Origin: Cafeteria roenbergensis
Taxonomy: Eukaryota > Sar > Bigyra > Bicosoecida > Cafeteriaceae
DNA length: 64,000 bases
Direction of reading: 5' to 3'
Assembly (NCBI GenBank): GCA_008330645.1
Contig: VLTN01000050.1
Coordinates: 213,864 to 277,863 of the forward strand
In this document: positions 1 to 64,000 of the stretch, piece after piece
How the letters are laid out: every line of letters begins with the position of its first letter
Numbering within the stretch: position 1 is the first letter of the stretch
Notes under the pieces: generated by a model
Database searches by the model: none
The model's input: only the letters and a program-made list of their open reading frames with translations
What the model was told of the DNA's origin: nothing
Made by a program: the position numbers and the translations under genes

Positions 1-177
1 TGTCAGCCGCGCCGGCGAAGGCGAGCACGCCCTTCATGCGGTAGATGTCAGCGCCGTGCGTCTGAAGCATCGGGCCGAGCCACTCGTTGAAGCGGCCCTC
101 GTGAAGCTGGCCCTTGACGCGGAAGCCGATGGAGCTCACGCGGTCGTCGTGGGTGTGGGCGTGCTTGTGGCCGTGGC

Positions 178-210
<33 letters not shown>

Positions 211-1758
211 ACTCGTCCGTGCACTCGTGGTCGTGACCGTGGCCGTGGCCGTGAGCGTGGTCGTGGTCGTGGGAGTGGTCGCATTCGTCCGTGCACTCGT
301 GACTGTGGCCGGCGTCAGCAGCCTCCTCCGTGCGAGGGCGCTTGGCGGCTGCGCCCTCCTCCTTGGGCAGGAAGGCGGGGTGGTCGGTGAGGATGCGCTC
401 GAGGTCGAAGGCGCGCAGATTGAGCACGGCATCGAGGTCGACCTCGCAGTTCGTGCAAGGCACCACGTCGGCAGTGGCGTTGATGCGCTTGATGCGGCTG
501 ATGATGCGAGCCTGGTCGGCCTTGTCGGGCACAAGGTCGAGCCTGCGAGGGTATGGGAGGCAGACAGCCGCGAGTCGGACAGCTTCTGGTCAGGCAGGCG
601 GCGGGGCGACGGGTAAGGGGAAGCGGCGCCCCCATGCCCGCCCGCCGCCCGCCCGCCCACGGGGGCGCGCAGCCGTGCGTCGACTGCTGCGCACCGCGCT
701 ACTCGCACGGTCGCGGGCCAAGGCGAAAGGGGCTCACTTGTTCAGGAGGATGCGGTCGGCGAAGCCCACCTGCTCGACGCTCTCGTTGATCGCCCCTCCC
801 GGCTTCTCCTCGTCCAGGTGCTCTTCGATGTGCTTGGCGTCCACAACGGTGACGATGGAGTCGAGGCGCGCGGCGGCGCTGAGCTTCTTGTCCATGAAGA
901 AGGTCTGCGCCACGGGTGCCGGGTCGGCAAGGCCAGTCGTCTCGATGATGATGCCGTCGAGCTTCTTCGCCTTCTTGAGGATCTTGGACATGATGCGGAT
1001 CAGGTCGCCGCGCACGGTGCAGCTGCGAGGGCACGGGGACAGGGCGAAACCACTTCAAAACTCTCGCGAGGGATGCTAGGGGGCGGGCGCACGGCTCACG
1101 CGCGTGCGGATGACGTCGCTTCCGCAGCGGCCTGAAGAGCAGCGCGAAGCAATGGCTCACCAGATGCAGCCGTTGTTCATCTCGAAGATCTCCTCGTCGG
1201 TGTCAAACTTTTGCTTGACGAGCGCATCGTCGATGCCGACCTGCGAGGCGGGCGTCGGGAACGACGATGGCGGCCAAATGGGCTTTGCAAACGCGCGGAC
1301 AGGAGTCCCCACACGTGCGCCCAAGCCGCAGCAACGCGCTCACCGAGCCGTACTCGTTCTCAATCACAGCGTACTTCTTGCCGTGCGCGGTGGTGAGGAT
1401 GTGGTTCAGCAGGGTGGTCTTGCCGGAGCCGAGGAAGCCTGCGAGCAAACGGGGGCAAGAGGAGGGAGGGGAGTGTCGGAGTTGCGCCAGAGCCCAAGAG
1501 GCGAGGCTGCCCGTCACCAAGCGCGGGGCGCAAGCAGCACGCGGTGACTGGTCCGGGCGAGACCCGAGGCAAGCGAGCTGCCGGGCAAGGGAGCGTGCAA
1601 GGGGGGCGTGGCGGTCGCGGGACCTTCCAGGACGAACCTGTCAGGATGGTGACCGGGAGCCGCTTGTCCTTGTCGCCGCCCTTGACAACGCTGGAGCTGA
1701 CGGAAGGCAACGAGGCTGCCGGAGCTGCCGCCGCCGCTGCTGCTGCTGCTGCTGCCAT
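1..1758 (-). CDS. CobW/COG0523 metal-chaperone GTPase (ZNG1/CBWD-like), 3' end outside window
   Basis: Predicted zinc metallochaperone of the COG0523 GTPase family, which uses GTP hydrolysis to pass metal to client enzymes. Five exons are visible (complement 1638-1758, 1344-1438, 1161-1240, 738-1022, <1-542), all with GT-AG junctions that keep frame. In order: an Ala-rich N-terminus; the P-loop [12 protein letters not shown] near residue 41; ENEYG; the diagnostic metal motif GCICCTVRGDL near residue 97; a LLNKLDLV guanine-specificity loop; and a His/Cys-rich segment at about residues 274-329 with repeated HDHDH and HECTDECDH runs, followed by the start of the CobW C-terminal domain ([12 protein letters not shown]). 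The ATG at 1758 was chosen because the frame upstream holds only a GTG. It lies 147 bp from a divergent gene. Family assignment is firm; the metal (zinc) is inferred from homologues. The C-terminus is cut by the window edge. Confidence 0.93.
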
Positions 1759-1905
1759 GGGTTCCGTCGGTCCCCAAGTGCCGGCGAGCGCTGCGCTCCG
1801 CTTCTCGGCAGAGGCGCCTTGCCCGCCAGCGACGCTTAGAGGGCCTTTTGCAGCGCGTGCAACGCCGCTCACCCAGCAGTGGCGGCAGGCGGTACCGCTG
1901 GCGTT

Positions 1906-4900
1906 ATGGCTTCGACAAAGGCATCATCGTCGGGCGCAGCGGCTGGCGCTGCTGGCCCGGCTGCGGCCCCCACCGTGGAGAGCCTGAAAGAGTGAGAAGA
2001 GCTTGAGCGCAACATGCGCGCAGTGCACGGAACGTCCAACTGAGCCTTGCGCGGAGGCGAGCGGGAAGAGGGAGCGTGGGAGGCCAACGCGCATAGGGCG
2101 CTCGCGCCCGTGCTTCGCTGGGGCGGGCGGGCGGGCGGGGCTTCGGGCGGGTTGCGCACATCGGCCCAGCTCGACTTGAATCAATGACCCGTCTGGCGGC
2201 ACCGCTCTCCGCTCGCCACGCGCCTTGCCCGTGCGCGCAGGGCCGGAGACAAGGCGTACGGGGCCTCGGACTTTGAGTCGGCCTGCGTGTACTACGAGGC
2301 TGTGAGTCAGTGCGCGAAGAACCTGAGAGGAGACCAGCATTCCGCAGCCCGGTCTCGTCTGCACACCCCCTCGCGCAGGCCCGCCCTTTGCCCCCGGGCG
2401 CTCCAGCCAGTCTCGCTCGGTATCACTCCCAACCCGTTTATCGTGTTCGCCGCGTGCCCATCGCAGGCGATCGAAGCCGCTGCGGCGGACGGCAGCGCCG
2501 ATGCTGCGCTCGCGGCGCCCTCGACCAAGGCCGACGCCAAGGACCAGTCCCTCGTCGCGCGCGTGCACAGCAACCTGGCTGCGGCGCGCATCAAGACCGG
2601 CGACGTGGCGGCGGCCCTCGCAAGCGCAACCGAGGCCGTCCGCTTCGCTCCCGCGTTTCCCCGCGCCTACATGCGCGTGGTAATGGCGCTGCGCGAGGCA
2701 GGCGACACCCCCAGCGCCCTCAAGCTTGCCTCTTGGGCCCGCGCCCGCTTCCCGTCCGACCCCTCCTTCGGCAAGCTGGTCCGCGAGCTGAACGACATGG
2801 AGGCCAGCACTCGCACGCTCTCCTTCGCGCTGGACAGCATGCTCGGGCCCTTCTTCGCTATGCAGGACGCGATGGACGCGGGGAAGAGCGCGGGCGAGGC
2901 AAAGGAGGAGTCCTCTGCCCGCGCCATGGCCCTGCAGGCCGCCGCAGCCACAGCCCAGGAGGACAGGCTTGAGAGCGGCGTCGCGCTCTCCGACGCCGCA
3001 GGCGTTCCGGCCGAGCACTCCTCCGTCGCCGTCTCGGCGGCGCACTGGAAGGCCGTTTCCGACCGCCTCGAGGCCCTCGCCGCGTCGCGGGGCCCGGCAC
3101 CGGTCGCCGCTCTGGCCGCCACTGCCGTGCCTGCCGCGGAGTCGGCTGACGACCTCCCCGCCGCGCCCAAGCCCACCGACTCCTCCGTGGGCGTGCCAGC
3201 CCGCCTCGAGCTCTCGGCGCAGCTTCAGGCGCACGCCCGCGCCGCCCTGCGCGCCGGCCGCGTGGCGCTGGCCGCCGAGGCGCTGACCCGCTCCTTGGCC
3301 TGCCTCTCGCTGCGCGGCTCTGTCGAGCCGGCAGAGCGTGCCGCGGCAGAGCGTGCAAAGATCGCCGTGTTCGCCGATAAGGCGCTGGTTGCCCTGCTGG
3401 AGGGTGAGTTCGACGACGCCGACGACCACTGCGAGCGCGTCCTTGCGCGCGTGGCCCGCACCACGATGCAGGAGAGCTTCGTTCTCAAGGGCGACGCCAA
3501 GGCGGACTGGGACGAGGTCATCGAGGCCAGGATGACGGCCCGGGAAGCAGTGGCGCTCGCCGGGGACGGCCGCCTCCGCGCCGCGGTGGCTTCGGCGCGC
3601 AAGGCGGCCAGCCTGCGCCCCAGGGATGCCTGGCTTCGCGGCCTGCTGGCGCGTGTCGAGACGATGCGGGCAGAAAAGGCGGCGGCCAAGGCGGCCAAGG
3701 CCGCGGAGGTCCCGGGAGACGCCGAGGGGGCCGGGGGCGGGTCCGACGACGACGAGGATGAGGACGAGGAGGACGAGGAGGACCAGGAGGAGGCGGCTCT
3801 GCAGCTGGAGGGCAAGTCGAGCGACCCAGACGCGGGCGTGGCCCCGATCAAGGCGGTCCCGGGCAGCCCGCACAACGGCGTGCCCGTGCTCATCCTGGCT
3901 GACACCACCTTCCGGCTGTCGGACCGCGTGGCCGTGGAGTACGCGGGCGCCGCGCTGGCCGCCGCTGGGGGCATCAAGGGGTCCGTGCCTGTGCGCCCGC
4001 GCGTGGTGGACCTCCGCTTCTGGCCCTTCGTCGACTGGGAGCGCGAGCACTTCGTCGTCTTCGTCGTCGCCCCGATGCGCCAGGAGATGGAACAGGAGCG
4101 CTGCATGCCCGGGCTCATGCGCTGGATGGCGTCGGCCCGCCCCGCTTTGGCTCACGTTGCCTACAGCGTCGTGTCCACCGGCCACTCGGGATACTTCCCT
4201 CACTACGAGCAGCCGGCAACCTGGATCGACCACATGATGGAGCGCCTCGGCGCCTTCGCGCTCACCGAGGCGTGCGACGTCGACACCGCCCAGCACCGCA
4301 AGGCCCTCGACGTGACGGCGACCAAGTGGGCCGGGGAGCTCGCCGCCACCGTGCAGGAGGCGCTCAAGGCCGGCCGCACCTCGGCCCGCCCCGTCTCCTT
4401 CGACTACCTCTCCATCCGCCTGGCTGGGGGGCGCCCGGCCCTGCCTGCCTACCGCCTCGCTCCGGCCGACGCCACTGTGGCGTCTTGCTCCATCTTGGGA
4501 GCTGGCAGCGTCGTCGGGAGGGGCGCCGCGGCCGAGGCTGGCGCGGCCACCCCGGCTTCCATCGCCGCTGCCTCTGCCGCCCGCGGCACCGGAGGCGTGG
4601 TCGCCGACATCACCCTGGCCCTGTCGCCGCTGCTGCCGCCCTCGGCACTCGCTCCCGGCGACGCGGTGGGAGTCATCGTGCCCAACGACCCCGCCGAAGT
4701 GGCTGCAGTGCTCGGGGCCATGGGCGTCCCGCCCTCCACCACCGTGCCCCCGCCCCCCTGGGCATTTTCCCAGCCCCGCGCCGCTCCCCCCACCCGCCCC
4801 GGGGCGTGGACCCCTGTCCTTCAGAGCATCACCGCAGTGTCGCCGCTCGCCGTGCTCGACGCTGTTCGCGAGGCAACGGCCGACGCTCCCGCCGACGCCG

Positions 4901-6063
4901 ACGCCCCACCGGCCGCGGGGTCGGCGGCGTCCAAGCGCAGGCCTGCGCCCCCCGCCTCTGCAGCCGAGGCGCTGGCCGCACTTCCCGCTGCGCCCCCCTG
5001 CATGCGCACGGCAAGCCTGACGGCGGCCGACGCGCTCGCGCTCTATTTCGCGCTGGGCTCCACGCCCCCCGCGCTCGTCCACAGCCTCGTGGCCATGCGC
5101 ACGGAGCGCGGCCTCCCCGCCTTCCCGCCGTCCGTCGATGCCGCGGTGGCCGGAGACCCCTCGCTGCTCGCCGCATGGGCCGCCTCCACCCCCGTGGCGA
5201 CCATGCTGGAGACTATGGAGGCCGCGGCCACTCGTCGCGCCGGCATCCCGGCCTCCATCCTCGCACAGCGGGTCTTCCTCGCGCTGGGCCCCCTGGCCGC
5301 GGTGGTCGCCCCCGTCTCCGACAGCCCCGCCGCCCGCGCCGGCAACGAGATCACCATCCGCGCCGAGCTGCCCCCCGCCACGGCCGCCGCCCTCGTGCCC
5401 GGCACCGCGGTCAAGGCCTACCCGGCCCCGGCTGTCTTCCAGCCCGAGCCTGTGGAGGACGGCTGCCCGCTCACAATCCTCACCGCGGGCGCCGTGGGCG
5501 TCGGGCTCGCCCGAGCCATCCTCTTCCCCCGCCTGCGCTCAGCCGCCCCGGGCGCCATTACCGTCGTCCTTGCGGCCCCCGCTGGCGTAGACCTCGCCGG
5601 CGTTCCCGCTTCCATCGACGCGACCTCCGCAGACGAGCAGGTGGCGGCTGCGGCCGCGGTGGAGGCCGCCGTTCCCGGCATCGCCGAGCTCGCCCGAGTC
5701 GCGAGCCAGGGCCACTTCCGCCTCGTCGTTGCAAGCGGGGGGACCGCTGCCGCCTCCACCGCCCCTGCGGGCGCGGCAGCGGCGGCTGCTGCGGGCTGGT
5801 CCTCGCTTCTCAAGGCCTCGCCAGCGGCTGGCGCCGCCATTGCCGATGCCGTTGCCCCTGAGGCCCAGCTCGAGGGGGCTGCCGCCGCGGTGGGCTCGCC
5901 CGTGCTCTACGTAGCTGTCGGGGCCGAGGCTGGAGGCCACACCGCTGCCCAGCAGGCCATTCTGGAGGCCATCAGCGCGGCCAGGTCGATCGACGCAAGC
6001 GCTGCAGCCGAAGCTTGGGACAGCGCCAGCACGGACGGTCGCGTCGTCGTTGCAGCGTTCTGA
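1906..6063 (+). CDS. TPR protein fused to a degenerate diflavin-reductase (flavodoxin + FAD/NADPH-type) module
   Basis: Three exons (1906-1991, 2241-2301, 2467-6063; 1247 aa). The second intron is a multiple of three, so the frame stays open through it, but removing it restores the TPR helix (VYYEA joined to AIEAA). Residues about 20-330 are TPR-like helices. Acidic and Ala-rich linkers follow. From about residue 530 the order matches cytochrome P450 reductase-type proteins: a flavodoxin-like domain (ADTTFRLSDRVAVEYAGAAL, then TGHSGYFPHYEQ with WIDHMMERLGA), an FAD-type segment (LAPGDAVGVIVPNDPAEVAA), a helical insert, and an NADP-type segment (PLTILTAGAVGVGLARAI). Key cofactor motifs are lost: the FMN phosphate loop is not TxTGT, the RxYS of the FAD site is replaced by VVAPVSD, and the glycine motif GPGTG is altered. 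I infer a catalytically dead scaffold; partners and function are unknown. Confidence 0.75.
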
Positions 6064-6468
6064 GCGTAGGAGGGACCTCGCGCTTAAACCAGGCGTGCGT
6101 CTCTCGCTCTCTCTGTGTGCCTCTCTGTGAGTGCGTATGTGTGTATGCGCGGCGGCTGCGCGAGGACCCTTCTGGGCCGGGCCGGGGAGAGGCGCGGGGC
6201 ATGGCGCAGTGGACACAAACGCCGTTTGCCTGCGACGGCCCAGGCACACACACACCGACGAACCGACTGCGCACGGCAAACAGCACGGTGAGCGCTCGGC
6301 GCCTTCCTCCCACCGCAGTTCGCCGCAAGCACGGATGGACGCACCCTCGCTTGGCAACGGAAGGGCGAGTGTCGGGAAGCACGGGTGAAGACGCGTTTTG
6401 GTTGGTTCACGCCCACGCACTTGAGCCGCTCTCCCTGGCACAAGTGCCCGCCCCAGCGGCCGACACAC
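6064..6468. other. convergent intergenic spacer, no gene seen
   Basis: This spacer separates the 3' ends of the TPR-diflavin gene (plus) and TAF2 (minus). It begins with CT/GT-rich low-complexity sequence (about 6,100-6,150) and otherwise shows nothing recognisable. It should contain both polyadenylation regions. Confidence 0.6.
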
Positions 6469-9400
6469 TCAAGGGCCGGATGGGGGCGGCATGGAAACAG
6501 CGGGCGGGGCCAGCGCAGAAAAGTCGGGCAACTCGGGCGCGTCGGGCAGATCTGGCATGGCAGGCAAGGCGCCAAACTCCGGGAGCGGAGGTGGAGCTGC
6601 CGGGCCAAGTCCCAGCGACGTCGCCGTCGAAATGGGCGGTGCAGAGCCGAGCCCAAGCAGGGACGCGCCATGCCCGAGGCCGCTCGAGGTCGAAGGCGCG
6701 CCGAGGGCGATGGCAGGGGTGCTCCCCGACGGCAGGCCGCTGAAGGCTGTCCCCCCGAAGACGCCCATAGCCGCGGCGCCGCCCAGCGAGCTCGAAGGCG
6801 CAGACTGCACCACAGGGAGCAGATGCTCGGGCCGGGGCGGGGCCACAGCGCCGTCGAAGGACCGCTTGGCGCTCGCGTGGCGGCCATTACTGGCTGCGTG
6901 CTGAGGCACACTGTCCACGATAGGGAGCGCCCCGCGGGAGCCAGTCTGAACCCCGGCCGAGGAGTTGGAGCCCCCCGGCGTGCCGTTCGCCCCCGAGGAC
7001 TTGCTGCGCCCGGCCTTGCTCCGCGAGCCCTTCTTGCGGGAGTGGGCCTTGCCCCAGTCTCCATCGTCGCTGTCCGACTCGCCGTCGGCCTCGCTGCCGA
7101 GCGACTCGGCGGAGTCGCTGTCTGCGCCGGCCGCCATGGCCGCGAGCTTGGCGCTCGTCGGCTTGCGGCTGCGCTTCGTGGGCTGCGGCACCGGGGCCTG
7201 GCCGAGCACGATGCTGTGCTTGGTGGCGATTGCCTCTGCCTCGGAGCGCGCCCGGGGGAAGGACTCGGCGGCCGCGTGCACGCCGACCTCGATCTCGTAC
7301 GAGGCCGCGAGGCGCTCGCAGAGGTTGGCCCGGCGGCGGGCGACGATGCGCCTCATGATGCGGGCGACGGCCGCGGCTGCAGCGGGGACGGACGCGGACC
7401 CGCCGCCCTCCTGCGCAGCGGCAAGCTGGGCCAGGTTGGCCGAGAAGGGCGACGGGGCTGCGGCAGACGCAGCGCCGGTCGCCGACCCGGCCTTGCTCAC
7501 AGCCTCCTCGTGCTGCTGGAGCCGTTGCAGAGCCAGCGTCGCTGGCACCGGCGCCCTGCCGAACACCGCCTGCGCAAGGTGAAAGGCCGCTCGACGGGCC
7601 GAGAAGTCCGACGCCCCCGCCGCCCCCACAAGCCCGAAGACGACGCCCGTGGCGTCTGCGGCCGCAACCAGCGCCTCCTTGGCCGCCGCTGCCGCGTCGG
7701 CGTCTTTCCTGCAGCCAGCCAGCAGCGCCGCCGTCATGGACGCCGCGGGCGCCTTGGGCTGCCCGGCTCTAGCCACCACTTCCAGCACCGCAGCAGCGGC
7801 GGGGGAGGCGAGCGGCGACAGCAGCCCGTCCCTGGACGCGGCGCCCTGCCACACGCCGCGCCACGGCATCCACACGTCGTCCACCATGAGCGGGCAGGAC
7901 TGGGGGCGGAAGTTGTCCACCCCCGGCCACGAGCGGAGCACCAGGTCCGCGTCCACCTGCGCCCCGGTGGCAGACGTCCACCACGCGGTGAAGCCTGCCA
8001 TCGCCGACGCGGAGAGCCCGCCTTGGGAAGCGGCGGCGGGGGAGGAGGCCGCCGAGGACGGCGCAGGCGCAGCTGCCGCCCGATCGGCAGGGCCGGAGGA
8101 CCCCGTCGCCGACGCCGTCACGGCGGCTGCGCGGTGCAGAGACGAGCCTCCCCGGGGGGGTTCGTCGTCTGAGTCCTCCCACCATCCCGGCTGGGCAGCC
8201 TTGGCGGCCGGGAGCCCTGGAACGGCGAGGGCGGACGCGCGGCCCACCCCGGCCAGGTCCAGGATTGCGCCGCCGATTGGCCCGGCGTTTGACCCGGGAC
8301 CCCTGCTTGCCAGGCGCGCTTGGGCCACGGCACGACGGCGGGCGGCCGCGCGAGCCTGGCTTACGACCTCTGCCGTCTCGGCGTGGACGCGGCGCAGGGT
8401 GGCGAGCGCGGCGGTGCGGAAGCGAGGGCAAGGGTCGTTCGCCACCCCGCGGAGCAGCCACTTGGACCAGCGGAACCACGGCAGCGCCACGCGGCAGGCC
8501 CAGTGACGTAGCAGCGCCATCGTGCGGTCCGTGGGGGCCTGGGAGACGTTGATGGAAGCCAGCATGGACATAACCGCCGAGCGGGGCGGGACAGGGCGGG
8601 CGCCCAGGTGGACGCGCAGAGCTCCCTCAAGCGCCGCCACGCGCACGCGGAGGGGCAGCCCTGCCCCCGTGAGGAGCGACGTGTATGCCACCGGGGTGCC
8701 GCCCAGGCCGCGGACGTCAAGCTCCGTCAGGCCGCGGATGGCCGCGGCGGCCACTGCGCCCCGGGTGGGCATGCCGAACCAGGCCCCAACGCTGACGTCC
8801 TCGTCCCGCATGTGCAAGGAGAGGAGCTCGGAAGCGAGAAGGCCGTGCAGGAAGCGCGACAGCTTCGCGGCCAGCCCGCCTGCCCTGCCGCGGCCGGACG
8901 CGCCGGGCTGGGCTGCGGACGCCGCGGGAGCGGGCGCCGAGTCCGCCGCGCCCCGCGCAGCAAAGGCCGCAGCTGCGGCTGGCCTTCCGTGCTGCGCGTG
9001 GCCGGCCGGCGCGGCTGCTGACGAGGAAGAGGAAGAGGAGGAGGACGAGGAGGAGCCTGCCTTTGCCGCAGCCTGGGCCCGTCGGACAGCATCCGACCGG
9101 TCCTTGCGCCGCTGGCGGCGCTCCCGGCGAGACTGGGCCTCGGCCGCCTCTCGCACCTCCGCCGCGTCGATGACCGCGCCGACGAGCGCGCGCAGGAGGA
9201 TGCACATGAAGGGGCTGCCGTCCAAGCCGCCGCTGGCCACGGACGATGCGGCGGCCTCAGCCCCGGCTTCGGAGGAGGCCGAGGCTGCGGCAAGCAGCTC
9301 GGCTTGCGCAGCGCGCACGCCGGCCACCCCGGCGGCCCGAGAGCCGCCCTGTGCGGCAGCGGCCGCGCGTGCTGCCGTGTGTCCGTGGGCGAGGCGGAGG

Positions 9401-12400
9401 AGGAAGTTGGTGACGAGCGAGGGCGTGAAGCCGTCGCTGTGCCGAACCCGGCCGATGGCCACCACGAGCCCCTGCTGCATCACGTAGCGGGAGAAGCGGC
9501 CTACGATGCGGGCCTGGGCACCCGTGGTGGGGTCGAGGAGGCTTCCGATCGGGCCTTGGTCGGCGGGGGCCCCGTCGGCAGCTGAGGCCGCTTCGGCTGC
9601 GGCGGCGGCGGCGGCTGCAGCTGCGGCCGCGGCGGCCATGGCCATGTCAGCGGCGTGTCGGGAGGCGGGGCCAGCTCGGTGCGCGGCAAGGGGCATCGGG
9701 AGGTCCGTCCCCGGCCTGACAAAGCGCTGCCTGTAGATGAACAGAAGCGTGTGGAGCCCCATCCATGGCCAGACCCGGCGTGCAAAGACCCCAGGGCGAA
9801 TTCCCACAGCTGACGTGACCTCGCCGGCGTCCCCGCCCCCCACGAGCGTGCGACCGTTGACGACGGACGTGCGGTCAAAGTGCTCGTCGGTGTTGCCTGC
9901 GGCCCCAGTGCGGAGGGCAGGCGCGGCGCCGTCGCTCTCCTCGCCGGAGTCGTCGTCGTCGCCCGCCCCGCTCGCCCCCGCCTCGGCCCGGCGCATCTGC
10001 TTCGCACGCTGCTTCGCGTCGTGCGCCTGCAGCTTCTTCAGCGCCACCAGGTGGTCCGAGTACGGGCGCTTCCAGCGGGCGTTACCGCTCTTCTTGCCCT
10101 CGCCCTCGTAGTCCTCGTCGTCGTCGTCGTCCCCGCCGGCGCCCCGCTTTCCGGAGCGATCGCGCTTGCGGCTGGCGGCCTGCGCTGCGGCGGCGCTGCT
10201 CACAGCCGCCTTGTCCGCCTCTTGCAAGCGCGCCGCCTCGGCCTCGGCCATGGCGGCCTCCGCCTCCAGGTCCTCCGCGGTCTTCTCCGGCACCTCGGTC
10301 GGGGACTGCTCGTATCCCGGCGCGCCACTTCGGCGCCAGATGGGCGGCTGGCTCTCGATGGAGCGCAGGGCAGGCGCACGGGCGGTCTGCCATCGCGCCA
10401 TGGCAACGGCTGCCGCCACCCGCACGCGGATGTCGTGGCGGATGTGAACGGACTTTCGGTTCGTCTTGCGGCCGTAGCCGAGCGAGGTGGCGTGCTCGTC
10501 GTTGGCGGCAACGGGCGCGCCGACAAACTCGCCAGCCGCGGCCGTGGCGTCGTCCTTGGGGTCGACAAAGACGAGGCGTGTGTAGCACCCGACGAGCGCC
10601 GCCTTGAGGTCGCGGAAGCACTGCACCTGCATGTCCTTGGGGGTGCCAAGCGCGGGGGGCATGTCCGCTCCCACGGCCATGAGGCCGGCGGTGACGTTCT
10701 TCTTGGGCTCCGTCGTCTCCACAGCGCCAAGCGCGGCGGCTGCGTCCATTTGCGCGGAGATGGAGGGGTCGCACGCGAAGGCGTCGCGCCAGAGGATGGC
10801 GGGGGCAGACACAGCCAGCGTGCGGCCGGGCAGCTCCATCCGCGGGTCAACGAGGAAGTACCGCACGGGGGTGTCGTTGTTGGTCACGCGGTCGATCAGC
10901 AGTGCCTTGCGCACCCGACCGGCGTTGCGGCGCTTGCCCGTGCGGCCGGACGGGTCGACTGTGGCCATGGGGGCGATGGCCTGCCGCTCGATGGCGCGGC
11001 GGGTCTTGGAGTGACACGGCAGCAGCGCCTCCGTCACGCGCTCCTTGAGCTCCACGGTGTGGTCGTTCTGCACGTACCCGTCCTCGAACACAAACACGCG
11101 GAGCGGGGCGCCGCGGGGCATGCAGCCTCCGCCCGACGCAGTGGCTGCCTCCCGCGCCATGCTGGCGGTCAGCTGGGCACGATGGGACGCGCCGTTGCGC
11201 CGCAACTGGGACAGCGAGTGCGGCACTTCGTAGAGAAGCCCGCCGCGGCCCGCAGACGCCAGAAGCGCCAGCGCAGGCGAGCTGGCCGAGCTAGGGGAGG
11301 GGCCACTCGCGGGGCGGCTTGCGGAGGCCGCCCCCTCAGCAGCTGCCGCTCCAGGGGTGGCAGCGGCCCCCACGGGCGGCGCATCCCGGCCGGAGGGCTC
11401 TGCCTTGGCGAGGGAGTCCTCCAGCTGCAGCGTGGCGTACGTGGGGTCGCCTGCGGCAGCCTCCGGCACCAGCGCCTCGATCGCCAGCTGGACAGCGTTG
11501 CGGGTGCGGGCGTAACGGTAGCCAACGCGCAGCTCGATGGCGCCGGCGGAGCGCACCCAGAGCCTGGCGGCCGTGCGGACACCGACGGCCCTCGCTGGCC
11601 CCGCCGACAGGGCCAGCTCCTCCAGCACGGAGGACGTGGTCCACCACCCGTGCGTGCCAGGGTGGGTCTGGTGCGTGTGGAGGTGGAAGAGGGAGTGCGT
11701 CGGCCGCGAGGCGTGCGCGCCGGCCGCGGGCGCGGCGGTCCCAGAGGCGCCCGCGGTGCCCGCAGCGGCCGCCCCCGTGCGAGCCTCGGACCCCGGGGCA
11801 GCGGTGCCGTTGCTGCTGGATTTGGCGACCGGCGAGCCGGCATGACTGGGCGGACTGTCTGGGGGAGCGGACGCCTGGTGAGCGATGGCGAGCAAGGCAA
11901 GGGAGCCGGACCAGTCGCTGTGCGCCACGACGGCCCCCGCCAGCGCGGCGAGAGAGCCGGCTCGAGCGCGGAGGACGGACAGCGGGGATGCCGCAGCCAC
12001 GGGCCCGGCCAGCTGGGAGAGGGCCCGGCAGAGGCCGAGTCCCTCCGCGCTGGACGCCGAGGTCTCGGGCGATGGCGCTGGAGCGGCAGCGACTCCGCTT
12101 GCGCCTCCAGAGGGAGGAACAGCTTCGACCGCGCCGGCCGACGGCTCTGCCGCCCGGCTTGCCCTCGCGCGGCGCTGCTCCAGTTCGCGCTCCCAAAAGG
12201 CCGCCTCGGCGGTGGCCGCCCGCCTTGCGCTCTTGGCAGCGTGCGCCAGGGAACGATCCGCAGCGAAGCGGAGGCACTCGGACACGGCGTCCTCGCCGGC
12301 AGCAAGGGCGAGCGCGCGCCAGGCAAGCGTCCCCTTGGCCGTCTCGAGAGCGGGGCGCAGCGGGTCGGCAACCGCGAGGGAGTCGTCCTCGTCCTCGTCG

Positions 12401-15132
12401 CGGCAGTCCCCGCCTGCCCGGCCTCGCTGTGCCCCGGAGGCGAAGGCCTTGCCGTCCCCGGCAGCGCCGCCAGCCTTGGCGCTCGCCGGGGCAGCATGGG
12501 CCGGGTCGGTGCCCGCTGCGGGCATGTGCGACACGCCGCCCATCGCAGCTGCAGACAGCAGCCCGCGCACTTGCCCGCTGGTGCTCGCGCGCGCCTCTGC
12601 GGCTGTGAGCGGCGACAGGGGGAGCAGCCCCGCGCGGACGCCAGGGCCGCCTTCCAGCCCGGCCACGACAGAGTTGAGGCACGCAACCCTGTACTCTGCC
12701 TCAGCAGCTCCCATGGTACTGGTGAGGTACCGGAGGGTGAGCCAGCCGACGAGGCCACGCCCGAGCCACCCGTCGCGCCAGCCCAGCCCAGGCAGGACCA
12801 GCATGACAAGGCCAGCAATCGCCGAGGCGCACTGGGCGACGACGGACTCCACGCTCACGTCCACCGTTGCGGCGGTGGCCACCGAGTCGGGGGAGACAAG
12901 CACCCCTCCTGCAAACACGACGGCCTCCCCAAAGCCCAGCCCGCCCAGCCCAGCTGGCCCGGAGAGGCTCGCTGCGCCCATTCCCGATGTGGGCCCCATG
13001 GCTCCGGGCGGGCGCAGGGCAGTCGGCTGCTCGGCTGGGCTCGAGCCGCCGCTGGCCACGCCCGGCACGGCAACCACCCGCAGGGCGCTCCAAGGGTAGT
13101 CCACGCCAAGCACCGCCTCTGCAAACTCCAGGGCGCGCAGCGGCGACGGAAGCGTTGGGGCCGGCTCCGCCGGGCGCACCGGCTGGGTCTGGTGATGGTG
13201 GGAGGAGGCGGTGGGGGGCACTGCGATCGTGTCGTCGCCTGCCCAGAAGGACACTGCCGACGCGAAGCCCGGGGGAAAGACGCGCTCGCTCCGGATGGCC
13301 CGCTGGGGCCCCTTCGCGATGCTGCCTTGGGGCGTGAGCGCGCCGCCAGCCCTGCCCCGCTTCGTCGACCCGTGGTGGCTCGGCGACTCGCTGGTGACGC
13401 TTCCGGTATCGCCGCTCCCACCGCTCTGCCCCCGGTGGGTCACGCTTCCACGGCCGTCGTCGCTCAAGGAGGCTGCGCTGTTGCTCCGAGGTCGCCCAGT
13501 TGCGATGGATGCCGAGTCCTCCGCGTCGGTGTGCTGCCCCGGCGTCCCAGGGCCCAGCCCCACGGTCGAGTTGTCGCCCACTGAACGGCGTGACACGGAG
13601 CCGTCGTCCGATCCGAAGCTCGCCGTCCTGCCGAGCGCTGCGCGGCCAGTTCTTCCCGACCCCGCGGGCCTGCCTTGCGGCCCGTGCTGCTTGATTGCCT
13701 CTCGCACGCGGCGCCAACGGGCCTGCGTCTGGAACGCTCTCCTCTTGGGACCAGGCGCCGCCTCGAATGGCCCCGCGGCGAAGCCGATGGCCGAAGCGGG
13801 CAGCGGCCACCAGGACCGCCACACGAAACAAGTGGCGCCAGCTGGCTGGCCCTCAGAGGCCGCCGCTGCACTACCGGCCGCGCCCGCGACTGCAGCGGCA
13901 GCGGCAGCGGCAGAAGAAGAGGTGGAGGACGACGACGACAGCGATGGAGAGCAGCCTCCGAGGCCGCACGGGTCGCCAGAGCTGGAGCGAAGAATTGCAA
14001 CAGCGTCGGCCCTCGAAACAGGGATGGCGCCAACAAAATCTCCTGCCCCAACGGCGAACAGGGCCTCTCCCGGGAGCGCCGGGGCAGGCGGGGTTGCCAG
14101 GTGCACCGGCGTGATCCTGAGCTCCAGGGCGCTGGTGGCTCCCGGGGCATCAACGCACGGAAGCCACGAGCGAGTTTGCGTGCCGCCGTGCTGACGAAGC
14201 TCGGTGGCGGCCACATCGGCGCCAGCGTGCACGAATGGGAGCCTGCGCGGCAGCCCGGAGCCGGGCGGCGACGGCCACGTGCCGCGGCGCAGGCTCGCGC
14301 TCTCGCCGGGCACGCCACCGGGGCTTGCGGGCCTCGTGCTAAACGTGATGTGTAAGGACCAGAATCGCAGAGGGGTCGCCCCGGGCGCAGGAGACACATC
14401 CGCGGCGAGCGGCTCGGCCCCCTCCGGAATGAGCACCTCAAGCTCGCCGTCCGCCGCAAGCTGCTCGGCGGCTCGGTACGAAGCCGCCATAGCCTCCAGA
14501 CCACATGCCGCAGGATCTAGGCCGCCCAGCAGCGCGCCCGGGTTCCCAAGGGCGTCGCGGTGGCGCCAGCTTGCCACGCGGCCGTCGACCTTGACCGAGC
14601 CGATGCGGCACCGCGCGTGCAGCCTCAGGATGCGCGGCGTTTGCGGGTTGGCCTCGAGCAGCAGAGTCGTGCTGCCACGCAGCAGCCCAGTTCCGACATC
14701 TGCGGGCGCGGGGAGCAGCGGAGAGGGAACGGCGCAAGGATGTTGCACACGCACTAGGCGCGCGCAGGCGCGCGCGGCCCCCGGCCATGGCCCAGCACCG
14801 CAAGGCGGCGCGGCAGCGGTGCACAGCGCAGTGCTCTTCAGCAGCAGTGCCAGCGTTTCGCGCCCCGGGCGACAGGCGGCCCGGGAGCGGGCGGCGGCAA
14901 ACGACTCGAGAGCAGAGCGCTGCCCCGCGGCCTTGCGCCAACGCGGCTGGCGCACTGCGATTCAGCAGCACCGCGAGTCTGGCACTATGCGCGCGCCTGG
15001 ACAGGCCGGCGGGGCGCAGCGCGCTGCCCCTCCGCGGTGCGCAAGGCGCTGCGAGCTCGCTGAGCGCATCTCACCGACGACGATGTCGGCGCGCTGGAAG
15101 ATTGCTGCCGAATGCCGCGCCCGCCTGGGCAT
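6469..15132 (-). CDS. TAF2: TFIID subunit 2 (TAF2), greatly expanded
   Basis: TAF2 is the aminopeptidase-fold TFIID subunit that contacts the Initiator region at RNA polymerase II promoters. Two exons: complement 15075-15132 (MPRRARHSAAIFQRADIVV) and 6469-14699, joined in phase 1; total 2762 aa. Family landmarks occur in order: the N-terminal beta domain (GTGLLRGSTTLLLEANP); the LRFWSLHITF strand; WLPCVDAPGATSALELRITP; a GWLTLRYL segment where M1 peptidases have their zinc site (HExxH absent, as in TAF2); the linker PCHSKTRR; and the HEAT-repeat start with VRYFLVDPRMELPGR, then HDIRVRVAAAVAMARWQ. The first ATG in the second exon's open frame lies inside the domain, so the short first exon is needed. 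Length is more than twice human TAF2; the excess is Ala-, Ser-, Gly- and acid-rich inserts. The long C-terminal half is poorly assigned. Confidence 0.88.
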
Positions 15133-15736
15133 GGTGCACGCCTTGGGGTGCCACTCAGCGCCTAGCCCCAGGCCGCCAGGGCTCCCTGCCGGCGACTTTG
15201 GCGCGTCCGAGGGTGCCGGCCTCTTGCAAGTGTGCACGCCAGACGGGCTCAGTGGGCCTCGAAGCGCGGCAGAGCTGGCAGCCTCCGGCACGAGCCCGCC
15301 GGACTCCACCGACCCCCACGCCGCGCCCGGTGCGTTCTGGCGGCCCCAAACGCCGCCCATGCCGCATTAGTGTCGCTTCGAGTCTGTGGGCAGTCGGGCG
15401 GGATGGCGCTCCCGTGGGGCCGCACGCGAGCACAGCAGCGGCTGCCCCTGCCTCCGGTGTCGGCTCCGCGTGCTAGAGGTTAGGGGGGAGGAGGAGTGTT
15501 CCTGCAGTGCCACAGCCCGCGGGCCGGATTGAGAGCAAGCATGGCGAGCTGTGCCTTGCGCTGTCCGCATGGGCGCGATGCTGGAGCCGAAATGCACTGA
15601 ATTGCAAGCACAAAGGTGCCAATGCAAGGAGGCAGACGCACGCAAAACACGCGCACACACGTTTTACACGGATAGGGGCCACCCGGCCCGGGTCTCTCGC
15701 CCCCGCCGTGAGCGCGACGGGGGCGCACGGCCTCGC
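15133..15736. other. intergenic region upstream of TAF2 and downstream of MCM7
   Basis: About 600 bp between two minus-strand genes. It should hold the TAF2 promoter and the MCM7 3' end. Several frames are open through high GC, but none has recognisable protein sequence or plausible splice structure. No RNA gene was recognised. Confidence 0.6.
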
Positions 15737-18700
15737 TCAGTCCGCCAGGACAAAGTGGACCTGCGTCTTGGAAGCGTTCTGCTTGAGCAGGCCGAGCTCC
15801 TCGTACTGAACGAGCGTCTCCTGGAGCTGCGCCTCGCTGAAGCCGGCGCGGGTGACTCGCTCGCGCAGCTCGCGCGTGGTCACAAAGTCGGTATCCGCGC
15901 GCGCCGCAAAGATCTCGCGCAAAATGGCGAAGATGCGAGACACGGGATCGCGGTCGCGGGCCTGGGTGGCGGCGTCGTCCTCCTCAAGCAGGGTCGAGGT
16001 CGACGAGTTGACGAGGCGGATGGCCTCGCGCACGTCGTCTTCCTCCACCTCGGCCGAAAAGCGCAGGCGCGCGTGGGCCTGTGCCATGCGGAGGATGGAG
16101 AGCAGCTGGCGCGCAGTCATCACCCCGCGCCCGCCTCCGCCCTTGGCGGCACCTGCAGCCTCGCGCTGGCGCATGCCCACATAGGCCTCTGCGATGAAGC
16201 CCTGCAAGGAACGGGGCACGGCGGGCTCCAGCACGCGCGCAGCCTGCACGTAGGAGCGGAGAACGGACGGCTCCACGGGCTCGAAGTCCAGAGGGGGGTG
16301 CTGGGCGTTCTGGTGCACGTACGTGATGTGCTTGGCGAGGGCCAGGTCGTTGTCCATGTCCACCTTGTCGAGGATGAGGAAAACGAGGTCAAAGCGGCTC
16401 AGCAGCGCGGCGGGGAGGTTCACGTTGCGCAGAAGGTTCTGGTACGGGTCCCGTGAAATGCGGCGGAACCGGCCGTAGAGCGGGTTGGCTGCCGCAAGCA
16501 CAGCGGTGCGCGCGTTGAGGGTCGTTGTGATGCCTGCCTTGGCGATTGACACCGTCTGCTGCTCCATGACCTCGTGAATGGCCGTGCGGTCGGACTCATC
16601 CATCTTGTCAAACTCATCAATGCAGCAGATGCCCATGTCCGCCAGCACTAGAGCGCCGCCTTCCAGGGTCAGCTCGCCGGTCACGGCGTCCTTGAGCACC
16701 GCGGCGGTGAGGCCCACGCCGGAGGACCCCTTTCCCGTGGTGTAAATGGCGCGGGGCGCCACCTTTGCAATGTGCTTCAGCAGCTGGCTCTTGGCAACTC
16801 CCGGATCGCCCATGAGGCAGACGTTGATGTCGCCGCGGATGCGCAGGCCGTCGGACATGGCCTTGGTCACGCCGGACACGAGCTGCAACAAGAGGGCCTT
16901 CTTCACGTCCTCGTGGCCGTAGATCTCGGGCGCGATGGAGCGCGCCAGCCGCGAGTACACCTGGTCGTCGCTGGCCAGCTCGTCGATCAGGGACACTGTG
17001 CCAGAGTCGAGCACCTCGGTGGCGTCGAGCCGGCGCTTGTCCTTCTGCACGGCCTGCACTTCGAAGAACGTGTCGGCTGCGGACAGGGCAGGGCAGGGCA
17101 GAGCACGGGGACACCGAAGGGCAACTCGTCAACAAGAGGTGAGGATCAGAATGGTCTTGGCGCACCCGGACCGTCAGGCCGGGAGCAGGGGCGGGGGCGG
17201 AGCGGCGGTGGCACGCTGGGAATGCAAGGCACGAGCCAGGCGCTTGCAGTCTCGTCTCGCCTGGCGGCGCGACAGGCGAGCCAGGCCGCAGCGGCAGCGG
17301 CAGCGGCAGCGGCAGCGGCAGCGGCAGCGGCTGGGCTCACCGGTGAGGCCGGCACGCATGGCGCGGAAGCCGGTGTACGGCGTTGGGGTGTAGATGACTG
17401 CGAGGGAGGCAACGTCTCCCGGCTGCAGCTCGCGAGCCAGCTGACCCCGCGCCACCAGCGTCACGGTGCGCGGGATGTGCCCGACGGGAACCTGGTCCGG
17501 AAGCTCCTGCACCCTCAGCTCCTGGTACCGGACAAACTTGGATCCGCGGGTCTGCATGTGCAGCGTGCCGTCAAGCTTGTTGTCCTTGCACACAGGCGAC
17601 GGGCACTGCCCCAGGGGCATGAACTGCTTGGAGGTGACCTCCTGGTAAATCTCGTACCCGCACTCGTCGCACGTGTACGTGATCACCTTGGCAAGGGGCT
17701 TGACGTCGGACGCGCGGATCACCATGGCGCGAATGCGAACGAGGTGCCCGATGTCGCGAGCCCGCACCTCCCGCAGGGACCTGACTGGCATGTCGGGCAC
17801 TGGCAGCAGCCGGACCTCGAACCGCCGACGCAGCTCTGCAGGGAAGGCGCTGGCCTCGGCCACGGCCTCGGCGCCCTCCGCGGCGCCGTTGGCACGCGCG
17901 GCTTCGCGCGCAGCCTGCAGGCGGTGGCTGCGGACGGCAGATTCGTCACCAGAAGGGCAGACGCGCGCAGCGGTTGCGACAACGTGAAGAGCAGGCAAGG
18001 CATGCTGGGATGGTAGGGCAGGGCGAGCCGGCGCCCGCGGGTCGCAACCGCTTGTCGACGAGGCACAGCGCAACGCGCGTTGCTCACCGTTGCAGCACGT
18101 CAAACACATCGTCCGACCCGGTCACCATGGCGCTGCCATCCGCAGCAACCGCCACGCCCTGTCCGGCCGCGCCCCCGGCCGGGTCCTCCCCGCGCTCAGC
18201 TGCCTCAGTGGCCAGCTCTTCCACGCAAAAGTCGGCGGCGCCGGAGATCACATCCAGGTACCGCTTGGCGTTGGACTGGATGCGCCGCACCAGCTCGACG
18301 TACGAGAATCGATCCTTCTCGGGGGCGTCGGCGTCGTCGGCGTCAGGGGAACCCGTGAACTGCGGCGCGGGGGCAAGGTCGAAGCTTCAGTGACGGTCAA
18401 AGCACGGGGAGGGGGGAACCAGAGGCCAGACGAGGAAGGATGCGCCCCCTCCCCCCCGACCTCGCACACCGAACAGTCGGCAAAAGCCACGCCAAACCGC
18501 AAGGTGCGCCTCACGGTGAGCATGTCGCCGAGCTCCACAGGGAGCCCGGTGCGATCCCGCTTGCGAATTTCTTCCTGCGGAACACGAGTGCGAGTGGCAA
18601 AGCGAGGTCGCGACACTCTTGAGATGCCAAGCAGCTGCCATTCGGGCATGTCGTGCGGCCAGCGCCCACATAGGAGCTGGGGGAGGCGCAGTGCCGCGCC

Positions 18701-19044
18701 GAGTGCGCTCACCAGCATCTGGCGGTACTTGGCCACGGGCTCCTGTGGCTCGCTGTCATCGAAGCTTGCCGCCGGGAGTGCCTTGAAGTCCATGAAGAAG
18801 TCCACGATGCGGCCTGCGGCGGCAGGTTCAAAGGGGTTGGGCGGCAGCGGGCGGCGCAGGCTGGATGGCGGGCAGCCTGGGAGCGCGGCGCTCGCCGGGC
18901 GACCAGGACGATGGGGCAGAGTTCGGCCCGGCTGCGGGCGGGCCTGCGGCGAAGGACGCAGCCGCGCGCCTCACGGAGATCATTGTCATAGTCGGGGTAG
19001 TCTCCCTCGGCCTTGGGCGCCGGGGCGGCGTCGGCGGCTGCCAT
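15737..19044 (-). CDS. MCM7: DNA replication licensing factor MCM7
   Basis: Subunit of the MCM2-7 replicative helicase. Six exons (complement 18975-19044, 18713-18813, 18515-18574, 18088-18359, 17341-17927, 15737-17076) give 809 aa with all phases matching. The N-terminal domain shows NAKRYLDVISGAADF and RRFEVRLLPV. The zinc finger has CDECG followed by CPSPVC. Next comes QTRGSKFVRYQELRVQE. The AAA+ core has SIAPEIYGHEDVKKALLLQL, Walker A GDPGVAKSQLL, Walker B CCIDEFDKM, and LPAALLSRFDLVF carrying the arginine finger. ITYVHQNAQHPP and the C-terminal winged-helix segment (GLLKQNASKTQVHF) are MCM7-type, which separates it from MCM2-6. The fourth intron (17077-17340) contains a 6-bp tandem repeat. 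The ATG at 19044 precedes an acidic N-terminus (GDYPDYDNDL). Confidence 0.95.
17288..17330. repeat. 6-bp microsatellite (GCAGCG)n inside an MCM7 intron
   Basis: About seven tandem copies of GCAGCG lie within the MCM7 intron 17077-17340, close to its 5' splice site. On the coding strand it reads CGCTGC repeats. It is probably a simple slippage product. Confidence 0.9.
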
Positions 19045-19431
19045 TGCTCGCGGCCTCGGCTGTGCGCTCGCAGGAATCGGCCAGCGACTCCGGGCCGGCT
19101 CTGCCAGCCCTTTGGCTGAGGGCGGGCGAACGCAAGCCAATCGCCATCGGAGCAGCAGCCGGAGGCTCGGTGGTGGCCGGGCCTTTCGAGTGCAATCGTC
19201 TGGCCTCTCTAGCAGCGGTGCTCGGGGGGAACATTCGCCCTGTGGCTGGGCCGCAGCGCAGGCGCTCGCTCTCAACAGCACAATTTCAAACCGCGCAAGC
19301 GCACCGCACGCGTGTGAAGCCAAGCGCCAGGCCGCATCCGCGCCGTCGTCCCCTCACAACATTCTGCGAGGCACGCGCCTCGCTCGGCCTCCCGCCGAGC
19401 CCTCTGCAAGCGGATGCGCGGAGCGGGCAGC
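19045..19431. other. MCM7 upstream region, no gene seen
   Basis: A 387-bp spacer between the MCM7 start and the stop of the next minus-strand gene. No further coding exon or RNA gene was recognised. Confidence 0.6.
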
Positions 19432-20898
19432 TCACTGGTCGGGAGCTGGCAAGTCCGCGCCCACGGCCGCAAACACCTCCCGGAGGCCTTGCGCGGCCTG
19501 TAGCGCCGCGTACCGGTGGTCGAACTCCATGTCGTACCAGTAGTTGACTGCCACGGTGAAGCCCTGCTGGGCCACCCGGTGCACCCACATTGCGGGCAGG
19601 AACAGGCACTGGCCGGCGTACACGGTGACCGTGGCTGCCGACGCGTGCCGCACCAAGGGGTAGGCGCGTGACGTGCCCTCCTCCGCCAGCCGGGCGATGT
19701 CCGGTGCCAGCCACGGCGTCTGCTCCGCCGACGCAAGGCTGGTCGCGCTCTCGCCCTCCGGCACAACAACCCACGACGCGGGGGACCCCACCCTGGCGCC
19801 GGCTGCGCCGCCGGGTCCACCAGCAGTACTGGCACCTGCATCGTCACCTCCGCCACGCTGTGCTGCTGCTGCTGCTGCCGCCGCCGCGGTGTCTCCACTG
19901 GCCGCTGGCCTGTAGCGTACGGTGGGCAGTGACGGCTTCCGCAGGAAGGCAACGTTGCCTGGTGGGGCCAGGGTGAAGGTCTTCTGGCCTGACAGCACCA
20001 CGTAGAAGTTCTCGTAGAAGTCAAGGTGCGCTGACGTCGTGGCAGAGCCGCTTCCCACCCACAGATTCACTGCGTCCGGAACTGCGAGACCGTCGGCAGT
20101 GGTCCCCGCCAGCGCCCTGTCCGCGAACGGAAGGCTCAGGGGGACGTCGGGCGGCGCCCCCGGGCGGGTGGGGTCCGGCTCCGCCAGAAAGCCCGCCTCG
20201 TCGTCGTCGCGGAAGCAGTCGCACTGGCGCGAGAAGTAGACGGACGAGCCGGGAGGAATGGCCGGCCCCACCGGAGCGGGGGACCCAGCGGCGCCGGCAG
20301 GCACTCCTGCTGCCGAGGCCGCCGTCGATGCCGCGGCCGCAGGGCCGCCGGCCTCCAGAGGGCACTCCACGCTTGGCAGCAGCAGCCCAGCGGCGGTGCC
20401 GGGCTCCCCAGCCCAGACCAGGCTGTGCTTGCTGCCCGCGTCGGCAGGGGGCTGCCCGCCCTGGTGCGCGCGTGGGGCGGCCAGGCGCTCGGCGGTGGCG
20501 GCTGCCTCCACCGCTGAAATCACGTCCGCGAAGCGCATTCGCACCTCGTGGGGCTTGGCAAACACGGCAACCGGCTCCCCCTCGCTCCCACGCACTGCAA
20601 CGGCCGCGTCCCCGAGGCCGGACGGCGTGACGTCTGCAGTCACCACCCTGTCCCCGCCGCGGCGCTTGAGGTACTCGGGAAGGGACCACAGCCTGATGCC
20701 CGGCCATTCGTCGCAGGCGTGCTCGATGAGTGCCGGGCGGTTCTTTGCCACGAACTCCACGCGGAACTCCTCCGGGGACATTCCGCGCGCGTCAACGCGG
20801 GCGATGCCGGACTTGGGAATGGCGTGAAAGTCTGCTGACGCCTCGGCAAAGGATGCAGCAGCCGCTGCTGCCGCGCCCAGAGCGGCACTCCCCGACAT
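19432..20898 (-). CDS. JmjC-domain hydroxylase, JMJD7-like
   Basis: Single-exon gene of 488 aa, predicted to be a 2-oxoglutarate- and Fe(II)-dependent oxygenase. The N-terminal part reads EFRVEFVAKNRPALIEHAC and LWSLPEYLKRRGGDRVVTAD, as in the cupin_8/JmjC family. The core has VNLWVGSGS followed by the metal-binding His-x-Asp in SAHLDFYENFYVVLSGQK near residue 288, then FTLAPPGN. The third metal ligand is the His of FLPAMWVHRVAQQG near residue 438, followed by VNYWYDMEFDHRY. The NLW...H.D.YENFYVV pattern is the JMJD7 signature. JMJD7 hydroxylates lysines in DRG GTPases in animals, so a similar role is inferred only by family. Two Ala/Gly-rich inserts enlarge it. The ATG at 20898 was chosen because the open frame upstream starts only with TTG. 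Confidence 0.85.
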   Translation of the reverse strand: MSGSAALGAAAAAAASFAEASADFHAIPKSGIARVDARGMSPEEFRVEFVAKNRPALIEHACDEWPGIRLWSLPEYLKRRGGDRVVTADVTPSGLGDAAVAVRGSEGEPVAVFAKPHEVRMRFADVISAVEAAATAERLAAPRAHQGGQPPADAGSKHSLVWAGEPGTAAGLLLPSVECPLEAGGPAAAASTAASAAGVPAGAAGSPAPVGPAIPPGSSVYFSRQCDCFRDDDEAGFLAEPDPTRPGAPPDVPLSLPFADRALAGTTADGLAVPDAVNLWVGSGSATTSAHLDFYENFYVVLSGQKTFTLAPPGNVAFLRKPSLPTVRYRPAASGDTAAAAAAAAAQRGGGDDAGASTAGGPGGAAGARVGSPASWVVVPEGESATSLASAEQTPWLAPDIARLAEEGTSRAYPLVRHASAATVTVYAGQCLFLPAMWVHRVAQQGFTVAVNYWYDMEFDHRYAALQAAQGLREVFAAVGADLPAPDQ

Positions 20899-21144
20899 CG
20901 CAAGCGCCTGCCCAACGCGGTCGAATGGTGCGGGTGATCGTGACCGCGCGCGTGCTTGCGTGCCGGCGCAGCCCTGAGTCGCGTCGGTCGTGGCGCTGAA
21001 CAATTCGCATGCAGAGCCCTTGTGGCTGGGCCATGGTTAGTCGGGGAGGCGCTGCCATCACGACACACCCCAGCCTGGGCGTCAGAGCAGGCCCCCGCGC
21101 GGGCCACCCCGCCCCGGCCAGCCAAGCAGGCCAGCGCAGTCCAG

Positions 21145-22746
21145 TCAACCTCTGTGCCGCGTGCGCTCGCGCCTCGCAAACAAATCCTCTTCATCATCAT
21201 CGAGGCCAGGCCGGTCGCCCCGGCGCCCGCGACGGGCAGGCGGGGACGCTGAGCGTGAAGGCGAGCGCGACCGCGAGCGCCGGCTTCGTCTGTGGCCCCT
21301 GCCTTCGCCGTCGTCATCGCCGTCGCCCCTGGCACCGCCGTTGCCTCCCTCCCGCCACCTCGCCTCGCCCCGCCGGCCGCCATCCAACCGCTCGTCCACG
21401 GCGCCTTCCTCCTGGCTCCAGCGCCTTCGGCGCTGCCCTTCCGCGCCTCCCCCGTCCCGGGGCCTCTTCTCGGCTCTGCCGGGCGCGGCCGTGGTCGCGC
21501 CCTTGGCTTGCAGAGCCTTCTTGACCTCAGCGAAGAGGCTCTGCATGTCCTCTTCGCTCAGGTGGACGCACCAGCGGGGGTCCTTTCCCAGAGGAGGGCG
21601 CGAAACGCCACCGCTGTTGGAGAGTCCGGCTCCCATGGCCTCCCGCGGGCCGGCGTCGCCGCCCGCCCCAGCGCTGGCCGCTGCCAGGGACCCGTCCTCC
21701 CGCCTGCTCCGGACGTCCTGCCACGTGTGCTCGTGCGTGAGCCACCGGAGATCGCCCACGACCGCGCGGAACGCCTCGCTCGCCTGCCCTCTGGCCCGCT
21801 CCCTGCGTTCGGCCTCCCTGGCCGCTGCGGCGGCGCGCTCTGCCGCCCGCTCGGCCTCCGCTGCGGCAAAGGCGGTGCTTCGGGCCGCTGTGAAGGCCTC
21901 CCTTGCGGCGGCAGGCCCGATCACGTCGGCGGCGGCTCTGCCGTCCGCCGACGCCGTCGCCGCCCGAAACGCCTCGAACGTCAGGCCCGGCACAGAGAGC
22001 CTCCCGTCAGCCGCCGCTTCGCGCAGCTCTGTCGCCCACCGGCTCTCCGCTGCCGCCGTGGCCGCTGCGGCGCCTTGCCTGGCGTCCTCCGCTGCCGCTT
22101 CGGGGTCCTCCGCCCGGCGCCGGCACCACCACGTGAAGATCCGCCGGCGCATCGCGAGGGACGGCACCTCTGTGAAGCGCGGGTCCACGGCCAGACGCGG
22201 CAGCAGGCTCTCCCAGGAGCTCTGCGCGCGCGCCCCGCAGTCCAAGAACAGCTGCTGCAGGCGGGCGCAGGCCAGCACGAGCGCGGTGCGGTTCGTCTCC
22301 TGCTCCATGTCCGACACCAGCGCGCTGGTGCTCATTCCGCCGCCCTCGGCATCCTCGCCGTCTCCCCCGGCTGCTAGCTCCGCTGCGGCCTGGGCGGCTG
22401 CCTTTTCGGCCTCGGCCTTGAGCCGCGCCTCTTTGCGCGCCTTGCGCTCGGCGTCGCGCTTCGCGGCCTCTTCCCACTCGCGCTCCTCCTCCAGAGCAGC
22501 CTCTGCCTCTGACACCTCGCGGGCCAGCCGCACGCACTCGGGCTCCACCCACACAGTCTCGCCCGTCTCTTGGTTGTGAAAGTAAGGGTAGCCCTCGGGC
22601 GACACCCAACGCGTCCACTTGGCCGCCTCGTCCGCCGCACTCGTGCCCGCTGTCACCGCAGGGTCCGCCTCGCTTGCGGCCTGGTCTGGCCCCGGCAACG
22701 GGGATGCTGCTGCGGACGCCTCGGCAGCCGCCGGGCTCTCGGCCAT
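21145..22746 (-). CDS. WW and FF domain protein, PRP40/TCERG1-like
   Basis: Single-exon gene of 533 aa. A WW domain occupies about residues 42-68 (WTRWVSPEGYPYFHNQETGE, then TVWVEP), with both aromatic positions present. A long charged Ala/Glu/Arg helix follows. FF-type domains are visible near residues 155-205 (LFLDCGARAQSSWESLLPRL, then DPRFTEV) and near 330 (FRAVVGDLRWLTHEHTWQDV). The C-terminus is Arg/Ser/Gly-rich with [16 protein letters not shown], typical of nuclear splicing factors. This architecture matches PRP40 or TCERG1 (CA150), which bridge splice sites or couple RNA polymerase II elongation to splicing. There is one WW domain where PRP40 usually has two, and FF domains are fewer than usual, so the two families cannot be separated. 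The start is the first ATG of the frame. Confidence 0.78.
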   Translation of the reverse strand: MAESPAAAEASAAASPLPGPDQAASEADPAVTAGTSAADEAAKWTRWVSPEGYPYFHNQETGETVWVEPECVRLAREVSEAEAALEEEREWEEAAKRDAERKARKEARLKAEAEKAAAQAAAELAAGGDGEDAEGGGMSTSALVSDMEQETNRTALVLACARLQQLFLDCGARAQSSWESLLPRLAVDPRFTEVPSLAMRRRIFTWWCRRRAEDPEAAAEDARQGAAAATAAAESRWATELREAAADGRLSVPGLTFEAFRAATASADGRAAADVIGPAAAREAFTAARSTAFAAAEAERAAERAAAAAREAERRERARGQASEAFRAVVGDLRWLTHEHTWQDVRSRREDGSLAAASAGAGGDAGPREAMGAGLSNSGGVSRPPLGKDPRWCVHLSEEDMQSLFAEVKKALQAKGATTAAPGRAEKRPRDGGGAEGQRRRRWSQEEGAVDERLDGGRRGEARWREGGNGGARGDGDDDGEGRGHRRSRRSRSRSPSRSASPPARRGRRGDRPGLDDDEEDLFARRERTRHRG

Positions 22747-23123
22747 TTTCAGCGCAGGTCGGCTCGCGGTTGGCTTGTGACGCTCGGCGCCCTTCCCGCG
22801 TGGCTCCAGCCCAGCGGCGTGTGCGCGGCGTGCCTTGCGGCCAGGCAGCAAAGGGTCAAGGCCGGCGTGCAGGCGAACGCGAACTGCGCCGTTTGGCGCC
22901 CCGAGTTGCAGAGCAGCAATAGAGTCGGAGCAAATCTGGCACTTTCAATCCGACTATTCAAGAGTTGGTATTCGTGCGGCTGAGAGCTGGGCGCCTCGGC
23001 TGCCACAACCGGAGCGGGGGGGGGGAGGGGGTCTGCTCTTGCACACAAGGGACACGCAGCAGTGATGGCAAACACAGTTCATAGCGGAGCGCGCTATCGA
23101 GTTCCAGCGCCAGCATACAAGCA
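22747..23123. other. intergenic spacer between two minus-strand genes
   Basis: 377 bp holding the presumed promoter of the WW/FF gene and the 3' end of the GT2 gene. It includes a G-run near 23,020. No gene was recognised. Confidence 0.6.
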
Positions 23124-26030
23124 CTAGAGCGCAAAATCGTGCATCCAGGCGGCGAGGCTGCGCGGGTGAGCGCCCTGCGCCAGCCATGCAAGCACGGTGC
23201 GCACGATGGTCGGGACAGCCTGCCGCCTCTCGACAACGAACGCAGGGACGATCCGGCCCGGCGGAGCGCACCCTGCAGCGTCAAGCGCCGCAGCGGCGTC
23301 CGGGGTGAGCGCGATGACAGCGTCCGCCGCTGCCGCGACCTCACACGCGACGTCACTCGGCAAGACCCTACCCGCAGCCTGCCTGTCTGGCGCGTCCCCG
23401 CCCACAAGCGCCACGCGCATGGGCCCGGCCGCGGTCCCGGCAGCTGCGTCGGCCCCCTTGCTCGCGCCCCGCGGCCCTGTCCCAGACGCCTCCGCCACCC
23501 CTCCTCCTCGAAACACGTCGATGGCACACGCCTCCGCAAGCACGTCCGGCAGCGACTCCTCTGCCTCCACTGGCTCTGCCGGCCACAGCTTCCCGGCCAG
23601 CAGTTGGCCAGCCCCGCCGCCCTGCTTGAAGCACCAGGACGCCCGTCCACCTCCCGCCCCACCGGCTGCGCCTCGTGTCACGGAGACCTCTTCGCCCGCC
23701 CCAGCCAGCGCCCCCGCCATATCTTTCACCGCCCACCGCAGCGCCGCGCTGGCGGGGTCGCCCTGCGCGCCGCTGCCGACGGCGCCAGCTGCCGACGGCA
23801 CGCCCAGCGTCAGCGAGACGGCCGCAGGCATGAAGGGCTCTGCCGGAGGCCTGTCGGGCAAGGTCGGCTGTCCCAGGCTCACCATCGCGCGGCGCAGGTT
23901 GCAAAACGCGCAGACGGCCGACTGCGGCGACGACAGCGAGGCAGAGGCGCGCGTGGGCGCCGTCAGCGGCGGCAGCGCTGCGCCCCCCGACCAGTCGTCG
24001 GCAAGCCCGGCCTCGGCCGCCGGGGTCATCCCTCCCTGGATCACAGTCCGGTGGTAGAGCCGGGCGCGGAGGACCGCGGCCTCCATCGCGGCCCGGCCGG
24101 CAGACGCTGCCCGCGCGGCGCCGGCCCGCAGGGGCGGCACCCACACTGCGTGCACGGCGCAGGTTGCTCGCCGCAGGGCAGCGTGGGCCAACGCAGGGCT
24201 GGTGTGCGCTGGCAGCACCAGGACGCGAATGCCGCACGCGGAGTTGGCCTCCAGCGCGGTGCGGGCTCTGCCGGGGGGGCGAGGGCCGCTTTCCGTGCCG
24301 GCCGCGAAGCCCCAGGCCGCAGCTCCGGGAGCCACGCACTCGGCGCCGGCGGCTGCGTCGGCTGACCGCACCGAAGGCTGACGCGGGGCGGGCGGGGGCA
24401 GCCTCGCGGCGTGGTCGTTCTCAGGCTGGCCCAAGGAGGGAAACGCACGCAACAGTCGGCCGCGCGGCTCCGCAGGCAGCAACGCCAAACACGACACCGT
24501 GTCGCGCGCGGCGCCGCCACCGCGCGCCGTGCCGCCTGGGGCCAGGTCCTCCGGGCCCAGCAGCTGGACCTGGGCCGGGCCCACCGGCGAGCCGGCCCAG
24601 GCGTCAGAGCCGAGGCCGAGCGATGAGCGCGTCGCTGCCAGGGCATCCGTGCGCTCGTCATCCTCCGTCCGGCCAGCCCCTGCGGCCGCGGTTGGCCCTG
24701 CCGCGGGATCGCCTGCGCCCGGCGCCGGGACCACCATGGGCGCCACCCCCACGAGGGCCAGGGTCGCGGCGTCCGACGCGTCCACGCGGCAAGCCTGCTT
24801 CATCGCAGCCTGCCGCATCGGCTCGAAGGCCTTCATCGCCAGCAGGCGCGCATACACCAAGGGCTTGTCGAGCGACTCGGTCAGCGTGCTGGCGTGAACG
24901 CGGTACTCGTACCCGAACACGCCGCCGTCGTCAAGCAGCTCTGCTGGCAGAGCCCCAATCACGCGCAGCCACATGTCGTAGTCCTCGATGCCCTGCACGC
25001 CCGTGTCGTACGGCAGGGCCGCGCGGGCGGCCTGCGCGCGCAGCAAGAACACAGGCCCAACCAGGTTCTCGCCCGTCCGCATCATCTCCCGCACCGACAG
25101 CGGGTAGGCGAGGCGGCTGTCCCCCGGCGAGAGGTACCGGCCCTGCCACCACCGCACGCTGCTGTGGGGCCTGCCGGCGTCGTCGATGGCCCGAAAGTTC
25201 GCGTAGCCGAGACCCAGCGCGCGCGCGCCAGGCCGGTCCATGGCTCGAGCCAGCGCCGGGTAGAGCCCAGCGTAGGCGTTGTTGTCGGCTGACGTCCACG
25301 ACCACATCGGGGAGAAGGGGTCCGTGGCCGCCACAGCCGCGTTGAGGGCGCGGGGCAGTGACCCGAGGCGGCCGGCAAGCACCCTGACTCCCGCGCTGCC
25401 GAGCACCGCCCTCATCCAGGGCCGGATGCTGTCGGTGGAGCCGTCGTCGAGGAACACAAGGTCCACCTCCCCGCTCGCACAGTCATTCAGCAGCGGCGGG
25501 AGGGCCTCCCGGAGGAAGCGCGCGTGGTTGTGCACCGGCATGACCAGGGCGAGGCGCGCGGCTGGGGTGGCCTCGGGCGCCGCCAGCGAGCTGAAACACG
25601 AAGCGGCGCTGCGCAGAGTGGCGCACGCCGACCACGCGTCTGACAGGGACGCGTCCAGCCGCTCTGCTAGCAGGTCGCGGCGGAGGCGGGCTTGTGCGGT
25701 GGCCAGACGGGCTGCCACCGCAGCGGGCGCAGCATCGGCCAGGCCGGGCCACTGCCGCACCATGGCCGCCGAAGCCCGCCTCACAGGCGCCCCTGCGTCC
25801 GCTGGAGCCTCAATGGCAGTCCCCTTCGCAGCACCGTCGGCCCACATACTCGATATCGCCGCCAGGGCCAAAATTGCCGCGATCGCAGCGGCGCCAACCA
25901 GAAAGCACCACAACCCGCGCACCGGGGCCATGAGCCTCATGCCGTCTGCCCGAGCACGAGCCACGCACCGGCTCCATGACCCGTGGCTGCGCTTCGCATA
26001 CTTGCCCTCTCTGCTCTCCTCGTCCAGCAT
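23124..26030 (-). CDS. type II membrane glycosyltransferase, GT2 family
   Basis: Single-exon gene of 968 aa. A short basic N-terminus is followed by a hydrophobic signal anchor at about residues 40-61, suggesting a Golgi or ER type II protein with a lumenal catalytic domain. The GT-A domain starts near residue 160 (ALVMPVHNHARFLREALPPL) and has VDLVFLDDGSTD for nucleotide-sugar binding. The usual DxD position reads TSADNN. A later IEDYDMWLRV matches the ED-W catalytic motif of GT2 enzymes. About 450 C-terminal residues have strand-rich Rossmann-like stretches (VLVLPAHTSP, MRVALVGGDAP) that could be a decayed second transferase domain; this is uncertain. An alternative start is Met31. Donor and acceptor sugars cannot be predicted. 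A second double glycosyltransferase lies at 33,994-37,212. Confidence 0.8.
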   Translation of the reverse strand: MLDEESREGKYAKRSHGSWSRCVARARADGMRLMAPVRGLWCFLVGAAAIAAILALAAISSMWADGAAKGTAIEAPADAGAPVRRASAAMVRQWPGLADAAPAAVAARLATAQARLRRDLLAERLDASLSDAWSACATLRSAASCFSSLAAPEATPAARLALVMPVHNHARFLREALPPLLNDCASGEVDLVFLDDGSTDSIRPWMRAVLGSAGVRVLAGRLGSLPRALNAAVAATDPFSPMWSWTSADNNAYAGLYPALARAMDRPGARALGLGYANFRAIDDAGRPHSSVRWWQGRYLSPGDSRLAYPLSVREMMRTGENLVGPVFLLRAQAARAALPYDTGVQGIEDYDMWLRVIGALPAELLDDGGVFGYEYRVHASTLTESLDKPLVYARLLAMKAFEPMRQAAMKQACRVDASDAATLALVGVAPMVVPAPGAGDPAAGPTAAAGAGRTEDDERTDALAATRSSLGLGSDAWAGSPVGPAQVQLLGPEDLAPGGTARGGGAARDTVSCLALLPAEPRGRLLRAFPSLGQPENDHAARLPPPAPRQPSVRSADAAAGAECVAPGAAAWGFAAGTESGPRPPGRARTALEANSACGIRVLVLPAHTSPALAHAALRRATCAVHAVWVPPLRAGAARAASAGRAAMEAAVLRARLYHRTVIQGGMTPAAEAGLADDWSGGAALPPLTAPTRASASLSSPQSAVCAFCNLRRAMVSLGQPTLPDRPPAEPFMPAAVSLTLGVPSAAGAVGSGAQGDPASAALRWAVKDMAGALAGAGEEVSVTRGAAGGAGGGRASWCFKQGGGAGQLLAGKLWPAEPVEAEESLPDVLAEACAIDVFRGGGVAEASGTGPRGASKGADAAAGTAAGPMRVALVGGDAPDRQAAGRVLPSDVACEVAAAADAVIALTPDAAAALDAAGCAPPGRIVPAFVVERRQAVPTIVRTVLAWLAQGAHPRSLAAWMHDFAL

Positions 26031-26411
26031 TGTGGTGCTGGGACAGCGGGGGTCACTCCCGCGAGCACCGCACGTTCAAGCGCCTCCCCTTGCCTGCGCC
26101 GAGTGTCGAAGCGGCGCGGTGGGCCTGGCAGCTTCAGCGCGCGGCCAATGGGCGCCGAAGTTGGCGGACGCTGCGGAGCCAGGTGCTGAGGGTGGCCAGT
26201 GCGAAGGCTGCTACTCGTCAACTCATGCCAAAGGAGTCGTCGGCGGGCAGTCCTCAAAATTCAAGCGAGGCTCTGCAGGCGGAACTGCCAACTGCTTCCG
26301 GCCGCGCTGGCGCCCACTCAGGGCGCCACGCGGCCAAGGCGTCTACACGGGGAGCTCCGTTTTGGCGCATCGCCGGCGACTGGGTTGCAAAGGCGGCTGC
26401 TTGCTTCCGCC
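26031..26411. promoter_or_regulatory. divergent promoter region between GT2 and BRF1
   Basis: 381 bp between the starts of two divergent genes, so it must carry both promoters. No TATA-like or other specific element is claimed. Confidence 0.4.
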
Positions 26412-29400
26412 ATGCAGTGCCCGACATGCGGCGCTCGCACCACGGAATCGCTGGGGGCGCAGGGAATGACGATCTGCGACGGCTGCGGAACCGTGTTGAC
26501 CGAGAATGCGGTCGTGTCGTCCGTGGAGTTTCAAGAGACCTCTGGGGGGGGCAGGTGAGTGCCTGGCTGGCGGCCGGGAGCAGCGCCGCGTGTTGCGGTT
26601 GGCCGAGGGCAACCGAAAGCAGCTTGCCACCCCGCTGCACTCGCACGCCCAACGCCTCGCCCGTTTGCTGTGGCCCTTTGTCGTCCGCGCGCGCCGTTGC
26701 AGTGCTGTGGTCGGCCAGTTTGTGTCCGGAACGTCGTCCAAGTCCTACGGCGGCTCCGGCGGGTATGGCGGCCATGCCGGCATGTACGGCACCGGCCGCG
26801 AGTCCCGCGAGGTGGCCACGGACAACGGCAAGAGGCACCTCCACACACTCGTCGGCAAGCTGAAGCTCGGCTCCCACCACGTGGACGGCGCGCTGCGGCT
26901 CTACATCATGGCGCTGAGCAAGAACTTCACCCAAGGCAGGCGCGCCAACGTAGTCGCCGCGGTGAGCCCCCCCCCGCGCTGGGGAGAAGCCCGGCGCCGC
27001 GCTCGAGGCGGCCGCAGGCATGCCACGGTCATGGCGCCGAAGGTCGGGCACGGGCTCGCCGTGGCAGTTCCTCGCCGTGGCAGTTCCTCGCCGTGGCAGT
27101 TCCTCGCCGTGGCAGTTCCTCGCCGTGGCAGTTCCTCGCCGTGGCAGTTCCTCGCCGTGGCAGTTCCTCGCCGTGGCAGTTCCTCGCCGTGGCAGTTCCT
27201 CCTCAGCCGCGCCGCGCTTCGAGCTGCCTCTCGCCGCGCTTCGAGCTGCCTCCGAGGGCCCGCCTGGGCCGCACCCCTGCCACCACCCCCGCCACCACCC
27301 CCGGCAACACCACCACCATCGCGGCTGCTGCTCATGCCCGCCCGCGCCGTCCCTCCCTGCGCCCCCCCGTGTCTCCGCAGGCGTGCCTCTACACCGTGTG
27401 CCGGCGCGAGCGCACTCCGCACATGCTGCTCGACTTCGCCGACGCGCTGAGGGTCAACGTATTCACCCTCGGCCATACCTTCGTCCGGTTCGCCCGGCTC
27501 GTGAACATCCGCATGCCCATGGTAGACCCCTCCCTGTACATCCACCGCTTCGCCGGTCAGATGGAGCTTGGTGACAAGAAGCACGTGAGGCCGACCAGCG
27601 AGCTGCGGCCAGGCCGTTGTCTGCCTGCACTAGCGCGCCGCCCCCCCTCCGCTCCCCTGTCGTCAACACAAACGCATTCAGCCCCCCGCCCTTCCCTTCG
27701 GCTCCCCTGTCGCCTACACGAACGCCCCGGCGCTCCCCCCGCCTCTGGTGTGGCGGCAACCCCTCTCGTGCCGCCCGCCCCTCGCCCCACCGACCACCGC
27801 AGGCCGTGGCCACCACCGCAATGCGGCTTGTGCAGATCATGCAGCGCGACTGGCTCGCCGCCGGCCGCAGACCCGCCGGCATCTGCGGCGCCTGCCTCCT
27901 CGTCGCCGCCCGGGCTCACGGCTTCCGCCGCAGGCAGGAGGACGTCCTCCGAATCGTCCGCGTTGCCGACTGCACCGTGCGAAACCGCTTGGCCGAGTTC
28001 GAGGCTGCCCCCGTCGCAAGGCTCACGGCCGAGCAAATGGCCGACGAGCACACCGTACAGTCCCTGCCGCCCTGCGACCCGCCCTCCTTCGTGCGCGGCC
28101 AGCTGGAGACCGCCGAGCTCCACCGGCAGGTCCTTGCCGACGCAGAGGAGAGGCAGCGGATCGAAGACGCGCGGTTTCGCGTGCCCAGGCTCCCCGACAG
28201 CAGAGCGGCAGCATCCGCCGCGGCGTCCAGTGTGCCCAGCACCAGCGACAGCGCCTCTAGCAGCACGGCAGTGGTCCCTGCCTCCACGTCGACGGCGCTC
28301 AGCGTGCCTGCGTCGCGTGCCGGCTCTGCCAGTGAGGACCTGGTGACGCTCTCGGAGACGGAGGCTCGCTTGCTCCGAAACTCGTCAATTTTGAGCGACG
28401 CTGAGGGGCGAGCAATGCTGGCGTCGGCCGAGGCCACTGCTCGCGCGGTTCGCCTCGGGCTGCTCCCCGCCTCGGCGATGCAGCGCCACGCGTCGCGGGG
28501 GCCGGCCAGTGACGCGAGCGGTGGAGCTGGCAGTGCTGGCCCGAAGGGCGCTGTCGGCACGTCGGCGGACCCTGGCTCGGAGGAGGCCGCGCGCGGCCCC
28601 GCGGCGGAGGCGGAGGCGGCTGGAGCAGGCGCCGACGTGGACGCCGAGACTGAGGCTGACACCAGCGCGGTGAGCGTTGACCGGTACGTCCTGGAGCTCA
28701 GGCGGCGGCTCCTGCTGCAGACGGGGTGGGCAGTCAAGCGCACGTCGCTGCTGGGGGGGCTGCGCAAGGGCAGAAAGCGAGCCAAGCCCGACGGGCAGTC
28801 CGCTCAGGAGTCCCCGACCAGGGCCCTCACGCGGCCGCGGCCGCACCCTGCGCGGGCCGATGGTGCCTCGCCTGGTGTGGCTGGCGCGGCCGGGGCAAAA
28901 GCTGGCACAGGGAGAGCGCGCAAGAGCAGGGCGGCCAGCGGCGCCAAGCAGGACGACAACGACGGCGACGTCGCTGCGGAAGACGGTGCTGGCGACGGAA
29001 GCGAGGACGAGGAGGACGACCAGGGCGGCGTCAGTGGCGAGGACGAGGAGGACAGCGACTTCGACTCGGACAGTGACGCTGACTCGCGCCTCGGCTCCGC
29101 CTCTCGGCGCAAGCCCCGCGGACGGAAGCGCGCACGCGCTGCGGTGAGCATGCCGGGTGTGGAGGCGCTGGTGCGGGCGGTGAACGAACTTCGCGCCGAC
29201 GAGGAGGGCAGCGTTGCAGCCGTGCACCGCGCAGCAGCGTCCGTCGACGCGGCTGCAGCGGACGCGGCAGCGGGCGGGAAACCCGCTGGCGGCCAGGGGG
29301 AAAAGCCTCCAGGTGCCGCCCGCAGCGTCACGGGCAGTGTGGCCACCACAAGGAGCAGAGCCGAGTCGCAGCGCACGCTGTACGAGTCGCTGGCTCTGGA

Positions 29401-30820
29401 GCTTGCCCACGCCCTCAAGGGGGGCACTGCCGGCACGCAGGCCCACAGAGGAGCGCACGGCACGCCTGCGGAGGCGCTGAGAGCGCTTCAGCGGGAGGCA
29501 GGCCACTCGCTGACGCAGACCGCTCCGGCGGCCAGTGCCGAGCAGGACGCGGACGAGGAGGACACCCACGAGGAGGGCGGGCACCGGCGGGCGACGGGGG
29601 GCGAGCCGGCCTCCCAGGCCTCGGCGGACGACGCAGCAGGCGCAGGCGATGCCTGGGCCCTGGTGCCCGTTGACGCGCAGGCCGCCGCCGATGCGGCCGA
29701 CATGTCCGAGCGGCTGCTGGACCCGCGCGCCGGCGTCAGGAGCGGAGCGGGGCTCGGCCCCACGGAGGACGTCGGTCTTGGCTCTGCCGGCGACCCCACG
29801 GTGGTTGAACGCGCCAACGCGGACTACAGCGTGCAGGCGGAGGGAGAGGGGCCGAGCGCCGAGGAGGAGAGCGATGACGGAGCGCTCAGCGCCATTGGTG
29901 ACGACGAAACGGATGCGATGCTGCTTGACGAAGCGGAGGTGGAGCGGCGCCAGGCCGTGTGGCAGGCGATGCACGGGGCGGGGCTGAAGGAGGTGGAGCG
30001 GCGCCGAGCGGCATCGGAGGCGTCTGGCGGAGCGAAGCCCAGGCGCAGGCGACGCCGGGTCGAGGGCGGCGACGCCACGGCCGACGAGGAGCCCGAGGAG
30101 GTCCAGGAGGGCGAGGGAGCGGCGCGGGAGCCAGCCATCCTCGCCAGCCGCAAGCTGGACTACAGCAAGCTGGCAGCTGCCACAGCAGGCTTCTCGGGCA
30201 GGCACGACGGCAGCGACGGCGACGATGGCGACGACGACGACGCGGGAGCCGACAGCGACGACAGCGCGAACTACGGCAGGCGGCGCCGAGCGGGTCAGCG
30301 GAAGCGCCCGCGGCCAGCCGACAAGCCTCGCTCCGCTGCGACGACCGTCGCGCCCGCGGCCAAGCGACCCGCTAGCTCACCGGAGGAGGCCGCGGCCATG
30401 ATGAGAGCGGCTCTGGGCGGCGCCAAGAGGCCCGCCGCCTCGTCCGCCTCAGCGCTCGGGCCGCCGCCGAAGCAGCTGGGCGTGCGCATGCCCTCCACTG
30501 GCTCGGCGGCTTCGAGCGTCTCGTCCAAGCGGCGTGGGCGCCTGCCCCGTCCCGTCGCGGCGTCGACTGCGCTGCGCGCGCGCTCCGGCGGCAGCGGCCT
30601 GCTGTCGCGCCTCGGCAAGGGGGTGACGTCTCTGGGAACCTCGGGAGCGCGGGCTGGCAAGAGCAGCCTCGCCGCGAGGCCCAAGGCAAAGGCCGCTGAT
30701 GGCGAGGGCGGAGACCATGCCGACGGGGACGAGGAGGGCATCCACACGGGTGATGGGACTGTGTTTGTGTTTGCTGGAAGGCCCACGGCGCGAGGGGGCG
30801 ATGACGGGGAGGACGACTGA
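26412..30820 (+). CDS. BRF1: TFIIIB subunit BRF1
   Basis: TFIIB-related factor that recruits RNA polymerase III. Four exons (26412-26554, 26703-26961, 27381-27584, 27803-30820) give 1207 aa in continuous frame. Exon 1 encodes the zinc ribbon with Cys3, Cys6, Cys22 and Cys25 (CPTC and CDGC). Exons 2-4 encode two cyclin repeats: HLHTLVGKLKLGSHHVDGAL, ACLYTVCRRERTPHMLLDFA, DPSLYIHRFAGQMELG, then MRLVQIMQRDWLAAGRRPAG with CGACLLVAARAHGFRR. EVLRIVRV-type and FEAAPVARLT segments follow. The BRF1-specific homology block bound by TBP sits late (AEVERRQAVWQAMHGAGLKE, then KLDYSKLAAA). Long acidic and Ala/Ser-rich inserts make it about twice the human length. Intron 2 holds a 16-bp minisatellite. Confidence 0.93.
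27061..27204. repeat. 16-bp minisatellite in BRF1 intron 2
   Basis: Nine head-to-tail copies of GTGGCAGTTCCTCGCC with start-to-start spacing of exactly 16 bp (27061, 27077, 27093 ... 27189). The last copy diverges after its first 13 bases. Copies are essentially identical, so expansion is recent. It lies wholly inside the intron 26962-27380. Confidence 0.95.
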
Positions 30821-31162
30821 GGCGGCCGAGGTGCGTGGCTGTGTTGCATGTGCGAGGTCAAGGCTGCGAGCTCGAAGTGGGTCTTGCTGCTGTGGCGGCG
30901 GTTGCGTGTGTGCGTGTGCGTGGGGGAAGGGGGGGTGGGGCGTGGGCTTTCGATACAGAGCTGGTTCTCGGAGTGACAGGAGGCGGTGAGGGGGGGAGGG
31001 GGCGCTGACACCCACCCACACACCCACCCACACACACCCACACACCCACACACACATGCGCGCGCGCGCGCGAGGCAGGACGCGCCACATGAGCAGGGAG
31101 GGGGGGGCATCCGCGGCGCTGGATGCCGGCTCAGAGCCAGGCAGAGGCCGTGACTCGGGCGC
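30821..31162. other. convergent spacer with CA-rich microsatellite
   Basis: 342 bp between the 3' ends of BRF1 and bL20m. It contains GT-rich sequence near 30,900-30,930 and an impure (CA)/(CCCA) microsatellite ending in a CG run at about 31,010-31,069. No gene was seen. Confidence 0.75.
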
Positions 31163-31864
31163 TCAGGCGCGCTCGCCGTCGGCGTCGGCCTGGGCGGCCT
31201 TGGCTGCGCGGCGCTCCTCGATCTCCTGCTTGGTGAGCGGGCGCTCGACCTCGGCAACGTGCTGCATGAACTCTTCGAAGGCGCCTGCCCACGGCTCGCC
31301 GGTGGGCTCCGACTCGATCACCTCGCGCACGGCCGCCTTTGCGGACGCGCGGCGCTCCGTGAGCTCGCGCTCGCGGCGGGAGGCTTCGTTCTCCACAATG
31401 TCGCGCAGGCGCTCGGCCTGGCTGCCATCCCTGAACGGGTAGGGGGGCTTGGCACGCCCGAGCTGGACCTCACGGTGGCGCATGTTGCGCTCGTGGTTGC
31501 TCTCCAGCTGAGCGTCGCGCTTCTCCTGCCACGACTTGAGGCCCGTCGCCTTGACGGTCTCGACCACGGCCTTGAAGGAGTACGGCTCGGTGCGGGCAAG
31601 CTCGGCAAGGAGCTTCCGGTCCAGCATGATTCCCGAGAGGGGCAAGCAGTGCACAAGGCGCGAGTAGGACACGCCAAGGGCCCTCGAGCCGGCGTTGATC
31701 TGCAGCTGCCAGTTCCGGCGGCTGTCACGCTTGAACATCTTGCGGCTCATGTACTGGTTCCGCCATCCGCGCTGCACGCGGGCCACTGCCGTCCGGTAGC
31801 AGCTCTTGCCGCGCCCGCGGTAGCCCTTGGCGAAGGCGATGATCTTCTTGTGCCTGAACTTCAT
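31163..31864 (-). CDS. mitochondrial ribosomal protein bL20m
   Basis: Single-exon gene of 234 aa. The first 120 residues are a clear bacterial-type L20: KKIIAFAKGYRGRGKSCYRT, RVQRGWRNQYMSRKMFKRD, QLQINAGSRALGVSYSRLVH, and LDRKLLAELARTEPYSFKAV. L20 binds 23S rRNA early in large-subunit assembly, so this protein should act in the mitochondrial ribosome. Family proteins are about 115-150 aa; here a charged, helical C-terminal extension of about 110 residues is added (ERNMRHREVQLGRAKPPYPF onward), as is common in mitoribosomal proteins. The N-terminal MKFRHKK is basic enough to serve in import, but no long presequence is present. Confidence 0.92.
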   Translation of the reverse strand: MKFRHKKIIAFAKGYRGRGKSCYRTAVARVQRGWRNQYMSRKMFKRDSRRNWQLQINAGSRALGVSYSRLVHCLPLSGIMLDRKLLAELARTEPYSFKAVVETVKATGLKSWQEKRDAQLESNHERNMRHREVQLGRAKPPYPFRDGSQAERLRDIVENEASRRERELTERRASAKAAVREVIESEPTGEPWAGAFEEFMQHVAEVERPLTKQEIEERRAAKAAQADADGERA

Positions 31865-32801
31865 GGCTTCGGACGCGGAGACTCGGCCTAAGGGCGCGAG
31901 CGGCGGTGGCTGTTTGGCGAGGGCGGGCCGGTCGTGAACGAGTCCCGGACGCGCAGGGGCTCAGGCTCCTGCTGCCGAAAGACGAATGGCCGCGGTGCCG
32001 GATCAAGCGCGATGCCCGGAAGGCAGGGGCTTGGGAGTGCCTCGGGCGGGGGGCGCCAGCGGCCCGCGGCGAGGACGCGCTGCGATTGGCCTGCTTGCGA
32101 TTGGCGCTTCGCTTTTCGGCGCGGGGCGGCTCTGCAGCGGCGGGATTGCCACTGCGACCGCCCCACCGGCGCACGAGCCGGGGGGCGCTGGCCGGGGGGC
32201 ACCGAAGCTGCGAGTGGCGCGTCCGCATTGCATGTCGCTCGGGAACTGGCGCGGCGCCAGCGCGAAACGCAGCGCCCGGAACGAGGCAGCCACGAGAATG
32301 CTGTCGCGCCCCAGCTGACGCCGTCTGCCTGTGGGCACCACAGGCACACAAACCTCGCGCCGGCCTGGGAAGATTCGCCGTGATTGTTGTTTCGGAAGGC
32401 GAAGGTCCGTGCTCCCGGCTGCGCGCCACAAGCCGCATGCTCCCAAGGGTGCTGTGTGGGGTGTGCAATCAAGGCGCGCACTGCATACTGGCCGCCGTTC
32501 AGTTCAGGTGCGAACGAATCCGCCCCAACTGCGGCGGGCGCGCACGGCGCGCTCCAAGGCGGGCGAGCTCACTCACCTCTTGTTCGCGCGCGCGCTGCCT
32601 CCTCACACCGACGGACGGCCACGCCGACGGCTGGCAGAGCCAGAACCAGCCAAGTTGGACCGCAAGCGCACTCGCCCGTGCCCCGGCAGGCGTTTTTTTT
32701 GCGTCCGGCAGCGCAAAGAGCGTGTAGGTGGCTTTGCGTCGGAGCGCCAGGAACCAAGGCCTGGGCGCTCGCCAGAGCTCCCGAGGTCAGCGACAGAGTG
32801 C
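31865..32801. promoter_or_regulatory. divergent intergenic region between bL20m and regucalcin
   Basis: 937 bp between two divergent starts, carrying both promoters. Several high-GC open frames cross it on both strands, but none has family motifs, a convincing start or splice sites. I see no RNA gene. Confidence 0.5.
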
Positions 32802-33851
32802 ATGGCAGCGTCATCTGCGGCCAGCGGCGCGGCAGCAGCGCTGCCTGCAGTCATCGAGGGCGAGCGCGTGCAGCTCGTCGCGGACTGCAGGTACGAGCTG
32901 GGCGAAGGGGCGCTGTGGCACGACGGCCTGGGGCGACTGCTCCACGTTGATATCACCGGTTGCACCGTCGGCCTGCTCGACCCAAGCAGCGGGGCGGTGG
33001 CGCAGACGCCGGTCCCCGGGCCAGTTGGGACGGTTGTCCCCGTGCGGGGCAGCAACTCTACAGTCGTCGTTTGCCTTGACTCTGGGGTTCACGCCCTTGA
33101 CTTGATGACGGGCGCCCTGACGCGCCTGGCCTCTGACCCGGAGACGGATTTGCCCGGAAACCGGTTCAACGACGGGAAGTGCGACCCGCACGGCCGCCTT
33201 TGGGCCGGGACGGTGACCAAGGAGGACCCGCGGACGCCAACGGCAGCCCTATACCGGTTCGACGCGGCCCGGCTTGGGGACGGGCCCGAGGCAGAGCTTC
33301 CGCTCCGCGCATCGCGAGTCCTGGATGGTGTCACCATCTCTAACGGAATCGCCTGGCCCTCTGACGGCAAAAGCATGCTCTTCATCGACACGCCCACACG
33401 CCGCGTCGACCGGTTCGACTGGGACGAGGCCTCAGGCTGCATCTCCAACCGGCGGGCGGCGTTTCATTTCCCCGAAGAGGACGGGTTCGGGTGGCCGGAC
33501 GGGTGCACTCTGGACTCCGCGGGCCGCCTTTGGACCGCCCACTTCGCTGGGGGCGAGGTGTCGTGCGTGGACCTGGAGCTTCGCCGCCTGGTCTGCCGCG
33601 TGAAGCTGCCGGGCAGCGTGAGGAATGCGACCTCGGTGGCATTCGGGGGACCTGGCCTTGGGGACCTGTTCATCACCACCGCCAGGGAGGGGCTCGGGGC
33701 TGCAGAGCTTGCAGAGCAGCCCACCGCAGGCGGGATTTTTCGGGTGCGGAACGTGGGCGCGACTGGCGTCCCAGCCGCAGCATGCCTGCTGCCAAGCCGT
33801 GCAGGGGCGTGCGGTGCGGACAGTGGCGCTGAGGGCGCGAGAGCTGAGTAG
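32802..33851 (+). CDS. SMP-30/regucalcin/gluconolactonase family protein
   Basis: Single-exon gene of 349 aa forming a six-bladed beta-propeller lactonase. The metal ligands of the family are in place: Glu in YELGEGALWHD, Asn in VTISNGIAWPSDGK, and Asp in WPDGCTLDSAGRLWTAHF. The substrate-loop segment NRFNDGKCDPHGRLWAGTV is the SMP-30 hallmark. Family members hydrolyse sugar lactones such as gluconolactone. No signal peptide is visible; the N-terminus is MAASSAASGAAAALP. The ATG at 32802 is the first that leaves only a short leader before the propeller. The frame is open further upstream, but that part is compositionally non-coding. The exact substrate is not predictable. Confidence 0.92.
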   Translation: MAASSAASGAAAALPAVIEGERVQLVADCRYELGEGALWHDGLGRLLHVDITGCTVGLLDPSSGAVAQTPVPGPVGTVVPVRGSNSTVVVCLDSGVHALDLMTGALTRLASDPETDLPGNRFNDGKCDPHGRLWAGTVTKEDPRTPTAALYRFDAARLGDGPEAELPLRASRVLDGVTISNGIAWPSDGKSMLFIDTPTRRVDRFDWDEASGCISNRRAAFHFPEEDGFGWPDGCTLDSAGRLWTAHFAGGEVSCVDLELRRLVCRVKLPGSVRNATSVAFGGPGLGDLFITTAREGLGAAELAEQPTAGGIFRVRNVGATGVPAAACLLPSRAGACGADSGAEGARAE

Positions 33852-33993
33852 AGCTGAGTGGTACACTGGTCTGGCCTTCGACTCGCAAGTGCCCTCGTGC
33901 GCTGGCGAAGGCAGCGGCACGATGAGACCCACGCAGCATCACGAAGCGACCCACGCAGCGGCTTGATGCGACCCCTCCCCAGCGACAAAGGCA

Positions 33994-36900
33994 TCAGCTG
34001 CGACTGGGGTCCCACACGCGCTTGTCCGGCTCGGACGCCTCATAGAGCGATGCCGCGTAGTGCATCCACGTGGCAAGGGGCGCGAAGCCCGAGGCCGCGG
34101 CGGCCGACCGCGCCGCCCGCAGGAGGCAGCGGGCGCGCACCTCCGCCACACCCTCCCCGCCAAGCCACGGCGCGGCGCCTCCCGCGGGCCTGGCCTCCCC
34201 GCGCCAAGCCAGCACCTGCGGGACCACCACCAGCCACTGCCCCGTGGGCGCGCTGCCAGCGGCCCCTTGCGGCCCGAGAGCGCCGGCACCCCCGACTCGC
34301 CCCCATTGAAGCGCTGCCAGCAGGGCCTCCACTCCGCACCCGTCCCACGCGTCGTCCGGCACCGCCACCAAGCAGCTTGCCTCGCTCCCGCGCGGCAAAG
34401 CCACGCGCGTTGCCACGCGCTCCCACGCGGCCAGAGCGCTTGCCCGCAGGCCGAGGACTGCAGCGCCGCCAGCGGCTGCCTCGCCAAAGGGGACGGCCTC
34501 CGCCGCCGGCCCCGCACCCGGGAGCTGGCGCCCGCCGACAAGCAGCAGAGCCGCGTCGGCGGGGGACCGCTCGCTGGTCCACGCGTACTCCGCGCCCCAC
34601 CCCGCCACCACGGCGGCCTCCGGGTTCGCGCGTGACGCCCTCAGCAGCGACCCCAGCGCCGTCGGGACCAGAACCTGCCCGGCATCGGCGTCCAACGCCA
34701 CGGCCAGCTCGAACGGGCCGTCGGGGGGGGCCTCAGCATCGGCCGCTCCAGCCCCGCTGTGCTGGCCAAAGGCGCGACAGAACCCTTGGCCGCCCTCGGC
34801 AGTCGCGGCGCCCTCCGGCGACGAGGCCGCGATTGCCAGGGCGACGTTGACGGCCGTGGCGGCGGCGCTAGACGAGTGCACAACGGCCGGCTGAACGCAG
34901 CGGACCCGCCTCCGGGCGCCCCCCCCCGCCTCCAGCAGCGACATCAGCTCGCCGCACGGGCTGCTGGCGTCGCCGCCGCTCCCTCCGCCCGCGACGTCGG
35001 CGGGCCAGTCGCCACCGGCCACGACCACCACCTCCACCTCCATCACCTCTGCAGCTCTGCCGGACAGGGCAGGCCTTCGCTGCTGCGCCGACACAGACGC
35101 TATGGCCGCCTTCACGGCCGGAGCTGCCTCCGCCCCAGGAAGCGTCGTTGCCACAACCACCAGCACCCGCGGCCGGATCGCCCTCGCCGCGGGAGCAGCC
35201 GGCGATGCGGGCGCATCGGCCCCTCTGTCCCTGCCACTCCTCCTCTTGGCTCCGGCCGAGGCGGCTGTGGAGCCGCCGTCTCCCACGGAGCCGGGCAGCA
35301 GCCCGAGCTCGCGGTGGCGCTGGACAAAGGCAGCTCTGCCATCGGGGCCGCCGCCCTCCGCGCAGGGTGGGCCCAGCAACGGAACCCTTCCGGCCGCAGC
35401 CCGCCGGAGCGCAGTCGCGAGGCCCTGTGGCGAGGGCGGGAAGAGCACGCGGTCGAGGAGGGATTGGTCGGCCTCGTCCCAGAGCGCCCGCAGCATCGAC
35501 CGGTGGCCCCAAATGTCCGACGCGACAAAGCAAGCCCCTGCCGCCGCGGCGTCTGCCAGGGCAAAGGGCTGGTTCTCGTGGAGCGACGGCAGGACCACCA
35601 GCGCTCCCTCCTGCGACGCGGCGAGCCGCTTCAGCGCCGCCCCCGCCCCGGCGGCGTCGTTGTGGGTCAGCAGCTCGACGCCCAGTCCGAGCGACGCCAT
35701 CGAGGCCGTGATGCGCGCAAGCTCGCCCCCGTCCAGCGCCTTGTGGCCGAGCAAGGAGACATCCGTCACGCCGATTGCGGCCAGGCCGCGGCGCCCCAGG
35801 CGGTGCAGAGCCGCTGCAAACAGGTGAAGCCCCTTAAGAAACTTGAGCCGGCCGTAGAACACCAGACGCGCGGACCGCCCGCACTTTGCACCGTGGCCGG
35901 CGGCAGCGCCCGATGGGGCCCCGCTGCGGCAGCTGGCGCCGGCCCCCGCGGGAGGGGCCGCTGCGCTGGCGATGTTGCCGGCCACCCACGGGCGGCGCGG
36001 GAACCCGGCTCCCGCCACAGCCGCGATGTCGGGCAGCTGCGCTGAAGTGAGAAGCTGCGTGTCGTCTGCCAAACGCAGGGCGGCCCGCTCCAGCGCGTTC
36101 TGCACCACGTCGGCGGGGCCCTTCCGAGGCCTGTCGAGCAAGTACCCCAACGACAGCGACGCGTCTGTCCCGTGCGTCTGCACCGTCACCCGAACATCGT
36201 CCAGCCCAGCCTCGCCCGCCGCTCGGGCTTGCAGCAAGAGCGCGCCGATCCCCCGAAAGTCCGGCACGTGCAGGTGCCGGCATGTTCCGGGAAACTTCCT
36301 GACAAAGTCCAGGAGCGCTGCGGCCTCCAGCAGGGCCGGCGCGCCCTTGCGCCAAGCGGCCGACTGCTTGGCCGCCAGCCTCACCAGACGGAACCGCTCC
36401 GGCCACAGCGCAGCGGCCGACTGCTCGACCCTCGGTGCGTCCGCACTCAGGGGCGAGCAGCCGGGGGAGGCGAGGCGCGGGGCCGGTTCGCCAGGCGTCT
36501 CGAGCGTTCTGCCCAGCGCTGCGGCGGACAGCGTCGCGGGCGCCCCGTCCGCCGAGTCCACCACGATCACCGTCACGTTCGTGCCTGGCCAGTGGCGCTG
36601 CGGGGCGCCCTCCAGCACCAGGGTTTGGGCCTGCGTCCACAGCGCCCTGCCGAGGCCGCCGGACCGGCTCCCAACACAGTCCACCTCCACTGACGCAATG
36701 CACACACCTCCCGCCCCCGCAAGCGCCGCCTCGCTGTCGGACGCCCACCATGCCACGCCCTTGCCTCCGACGGCTGACCCCGGCAGCCAGCCCGCGCTGG
36801 ACCGAGCGAGCACATGCGCAGGCAGGGCTGCGTCCGCGCCCGAGCGGACTGGCGCCCCACCCACCATCGCGGTCTTGCTTCCGGATAGGTGGCTCCGCCC

Positions 36901-37212
36901 AACTCCCAGCGCCGCCAGAAAGGCGCCTGCCCACGTCGACCGCTCCAGCGCGGCATCAACAGCGACATCGCTCAGAAAGTGCGCACTCGCCACGAGGCCG
37001 CCCTTGTCCGCCACAAACGACCACACCCCCCACACGACCAGGAGAAGGACGATTGCTAGCGCCGCTGCCGGTAGCGGGACGGACTGAGCCAGCGCGCGCG
37101 CGTCGGCTGCCCACCGGTGCCCCTGGCTGTCAGCCCCCAGGCTGCACCAATGCCACTGGCCCGGGCGCGCTCGTCCGCGGGAGCGGCGGTCGGTGGGACG
37201 CAGACTCTTCAT
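33994..37212 (-). CDS. type II membrane double glycosyltransferase (GT4-like + GT2-like)
   Basis: Single-exon gene of 1072 aa. A basic N-terminus and a hydrophobic anchor at about residues 46-66 indicate a type II Golgi or ER protein. Residues about 180-640 form a GT-B, GT4-like transferase: the glycine loop SGGLGRALWTQAQTLVLEG, VTVQTHGTDASLSLGYLLD, the second-domain start RLVFYGRLKFLKGLHLF, and the donor-site motif LPSLHENQPFALADAAAAG, where GT4 enzymes have an E-x7-E pattern. From about residue 675 a second, GT-A/GT2-like domain begins (RVLVVVATTLPGAEAAPAVK) with VALDADAGQVLVP near 836 supplying a DxD-like motif. The last residues (ATWMHYAASLYEASEPDKRV) faintly resemble the end of the GT2 protein at 23,124. 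The ATG at 37212 was chosen over an upstream TTG. Substrates are unknown. Confidence 0.78.
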   Translation of the reverse strand: MKSLRPTDRRSRGRARPGQWHWCSLGADSQGHRWAADARALAQSVPLPAAALAIVLLLVVWGVWSFVADKGGLVASAHFLSDVAVDAALERSTWAGAFLAALGVGRSHLSGSKTAMVGGAPVRSGADAALPAHVLARSSAGWLPGSAVGGKGVAWWASDSEAALAGAGGVCIASVEVDCVGSRSGGLGRALWTQAQTLVLEGAPQRHWPGTNVTVIVVDSADGAPATLSAAALGRTLETPGEPAPRLASPGCSPLSADAPRVEQSAAALWPERFRLVRLAAKQSAAWRKGAPALLEAAALLDFVRKFPGTCRHLHVPDFRGIGALLLQARAAGEAGLDDVRVTVQTHGTDASLSLGYLLDRPRKGPADVVQNALERAALRLADDTQLLTSAQLPDIAAVAGAGFPRRPWVAGNIASAAAPPAGAGASCRSGAPSGAAAGHGAKCGRSARLVFYGRLKFLKGLHLFAAALHRLGRRGLAAIGVTDVSLLGHKALDGGELARITASMASLGLGVELLTHNDAAGAGAALKRLAASQEGALVVLPSLHENQPFALADAAAAGACFVASDIWGHRSMLRALWDEADQSLLDRVLFPPSPQGLATALRRAAAGRVPLLGPPCAEGGGPDGRAAFVQRHRELGLLPGSVGDGGSTAASAGAKRRSGRDRGADAPASPAAPAARAIRPRVLVVVATTLPGAEAAPAVKAAIASVSAQQRRPALSGRAAEVMEVEVVVVAGGDWPADVAGGGSGGDASSPCGELMSLLEAGGGARRRVRCVQPAVVHSSSAAATAVNVALAIAASSPEGAATAEGGQGFCRAFGQHSGAGAADAEAPPDGPFELAVALDADAGQVLVPTALGSLLRASRANPEAAVVAGWGAEYAWTSERSPADAALLLVGGRQLPGAGPAAEAVPFGEAAAGGAAVLGLRASALAAWERVATRVALPRGSEASCLVAVPDDAWDGCGVEALLAALQWGRVGGAGALGPQGAAGSAPTGQWLVVVPQVLAWRGEARPAGGAAPWLGGEGVAEVRARCLLRAARSAAAASGFAPLATWMHYAASLYEASEPDKRVWDPSRS

Positions 37213-37599
37213 CCGGCCCGGCCGCCCGATGCGGGCCTTCGGGGGCAAGGCGCTGGCGGAAGGCGCCGACTCCCGAACTGCGCGAGGCTGGCAGTCGTGC
37301 TCTCGCACGCACACGCGCGCACGGGCGAAGCAGCGCTGCCACCACGCAGCTGGCACCCCAATATCAAAGGAGGGGGGGGTGCCCCTTGGTGGGGGCGGGG
37401 CGGGGGGAACGAGCGAGAAAGGCGGGGTTCCGCTCTGGCGTGCGCGCGCGGAGGGCTGCTGTCTGGCCGGGCAGAGCCGCTCAGCAGCCCTTGCGACAGA
37501 CGGCACAGCGCTGCTCCCCGCCGACCGCGGCCACAGTTTCCATTGCCCGAGGCGGTGCGAACGCTGGCCCGGCAGCAAGCGTGCCTCTTCTGCTGAGCA
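37213..37599. promoter_or_regulatory. divergent promoter region
   Basis: 387 bp between the double glycosyltransferase (minus) and an unrecognised membrane protein (plus). It includes a G-rich stretch near 37,366-37,410. No specific element is claimed. Confidence 0.4.
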
Positions 37600-38500
37600 A
37601 TGGTTCGCAAGCGGGCGTCGGAGCGGGTTGAACCTCGCGAGCCCAATGCAGTTGACTCAGCATTGTGCGAACCGCTTCCGCCGCCGCGCAAGGACACCAA
37701 AGGGGGCACTAGCACCAGCAGCGTGGAGCTGCGCCTGACAGGGACCTGCGTCGTTCACGTGGACCTCGGGAGGGGCGTCACTGCAGAGTCGCTGCGAACG
37801 CTTGGTACCGTCGTACGCGAGCTTGCCAAGCAGGAGATCGCGCTGAAGCGGCTGCGGGCCAAGCATGCCGTTGGGGACTGGCGAGACGCGGCGGCGTCCC
37901 GGCATGGGGTCGTCGCTCGCTTGGGAGGGGCGGCCTGGGACGCTGTTTTCCCCGCGCTGGACGAGGCTCACATGCGACCTGCTTGGTCGCTGGCAACCAT
38001 CGACGCTTTGGCCAGGGCTGTTGCAAAGCGCTGGAGCAAGGTGAGCAGACGCAGCGCCCAGTGGCAGCGCGCCACCCGGCGGCTCTTTCCGCAGTGTCGA
38101 GTGGTCGCTTCTCGCTCGCGCGCCCTCGCAGATGTCGACCCCGGAGCTTGCCGTCGCGCTGGACGTCTTGAATGGCCTGGAGCTCGCGCGCCGCACCGGA
38201 TCCGGCAGCGAGGCGCTGGCGCGCATCCGCGCCAGCCCATACGCGGCCAAGCTCTTCTCCGAGGGCCAGGCAGGTTTTGCAGCGTTGGAGCGCGTGAAGC
38301 CCTCGGACACCACAGGCTTCGTGAGGACCGTCGTTCTGACGGTCGTCTCCCTCGCGTTCCTTGCGCTCAGCCTGTGGATGCTTGTGTTTAAGCAAGAGCT
38401 TGGGATCACACGGGCCTTCGTGGAGATGTTTCACCTGGAGGAGGAGCTTGAACGGCTCCTTGCGCACGCCGGTTCCGCAGCAGCGTCAGCCGCAGATTGA
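37600..38500 (+). CDS. unrecognised tail-region single-pass membrane protein
   Basis: Two exons (37600-38040 and 38132-38500, GTGAGC donor, CGCAG acceptor, phase 0) give 269 aa. I do not recognise the family. Visible features are a basic, Pro-containing N-terminus (about 40 aa), an amphipathic helical middle (ESLRTLGTVVRELAKQEIAL and VAKRWSK), a second helical part in exon 2 (ELAVALDVLNGLELARRTGS), one strong transmembrane segment at about residues 212-233 (VVLTVVSLAFLALSLWMLVF), and a 35-residue acidic helical C-terminus. Exon 2 begins with an in-frame ATG, so a shorter 122-aa protein is possible if exon 1 is not joined. The layout resembles SNARE-like or other membrane-anchored coiled-coil proteins, but no specific similarity is seen. 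Confidence 0.6.
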
Positions 38501-38640
38501 TGGCAGGCCTACGGGGCGATTGTGGCGATTGTGCAGCGCGTGCGTGTCGACCCCGAGCAGCGCAGACGTGGAAGCATGGCAGCGAGCAAGCGTTTCCGGG
38601 CAAAGCGGCGCCCGGTGCGGGTCACGCGAGCACCACGCAA

Positions 38641-39140
38641 TCAAGAGCTTGCGCCAGACGGGCTGAACGCGGGGCTGCTGGGCGAGTACGATGCCTGTCC
38701 CGCGGCGTTCGGCCCTGACGCACCCGACGGGCTAAACGCCGGGCTGCTGGGCGAGTACGACGCCTGGCCAACGCCCTGCCCGGAGGCACCCGACGGGCTG
38801 AACGCCGGGCTGGTTGGGGAGTACGATGCCTGTCCCGCGGCGTTCGGCCCTGACGCACCCGACGGGCTAAACGCCGGGCTGCTGGGCGAGTACGACGCCT
38901 GGCCAACGCCCTGCCCGGAAGCGCCCGACGGGCTGAACGCCGGGCTGGTTGGGGAGTACGAAGCTTGGCCACCGCCCTGCCCGGAGGCGCCGGACGGGCT
39001 GAAAGCGGGGCTGGTCGGAGAGTAGGAGGCCTGGCCACCGCCTTGCCCGGAGGCGCCGGACGGGCTGAAAGCAGGGCTGGTCGGAGAGTAGGAGCCCTGG
39101 CCACCGCCGTTGTGGCCTCCCGAGGCTGCCGAGGGGCTGA
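38641..39140. repeat. tandem repeats encoding the distal RPB1 tail
   Basis: DNA units of 66-69 bp encode 22-23 residue blocks built as SYSPxSPAFSPSGAS plus a GQGGG- or GPNAAG-type spacer. The distal part is a higher-order repeat of two unlike units (about 135 bp), nearly identical at DNA level (compare about 38,700-38,835 with 38,835-38,970). This indicates recent unequal exchange. Confidence 0.9.
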
Positions 39141-42100
39141 AAGCAGGGCTGGTCGGGCTGTAGCCGCCGCCGCCGACCCCGGGGCTGGTCGGGCTGTACC
39201 CGCCGCCGCCGACCCCGGGGCTGGTCGGACTGTACCCGCCGCCGCCGCCGCCGCCGGGGCTGGTCGGGCTGTAGCCGCCCCCAGGGCTGGTCGGACTGTA
39301 GCCGCCGCCGCCGCCGCCCCCGGGGCTGGTCGGACTGTAGCCCGGGCTGGTGGGCGAGTAGCCAGCCCCAGCGGCAGGGCTTGTTGGCGAGTATCCCCCG
39401 CCCCCCCCAGAGGGGCTGTACCCGGGGCTGGTCGGGGAGTAGCCCGGACTGGTGGGGCTGTACCCGGGGCTGGTGGGGCTGTATCCGGGGCTGGTGGGGC
39501 TGTACCCCCCGCCGCCATCGATGGCGGGGCTTGTGGGCGAGTAGCCGCCCGCTCCGCCTGGGCTGGTGGGGGAGTAGGCTGGGGACTCGGCGTTGTAGCC
39601 AGCCGAGGACGCGCCGTAGGCGGGCGAGCGCGAGCTGTACGCAGGGGAGCGGCCCGTGGCACCGGGGCTCTGGCCAGTGAAGGCGCCACCGTGGGGGCTC
39701 TGAGCGTCGTAGGCGTCGGATGGGGAGCGCGCTCCGTACGCAGGGCTGCTCCCGTAGAAGCCGGGGGTCGTGGCGCCGACGTCTGGGGATGCGGGCATGC
39801 TGTAGAACGTGTTGGGAGTGAGGGACCCGGCGGCGGAGCCAGGCGTGAGGCCCCCGCCGGCCGTGCGTCCGTGCTCGTCGGGGGAGAAGCCGAAGCCGCC
39901 GCTGGCAGTGCCGAGGTCGGAGAAGGCAGTGCCCTCTGCGCCGGCCGTCATGGGGGTCGCCTCGCCGAAGGCGCCGCTGGTCGAGAGGAGCGGCGTGATC
40001 CCCATCTTGTCCTCGCTCAACAGGGCGTCGCCTCCGAAGAGGCCCGCCTCGGAGAAGCCGGTGATGGCGAAGCGGTCGAGCTTGTCGTTGTCGAGGTAGC
40101 AGTCGAACATGCCGGTGCCCAGGTACGCCATCTGGCCGAAGAGCACGTTCTGGCTCACGCCGCGCATGCTGTCCTGCTCAGAGAAGATGGCCGCGTCCAT
40201 CAGCAGCTCCACGGTCTCCTCGAAGGAGGCGCGAGAGATGGGGCCGGTGTCCACGCGGTTGATGCCGTGGCGGGTGATGGCGCAGAGGAACCCGCGGAAG
40301 GTCATGGCCTCCACCAGCATGGCCATGTGGCGGTAGTTGACGTAGGTGTTATCGAACGAAATCACCTGGTAGAGCTCGTGGAAGAGCGCCGCGCGGCAGG
40401 CCTCGATGCCCAGGACCTCGAGGATCTCGATCACGTCGTTGGAGCGCGTGCGCCGGGCATCGACGTCCTCGTGGGCCAGGATCTCCACCAGGTTTGTGCC
40501 GTCCGTGTCGATGATAGTCTCCGCCTGCTTTGTGGGCACGATGCCGAGCTCGGGGTCCCAGGTGTGCTTCTCGTCCGCGGAGCGGGTGTACAGCTTGCGA
40601 ATGTGCGTGATGCCTCGCAGCTCGACCTCATGCAGGAGGAGCTGCTCGAGGTCCTTGAGAGCGTCGATGTCCTCCGCCGTGCTGCGCACGCTGGCCATGG
40701 CGGAGGAGGGGGCCTGGGCGGTGTCCGTGGGCATGCGGATGCGAATCACGGGCGCGGGGTCGTTGTCATCCGTGTGGCAGACGTGCATGGCCTCCCCGAC
40801 GGTCATGATGCGCTCCTTGATGAGGCCAAGACGGATGGACTTGCGCGTGAGCGCGGAACGGGAGATGCTGAAGCGCAGCACCCAGGGCATGAGGCTGTCG
40901 AACTCCACGGCGGCGTCGCCCACGGTGACGTCAAGCTCCACGAACTCGCGGTCGGCCTCGATGATGGTGGTGCGGGGGTCGGGGTCGTAGATGATCTCGG
41001 TGCCCTCGACCAGGTCGGCGAGCACGGTGCACTCGAGGGCGCCCTGCAGCTTGTGGTAGGCGTCGGCGTCGTGCTGGAGGTGCTTCTTCGTGTACACCGT
41101 CATGGAAGGCGTCTGGATGCGCTTGGCCACGTTGATGAGCTCCTTGAGCCGCGGCACACCGAGGGTGACGTTCTTTGCCGAAATACCAGCCGAGTGGAAC
41201 GTGTTGAGCGTCATCTGGGTGGCGGGCTCGCCCATGGACTGGGCAGCCAGCACGCCGCACATCTCGCCAGCGTCGGCGAGCGCGCGGTGGAAGCGGCGCT
41301 TGATCTCTCCCACGAGCCACCCGAACGCCTCCTGGGTGAGACGGCAGGCCTGGATCATGTTGCGGGAGGCCAGCTGCGAGCGCACGTGGGCCTGGAGCAG
41401 CGCCGTCGCGTTGGCCTGGGCCTCGATGGCCAGCGGGTCCTTGCCGCGCACCACGATGTTGTTCCTGTTCAGCTCGGCCACCCTGGCGACGACTTCGCAG
41501 GGGTCCAAATCGGACACGGAAGTGGCGGGGTTGATGCCGTACATGCGTTGGGCTTGGAGGATGAGGCGGTCGATGGGCACGGGGAGGTAGAGGTTGTCGT
41601 CCGTGGGGCGGCGCGCAGCCTTGAGCGCCGAGTTCATGACCAGGCGGTCTGCGAGCAGGGTGGCAACCTCCTGCTCCAGCACGTCGCGGGCGCCAAAGTC
41701 GCTGCGCAGGCGGCGCATGACGCTCTCGGACATGAAGTGCACGCCGGTGTCCGGGTCGGTGCCGAAGTCGTCGGCGTCGGGGTCCCACGAGTAGCGGGCA
41801 CGCACCTCCTTCTCGGCGAGCTTGTACGTCGGGAAGCTCTGGGACTCCATCCAGCGGCCGTCCATGCCGTCCTCGCCGTAGAGGAACTGGACGACGTTTC
41901 CCTCGGCGTTGCGCACGGTGCCGTCGTACTCGACCTTGAGGTCTTCGAGGGCCTTGACCAGGCGGCGCTGGATGTACCCCGTCTCGGCAGTCTTGCACGC
42001 CGTGTCGATGAGCCCCTCTCGGCCACCCATCATATGGAAGAAGAACTCCTGCGGGAGCAGACCCTTGACGTACGAGTTCTCGACAAACCCTCGGGAGAGC

Positions 42101-44711
42101 GTGCCGTGGTCGTGCTTGCCGAAGTGCGGCAGGGTGCGGTCGCGGAAGCCGAAGGCGATCCGCTTGCCCTCGACGTTCTGCTGCCCCACGCAGGCAATGA
42201 TCTGCGAGATGTTGTTCTCGCCACCCTTGGAGCCGGCGTACATCATGGCGCGGATGTTGTTGTTCTGCGGGGTGACGCTGTTCACCGTGGCCTTGCCCGT
42301 GGTGCTTCGCACACCGTTGAGGACCTTGTTCACCAGGAGCTCGAACGTCTGGTACATGGACTGGCCCGGCTGCGGCTGCAGGTCGCCCTCCTGCGCCTTG
42401 GTGACGAGGGAGCTCACCTCCTTCTTCGCCTTGGCAATGGCGTCGCTGATCTCCTGCATCGTGCTCTTGGAAGTCTCGCCGTCCCCGATGCCAACGGTGA
42501 AGCCTCGGTTGGCGAGCCAGTAGTTGAGCGTGGTCTGGAGGGTGTTGATGAAGTCGCGAGCCGAGTCGGACGGCGTGTCGTTGCACAGGGCGTGGATGAT
42601 CCCGCCGGGCTTGGGGCCGAGGTTGCCCTTGTTCAGCGGGCCCATGAGGAACTCGCCTCGGTCGATCCACAGCGTGGAGTCGTCGGCGTAGGCCGACCTG
42701 CGGGCCTCCTTGGAGTCCTTGATCCGCAGGTTGATCTTGGGCATGAACAGGCTGATCATCTGCTTGCCCGTCCACAGGGCCTGGTAGCGGCCGCGGCGGC
42801 GGCGCGACGGCACCATGATGGCTGGCTGCGGGATGCGTCCGTCCCACGCGCTCATCCACATGACCATGTTCATCACGATGTCCTTCTCGAAGAAGCAGTC
42901 GCGCCGCACCACGATGTTGGCGCCAAGCAGGGTGTCCTGCACGATGCCCATGACGGGCCGGTTTCCCTGCGGCGACACGATGAGCTTGGGAACGGCCATG
43001 AGCTCTGCCGCCTCTGCCTGCGCAGGCAGGGTCTGGAGCAAGTGCAGGTTCATCTCATCTCCGTCAAAGTCGGCGTTGTAGGGCGTGGTGCAGGTGAGGT
43101 TGAGGCGGAACGTGGAGTAGTCGAGGACGCGCGCGCGGTGGCACATGATTGACATCTTGTGGAGGGACGGCTGCCGGTTGAAGAGCACCACGTCGCCGTC
43201 CATCATCTGCCGCTCCACGGTCCAGCCGTGGCGCAGCGTGCGCTCGGCAGCGGGGGCGTAGCGGAGGTCGACCGGGCGGCCGTCCTCCTTGATGATGTAC
43301 TTGGCGCCGGGGTGCTTGTCCGGGCCGTTCTCGACCAGCTGCTGCAGGAACCGCGCGTTGTAGCGGTTCACGCGCACGGGCACGGTGAGCGTGTGTGCCA
43401 CGGACCGCGGGACGCCCACCTCGTGAATGGAGAGCGTGGGGTCGGCGGTGATAACGGTCCGGGCGGAAAAGTCCACGCGCTTCCCCATCAGATTCCCGCG
43501 GACGCGGCCGGCTTTGCCGACCAGTCGCTGGCGGATCGTCTTGAGGACGCGGCCGGAGCGCTGGCTGGACTGGGCCTGCCCCGACAGCTCGTTGTCCACG
43601 ATGCACGAGCAGTGGTACTGGAGCAGGTCCTCCGCCTCCTCGGCAATGGTCCGCGCGAGCCCGCGCTGCTTGACGCTCTGCAGGTGGAGGTTGGCTTTGA
43701 TCACGTTGCTGTAGGCGAAAGTGAGGTCGTCGTTGGAGCGGCTGAGGGCGTCCAGGGCCACTGCCGGGCGCACGTGGGGCGGCGCCACGGGCAGCACGGT
43801 CTGCACCAGCCACTCCGGGCGCGCGTGCTCCGGGTCGAGGCCGAGGCACCGGCAGTCCTCCGCCGAAATGCCCCGCAGGATCTCCAGGGCCATGCGAGGG
43901 CGCAGCTCAGCCTTGCGGTCTCCGACGCCGTGGCGGTCCTCCACCGGGTCCTCTGCGTACTCGTACGAGAGCTTCATTCCCTCCTTGCGGATGCGCGGCT
44001 GCGGCACGCCGTTCCACGACTTGGGCGTTCTGGCGATGCGCAGCAGGGCGTGGAGACGCTGCTTTCCTCGCGGAATGCGCATCACGGCCTTGAAAGCGGC
44101 GTCCGACTTTTCAACCTTGAGCACGGAGGTGCGGAAGCAGACGCACTGCAAAATCTTGTAGACCTCGTTGATGAAGCCCGGGTGGAACACCGGCGCGGCC
44201 AGCTCCACGTGCCCGAAATAGCCCGGGTCGTCGTTGCCGTCGCTGCTGCGGTCGTCGATGCTGCCCAGGCGGGGGTCGTCAAGCGTGCCCTCGACCGGGT
44301 CGCCCAGGCCGGCGCGGGACTCCGCCTTGGTGATGTGCGCCACCGACATGCGCTTCTGCGGAGCCACGGGCGGGCGCTCGGACAAGGACCAAGTGGCATG
44401 CGCGCGGTTCACCGGGCGCGAGGAGGCGGGGGCGGGGGGATCAGCGCCGGAGACGGCGCCCAAGGCCGCGAACGAAAAGCTGACGGAGCGCTCCAGGCCT
44501 GCCCCGCCCCCCCCTGCCCCATAGGCCGCACCGCCGCCCCCCAGTGCACTGTGGGGAACCGGCGGTCGTGAAGGGCCGGGCGCGCGGCGACCGGGCTGGC
44601 CGGGCTCGCGCGAGGGGATCAGCTCACGATCTCATCGGGCGCCAGCACGCCGAACTGAATGCGCCTGACGCGCTTCAGCGGCACCGGCGACCAGGTGAAC
44701 TGGGAGTGCAT
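38641..44711 (-). CDS. RPB1: RNA polymerase II largest subunit RPB1
   Basis: Catalytic subunit of RNA polymerase II. Exon 1 (complement 44628-44711) encodes RIQFGVLAPDEI and exon 2 (38641-44355) continues with KRMSV; 1932 aa in total. Core motifs are intact: GRVRGNLMGKRVDFSARTVI, the catalytic NADFDGDEMN near residue 450, FNRQPSLHKMS, and the bridge-helix/trigger-loop segment GEPATQMTLNTFHSAG with KNVTLGVPRLKELIN. The C-terminal Pol II segments (NRVDTGPISRASFEETVELL) and a heptad tail identify it as RPB1. Two oddities stand out. The N-terminal clamp zinc ligands are missing (see findings). The tail is made of about 18 YSPTSP hexamers plus three YSPSSP, mostly followed by Gly or Ala instead of Ser7 and separated by Gly-rich spacers. 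Confidence 0.97.
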
Positions 44712-44968
44712 GGCGACCGACCCAGCAGGAAGCAGTCCGAGAGGGCTGCCGCCGCCAGAGTGCTGGCAACTGCGGGCACGCTCCTCGTTGCCGACTGCGC
44801 CGAAGCGCCGACTTTCGAGAGCGCGTTCCGCTTCGGCTCGTCGTTCGCGGTTCGCCGGCACTGGCTCTGCCCAAACGGCGGCCGCCGGTCAAACGGGCGC
44901 AAGCGCGCCGCCACCAGAGCCGCGCCGTCACCAGCCGCGCCACACGCGCCTCCGCTTGACTGGAGGCA
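44712..44968. promoter_or_regulatory. bidirectional promoter region of RPB1 and DAD2
   Basis: 257 bp between the divergent start codons of RPB1 and DAD2. It must contain both promoters. No specific motif is claimed. Confidence 0.45.
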
Positions 44969-45379
44969 ATGGCCATGACTGAGGATGAGCTGCGCGCGTC
45001 CATCAAGGAGAAGAAGGCGGAGCTTGCCGCGCTTGAGCAGCTCAGGGACCAGAGCTCGGCACTTGTGGCTCACCTCGAGGCAATGAAGGGAAAGTTTGGC
45101 GAGATCAAGGAAGGAACTGCGGGTGAGCTTTGGAGGCGAGGGCTGCCCCGTGGGGGGGGGCGAAGCAGGGTTGGAGTGGACAACGGAGGGGCGTGTCGAG
45201 GGCTGGGCTGCGGCTGCCACCGCCTTGCCTCCCCCCGTCCTCTGTGCGTCCGCGACTCCGCAGTGGCCGCCGATGTGCTCGCTCGCTGGAGTGAACTCTT
45301 TGCTCTTGTGGCGGCCCGAGACTCGCACAGGCTAGTGCTGGTCCCGCAGCCCAAGGCGGAGGCAGAAGACGAGGCGTAG
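44969..45379 (+). CDS. DAD2: DASH complex subunit DAD2
   Basis: Small kinetochore protein of the DASH/Dam1 ring, which couples kinetochores to microtubule plus ends. Two exons (44969-45122 and 45264-45379, GTGAGC donor, CCGCAG acceptor) give 89 aa, close to the usual DAD2 length. The coiled coil KEKKAELAALEQLRDQSSAL and the C-terminal block EGTAVAADVLARWSELFALV match the family pattern of a GT-x-V-x-x-VL-x-x-W block after a heptad helix. The intron is 141 nt, a multiple of three without an in-frame stop, so an unspliced reading is also open. Only splicing restores the conserved GTAVAADVL junction. A second ATG lies two codons downstream. Confidence 0.8.
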   Translation: MAMTEDELRASIKEKKAELAALEQLRDQSSALVAHLEAMKGKFGEIKEGTAGELWRRGLPRGGGRSRVGVDNGGACRGLGCGCHRLASPRPLCVRDSAVAADVLARWSELFALVAARDSHRLVLVPQPKAEAEDEA

Positions 45380-45771
45380 CGTGGCAAATCGCCGCCGTTC
45401 TTGCCGCCCCGCGCCCGCCCTCCTCCCGCGGCTTGCGTGTGATACCGTGTGTGTTCCTTTCGTGATGCGCTGAAACCAAGTCCGTTTCGCTTTGCCGCCC
45501 GGAGCGCACCCAGGTGCAGCGCGCGGGGCAGCAGCGCCCAGCTCGGTCTCCGCGGCGGGACGCAGGCCACGGCCCCTCCGCACCGCGTCACGCTGGCGAG
45601 AGGACAGGCACCCCCGGAGGCCGCTCACAATGCAGGGGCTCGCACATATGCGGACGGGCCAACGCAGCTGCAACGCCGACGAGGCGAGGTCTGCCTCCGC
45701 CCCGCCCCGGGCATGAGCCGAGGCGCTGCATCAGCATCGTAGTTGGGCGCTCGGCGCTGGCGGGGGCGCGG
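45380..45771. other. convergent spacer, no gene seen
   Basis: 392 bp between the 3' ends of DAD2 (plus) and the nicalin-like gene (minus). No recognisable gene or RNA. Confidence 0.6.
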
Positions 45772-48765
45772 TCAGTTGGCCCGGCGAGCCCGCCTGCGGC
45801 GGGCGGCGGACTTTGAGATGGGTGCCAGCGGACCGTGTTCCCCCGCTTCGCGCGGCTGTGCGCCTGCGCCCGAGGGGCGAGCCACCGCTGAGCCGATGAC
45901 GAGAAGCGCCCCCCACGCCCAAGACACGCCCGCCTTTTCAAAGGCCGACCTGGCATCGGTCACGAGCCCGCTGGCCGCGACGGCGATGATGCCGGCGAGC
46001 AGCGGAAGCACGGGCACGGCCCACAGAGGCGGCTCCGCCCGGAGGGATGCCAGGGCGCCGCGCGGCACGCCCCCCGCCACCCCGTCCCAAATGAGGATTG
46101 GGCCGCTCCCCAGCGGCACGCGGCGCGACGCCACCTCCACAGCGCAAGCTGCAACTGCTGACGCGGCGGCTGATCCGGACGCGGCGTCCACCTCGGCCGA
46201 CGCCGCACTCGCCGCTGCCGCGTGCGCGCCAGCCACGCCCTCGCATGCGCTGGCCAGCGCCGCCGTGATCCGCAGCAGCACGGGGTGCCGCAGCGGCGCG
46301 GGGGCGCTTCCCTCCGCCCAAGCTGCCGAGAACGGCCCCTGCCCAACGGGGCCGCTCCGCAGCCACGCCGCCGCATCGGCGTCCGCCTCCGGCCCCTGCC
46401 CCTCGCCCCCGGACCAGCCGACCACCCCGGCCTCGACGGCCCTCGCGACGGCGGCCGCATCGGCCGCGGCGGCCGCCTCCAGCGAGCCGGCGGCCCCGCA
46501 AGCCCACGCGACCGGCACTGGCCGCACTCCCATGGCCCTCGCTCCGGCGTCCAGCGACGCGGATGCGGCGGAGCCTGTAGCAGCAGCGGCGGCGGCGGCT
46601 GACACGCTGCTGGAGAGCGCCACGTCAGCGTCGCGCCACAGGTCCGCCGTGTGGGAGCTGAAGCAGCGGAGCCACCTGGCCAGGGCGAGAGCGGACCCTG
46701 CCGAGCTGGGCGCCGATGGCTCCGGCCGGCTGAGCGCGCCCGCCACCAGTGCGCCGATTTCGGCCCCGGCTGCCCCTGCTTCGCTTGCGGCGTCCCGCGC
46801 AGGCCCCGACCCCAGCAGGGCAGCGGCGGCGGCAGCGGCAGCGGCGTCGCCTCCGGCCGCACTGGCAAGAGCCGCCGCCGCTGCAGCAGCGATCTGGCGG
46901 GCGGCGAGGTCCAGCGCGGCTGACGACGGCTCCCTGCGGCCCAGCAGGCCCCCGCCGAGCGCCATGGTCTCCGCCGCCGACAGCCCGGCCGTGACTGTCC
47001 TGGATACGGGAGGGGGGCGTGCGCCGGGCTCACGGGAACCGCCCTTTCCCGGGAAGCCGTTCCAAGCGGTGGATCGGCCGCCGGTTCCGCCGCCCGTGAG
47101 CGCGGACAGGACGTCGGCGATGGGGTTCCGCGCCTTTTGGTGAGCGCGGCGTTTGCGCTGCGATGCGGAGGAGGAGCCGTGCGTGCCTCCGGCGGCCCCG
47201 TCCGCTGCCGCTGCGTCGTCGTCGTCCTGGTCCTCGCCGTCGTCGAAGCTGCTGTCGGAGTCGCCCTCACCCGAGGCCGCGTCGTCGTCTTGGCGGGACC
47301 AGGCGGCTGCTGCAGCCTCGGGCAAGGCTCCCTCGTTCCCTCCTGTGCTGGCGCCAGCCGCGCCAGCCGCGGCCTCCGCGTCGCCGTCCGCGTCAGCCAT
47401 GACTCCCCACTCGTCCGGCGACACACCACGCAAGCCTCCGTCAGCTGCGCTCGAAGGCTCGATGGGCATGCGATCCACTGCAGCAAGCAGCGTCACGGAC
47501 GGCAGGCGCGCCGTGGCGTGCCGCTCGTGAGGCCAGCGGGGCACGTGGAAGGAGGAGCCGTTCACGGGGCCCCACACCGACTGGACGGCGGCGCCTGCCT
47601 CTCGAATTGCCCTGAGAGCGGACCCGATCGGGCCGCGGCTGTCCCCGCTGTCGCTGTCCTCGAGCCGCAGGCCGGAGAGGGCAGTGATGCCCTCTCCGGC
47701 CCCCACGGCGCCCACGCTCACAACGCCGCGGATCGGCCCCAGCAAGGCCCCCGTGGGGTCACTGAGGCATCCGCTCGGCAGGCCCTCGCGCCCGCCGCAG
47801 GCCTTGCGCCTGAGGCTCGCCCTCACGCGGGCGGCGAAGTGCCACGCCGCCGACGGAGCGAAGCCGAGCGCGCCGCCCGAGGCTGCCACGAAGGCCAGCG
47901 AGAGCTTGGGCGGCGCGGCAGCGGGGCCCGAGGCCCGGGCTGGGGCGTACAGGGGGGCAAGTGCAGCAGCGGCGCGAGTCATCACGGCCACGGCGTCGGC
48001 GGTTCGGGAGGCATCGCCCCACGTGGTGCCGCGAGCGGTTGGCAGAGAGTCCGTGTGAGACATGACGACGAGCACGGGCGCTGGCGATCCGTCCTTCAGG
48101 GGCGGCGCACGCAGCACCAGCGACGACGTCGGCAGGCGGAGGGCCCCTGAGGGCGACGGAGCCGCGTCCAGCTGGTCCAGAGTCAAGAGTTCCCCGCCCT
48201 TGAACGCCGCCTGCAGCTCCGCCGTGGGAGCGTCGGGGAACGGCCCAACCACCCCCTCCAGCAGCCCACGATCGTGTGTGAAGGCCATGGGAACGCTTGG
48301 TCCGGGGGGCGCGTGGAGCGCTGCCTCGACCGCTCGCCACTGGGCGCGGGCGTCGTCGCCCGCTGCCTCAGCGCCTACCGGCAGCACAAACAGCACGCCG
48401 GCAGGCTTTCCGGTTGCAAGCACGGCTCGAACGCGCGCAATCGTCGCAGTGGCTGCATCGAGGACGCACACGCGCCCGTGCAGCGGGCCGTGGCTGGCAA
48501 CGGGCGGTGCCGTCGCGTTGCCGGCCTGGTCTGCAGCGATTCGTGCCTCCTCCTCGGTGGGAAGGCCCGTCCACAGCTCTCTCGGTGGCAGACTCAGCGG
48601 CCCCTGGAGCGACATGGGCTGTTTTCCCATCAGGGCGCCCCCTCCAGGAGCGGCGGCTTGTGAGAGCCGCCAGAAGCGCAGAGTGGGCAGCGCCCTCGTC
48701 CCGGAGGCCAAGAGGGCCACCGCAATGGCCACCACTGCGGCAAGCGGTGCACCAGGAGGCCGCAT
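45772..48765 (-). CDS. nicalin-like ER membrane protein (degenerate M28 peptidase fold), expanded
   Basis: Single-exon gene of 997 aa starting with a signal peptide (MRPPGAPLAAVVAIAVALLA). Lumenal blocks align in order with nicalin: a strand with LFVLPVGAEA, VPMAFTHDRGLLEGVVGP, LVVMSHTDSLPTARGTTWGD, LSLAFVAASGGALGFAPSA, VVSVGAVGAGEG, and FHVPRWPHERHATARLPSV, which parallels nicalin's WEHERFAIRRLPAFTL. M28 zinc ligands are not conserved, as in nicalin itself. Nicalin forms the ER BOS complex with TMEM147 and NOMO, which assists multipass membrane-protein insertion. A 300-residue acidic and Ala-rich insert separates the lumenal domain from the C-terminus. The C-terminus carries one or two hydrophobic segments (PLWAVPVLPLLAGIIAVAAS and WAWGALLVIGSAV) and ends in a basic tail (SAARRRRARRAN). 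The ATG at 48765 was chosen over an upstream TTG. Confidence 0.72.
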   Translation of the reverse strand: MRPPGAPLAAVVAIAVALLASGTRALPTLRFWRLSQAAAPGGGALMGKQPMSLQGPLSLPPRELWTGLPTEEEARIAADQAGNATAPPVASHGPLHGRVCVLDAATATIARVRAVLATGKPAGVLFVLPVGAEAAGDDARAQWRAVEAALHAPPGPSVPMAFTHDRGLLEGVVGPFPDAPTAELQAAFKGGELLTLDQLDAAPSPSGALRLPTSSLVLRAPPLKDGSPAPVLVVMSHTDSLPTARGTTWGDASRTADAVAVMTRAAAALAPLYAPARASGPAAAPPKLSLAFVAASGGALGFAPSAAWHFAARVRASLRRKACGGREGLPSGCLSDPTGALLGPIRGVVSVGAVGAGEGITALSGLRLEDSDSGDSRGPIGSALRAIREAGAAVQSVWGPVNGSSFHVPRWPHERHATARLPSVTLLAAVDRMPIEPSSAADGGLRGVSPDEWGVMADADGDAEAAAGAAGASTGGNEGALPEAAAAAWSRQDDDAASGEGDSDSSFDDGEDQDDDDAAAADGAAGGTHGSSSASQRKRRAHQKARNPIADVLSALTGGGTGGRSTAWNGFPGKGGSREPGARPPPVSRTVTAGLSAAETMALGGGLLGRREPSSAALDLAARQIAAAAAAALASAAGGDAAAAAAAAALLGSGPARDAASEAGAAGAEIGALVAGALSRPEPSAPSSAGSALALARWLRCFSSHTADLWRDADVALSSSVSAAAAAAATGSAASASLDAGARAMGVRPVPVAWACGAAGSLEAAAAADAAAVARAVEAGVVGWSGGEGQGPEADADAAAWLRSGPVGQGPFSAAWAEGSAPAPLRHPVLLRITAALASACEGVAGAHAAAASAASAEVDAASGSAAASAVAACAVEVASRRVPLGSGPILIWDGVAGGVPRGALASLRAEPPLWAVPVLPLLAGIIAVAASGLVTDARSAFEKAGVSWAWGALLVIGSAVARPSGAGAQPREAGEHGPLAPISKSAARRRRARRAN

Positions 48766-49290
48766 GCCGTCCAACTCTCCAGGTGGGGGGCTGGCTTCCT
48801 CTCGCGTTGCCGTGGACGCTTGCCGCCCCTCTGCCAGCTCGCCGCCCTTTCACATGGCGACGCTTTGCTCTGTTGGAGACAGGCCAGAGCATGCTGTGCG
48901 ATTGTCCGCACGCCGTCGTCAGGGCTCGTCCGCGGGCGACTACCAAACGAAAGCGGCCACCCAGGCGATGCCCAGGCAGTTGCGTGTTGCGGATAGCCGA
49001 CTGCAAGCGGCGAGCCCTGGCGTGGAGAGCGGCCGTTCCAGGTCGCGCTGCCTCGAACTCCCCTCCGCTCCCCAACTTTTTCAGCCATGCGCAACAACAC
49101 CTTCGCTCGCCTAAAGCTGTCAGACTTGCAGCCGTACTCGGCCCAGAAGACGGAAGAGGCTTTGCCACGGCGAACGCTTTGGCAGGTGCGTGCTTGTCTG
49201 AGAACGGAGCGAGGTGCGGGTTGCCGTCGCGGCTGCGCTCGCGAACGCAATGCTTGCGGCTTCAATGCGGCTCCAGCTGTCGCCAATCGG
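48766..49290. other. intergenic region upstream of the nicalin-like gene
   Basis: 525 bp containing the presumed nicalin-like promoter and the 3' end of YJU2. A short plus-strand reading frame with an ATG at 49,087 and a possible donor after 33 codons was seen but is not supported as a gene. Confidence 0.5.
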
Positions 49291-50692
49291 TCAGTCCGAG
49301 TCGCTGCTGCTGCTGCTGGCGTAATCGGCAACGGCCAACGCCGCTGCACTGGGCGCTGGCGCCGGCGTGCTGCCTGCTGCTGCTGCGGGCGCCGGTTGCG
49401 CTGGAGTTGCTGCACCAGACTTTGGGCCTGATTGATCGGCCTCACGAGGGCGCTTCGCACGCCGACGCGCAGCCGCCGCAGCGAAGAAAGCAGCGGCGGC
49501 CCGGGGCCGAGACGGCTTGCTGGAAGACGCGATGCCGCCTTCAAGACGTGGAACCTTTCCAGTCACCGCTGCGGCCGCAGCCGTCGCCCCTAGCGATGCA
49601 ACCACGTGTGTGGACCCTCCCGCTTCCGCACCCGCAGCCACATCCGCAGCTTCGTCCGCAGCCGCAGCCGAATCCAAATCCAAATCCGAATCTACCGTGG
49701 TCCCAGCGCCTCCCTGGCGTGAGTCATCATCAGCGCCTGCGGCGGGCGCGGCAAGCGAGCCAGCCAGCCGCATTCGTTTGGCCCGGTTGGCAAACGCTGC
49801 CTCCGCTTCAGCCTCGGCCTCTGCCATCGCATCGGCGTCCAGGTGCGTCCCAGCCGCTGCGCTTGCCGCCGCGCCGGCGGCTGCCCCGCTGCTCCCCGCC
49901 GCACCGGCTGCGTCGTCGGCGCCGTCCACCCGCCCCGCGCCCACTTCCCCGCGCTGAACCATCGCGATCATGGCGTCGGGCCCCAGCACCGCCTCTTGCC
50001 GGCGCCGCTCGTACAAGGCCTCCACCTCGTCGTCCGCCTCGGCCTGCTTCCGCATCTCCGCCGCACGGCTCTCGACCGCAGCCATGGCCTCTGCCTTGGA
50101 CGCACGTGGTGCCCCAGCACCGTCCCCTGCGGCGCCGGCCGCTGCCTCGGTCTCCATCTCCTCTGCTGCGGCGTGCGCGGTCTGGCGAAAAGTGCGAATG
50201 GGGTCGCTGCCGCCAAAGGGCCGCGTGACGCCGGCCTCCACAACGTACGACTCGTTCTCGGGGTCGGTGCACAAAGTGAACTCCGCGGAGCACTTGGGGC
50301 ACCTGTAGTAGAAGCGGTAGATGGGCACTCCCAGGTAGTCTCCGGCGCGCTCCTGCGGCGTGTTAAACTTGGTCCCCGCGAACATGAACTCGCCGCACGT
50401 CAGGCAGCGGACGGTGAAGGGGAGCATGTTCCGGATCTGGGAGGGCGCATGGCACGACAGGAGGGGAAGACGAGGGCGAGGGGGCAAGGTTGGGTGGACG
50501 GAACGGGCGCGGCGCCCGTTCTGCGCCCGCTCACCGCTTCCTTGTCAGCCCAGAGGAAGGCTCCAGCAGCAACGGCACCAGCACCGGGCTCACCTTCCAT
50601 TGCTCCGGACCGCTCTTGCGCTTCGCCTTGGGGGTGCGGCGGTAGTCGTACTCGGGCGGGAAGTACTTGTTCTGGACCTTGCGCTCCGACAT
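49291..50692 (-). CDS. YJU2: splicing factor YJU2 (CWC16/CCDC94 family)
   Basis: Step-one splicing factor that promotes branching in the Prp19/NTC-activated spliceosome. Two exons (complement 50594-50692 and 49291-50436) join in phase 0 to give 414 aa. The N-terminus reads MSERKVQNKYFPPEYDYRRT, matching the conserved start that reaches the spliceosome catalytic centre. The zinc-binding module follows: CLTCGEFMFAGTKFN, YLGVPIYRFYYRCPKC, FTLCTDPENESYVVEAG with VTRPFGG. The rest is an Ala/Glu-rich helical tail with basic clusters (ARRRAKRPREADQ) and an acidic Ser-Asp end, as in CCDC94. The tail composition favours the YJU2/CCDC94 branch over CCDC130, but the two were not separated rigorously. 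Confidence 0.9.
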
Positions 50693-51542
50693 GGCTGCGC
50701 CCCGGCGGCAGCTGGCCCGGCAGGCTCAGGAACGGCCTGCGGGTCTGCGCCTGCGGTCTGCGAGCCTGGGTCTGGCCTGGGCCTACGAGTGGGTCGACGC
50801 TGTGCCGTTCGGGGCAGTGCTCGCTCGCTGTCGCTGGCGACAGCCGGTGAATTTTTTTGTGCGGCGACGGCCGGCTTCGAGAGCTGCGGCCCCCTTGCCG
50901 CCCCCCCCCCTCCTCCCCACTCCCCCAACACACGCACACACACACACAGTAGACTTGCTGCTCACGGTCCGACCGCGCAGGCCTTCGACGGGGGCAGCCG
51001 TGGGTTGACTCTTGCGACGAGACCGACCGGCCACGCCGGGTTCTCGCAACGGGCGGACATCGCGACGGAAACCAGCTCTGCTCCGTCGTGCCGCGGTCTC
51101 TTGCTCTCCCCTCACTCGCCTCCTGGCTCCGGCCGACAGCTCACCCCTAGCGGCCGCTTTCGTGCCGGCTCGGAATTCATCACGGCCCTCTCCAGCCTGC
51201 AGGCTCCCACGGGCTTGGCAGCGACTCGCAAGCTTCGCGAGACCGAAGCCGGTGTTAGTTTGCCCGGCAGCGAACCCGGAAGCCGGCTGCGTTCAGAGGC
51301 AGCAGGATCTCCCGTGAGAGCGCTGGTGCCGCGCCGCCGGGGGTGGAGGCCCTGCTGCAGAGGTGCTTGTGGCGATGCCGGTGCTGCACTGCAGCCTGCG
51401 GTGGCGTTGGCGCGTGATCGGTCGTGACCACGTGCGCGTGCTTGGAACGACTGTCACCTGGCTGCGATGTCTCCAGCCGGCGAACGCCTCTTTCGCGCCC
51501 CGCCTCGCGCCGCAGTCCACGCCCGACGTCTGTAGCTCCTCT
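50693..51542. promoter_or_regulatory. divergent intergenic region between YJU2 and a zinc-finger gene
   Basis: 850 bp with a pyrimidine tract and an (AC)n microsatellite at about 50,929-50,949. It should hold both promoters. No gene was recognised. Confidence 0.5.
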
Positions 51543-53824
51543 ATGGACGATGAGGGCGCGCGCCCGACCTGCACCCGCTGCGGACGAACCTTTGCCCGCC
51601 CCAGGTAAGCCATTTTTCTGGCATCAAGACGGCGAACCGGCCGCAGCGGCCCTCTTCCGCCGCTTTCCAGCGCCGCCCGCCGCCTCCCGCTCCCGGATCC
51701 CCCCGCAGTTTCCTCCGGGAGCACATCATCCAAGTCCACGAGCGGCTGCGGCGCTTCCGGTGCATGCTGTGCGGCGCAAGCTACCTGCAGCGTGCTCACG
51801 CCAACAAGCATGTGGCTGCTGCGCACCCGGAGCGCGATCCCGCCTCCTCCTCGGGCCACGAGCGGATCATCCGCAAGCTCAGCGACGCAGAGGCGAGACG
51901 CGCTCGCGACCTGGGAGAGGACACGTCCGGGTTGCGACGCCACCGGCGCACGTCGCCATCCATGACTTCAACGCGTGAGACCTCGGCCAGCCCGCCAGCG
52001 ACACCCGACAGCGCCCAGGACACCGCGCGGCCCTTGCCCGTGGCCTCGATCGCGTGTGCGTGGGCCCGGGCTTGCGGTTCGGGGCCTTTGGCGGGGCTGC
52101 TGCCGTCGATTGCGCCTGCCGACGATGGCGGCCAGAATCGAGCGCTCTTGCCAGTGCCGCTGACTCCTGGCCTCGCAGAGGGCTCCCGCTCGCCCACGAC
52201 GGCGGCTGGGGCTGCGGACACGCTTCCCGTGGCAACCCTGCGCACCCCCAAGGACGAGGCCCTGGCGAATCTGGGCGCGCGGCTGACGCCTGGTCAGCTC
52301 CCCAGCGCGGTGGTCTTCGGCCATTCGGCTGCCGGGTGCGTGCCGGGCCTGGAGACGCGCGGCGCCCGGGAGCCCCACACGCAAGGTGCCCGGCTGGCGC
52401 ATGGATTTTCGCTGCCGGCGGCGTCCCAGGGCCAGCCCTCCGACCTCTCTGGCGCTCGCAGCGCTTGGGGGGAAGGTCCGTTCAAGGCTCAACCGCACTA
52501 CCACGACCAGCGCGCGGTCATGGCGTTCGATGGGCAACCCCCGGGCGCAGCCCCGGCGCTGCCGGCACCGCCGCTTGGTGGCAGCGCGTTCCACGCCTCT
52601 GGTGCGCCCGCATGGCCGGGAACGGCTGCGCAAGCCATGCCCGCGTCGGATCGCAGTTTTGCTGGCGCCTGGGCTGCGCCCCGCGAGCTGACACACCTGC
52701 CTTTCGACGCGGGGCAACCTCGCCCACAGCAGTTCTGGGTCCCCTCCGAGCCGGTCAGCCTCCCCATGCCCCACTTGCTTCCTTCGGACATGCCCATGGG
52801 GTTCGTGGCTGGCGGCGCTGCGGCGGCAATGCCCCAGGCTCGAGCCGGCTCGATTGAGCAGCTAATGCGCATGGAGCAAATGCAACGCTTCCACGACCAG
52901 CAAGAGCATCAACGGCGCCTGCAGCAGCACCAACAGTTTCTCTTTCGCCAAGAGCAGCAGCAGTTCTTGCACCAAGAGCAGATGCGGCAGCAGCGAGAGA
53001 TGCATCACGCGCCCGTCCCCGTGCCGCTGGCGCCCGGCGGCCGTTCGACCCCCCCTCCCAGGTTCTACTTGAGGCCAACCCACCCCGACCCAGAGCTGAC
53101 GGCCAGCCGCCACGGGTGGGCTTCAGCCCGCGCTCCGAATCTTGATTGCGCTGCCGTTGGCCATGGAGCCTGGGAGCAGCGGCTGGCCGTTCCGCCTGGC
53201 GCCAGCGTGTCGATCGTCAGGCCCCCAGACGTATCAAGGCCGCTCTCGCGGTCCGCCACCGCGTCGGACTCCGCCAACGCCTCTTCCGACAGCCGCAGCT
53301 CGGCCTCAGACGTCGTTGCAGCAGCCTCCGCGCAGGCCCACGCCTCGTCGCGTGGCATGAGCATGGAGCCGGCGGTGCTGCTTCCGAGCGAGCCAGGACC
53401 CCACTCCCACGGCACCCATCAAGCCGGTCCCCCGGAGCCCCGCGCCGCCGCCGTGGGCGGATGGCACGAGCCTGCGTCTGCCTTGCTGAGCATGCCAGCG
53501 CGGCCGACGACCTGGAGCGGCGCGCGGCGCATCATTTCGCCCAGCCTCCAAGGCGCGCCGATTCCGCAGGCTGCGCGCCCGGCAGGACCGCCCGACGGAG
53601 CCACTCGCGTACCTTTGCCGACATCGGCTCCAGACATCGGGCCCGGCGCGTTCGCGGCGCTGTCGAGCGAGCCCGCTGCAGGCGCCACGGCGCCACAGTC
53701 TTCGGCAGGAGGCCCCACGACGGAGAGCTCCTTGTCCCCCGCATCCTCAGTGATGCACGCCGCTGCTGAGCCCCCAACGTGGTCATCCGTGGTGTCGCAC
53801 GCGGCTGAACCAGTCAAGAGGTGA
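51543..53824 (+). CDS. two-finger C2H2 zinc-finger protein with Gln-rich region
   Basis: Two exons (51543-51604 and 51709-53824; GTAAGC donor, CCGCAG acceptor) give 725 aa. Splicing completes the first finger. Finger 1 is Cys-x2-Cys-x12-His-x4-His (CTRCGRTFARPS joined to FLREHIIQVH). Finger 2 has the same spacing (CMLCGASYLQRAHANKHVAAAH). The remainder is Pro/Ala/Ser-rich disordered sequence with a Gln/His-rich coiled stretch at about residues 385-430 (QQEHQRRLQQHQQFLFRQEQ), common in transcriptional regulators. A DNA- or RNA-binding regulator is the natural inference; no target or orthologue is recognised. Confidence 0.78.
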
Positions 53825-54298
53825 TGGCAGCAGCCGGGACGGTCGCCCCCGCCCGCCACCCCGTTGCAGCGACAGCGAGTCCGCACAACAGCGACGCCGG
53901 GCCTCGTCGGCCCGGAACTTTTTGAATGCATTGCAACGCCCGTTTCGCCCTTGGCACAGGCGAGACAGACCTTTCGTTGGATCCAGCAGCGCTCTGCCCC
54001 CTGCCCGCTTCTTGGTCCCGGCTCCGAGACTCGCTCATCCCAGTGCCGGGCTTTTCGTAGGCCGGCGCCGGGCGCCCACGCCCTTCACTTGCCTGGGCAA
54101 GGCTCGTCACCCCTGATTGCTTTTGACTGTTGCAGACTCTGATCGATCCATGCGAGTGCAATTGTGTGTGTTTGTCTGCGGCTCACCGCCAAGCATGCCA
54201 GCCCCTCCCCCTTCACGCCTGGTACGCGAGTGTGAACATTGGCTGGGATTCGAATGTGGGCTCAGAGCATACCTCACAGGCGCACAACTGCAGCGTCC
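53825..54298. other. convergent spacer, no gene seen
   Basis: 474 bp between the 3' ends of the zinc-finger gene and the PfkB-SIS gene. GC content is locally lower near 54,110-54,260. No gene was recognised. Confidence 0.6.
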
Positions 54299-56467
54299 CT
54301 ACACGCGGTCCGAGTGCCCAATGGCACCTCCCGGGTGGTTCGCGCGAAACGCCTCCTTGGTCACGCCTAGAGCCTCCACCACGCCACCGACCACGGCGTT
54401 GGCGACCATCTCCTGGGCCACGATGGACCGCGACGGCACGGCGCCCAGCAGCTCCTCGGTGGCGGGGGCGCTCACGACGCCGTCGCACACGCCGTGCATG
54501 GAGCTCTGCTGGGCGCCCACCACGCCCCAGTAAGCCGCGCCTCGCGACTTGACGAGCCCCGCAAGCGCGACCAACTCTGCGGTTTCGCCTGAGTGCGAAA
54601 AGGCGACCACCACGTCGCCTTGCCCCAGCATTCCGACGTCGCCGTGAAGCCACTCGGTGCCGTGGAGGAAGCAGGCTCGCAGCCCGACGCTTCGCAGTGA
54701 CGCGCTGAGCCGGCCCGCCACGGCGGCCGACTTGCCGATGCCGGTCACGATGACCTGCGCGGCCGGGCTGCCGCTGCCCTCCACCGCGCAAGCTGCCACG
54801 GCTGACACCATGGCGGCCACTGCGGCTGACTGCTCCGGCGCGCACAGCGACTTGGACACGAGCCCCGCAGTCGCCACGTCCGCCTGTGTGGACCCCGCCA
54901 CGGCGCGGGCCACGCCCCCGTCGGCTGCGTCGTCTCCTGCGTGCTTGTGCGCGGCGTGGGCCGGGACTGGGCGCCGGTCCAGCAGGGCTGCCGTGCGGGG
55001 CTCCAGCTCGCGCATCCGCGCTTCGCTCTGCCCGAGAACGGGCAGGGCCCCCATGACTTCGCAACACGCCGCGCCGGCGGCCGACGCCACACGGCCCATC
55101 GCCTTGGCCCCGGCAGCCGTGGTGGGGACGCCCTCCGCGTGGATCCAGGCGACCATGCCCCCGAAGAAGGCGTCTCCGGCCCCGGTGGCGTCTAGCTGGT
55201 GAACTCCCTTGAACACCGGGACAAAGGCAGAAGTGCGCCCGTCGCCCAGTCCGATCGCCGCGCCCTTGCTCCCGTCGGTGACGACGCACACGGACACGCC
55301 AGCGGCCGCGGCAATCTGCGTTGCCGCCGCCTCCAGGGAGCCCCGCACGAGCGTGTCGCCGTCCCCCACGAGGCGGAAGAGCGACTTGGCAGAGATCGAG
55401 CTGAGCTTCAAGACGGTGGGGAGCTGCACAACCTCGGCCAGCTCCTGTATTGAGCCCAGGCCCGCCTCGCGCGTAGCCACGCTGACGGGCACGTCCACGT
55501 CGAGGCAGGAGGGGATGCCGAGCTTCCGTGCGCGCTTGAGCATCCAGGCAACGCCGGAGAGGGGCAGCTGCGACACCTCCGACGTGAGCATCGAGGCCCC
55601 GTCAGCAGCGCCCCGGAACAAAAGCTCCATCGCCCCCGCGTCCAGGGCGGAGGTGGAGGCCGGCGCCATGAGAATGGCACGCTCGCCCGTCGAGTCCACA
55701 AGCACGTGAGACACCGACGTCGTGTTCTCGGCGCGCACATCGATGGCGGCCGTGCTCACGTCCAGCTCGCGGAGCTTGGAGCGGATGGCGCGCCCGTGCA
55801 CGTCGTCCCCCTGTGAGGCCAGCAAGCCCGTAGGGGCGCCGAGAAGTCGCGCCCACGCCAGGTGGTTCAGGGTCACGCCTGCGACGGCACGGCGCGGCGG
55901 TGGGGCCAGAGGGGCGGACAGCATGCTGAATCAAGCGTGTGTTTGCAGATGCGGCGGTTAATTCCCGGCTGGGGGCGCGCATGGGGGGCTGGGGGCGAGG
56001 AGGGTGCGAAGCCCCTGCGAAGCCGAACCTCTGTCGCGGCGCAAGTGCAAGTCCTGTCAGTCTGCCGCGGCCTCGACGCCGCCGCCCGGCCGCATGCCCA
56101 GCAACGTCGGCCGCGAGGGCCAAGCAAGGGTCGGCGCCGCTGCGCGGGCGAGACCCGGCCGCGTGGCTTCGCTTGGGGGCGCAGCGCCGTTGCGATCCGA
56201 CCCGCTGCAACGCCGCGGCCTGTGGCACTCCACCCGGGCGAGCGATCCCGGCAGCAGGAGCTCACCGCCCACCACTGACCCAGAGAGCACCTTGGGGTCT
56301 GCAAAGTAGCCCTTGTCTCCAGGCCTGGGCATCGACTTGACGCGGAAGAACAGGTCAACGACGTTCGACCCGCACCCAAGCACAAGCCCGTCCCCTGGCA
56401 GGGGCTCCGCGACGGCTGGGAAGCAGCTGAAGGCCCGGCGAAGCCCGGGGGAGGCTGCCCGCAGCAT
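54299..56467 (-). CDS. PfkB-family sugar kinase fused to a SIS-domain sugar isomerase
   Basis: Two exons (complement 56266-56467 and 54299-55878, phase 1 junction) encode 593 aa. Residues 1 to about 350 are a ribokinase/PfkB fold: VLGCGSNVVDLFFRV at the start, SVVGGVTLNHLAWARLLGAP across the splice, and the catalytic/anion-hole motif DATGAGDAFFGG near residue 296. Residues about 400-593 are a SIS domain of the KpsF/KdsD (arabinose-5-phosphate isomerase) type: VTGIGKSAAVAGRLSASLRS, FLHGTEWLHGDVGML, FSHSGETAELVAL, ending in NHPGGAIG. The CBS pair usual in KdsD is absent. Coupled isomerisation and phosphorylation of a pentose or related sugar is plausible. Both active sites look intact; substrate is unknown. 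Confidence 0.88.
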
Positions 56468-56635
56468 TGCTCTCTCCTTGCGGCGCCTGCTGGACTCGGC
56501 GCACTGGAGTGCGCTGCCGATTGCAGTCTGGCTTCAGTTGCTTTGGGCAGCAGGTCGCCACAGCTGGCGTCCCTGCAAGGACTCTCGCCGCCGCGCCGGG
56601 CCCTTGCGGCCACGCCCTGACGTCCGTGGCCGCGG

Positions 56636-59600
56636 ATGCCAACCCCCTGCGCCGCATGGCGCTGGGAACGTCCTCCACGGGTTTTGCCGGCTGCCTCTGG
56701 ACGCGCGAGCGGCAGAGCGGCAACCATGCTGACTGCAGCAAAGGACAATAGCCTGGTCATCGCAGGCACTCCGCCGCAAGACGCGCTCCTCGCAAAAGAG
56801 CGACCTCCGCCAGCAGCTGACCTCCGGCTGTTGCTCGGCCAGGAGCCCCTGCCAAGCATGGCCACGGCGCAGCTGCGCGCCAAACAAGCCGCCGCGGCCA
56901 GCGCAATCCGTGCTCGTCGGCAAGAGATGCAAGCGTCGCTTGCGAGCACCATCGCCGGCGTGCTCTCGGAGAGGAGCCCCCGGGCAGCAGAAGTGGCGCA
57001 GACAGACGACATGGGCGGCTTGCGCTCGACCGCGAGGGTGGCCCGGCTGGACCCGAGAGACGCCGAAGCGTCCGCGTCAATCCGCAGGTGGCTCGCCGTC
57101 CAACGCAGCGCCCGGACCGGAAGCGCGTCCCCGGCCAGCCCAGCCACCGCGGCGCGCGTGTCGTCGCCCTCCCCCAGCGGCCGCGGTCGTGGGACGTCGG
57201 TGGCCAGCAGCTTGGAAGGGCGCGGCCGATCTGCAAGCCGAAAGGCGGCCAATCGCGATGTTGCCGCGACCTCCCCTTCGGAAGGCATCGGAATGAGCAG
57301 CGCCGCAGCTCGCGCGCGCCTCATTCGCCAAGCGGAAGAAGACGGCGCGGCCCTGACCCGAGCAGCCGCCTCGAGGCACGAGGCTCCCTCCCGCGGGGGC
57401 GCTCGCCGAGCCGACACGCCCAAAGTTCGCGCTCCCCGATTTCGGCTGGGCGCTGACCACAACCGCACGTCGTGGCTTGGAGCGCAAGCAGCTGCCTCGA
57501 TCGCCATGGAGCAGGACTGCCTTTCGGGCCGCCTGAGGGTGGCCAAGGGAGAGCTGCGGGTGCGAGGCGGAACCCCGCCGCGAGCGCGGCGAGCGCAAGC
57601 AGCCGTCCAGCGCGGTCGCACGCGGCACCGCCGCGCGGCGGCCCAGGCACCGGAAGGCGAAGACTCGGCCCGCCCCGGCTCCGTGCCGCGCCCGACGGGT
57701 GCTGCCCTGGCCCTCGCCGCCGCATCTGGTGCCAGCTCAGCCGCTGGCGCGCCCGTGCGCCGTCGCGAGACGGTCAGCTGCTCCCCCACGCAGCCAGCAG
57801 GCGCCCGGTCCTCGGCAGCGGGCTCCGCATCGACGCCATCTCGGCCCCAGCCCCGCCCCTCGACCCGGGGAGCTGGGGCGGCGCGGCGGAGCCCGGACAC
57901 GCGGCGGCGCGACCTCGTGCCTGACACGGCAGCCGTGCCGGCAGCGGTGCAACAGGAGGCCGCGCGGCGGGAAGCGCTGCGCGCCGCCATGTTGGCACAG
58001 CGCAGTGAGCAGCGGCGCAGCCTCGCCGAGGCGGAGCGCCTGAGCAAAGAAGCCACAGCAGCGACGGCCGCTCTCGACGGCAGCAGGCCGCTTTCGCTGC
58101 CGCTGCCCTCAGCCGGCGTGTCCATCGGCAAGGAGGACCGCTTTGCCGCCGGGGACAAGTTGTTCCTGTCCCGCGGGCACTGCGCCGGTCAGAGCAGCAG
58201 CGTCACCGCAAACGCCACCATCAGCGGCACCGACGGCGGCCTGACCGGGTCAAACGCCCACTCGCGACTGCTTGGTCCCGCCTCCGCGATGCGCTCCCGC
58301 GCCCCCCGCTTCGTGCCCCTCACCCGTGCCGGATGCGACTCCCCCGGGTCGGGCTACTACTCCCCGCAGCAGCAGCCGGGGGCCTTCCCGGCCGCGCCCT
58401 ACGGCGCTGAGGACCTGCCCAGCGTGCCCGTGGCGCCGCATCCCCGGCGCGGCGCAAGCCCCCGCGGCGGGTGGGCTCACCGGAAGGGCTCGCCCCATAC
58501 CGCCGCCACGGAGCACAAGGGGAGCGAGGGGGAAAACGACGACGACTGCGTGGCGGCCGCCGCGGCCGCGGTGGACGCGATTCGTCGAGGCGCCGCCTCC
58601 AAGGTTCATCGCAACGGCAAGCCGGTTGGTGCCAGCACGCCCCAGCCAGCCAAGGCCGAGCAGCAAAAGACTCAAGGGGCGGTAACTCTGCGCGCGACTG
58701 CGACGGCGTCGTCTGCGGCATCGGCAGCGATCGAGGATGCCCGCCGGCAGGGCCGCCTGGCCGTCGAGCGAGAGCTCAAGCGACGGCAGGCCGCCGCGGC
58801 AGGCGCGCGGTCCAGGGCACAAGCGGCCGCGGCTGCGAGACGGGCCCAGGAGCAGCGGGAGCGGCAGGCAACGCCGGACGGGAGCGGACAGAGCGACGGG
58901 AAGTGGGCGGAGAGGCGCCGCGAGACTCGGCGGCCGTGGCGGCGGGGCGAGGACGCCGAGCACGAGGCGCGCGTCGCCACCCTCGAGGAGCAGCTGGCTG
59001 CTCTGGACGCGGCGGCAGGCGCGCGGCGGGCCGGGCGGGAGGACGCCTCCACAGTCGACAGCAGCTTCTTTCGCGAGGCCAACTCCCGGCCCGTTACGCG
59101 CCCAGGGGGCGTCCGGAACGGCATTCGCCCGGTCAAGGGCTCCCGGGCGCCGCTGGGGTTCGGCTCGTCGGCTGTTCGCCCCCTCAAATCGCGCACGCGG
59201 ACCGCCGTCGTGGCGTCGCCGTCCCCGCTCGACTACGCCTCCTCGGCGCCCCGCCGCTCGCCTGGCCCCGTGTCCATGCCGACAGCCACGCGGGCTCAGC
59301 GCGCGCGAGTGCTTGACGCCACCCTGCACAAGGTAGACCCAGCGGGCGCCGCTGCGGCGCAGGCGGCCGCAGAATCGGACATGGACAATTGGACGCCGGC
59401 CAACCTGCTCGGCTCTGCCTCAGATGCCCTCGTGCGGCCAGGGCCCGCGTCGTACTCGCCCGCGGCGGCGGACAATGCGGTGCGGCCCCGGGGGCCGAGC
59501 TCGACGTTCGGAGGGGCAGGCACGGGAGTTGCTCGCACGCGAGTGACACCGTCCCCAACGCCAGGGCCAGGCGCGTACGCCTCCGGGCCGGAACGGGCCG

Positions 59601-60307
59601 ACGCCGACCTGCGAGCGACGCGCGCCAGCTCCCCAGCCGCGCGCTTTTCCTCCTCGGCGCGCACGGCACCCCTCGACACGGAGCTGCGCCTCCGGGCCAG
59701 CCGCGGCATCCCCGGCCCGGCCTACTACTTCGTGTCCGCAGGCCCGCTCCCCGCGCCAGAGGACGACGCCCCGCTCCCCACCCCCGGGCCGTCTCCCCAC
59801 CGGCCCGGCAAGGCTGCCCCGCCGGCCAGGCTGACGGCCGCGTCCGGCGCGGTGTCGCCCATCACGCGGCCCGTGCCCCGCCGCCCGGTCTCCACGCCCA
59901 GCGGCGACAGGCTGTCTCAGCCGAAGCGCCCGGCGTCGCTCAGCCCGAGGGCTGTGGCGTCCATTCAGCGCGGCCCCACCCTGGCATGGTCGGGGCCGCC
60001 CGGAGGCGGACAGGCAGTGAGCGCTGCTCGGCGCGCATACGCGGTCCCGAGCTCACCGGGTCAAGGCAGGCTGGCGCAGTCCCTGCCTGTTAGGGGCGGC
60101 CGCACCTTTGTCGCTCGAGGCTCGGGCCGCATCAGCGACACTGGCTTCCGCCCGGCCACCGCGCAGCCCACTGTGTCGCTCATTGGCGGCGACATCGGCA
60201 CACGAAGCCATGTCAGCAACCAACGGGACTCGCCTGCGCCCAGCTTCAGCAGGGGCCCGCGCTTCCATCAGGCCGAGTACTCCCCGCTCAATGCCAGGCT
60301 CTTGTGA
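56636..60307 (+). CDS. sperm-tail PG-rich (SHIPPO) repeat protein, probably flagellar
   Basis: Single open frame of 1223 aa from the ATG at 56636; an alternative start at 56726 gives 1193 aa. Most of the protein is Ala/Arg/Ser-rich with helical stretches ([20 protein letters not shown]). The C-terminal third contains repeats of the PG-rich type: [13 protein letters not shown] near residue 935, [12 protein letters not shown] near 975, [11 protein letters not shown] near 1025, and a more distant [14 protein letters not shown] near 571. Such repeats occur in microtubule-inner and outer-dense-fibre proteins of flagella (ODF3/STPG/CFAP types), supporting a flagellate host. No other domain is seen. 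The first 540 residues could include introns that I did not detect. Confidence 0.6.
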
Positions 60308-60654
60308 AACAATGTTGTGAACCACGCGTGCCCGTCCTGGGATCGGGGCCGCGCTTGCGCTTCGCCCCTCGCCCACTTCTTTCATTGTGTGCGAGTGTGT
60401 GCTCTGCAACACTGCTGCGATTGTCCCCGCCGCTGGCATCCCGCTCACAACGTCGACCCCCGTGCGAAGAAGGTCGCTTCGCGCACACTGCGGCGTGGAA
60501 CTCAGCACGCCGTGGCAGGCCTCGATGTGAGTGAGACACTCTTACACCTTGAAGGCATCTTAACGGAACGACGTCTGCGAAATCACTCTTGCGCGCTGCA
60601 ACTCCACTCAGCAACCACGCCGCCGAACCTGGTGAGACGCCGACCATCGAGTGC
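60308..60654. other. convergent spacer, no gene seen
   Basis: 347 bp of lower GC between the PG-rich repeat gene and the BiP stop codon. No gene was seen. Confidence 0.6.
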
Positions 60655-62553
60655 TCAGAGCTCCTCGTGGTCGAAGTCCTCGTCATCCTCGCCCTGGGCG
60701 CCTCCGGCATCGCCGCCAGTCGAGGCGTACACCTTCTTGATGATCGGGTTGGCCACCTCCTCGACCTCCTTGCGCTTGGCCTCGAACTCGTCCTTCTCGG
60801 CCTCCTGGTTCTCGTCGAGCCAGTCCAGGGCCTCCTGCACCGCGGTCTCGAGGCCTCCTTGTCCTCCTCGTCCACCTTGCCGGCGATGCCCTTCTCCTCG
60901 TCCTCGATCTGGTTCTTCAGGCTGTAGCAGTACGACTCGAGGGCGTTGCGAGAGTCGATGCGCTCCTTGGTCTTCTTGTCGTCCTCGGCGAACTCCTCGG
61001 CCTCGCGCACCATCCGGTCGATCTCGTCCTCGCTCAGGCGGCCCTTCTCGGCCGTGATGGTGATCTTCTCGCTCTTGCCGGTGCCCTTGTCCTCGGCGCT
61101 CACCTGCAGGATGCCGTTGGCGTCGATCTCGAAGGTGACCTCGATCTGAGGCGTGCCGCGGGGAGCGGGGGGGATGCCGGTGAGCTCGAACTTGCCAAGG
61201 ATGTGGTTGTCCTTGGTCATGGGGCGGTCGCCTTGAAAGACCTGGATGAGAACGGCGGGCTGGTTGTCCCGGTTGGTGGAGAAGGTCTGGGACTTCTTGG
61301 TGGGGATGGCGGAGTTGCGGTTGATGAGCTTGGTCATCACACCGCCGACGGTCTCGATGCCGAGCGACAGCGGGGCAACGTCACAAATCAGAATGTCCTC
61401 GGCCCAGTCCCTTCCCTCGTCGGAGAGGATGCCGCCCTGCACAGCCGCGCCAAAGGCCACGGCCTCGTCCGGGTTGATGCCGCTGTTGGGCTCCTTGCCG
61501 TTGAAGAAGTCGCGGAGCAGCTGCTGCACCTTGGGGATGCGAGTGGAGCCGCCGACCAGCACGACCTCGTCGAGCTCGCCCTTCTTCAGCCCAGCGTCCT
61601 CGAGAACCTTGCTCACGGGGGTCAGCGTCTTCTTGAACAGGTCCAGGTTCAGCTTCTCGAAGCGGGCGCGGGTCAGGGTCTCGCTGAAGTCGATGCCGTC
61701 GAAGAGGGCCTCCACCTCGAGGCGGGCGGACGGCTGGGACGAGAGCGTGCGCTTGACGCGCTCCACCTCGCGGCGGAGCTTCTGCTTGGCGCGCGAGTCG
61801 CCGGACATGTCGGTCTTGTACTTCTTGTTGAACTCGCGCATGAAGTACTTCATGACGCGCTGGTCGAAGTCCTCGCCGCCAAGATGCGTGTCGCCGTTGG
61901 TGGCCAGCACCTCGAAGACGCCGTTGTCGATGGTGAGAGCGGTCACATCGAAGGTGCCGCCTCCGAGATCGAACACCAGGATGTTCTTCTCGCCGCCACG
62001 CTTGTCCAGGCCGTACGCGATGGCAGCGGCCGTGGGCTCGTTGATGATGCGGCGCACCGTCATGCCGGAGATGGTGCCGGCATCCTTGGTGGCCTGGCGC
62101 TGGGCGTCGTTGAAGTAGGCGGGCACAGTCACGACGGCGTTCTGCACGGACTTGCCGAGGAAGGTCTCCGCCGTCTCGCGCATCTTGCCGAGCACCATGG
62201 CCGAGATCTCCTCGGGGGCGACTGCTTGCGCTCGCCTGCCGACCTCCACGTCGACGTACGGGCGGCCGGCCTGGACACGACCTTGTACGGCCACAGCTTC
62301 ATGTCAGCCTGCACGGTCTTGTCCGTGAACTTGCGGCCGATCATGCGCTTCACGTCGAAGACGGTGTTGGACGGGTTGAGCGTCGCCTGGTTCTTGGCGG
62401 CGTCACCGACAAGGCGCTCGCCGTCGGCCCAGGCCACGTAGGACGGGGTGATGCGGTTGCCCTGGTCGTTGGGGATGATCTCCACGCGGCCGTTCTTGTA
62501 CACGCCCACGCAGGAGTAGGTGGTGCCAAGATCGATGCCGATGGTGGTGCCGA
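60655..62553 (-). CDS. ER Hsp70 chaperone BiP, first exon unresolved, two single-base frameshifts
   Basis: ER-lumenal Hsp70, ATP-dependent folding chaperone. The exon visible from 62553 begins at a CGCAG acceptor with [19 protein letters not shown] and contains the nucleotide-binding signatures [11 protein letters not shown] and [16 protein letters not shown]. The substrate domain starts [19 protein letters not shown], and the lid ends in [11 protein letters not shown]-type wording ([20 protein letters not shown]) and the HEEL end separate it from cytosolic (EEVD) and mitochondrial Hsp70. Two breaks are visible: near 62,265 (after LWPYKVVS) and near 60,855 (after DEEDKEA). Each is explained by one missing base in a short homopolymer, and reading continues perfectly in the next frame. 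No in-frame ATG with a signal peptide precedes the exon. Family and ER location are secure; whether the frameshifts are real is open. Confidence 0.88.
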
Positions 62554-62905
62554 CTGCGAGCGTTCGTTGCAAGAGGCGGGCGGGCAAGCGACAAAGCCGA
62601 GGCAGCGCCAGTCAGTTGGACCTCAATTGCTTGGCGCCAAGCTCGCTTCAACCAATGGCACCGAGCCGAGGTTGACCCGTGCCTGCGGGCTGGGCCCGGG
62701 CTCGAGCCGATGCGACGGCGAAATGAAGACTTGTAGCCTCCATGGTCTTCAAGTGCTCAACTCACAAGTCTCCTGGCCAGCAGCCAAGCACGCACAGCCT
62801 GCGCATGCGGCAGTGCGCAGGGCCGTGAGGAGCACAGTAGGTCGCGCAAAGCGTGCTGTGAGAGCTCATGGCCTCAAGTGGCGCAGTGCAGGTGACCCCC
62901 CCGAA
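62554..62905. other. region expected to hold BiP intron 1, exon 1 and promoter
   Basis: GC-rich host sequence between BiP exon 2 and the AT-rich element. On the minus strand, short ATG frames exist (ATG at about 62,743, 62,806 and 62,872), and GT sites at about 62,765 and 62,661 could act as donors. None gives a convincing signal peptide joined in phase to the exon at 62553. Confidence 0.4.
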
Positions 62906-62906
62906 G

Positions 62907-62926
62907 AATGGAAATGAATTTCCATT
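62907..62926. repeat. inverted repeat at the AT-rich element edge
   Basis: AATGGAAA and TTTCCATT form a perfect 8-bp stem around a 4-base TGAA loop, exactly where composition changes. Confidence 0.85.
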
Positions 62927-62932
62927 TCTTCA

Positions 62933-62953
62933 ATAACCGCCGACGGCGGTTAT
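62933..62953. repeat. perfect 9-bp palindrome at the AT-rich element edge
   Basis: ATAACCGCC and GGCGGTTAT are perfect reverse complements separated by GAC. It lies six bases inside the previous inverted repeat and may belong to the element terminus or its insertion site. Confidence 0.88.
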
Positions 62954-63240
62954 ATCCCCTTACGGACACACCTAGGGGCTTTTATCTAACGGGTCATCCA
63001 TCAAACGGGTTATCCACCACAGCCTCCCCTTTTATGATTCCCCTTTATATATTGACCCATGACGACACCGAGGACACCCCAAGACACCATAAATTTTAGG
63101 TGTCCCCACCCCATAAAATCATATATTGAAAAAATAAATTAATTTTGTGATGGTTTCCCTTCTAAAAATCCCCGTCAAATTTAAAACCATCTAATATTTT
63201 ATACCCCTATAGACAAAAGGACACTGGGGACACTAAAAAA

Positions 63241-63266
63241 TATAATATAATTTAATTTATATTATA
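63241..63266. repeat. AT-only hairpin
   Basis: TATAATATAA and TTATATTATA are perfect reverse complements with a TTTAAT loop, inside the non-coding end of the element. Confidence 0.8.
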
Positions 63267-63459
63267 ATATAGAAAAAAGTTTTTAGGGGTGTCCTGTCCT
63301 GTCCGTCCTGTCCCCACCCTGGTCTCCATCATGTGAGAGTGCGAAGCGATAATAAAAATTAAAGCTTCAGTTTTAATTTATCCTTTTTCAACACTGTACG
63401 GTTCTTAAAGTTATGGCTCCACAAATCTTACCACAATAATTACAAATTTTAATTAAATC

Positions 63460-63514
63460 TCTAGGATAAAATTAAAAAATGGGTTAAAGAAAAAAAAAAC
63501 TATAGTATTATATA
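63460..63514 (+). promoter_or_regulatory. possible promoter of the AT-rich element gene
   Basis: A TCTA tetranucleotide at 63460-63463 in AT-only surroundings lies 52 bases upstream of the first ATG, followed by a poly-A run and TATA-like sequence. TCTA within AT-rich flanks is the motif reported for mavirus and CroV late genes. Chance occurrence is likely enough that this is tentative. Confidence 0.25.
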
Positions 63515-64000
63515 ATGAACTTTAAAAATTTAATGTCTTTAAAAGATATGCTCACCATACACGAAGATGCCGCCGACTCTGATAGAATAGGTACCATCAT
63601 CTCAAACGCTTTAAAAATGGAATTAATTATTGTAGAGGGTAAATTATACAAGCTCAACGAGACAATGTGTTATGATCCGCTAACTAAATCATCTGATGAT
63701 ACTTTAACAGGGGCTATTACTAATATTTATCTCAAAGCTTTGGAAATTAACAAATACGGAACTACAAACCTTAAAACTAAAGCTTATAGAAGGAAACCCA
63801 AAATAAAACACCTGACCAAATTATTAAAAGCCTTCAAAATGATTTTAAATAATACTTTTATAAAACGGAACATTTCAAGCATAAGAAGCAACTTAACATA
63901 TGATATAACATTTAACGATGACCCAGACGGAATCCATTTCCAAAACGGAAGATTTAATTTACTAAATAATACACTTGAAGAGCGAACTAAACATGCTTTA
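63515..64000 (+). CDS. putative D5-like primase-helicase, N-terminal part (runs off window)
   Basis: Open from the ATG at 63515 to the window end (162 codons, no stop). Codons are strongly AT-biased, unlike every other gene here. The protein is Lys/Asn/Ile-rich and mostly helical. Its last visible part, DPDGIHFQNGRFNLLNNTLE, resembles the short beta segment (asparagine-glycine then F-[ND]-L) that opens the D5_N domain ahead of the SF3 helicase in viral primase-helicases. In mavirus-type elements such a gene lies next to a terminal repeat, which fits this position. The Walker motifs would be beyond the window, so the assignment rests on a short motif plus context. Confidence 0.5.
   Translation, partial: MNFKNLMSLKDMLTIHEDAADSDRIGTIISNALKMELIIVEGKLYKLNETMCYDPLTKSSDDTLTGAITNIYLKALEINKYGTTNLKTKAYRRKPKIKHLTKLLKAFKMILNNTFIKRNISSIRSNLTYDITFNDDPDGIHFQNGRFNLLNNTLEERTKHAL

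Follow-up and report, generated by a model that had tools for sequence, protein, structure and literature searches.

A 64,000-nucleotide stretch of protist DNA (here called the window; positions 213864-277863 of contig C50, GenBank VLTN01000050.1) is GC-rich until it turns abruptly AT-rich about 1.1 kb before its right-hand end. The question raised by this locus is whether the AT-rich end is the edge of an integrated virus-like element and, if so, of what kind. The initial annotation, made from the letters alone, took it for the edge of an endogenous mavirus-like element (EMALE). The analyses described here make it almost certain that this is so: positions 62896-64000 hold the primase end of a mavirus-type virophage that has integrated into the genome of Cafeteria burkhardae strain BVI, whose published assembly the host genome fits, and that belongs to EMALE type 4.

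Boundary, terminal repeat, and tip of the AT-rich stretch

The GC content was 0.712 over positions 1-62895 and 0.334 over 62896-64000, and the minimum found in 248 1-kb windows of the host part was 0.634. When GC content was used alone, the best change point was 63029 and the second best was 62903; the displacement to 63029 is due to the first 200 bases of the element, which are 48% GC. The junction was fixed at 62895/62896 by comparison with an unoccupied site on contig C154. The abrupt change of composition that had been noticed near 62,900 was therefore borne out, with the boundary 10 bases to the left of the start originally given. All 1101 query bases of the AT-rich stretch were matched at 97-99% in five further places of the 36.3-Mb genome. 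On the basis of these copies and of the contig end, the segment 62896-64000 (forward strand) was assigned as the left, or primase, end of a type-4 EMALE. Contig C50 terminates at 277863, which is position 64000 of the window, and the right edge is therefore the end of the assembly and not that of the element. The element that the initial annotation saw at the end of the window is real, but it stops at 64000 only because the contig does. A search of Rfam over 62700-64000 produced no match.

What had been described as a repeat-rich non-coding end was identified, by its matches to element ends elsewhere in the genome, as a terminal inverted repeat of about 615-619 bp (62896-63514). The first ~615 bases were found at 12 other tips in both orientations, including both ends of a complete element on contig C2 (C2:456071-476647), from which their nature as a terminal inverted repeat follows. 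A low-GC block bounded by terminal inverted repeats within high-GC host DNA, as expected of an EMALE, is present. The two terminal repeats of the insertion, one at the end of C50 and the other on contig C16, agree at 614 positions, with a single mismatch and 9 gap positions; such near-identity suggests that the insertion is recent or that the repeats are kept alike.

The pattern at the start of the element, CCCCCGAAGAATG, occurred at 20 sites in the genome, every one of them at a matched repeat end, while the reversed control gave 0. These 20 tips form two repeat classes with 13 and 7 members; 17 carry one of two exact sequences and the other 3 have small indels. One tip per class, with one of the two exact sequences, was folded. 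In the window's class, the tip (62903-62955) forms a pair of hairpins (z -7.1, equalled by none of 200 shuffles), the first of 29 nt (62903-62931) and the second with perfect 9-bp arms and a 3-nt loop (62933-62953). The tip of the other class (L037 84-142) also folded as two adjacent hairpins (z -8.0, 0 of 200 shuffles as good). The first stem is kept in both classes, with a G-C pair in the window's class replaced by an A-T pair in the other, a compensatory change that counts as one covariation since just two classes were compared. The second stem is identical between the classes and its loop differs. Genome-wide, the palindrome pattern of the second hairpin was found at 20 sites, 19 of which are repeat tips (19 of the 20 tips), and the reversed pattern at 0. 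The remaining palindrome of this type, at G000:C15:273457-273473, lies away from every listed element tip.

We tentatively propose that the paired hairpins might form a structured end recognized by the replication or integration proteins of the element, shared though the rest of the repeat reportedly changes with the primase version; we consider this possible, with the balance somewhat against it. In the available passages of the literature on hairpins or palindromes with mavirus, a set outside PMC8547959 and PMC10945749, no such virophage ends were described.

The insertion site and its unoccupied copy

The host flank of the window was also found on contigs C154 and C16. Contig C154 runs through the site without an element (...GCAGTGCAGGTGAGACTTTT...). 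At the C50 junction the sequence reads ...GCAGTGCAGGTGA, then seven Cs and then the element, and at the C16 junction the end of the element, with nine Gs, is followed by TGAGACTTTT.... On C154, the last 5 bases of the C50 flank are also the first 5 of the C16 flank (positions 4812-4816), which identifies GGTGA as the target-site duplication, with its left copy at 62891-62895 and its right copy directly after the end of the element on C16. The length of the duplication is given as 3-5 bp, at least TGA, because two of the bases merge with the homopolymer at the start of the element (a C run of 7 on C50 and 9 on C16). A short target-site duplication is a feature of EMALEs, and with it both of the terminal signatures that the initial annotation had suggested looking for, the inverted repeat and the duplication, were found. 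We concluded that C50 and C16 probably carry the two ends of one insertion. We infer this from the common insertion site, because about 3.1 kb between the two contigs is unassembled.

The gene next to the junction (60655-62587, reverse strand) encodes a BiP-type, endoplasmic reticulum (ER) Hsp70 and is one of a tandem pair. The best PDB matches of its product were to the ER chaperone BiP/GRP78, and its C-terminus, found in another frame, is HEEL, a terminus of the ER-retention kind. Both features speak for BiP and against a cytosolic Hsp70 with a very short first exon, a reading that was considered and dropped. The element was inserted about 340 bases upstream of the first recognizable BiP coding segment, and a near-identical second copy lies across the element, on C16. 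The tandem copies (window 60636-62591; C154:1894-3852; C16:24640-25532) are 98% alike over about 2.0 kb, and this likeness breaks off sharply a short way upstream of where the coding sequence begins, similar to what gene conversion leaves. On C50, the BiP frame is broken near 60860 and again somewhere between about 62130 and 62300; on C154 it is also broken, at other places.

C154 is probably the unoccupied allele, in which case the element would be on one of two homologous chromosomes. All 13.4 kb of this contig are collinear with the flanks, 8.57 kb on the left at 98.9-99.4% and 4.8 kb on the right at 98.0-98.6%, and the organism appears to be diploid with high heterozygosity (PMC6972860). 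C154 could also be a paralogous array located elsewhere, and it would then say nothing about whether the homologous chromosome lacks the element. A tandem BiP pair with copies so alike could mislead an assembler, and the published assembly is described as purged of redundant allelic contigs (same paper), a step for which an allelic C154 would have qualified. C154 may have escaped since its match is split between two contigs. We regard a paralogous origin as unlikely in view of the collinear alignment of the entire contig to both sides of the insertion at 98.0-99.4% and of the reported diploidy.

Gene content of the element and its relatives

The longest open reading frame (ORF) on the AT side (63515-64000, forward strand) encodes 162 amino acids and is open at the contig end; the remaining AT-side ORFs have 71 amino acids or fewer. 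From the ORF list and the sister copies, its product is, at the sequence level, the first quarter of a primase-helicase of about 651 amino acids. The initial annotation had noted a resemblance to the N-terminal part of a D5-type primase-helicase. That it is a primase was supported by the full-length copy on C2 and by a match to DNA primase in PHROGs (0.0025), but the match to D5_N was below the cut-off (E 0.05, 14.3 bits versus 22.4) and is suggestive only; the 162-residue piece alone passes no curated family cut-off. The 651-residue C2 copy matched DUF5906 just above the cut-off (27.9 versus 27.6) and a P4-family primase C-terminal model at 4e-13, which is below the cut-off of that model. Three proteins matched the C2 primase in a protein search, one 98% identical (ENA) and two remote, one of which matches D5_N.

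By position, 125 of the 162 residues agree with the C2 copy. The 37 that differ are confined to residues 51-52, 70-102 (where one position does match), and 160-162, three blocks that look like local frame changes. The ORF is full-length on C2 (651 amino acids) and C53 (650) and ends early on C150 (at 325) and C96 (at 249); in the fifth copy, on C102, the search word for the ORF start was not found. Residual base errors in selected EMALEs were found by Sanger sequencing in a previous study (PMC8547959), and such errors in the assembly are likelier than decay as the cause of the frame breaks in the primase and BiP genes.

The sister on C2 is a complete AT-rich element of 20.6 kb with the terminal repeat at both ends. 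Its ORFs include the 651-residue primase-helicase, a retrovirus-type (rve) integrase, a P-loop ORF, a major capsid protein (MCP), an S74 protein, and two FNIP-repeat proteins. The integrase ORF (L019:8878-9957), near the primase end, matched rve above the cut-off and a chromodomain just below it. In the window's element, the integrase gene would fall within the unassembled stretch, so that integrase homology comes from the C2 sister. The MCP matched the Pfam V20 family above the cut-off, and the ORF in the place of the ATPase had P-loop matches below the cut-offs. No Pfam match was obtained for the C2 ORFs in the places of the protease, penton, and GIY-YIG endonuclease. The 615-residue ORF in the place of the polymerase had no match in Pfam or NCBIfam and a chance-level one in PDB; we presume it to be a polymerase from motifs and its place only. 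The order of the ORFs fits MV14-ATPase-PRO-PEN-MCP, with MV14 and the protease named by place only. The C-terminal piece of the lipase is a separate ORF of 84 amino acids. With this separate lipase piece and its two FNIP genes, the C2 element fits the type-4 EMALE BVIc02, for which two FNIP genes and a frame-shifted lipase were published (PMC10945749).

Taking the C2 sister as reference, C50 ends at element coordinate 1099 and the other part, C16:1-22634, begins at about 4242. C16 holds a fragment of the polymerase ORF, a penton, an MCP, and an FNIP protein, as well as a GIY-YIG endonuclease and a lipase, both above the Pfam cut-off; the P-loop match of its ATPase ORF was below the cut-off. 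The MCP matched the Pfam V20 family and, over its full length, PDB 6g45 (1,049 bits), and the penton matched PDB 6g41, also over its full length (671 bits); we take both structures to be mavirus proteins. The mavirus-type MCP and penton that characterize EMALEs are in this way present on the C16 half, outside the window.

C16 also carries a GC-rich insert of about 6 kb (L032 about 5000 to L033 about 1300) with reverse-transcriptase and tyrosine-recombinase matches below the Pfam cut-off (E about 5e-4), which was taken to be Ngaro-like because the literature describes such inserts in EMALEs. A solo copy of the Ngaro-like repeat was found inside the S74 gene (L025 138-392), and this fits the solo Ngaro repeat published for BVI_016 (PMC8547959).

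The identity to C2 was 98.8% for the left part on C50, 94.8% for C16 up to coordinate 6672, and 99.2% for the right repeat. The C2 and C16 MCPs are only 37% identical, though the left parts (95-99%) and the right repeat are alike. This suggests a mosaic in which the capsid block was exchanged, a phenomenon that may be already known, as variable regions and MCPs were reported within type 4 (PMC10945749).

The genes that the initial annotation had proposed to search for past the contig end were recovered in part. The rve integrase (in the C2 sister), the MCP, and the penton were identified by homology, and with them virophage genes proved to be present; the ATPase, polymerase, and protease had no such support, the first showing P-loop matches below the cut-off only, the second being named by motif, place, and gene order, and the third by place and gene order. 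Could the element be a Maverick/Polinton or a Polinton-like virus instead? Like Polintons, it has an integrase, terminal repeats, a short target duplication, and probably a protein-primed polymerase (PMC12747079, PMC8547959), and EMALE type 02 was reported to have Polinton-like capsid genes (PMC8547959). Both MCPs, from C2 and from C16, match however the V20 virophage capsid family, and the FNIP genes and the size of the element fit EMALE04. The 1,049- and 671-bit matches of the C16 MCP and penton to chains that we take to be those of mavirus rule out a Polinton, provided that C16 is part of the same element as the window, and we consider such an identity very improbable. Another reading of the abrupt change near a contig end, that the assembler had fused contaminant or organelle sequence to the host contig, was dismissed as refuted by the presence of 20 such tips in the genome, several within long host contigs such as C2 (1.35 Mb), by the target-site duplication, and by the publication of such elements as integrated. 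Together, the terminal repeat, the target-site duplication, the sister element, and the capsid homology on C16 upheld the assignment to an endogenous mavirus-like element.

Proposed history and comparison with known systems

The element would have been inserted into the spacer of the tandem BiP pair, presumably by its own retrovirus-type integrase and most likely on one of two homologous chromosomes, with duplication of 3-5 bp. Its replication genes would lie at the window end, with the capsid genes nearer the opposite end, on C16, where it was probably hit later by a Ngaro-like retrotransposon. By analogy with published work on the same element type, it may stay dormant until the cell is infected by a giant virus like CroV; late transcription of the giant virus would then activate the virophage genes, and the resulting particles would reduce the spread of the giant virus. 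The paired tip hairpins could help to start replication or be recognized by the integrase, a guess that is less supported than the other steps.

The class, its reactivation by CroV, and its protective effect are already known (PMC8547959, PMC10945749). These papers, in the parts available, report 138 EMALEs in four strains, including 16 type-4 copies in BVI (14 of them partial), attribute partial copies at contig ends to the assembly, and describe type 4 as the only type reactivated by CroV, which is inhibited; the first of them gives type 4 as the type that contains mavirus. Those same parts contained neither the unoccupied allele upstream of a BiP gene nor the paired tip hairpins. The element is an ordinary member of a published class, recognizable from 1.1 kb of sequence. 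The blind reading of the raw sequence was confirmed in that a class with a reported antiviral effect was recognized from so short a piece. The gain for the specialist is small: an insertion near a gene for an ER chaperone, resolved at both ends and with its unoccupied site, and a terminus that is a candidate for a structured end in mavirus-type elements. Neither the C2 primase nor the C16 MCP had a relative in scans of IMG/VR, from which entries for the same or a closely similar genome may have been excluded.

With EMALE type 4 as published (PMC8547959, PMC10945749, in part), the element shares the host, low GC, gene set, FNIP genes, and Ngaro insertions, its repeat length is within the published 0.2-2.3 kb, and its duplication is within the published range. 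It differs in that the window's copy is split over C50 and C16, and in nothing else that is essential; this copy is presumably among the 14 reported as partial. Compared with mavirus strain Spezl, the MCP and penton on C16 closely match the chains assumed to be from mavirus, the comparison having covered these structure chains; the present element is a relative that differs in being integrated, in the sequence of its MCP, and in the Ngaro-like insert on C16. With Maverick/Polinton elements it has in common the integrase, the probable polymerase, the terminal repeats, and the short target duplication, but the element type found in the window is distinguished from them by virophage-type capsid proteins and a Mavirus-type gene set.
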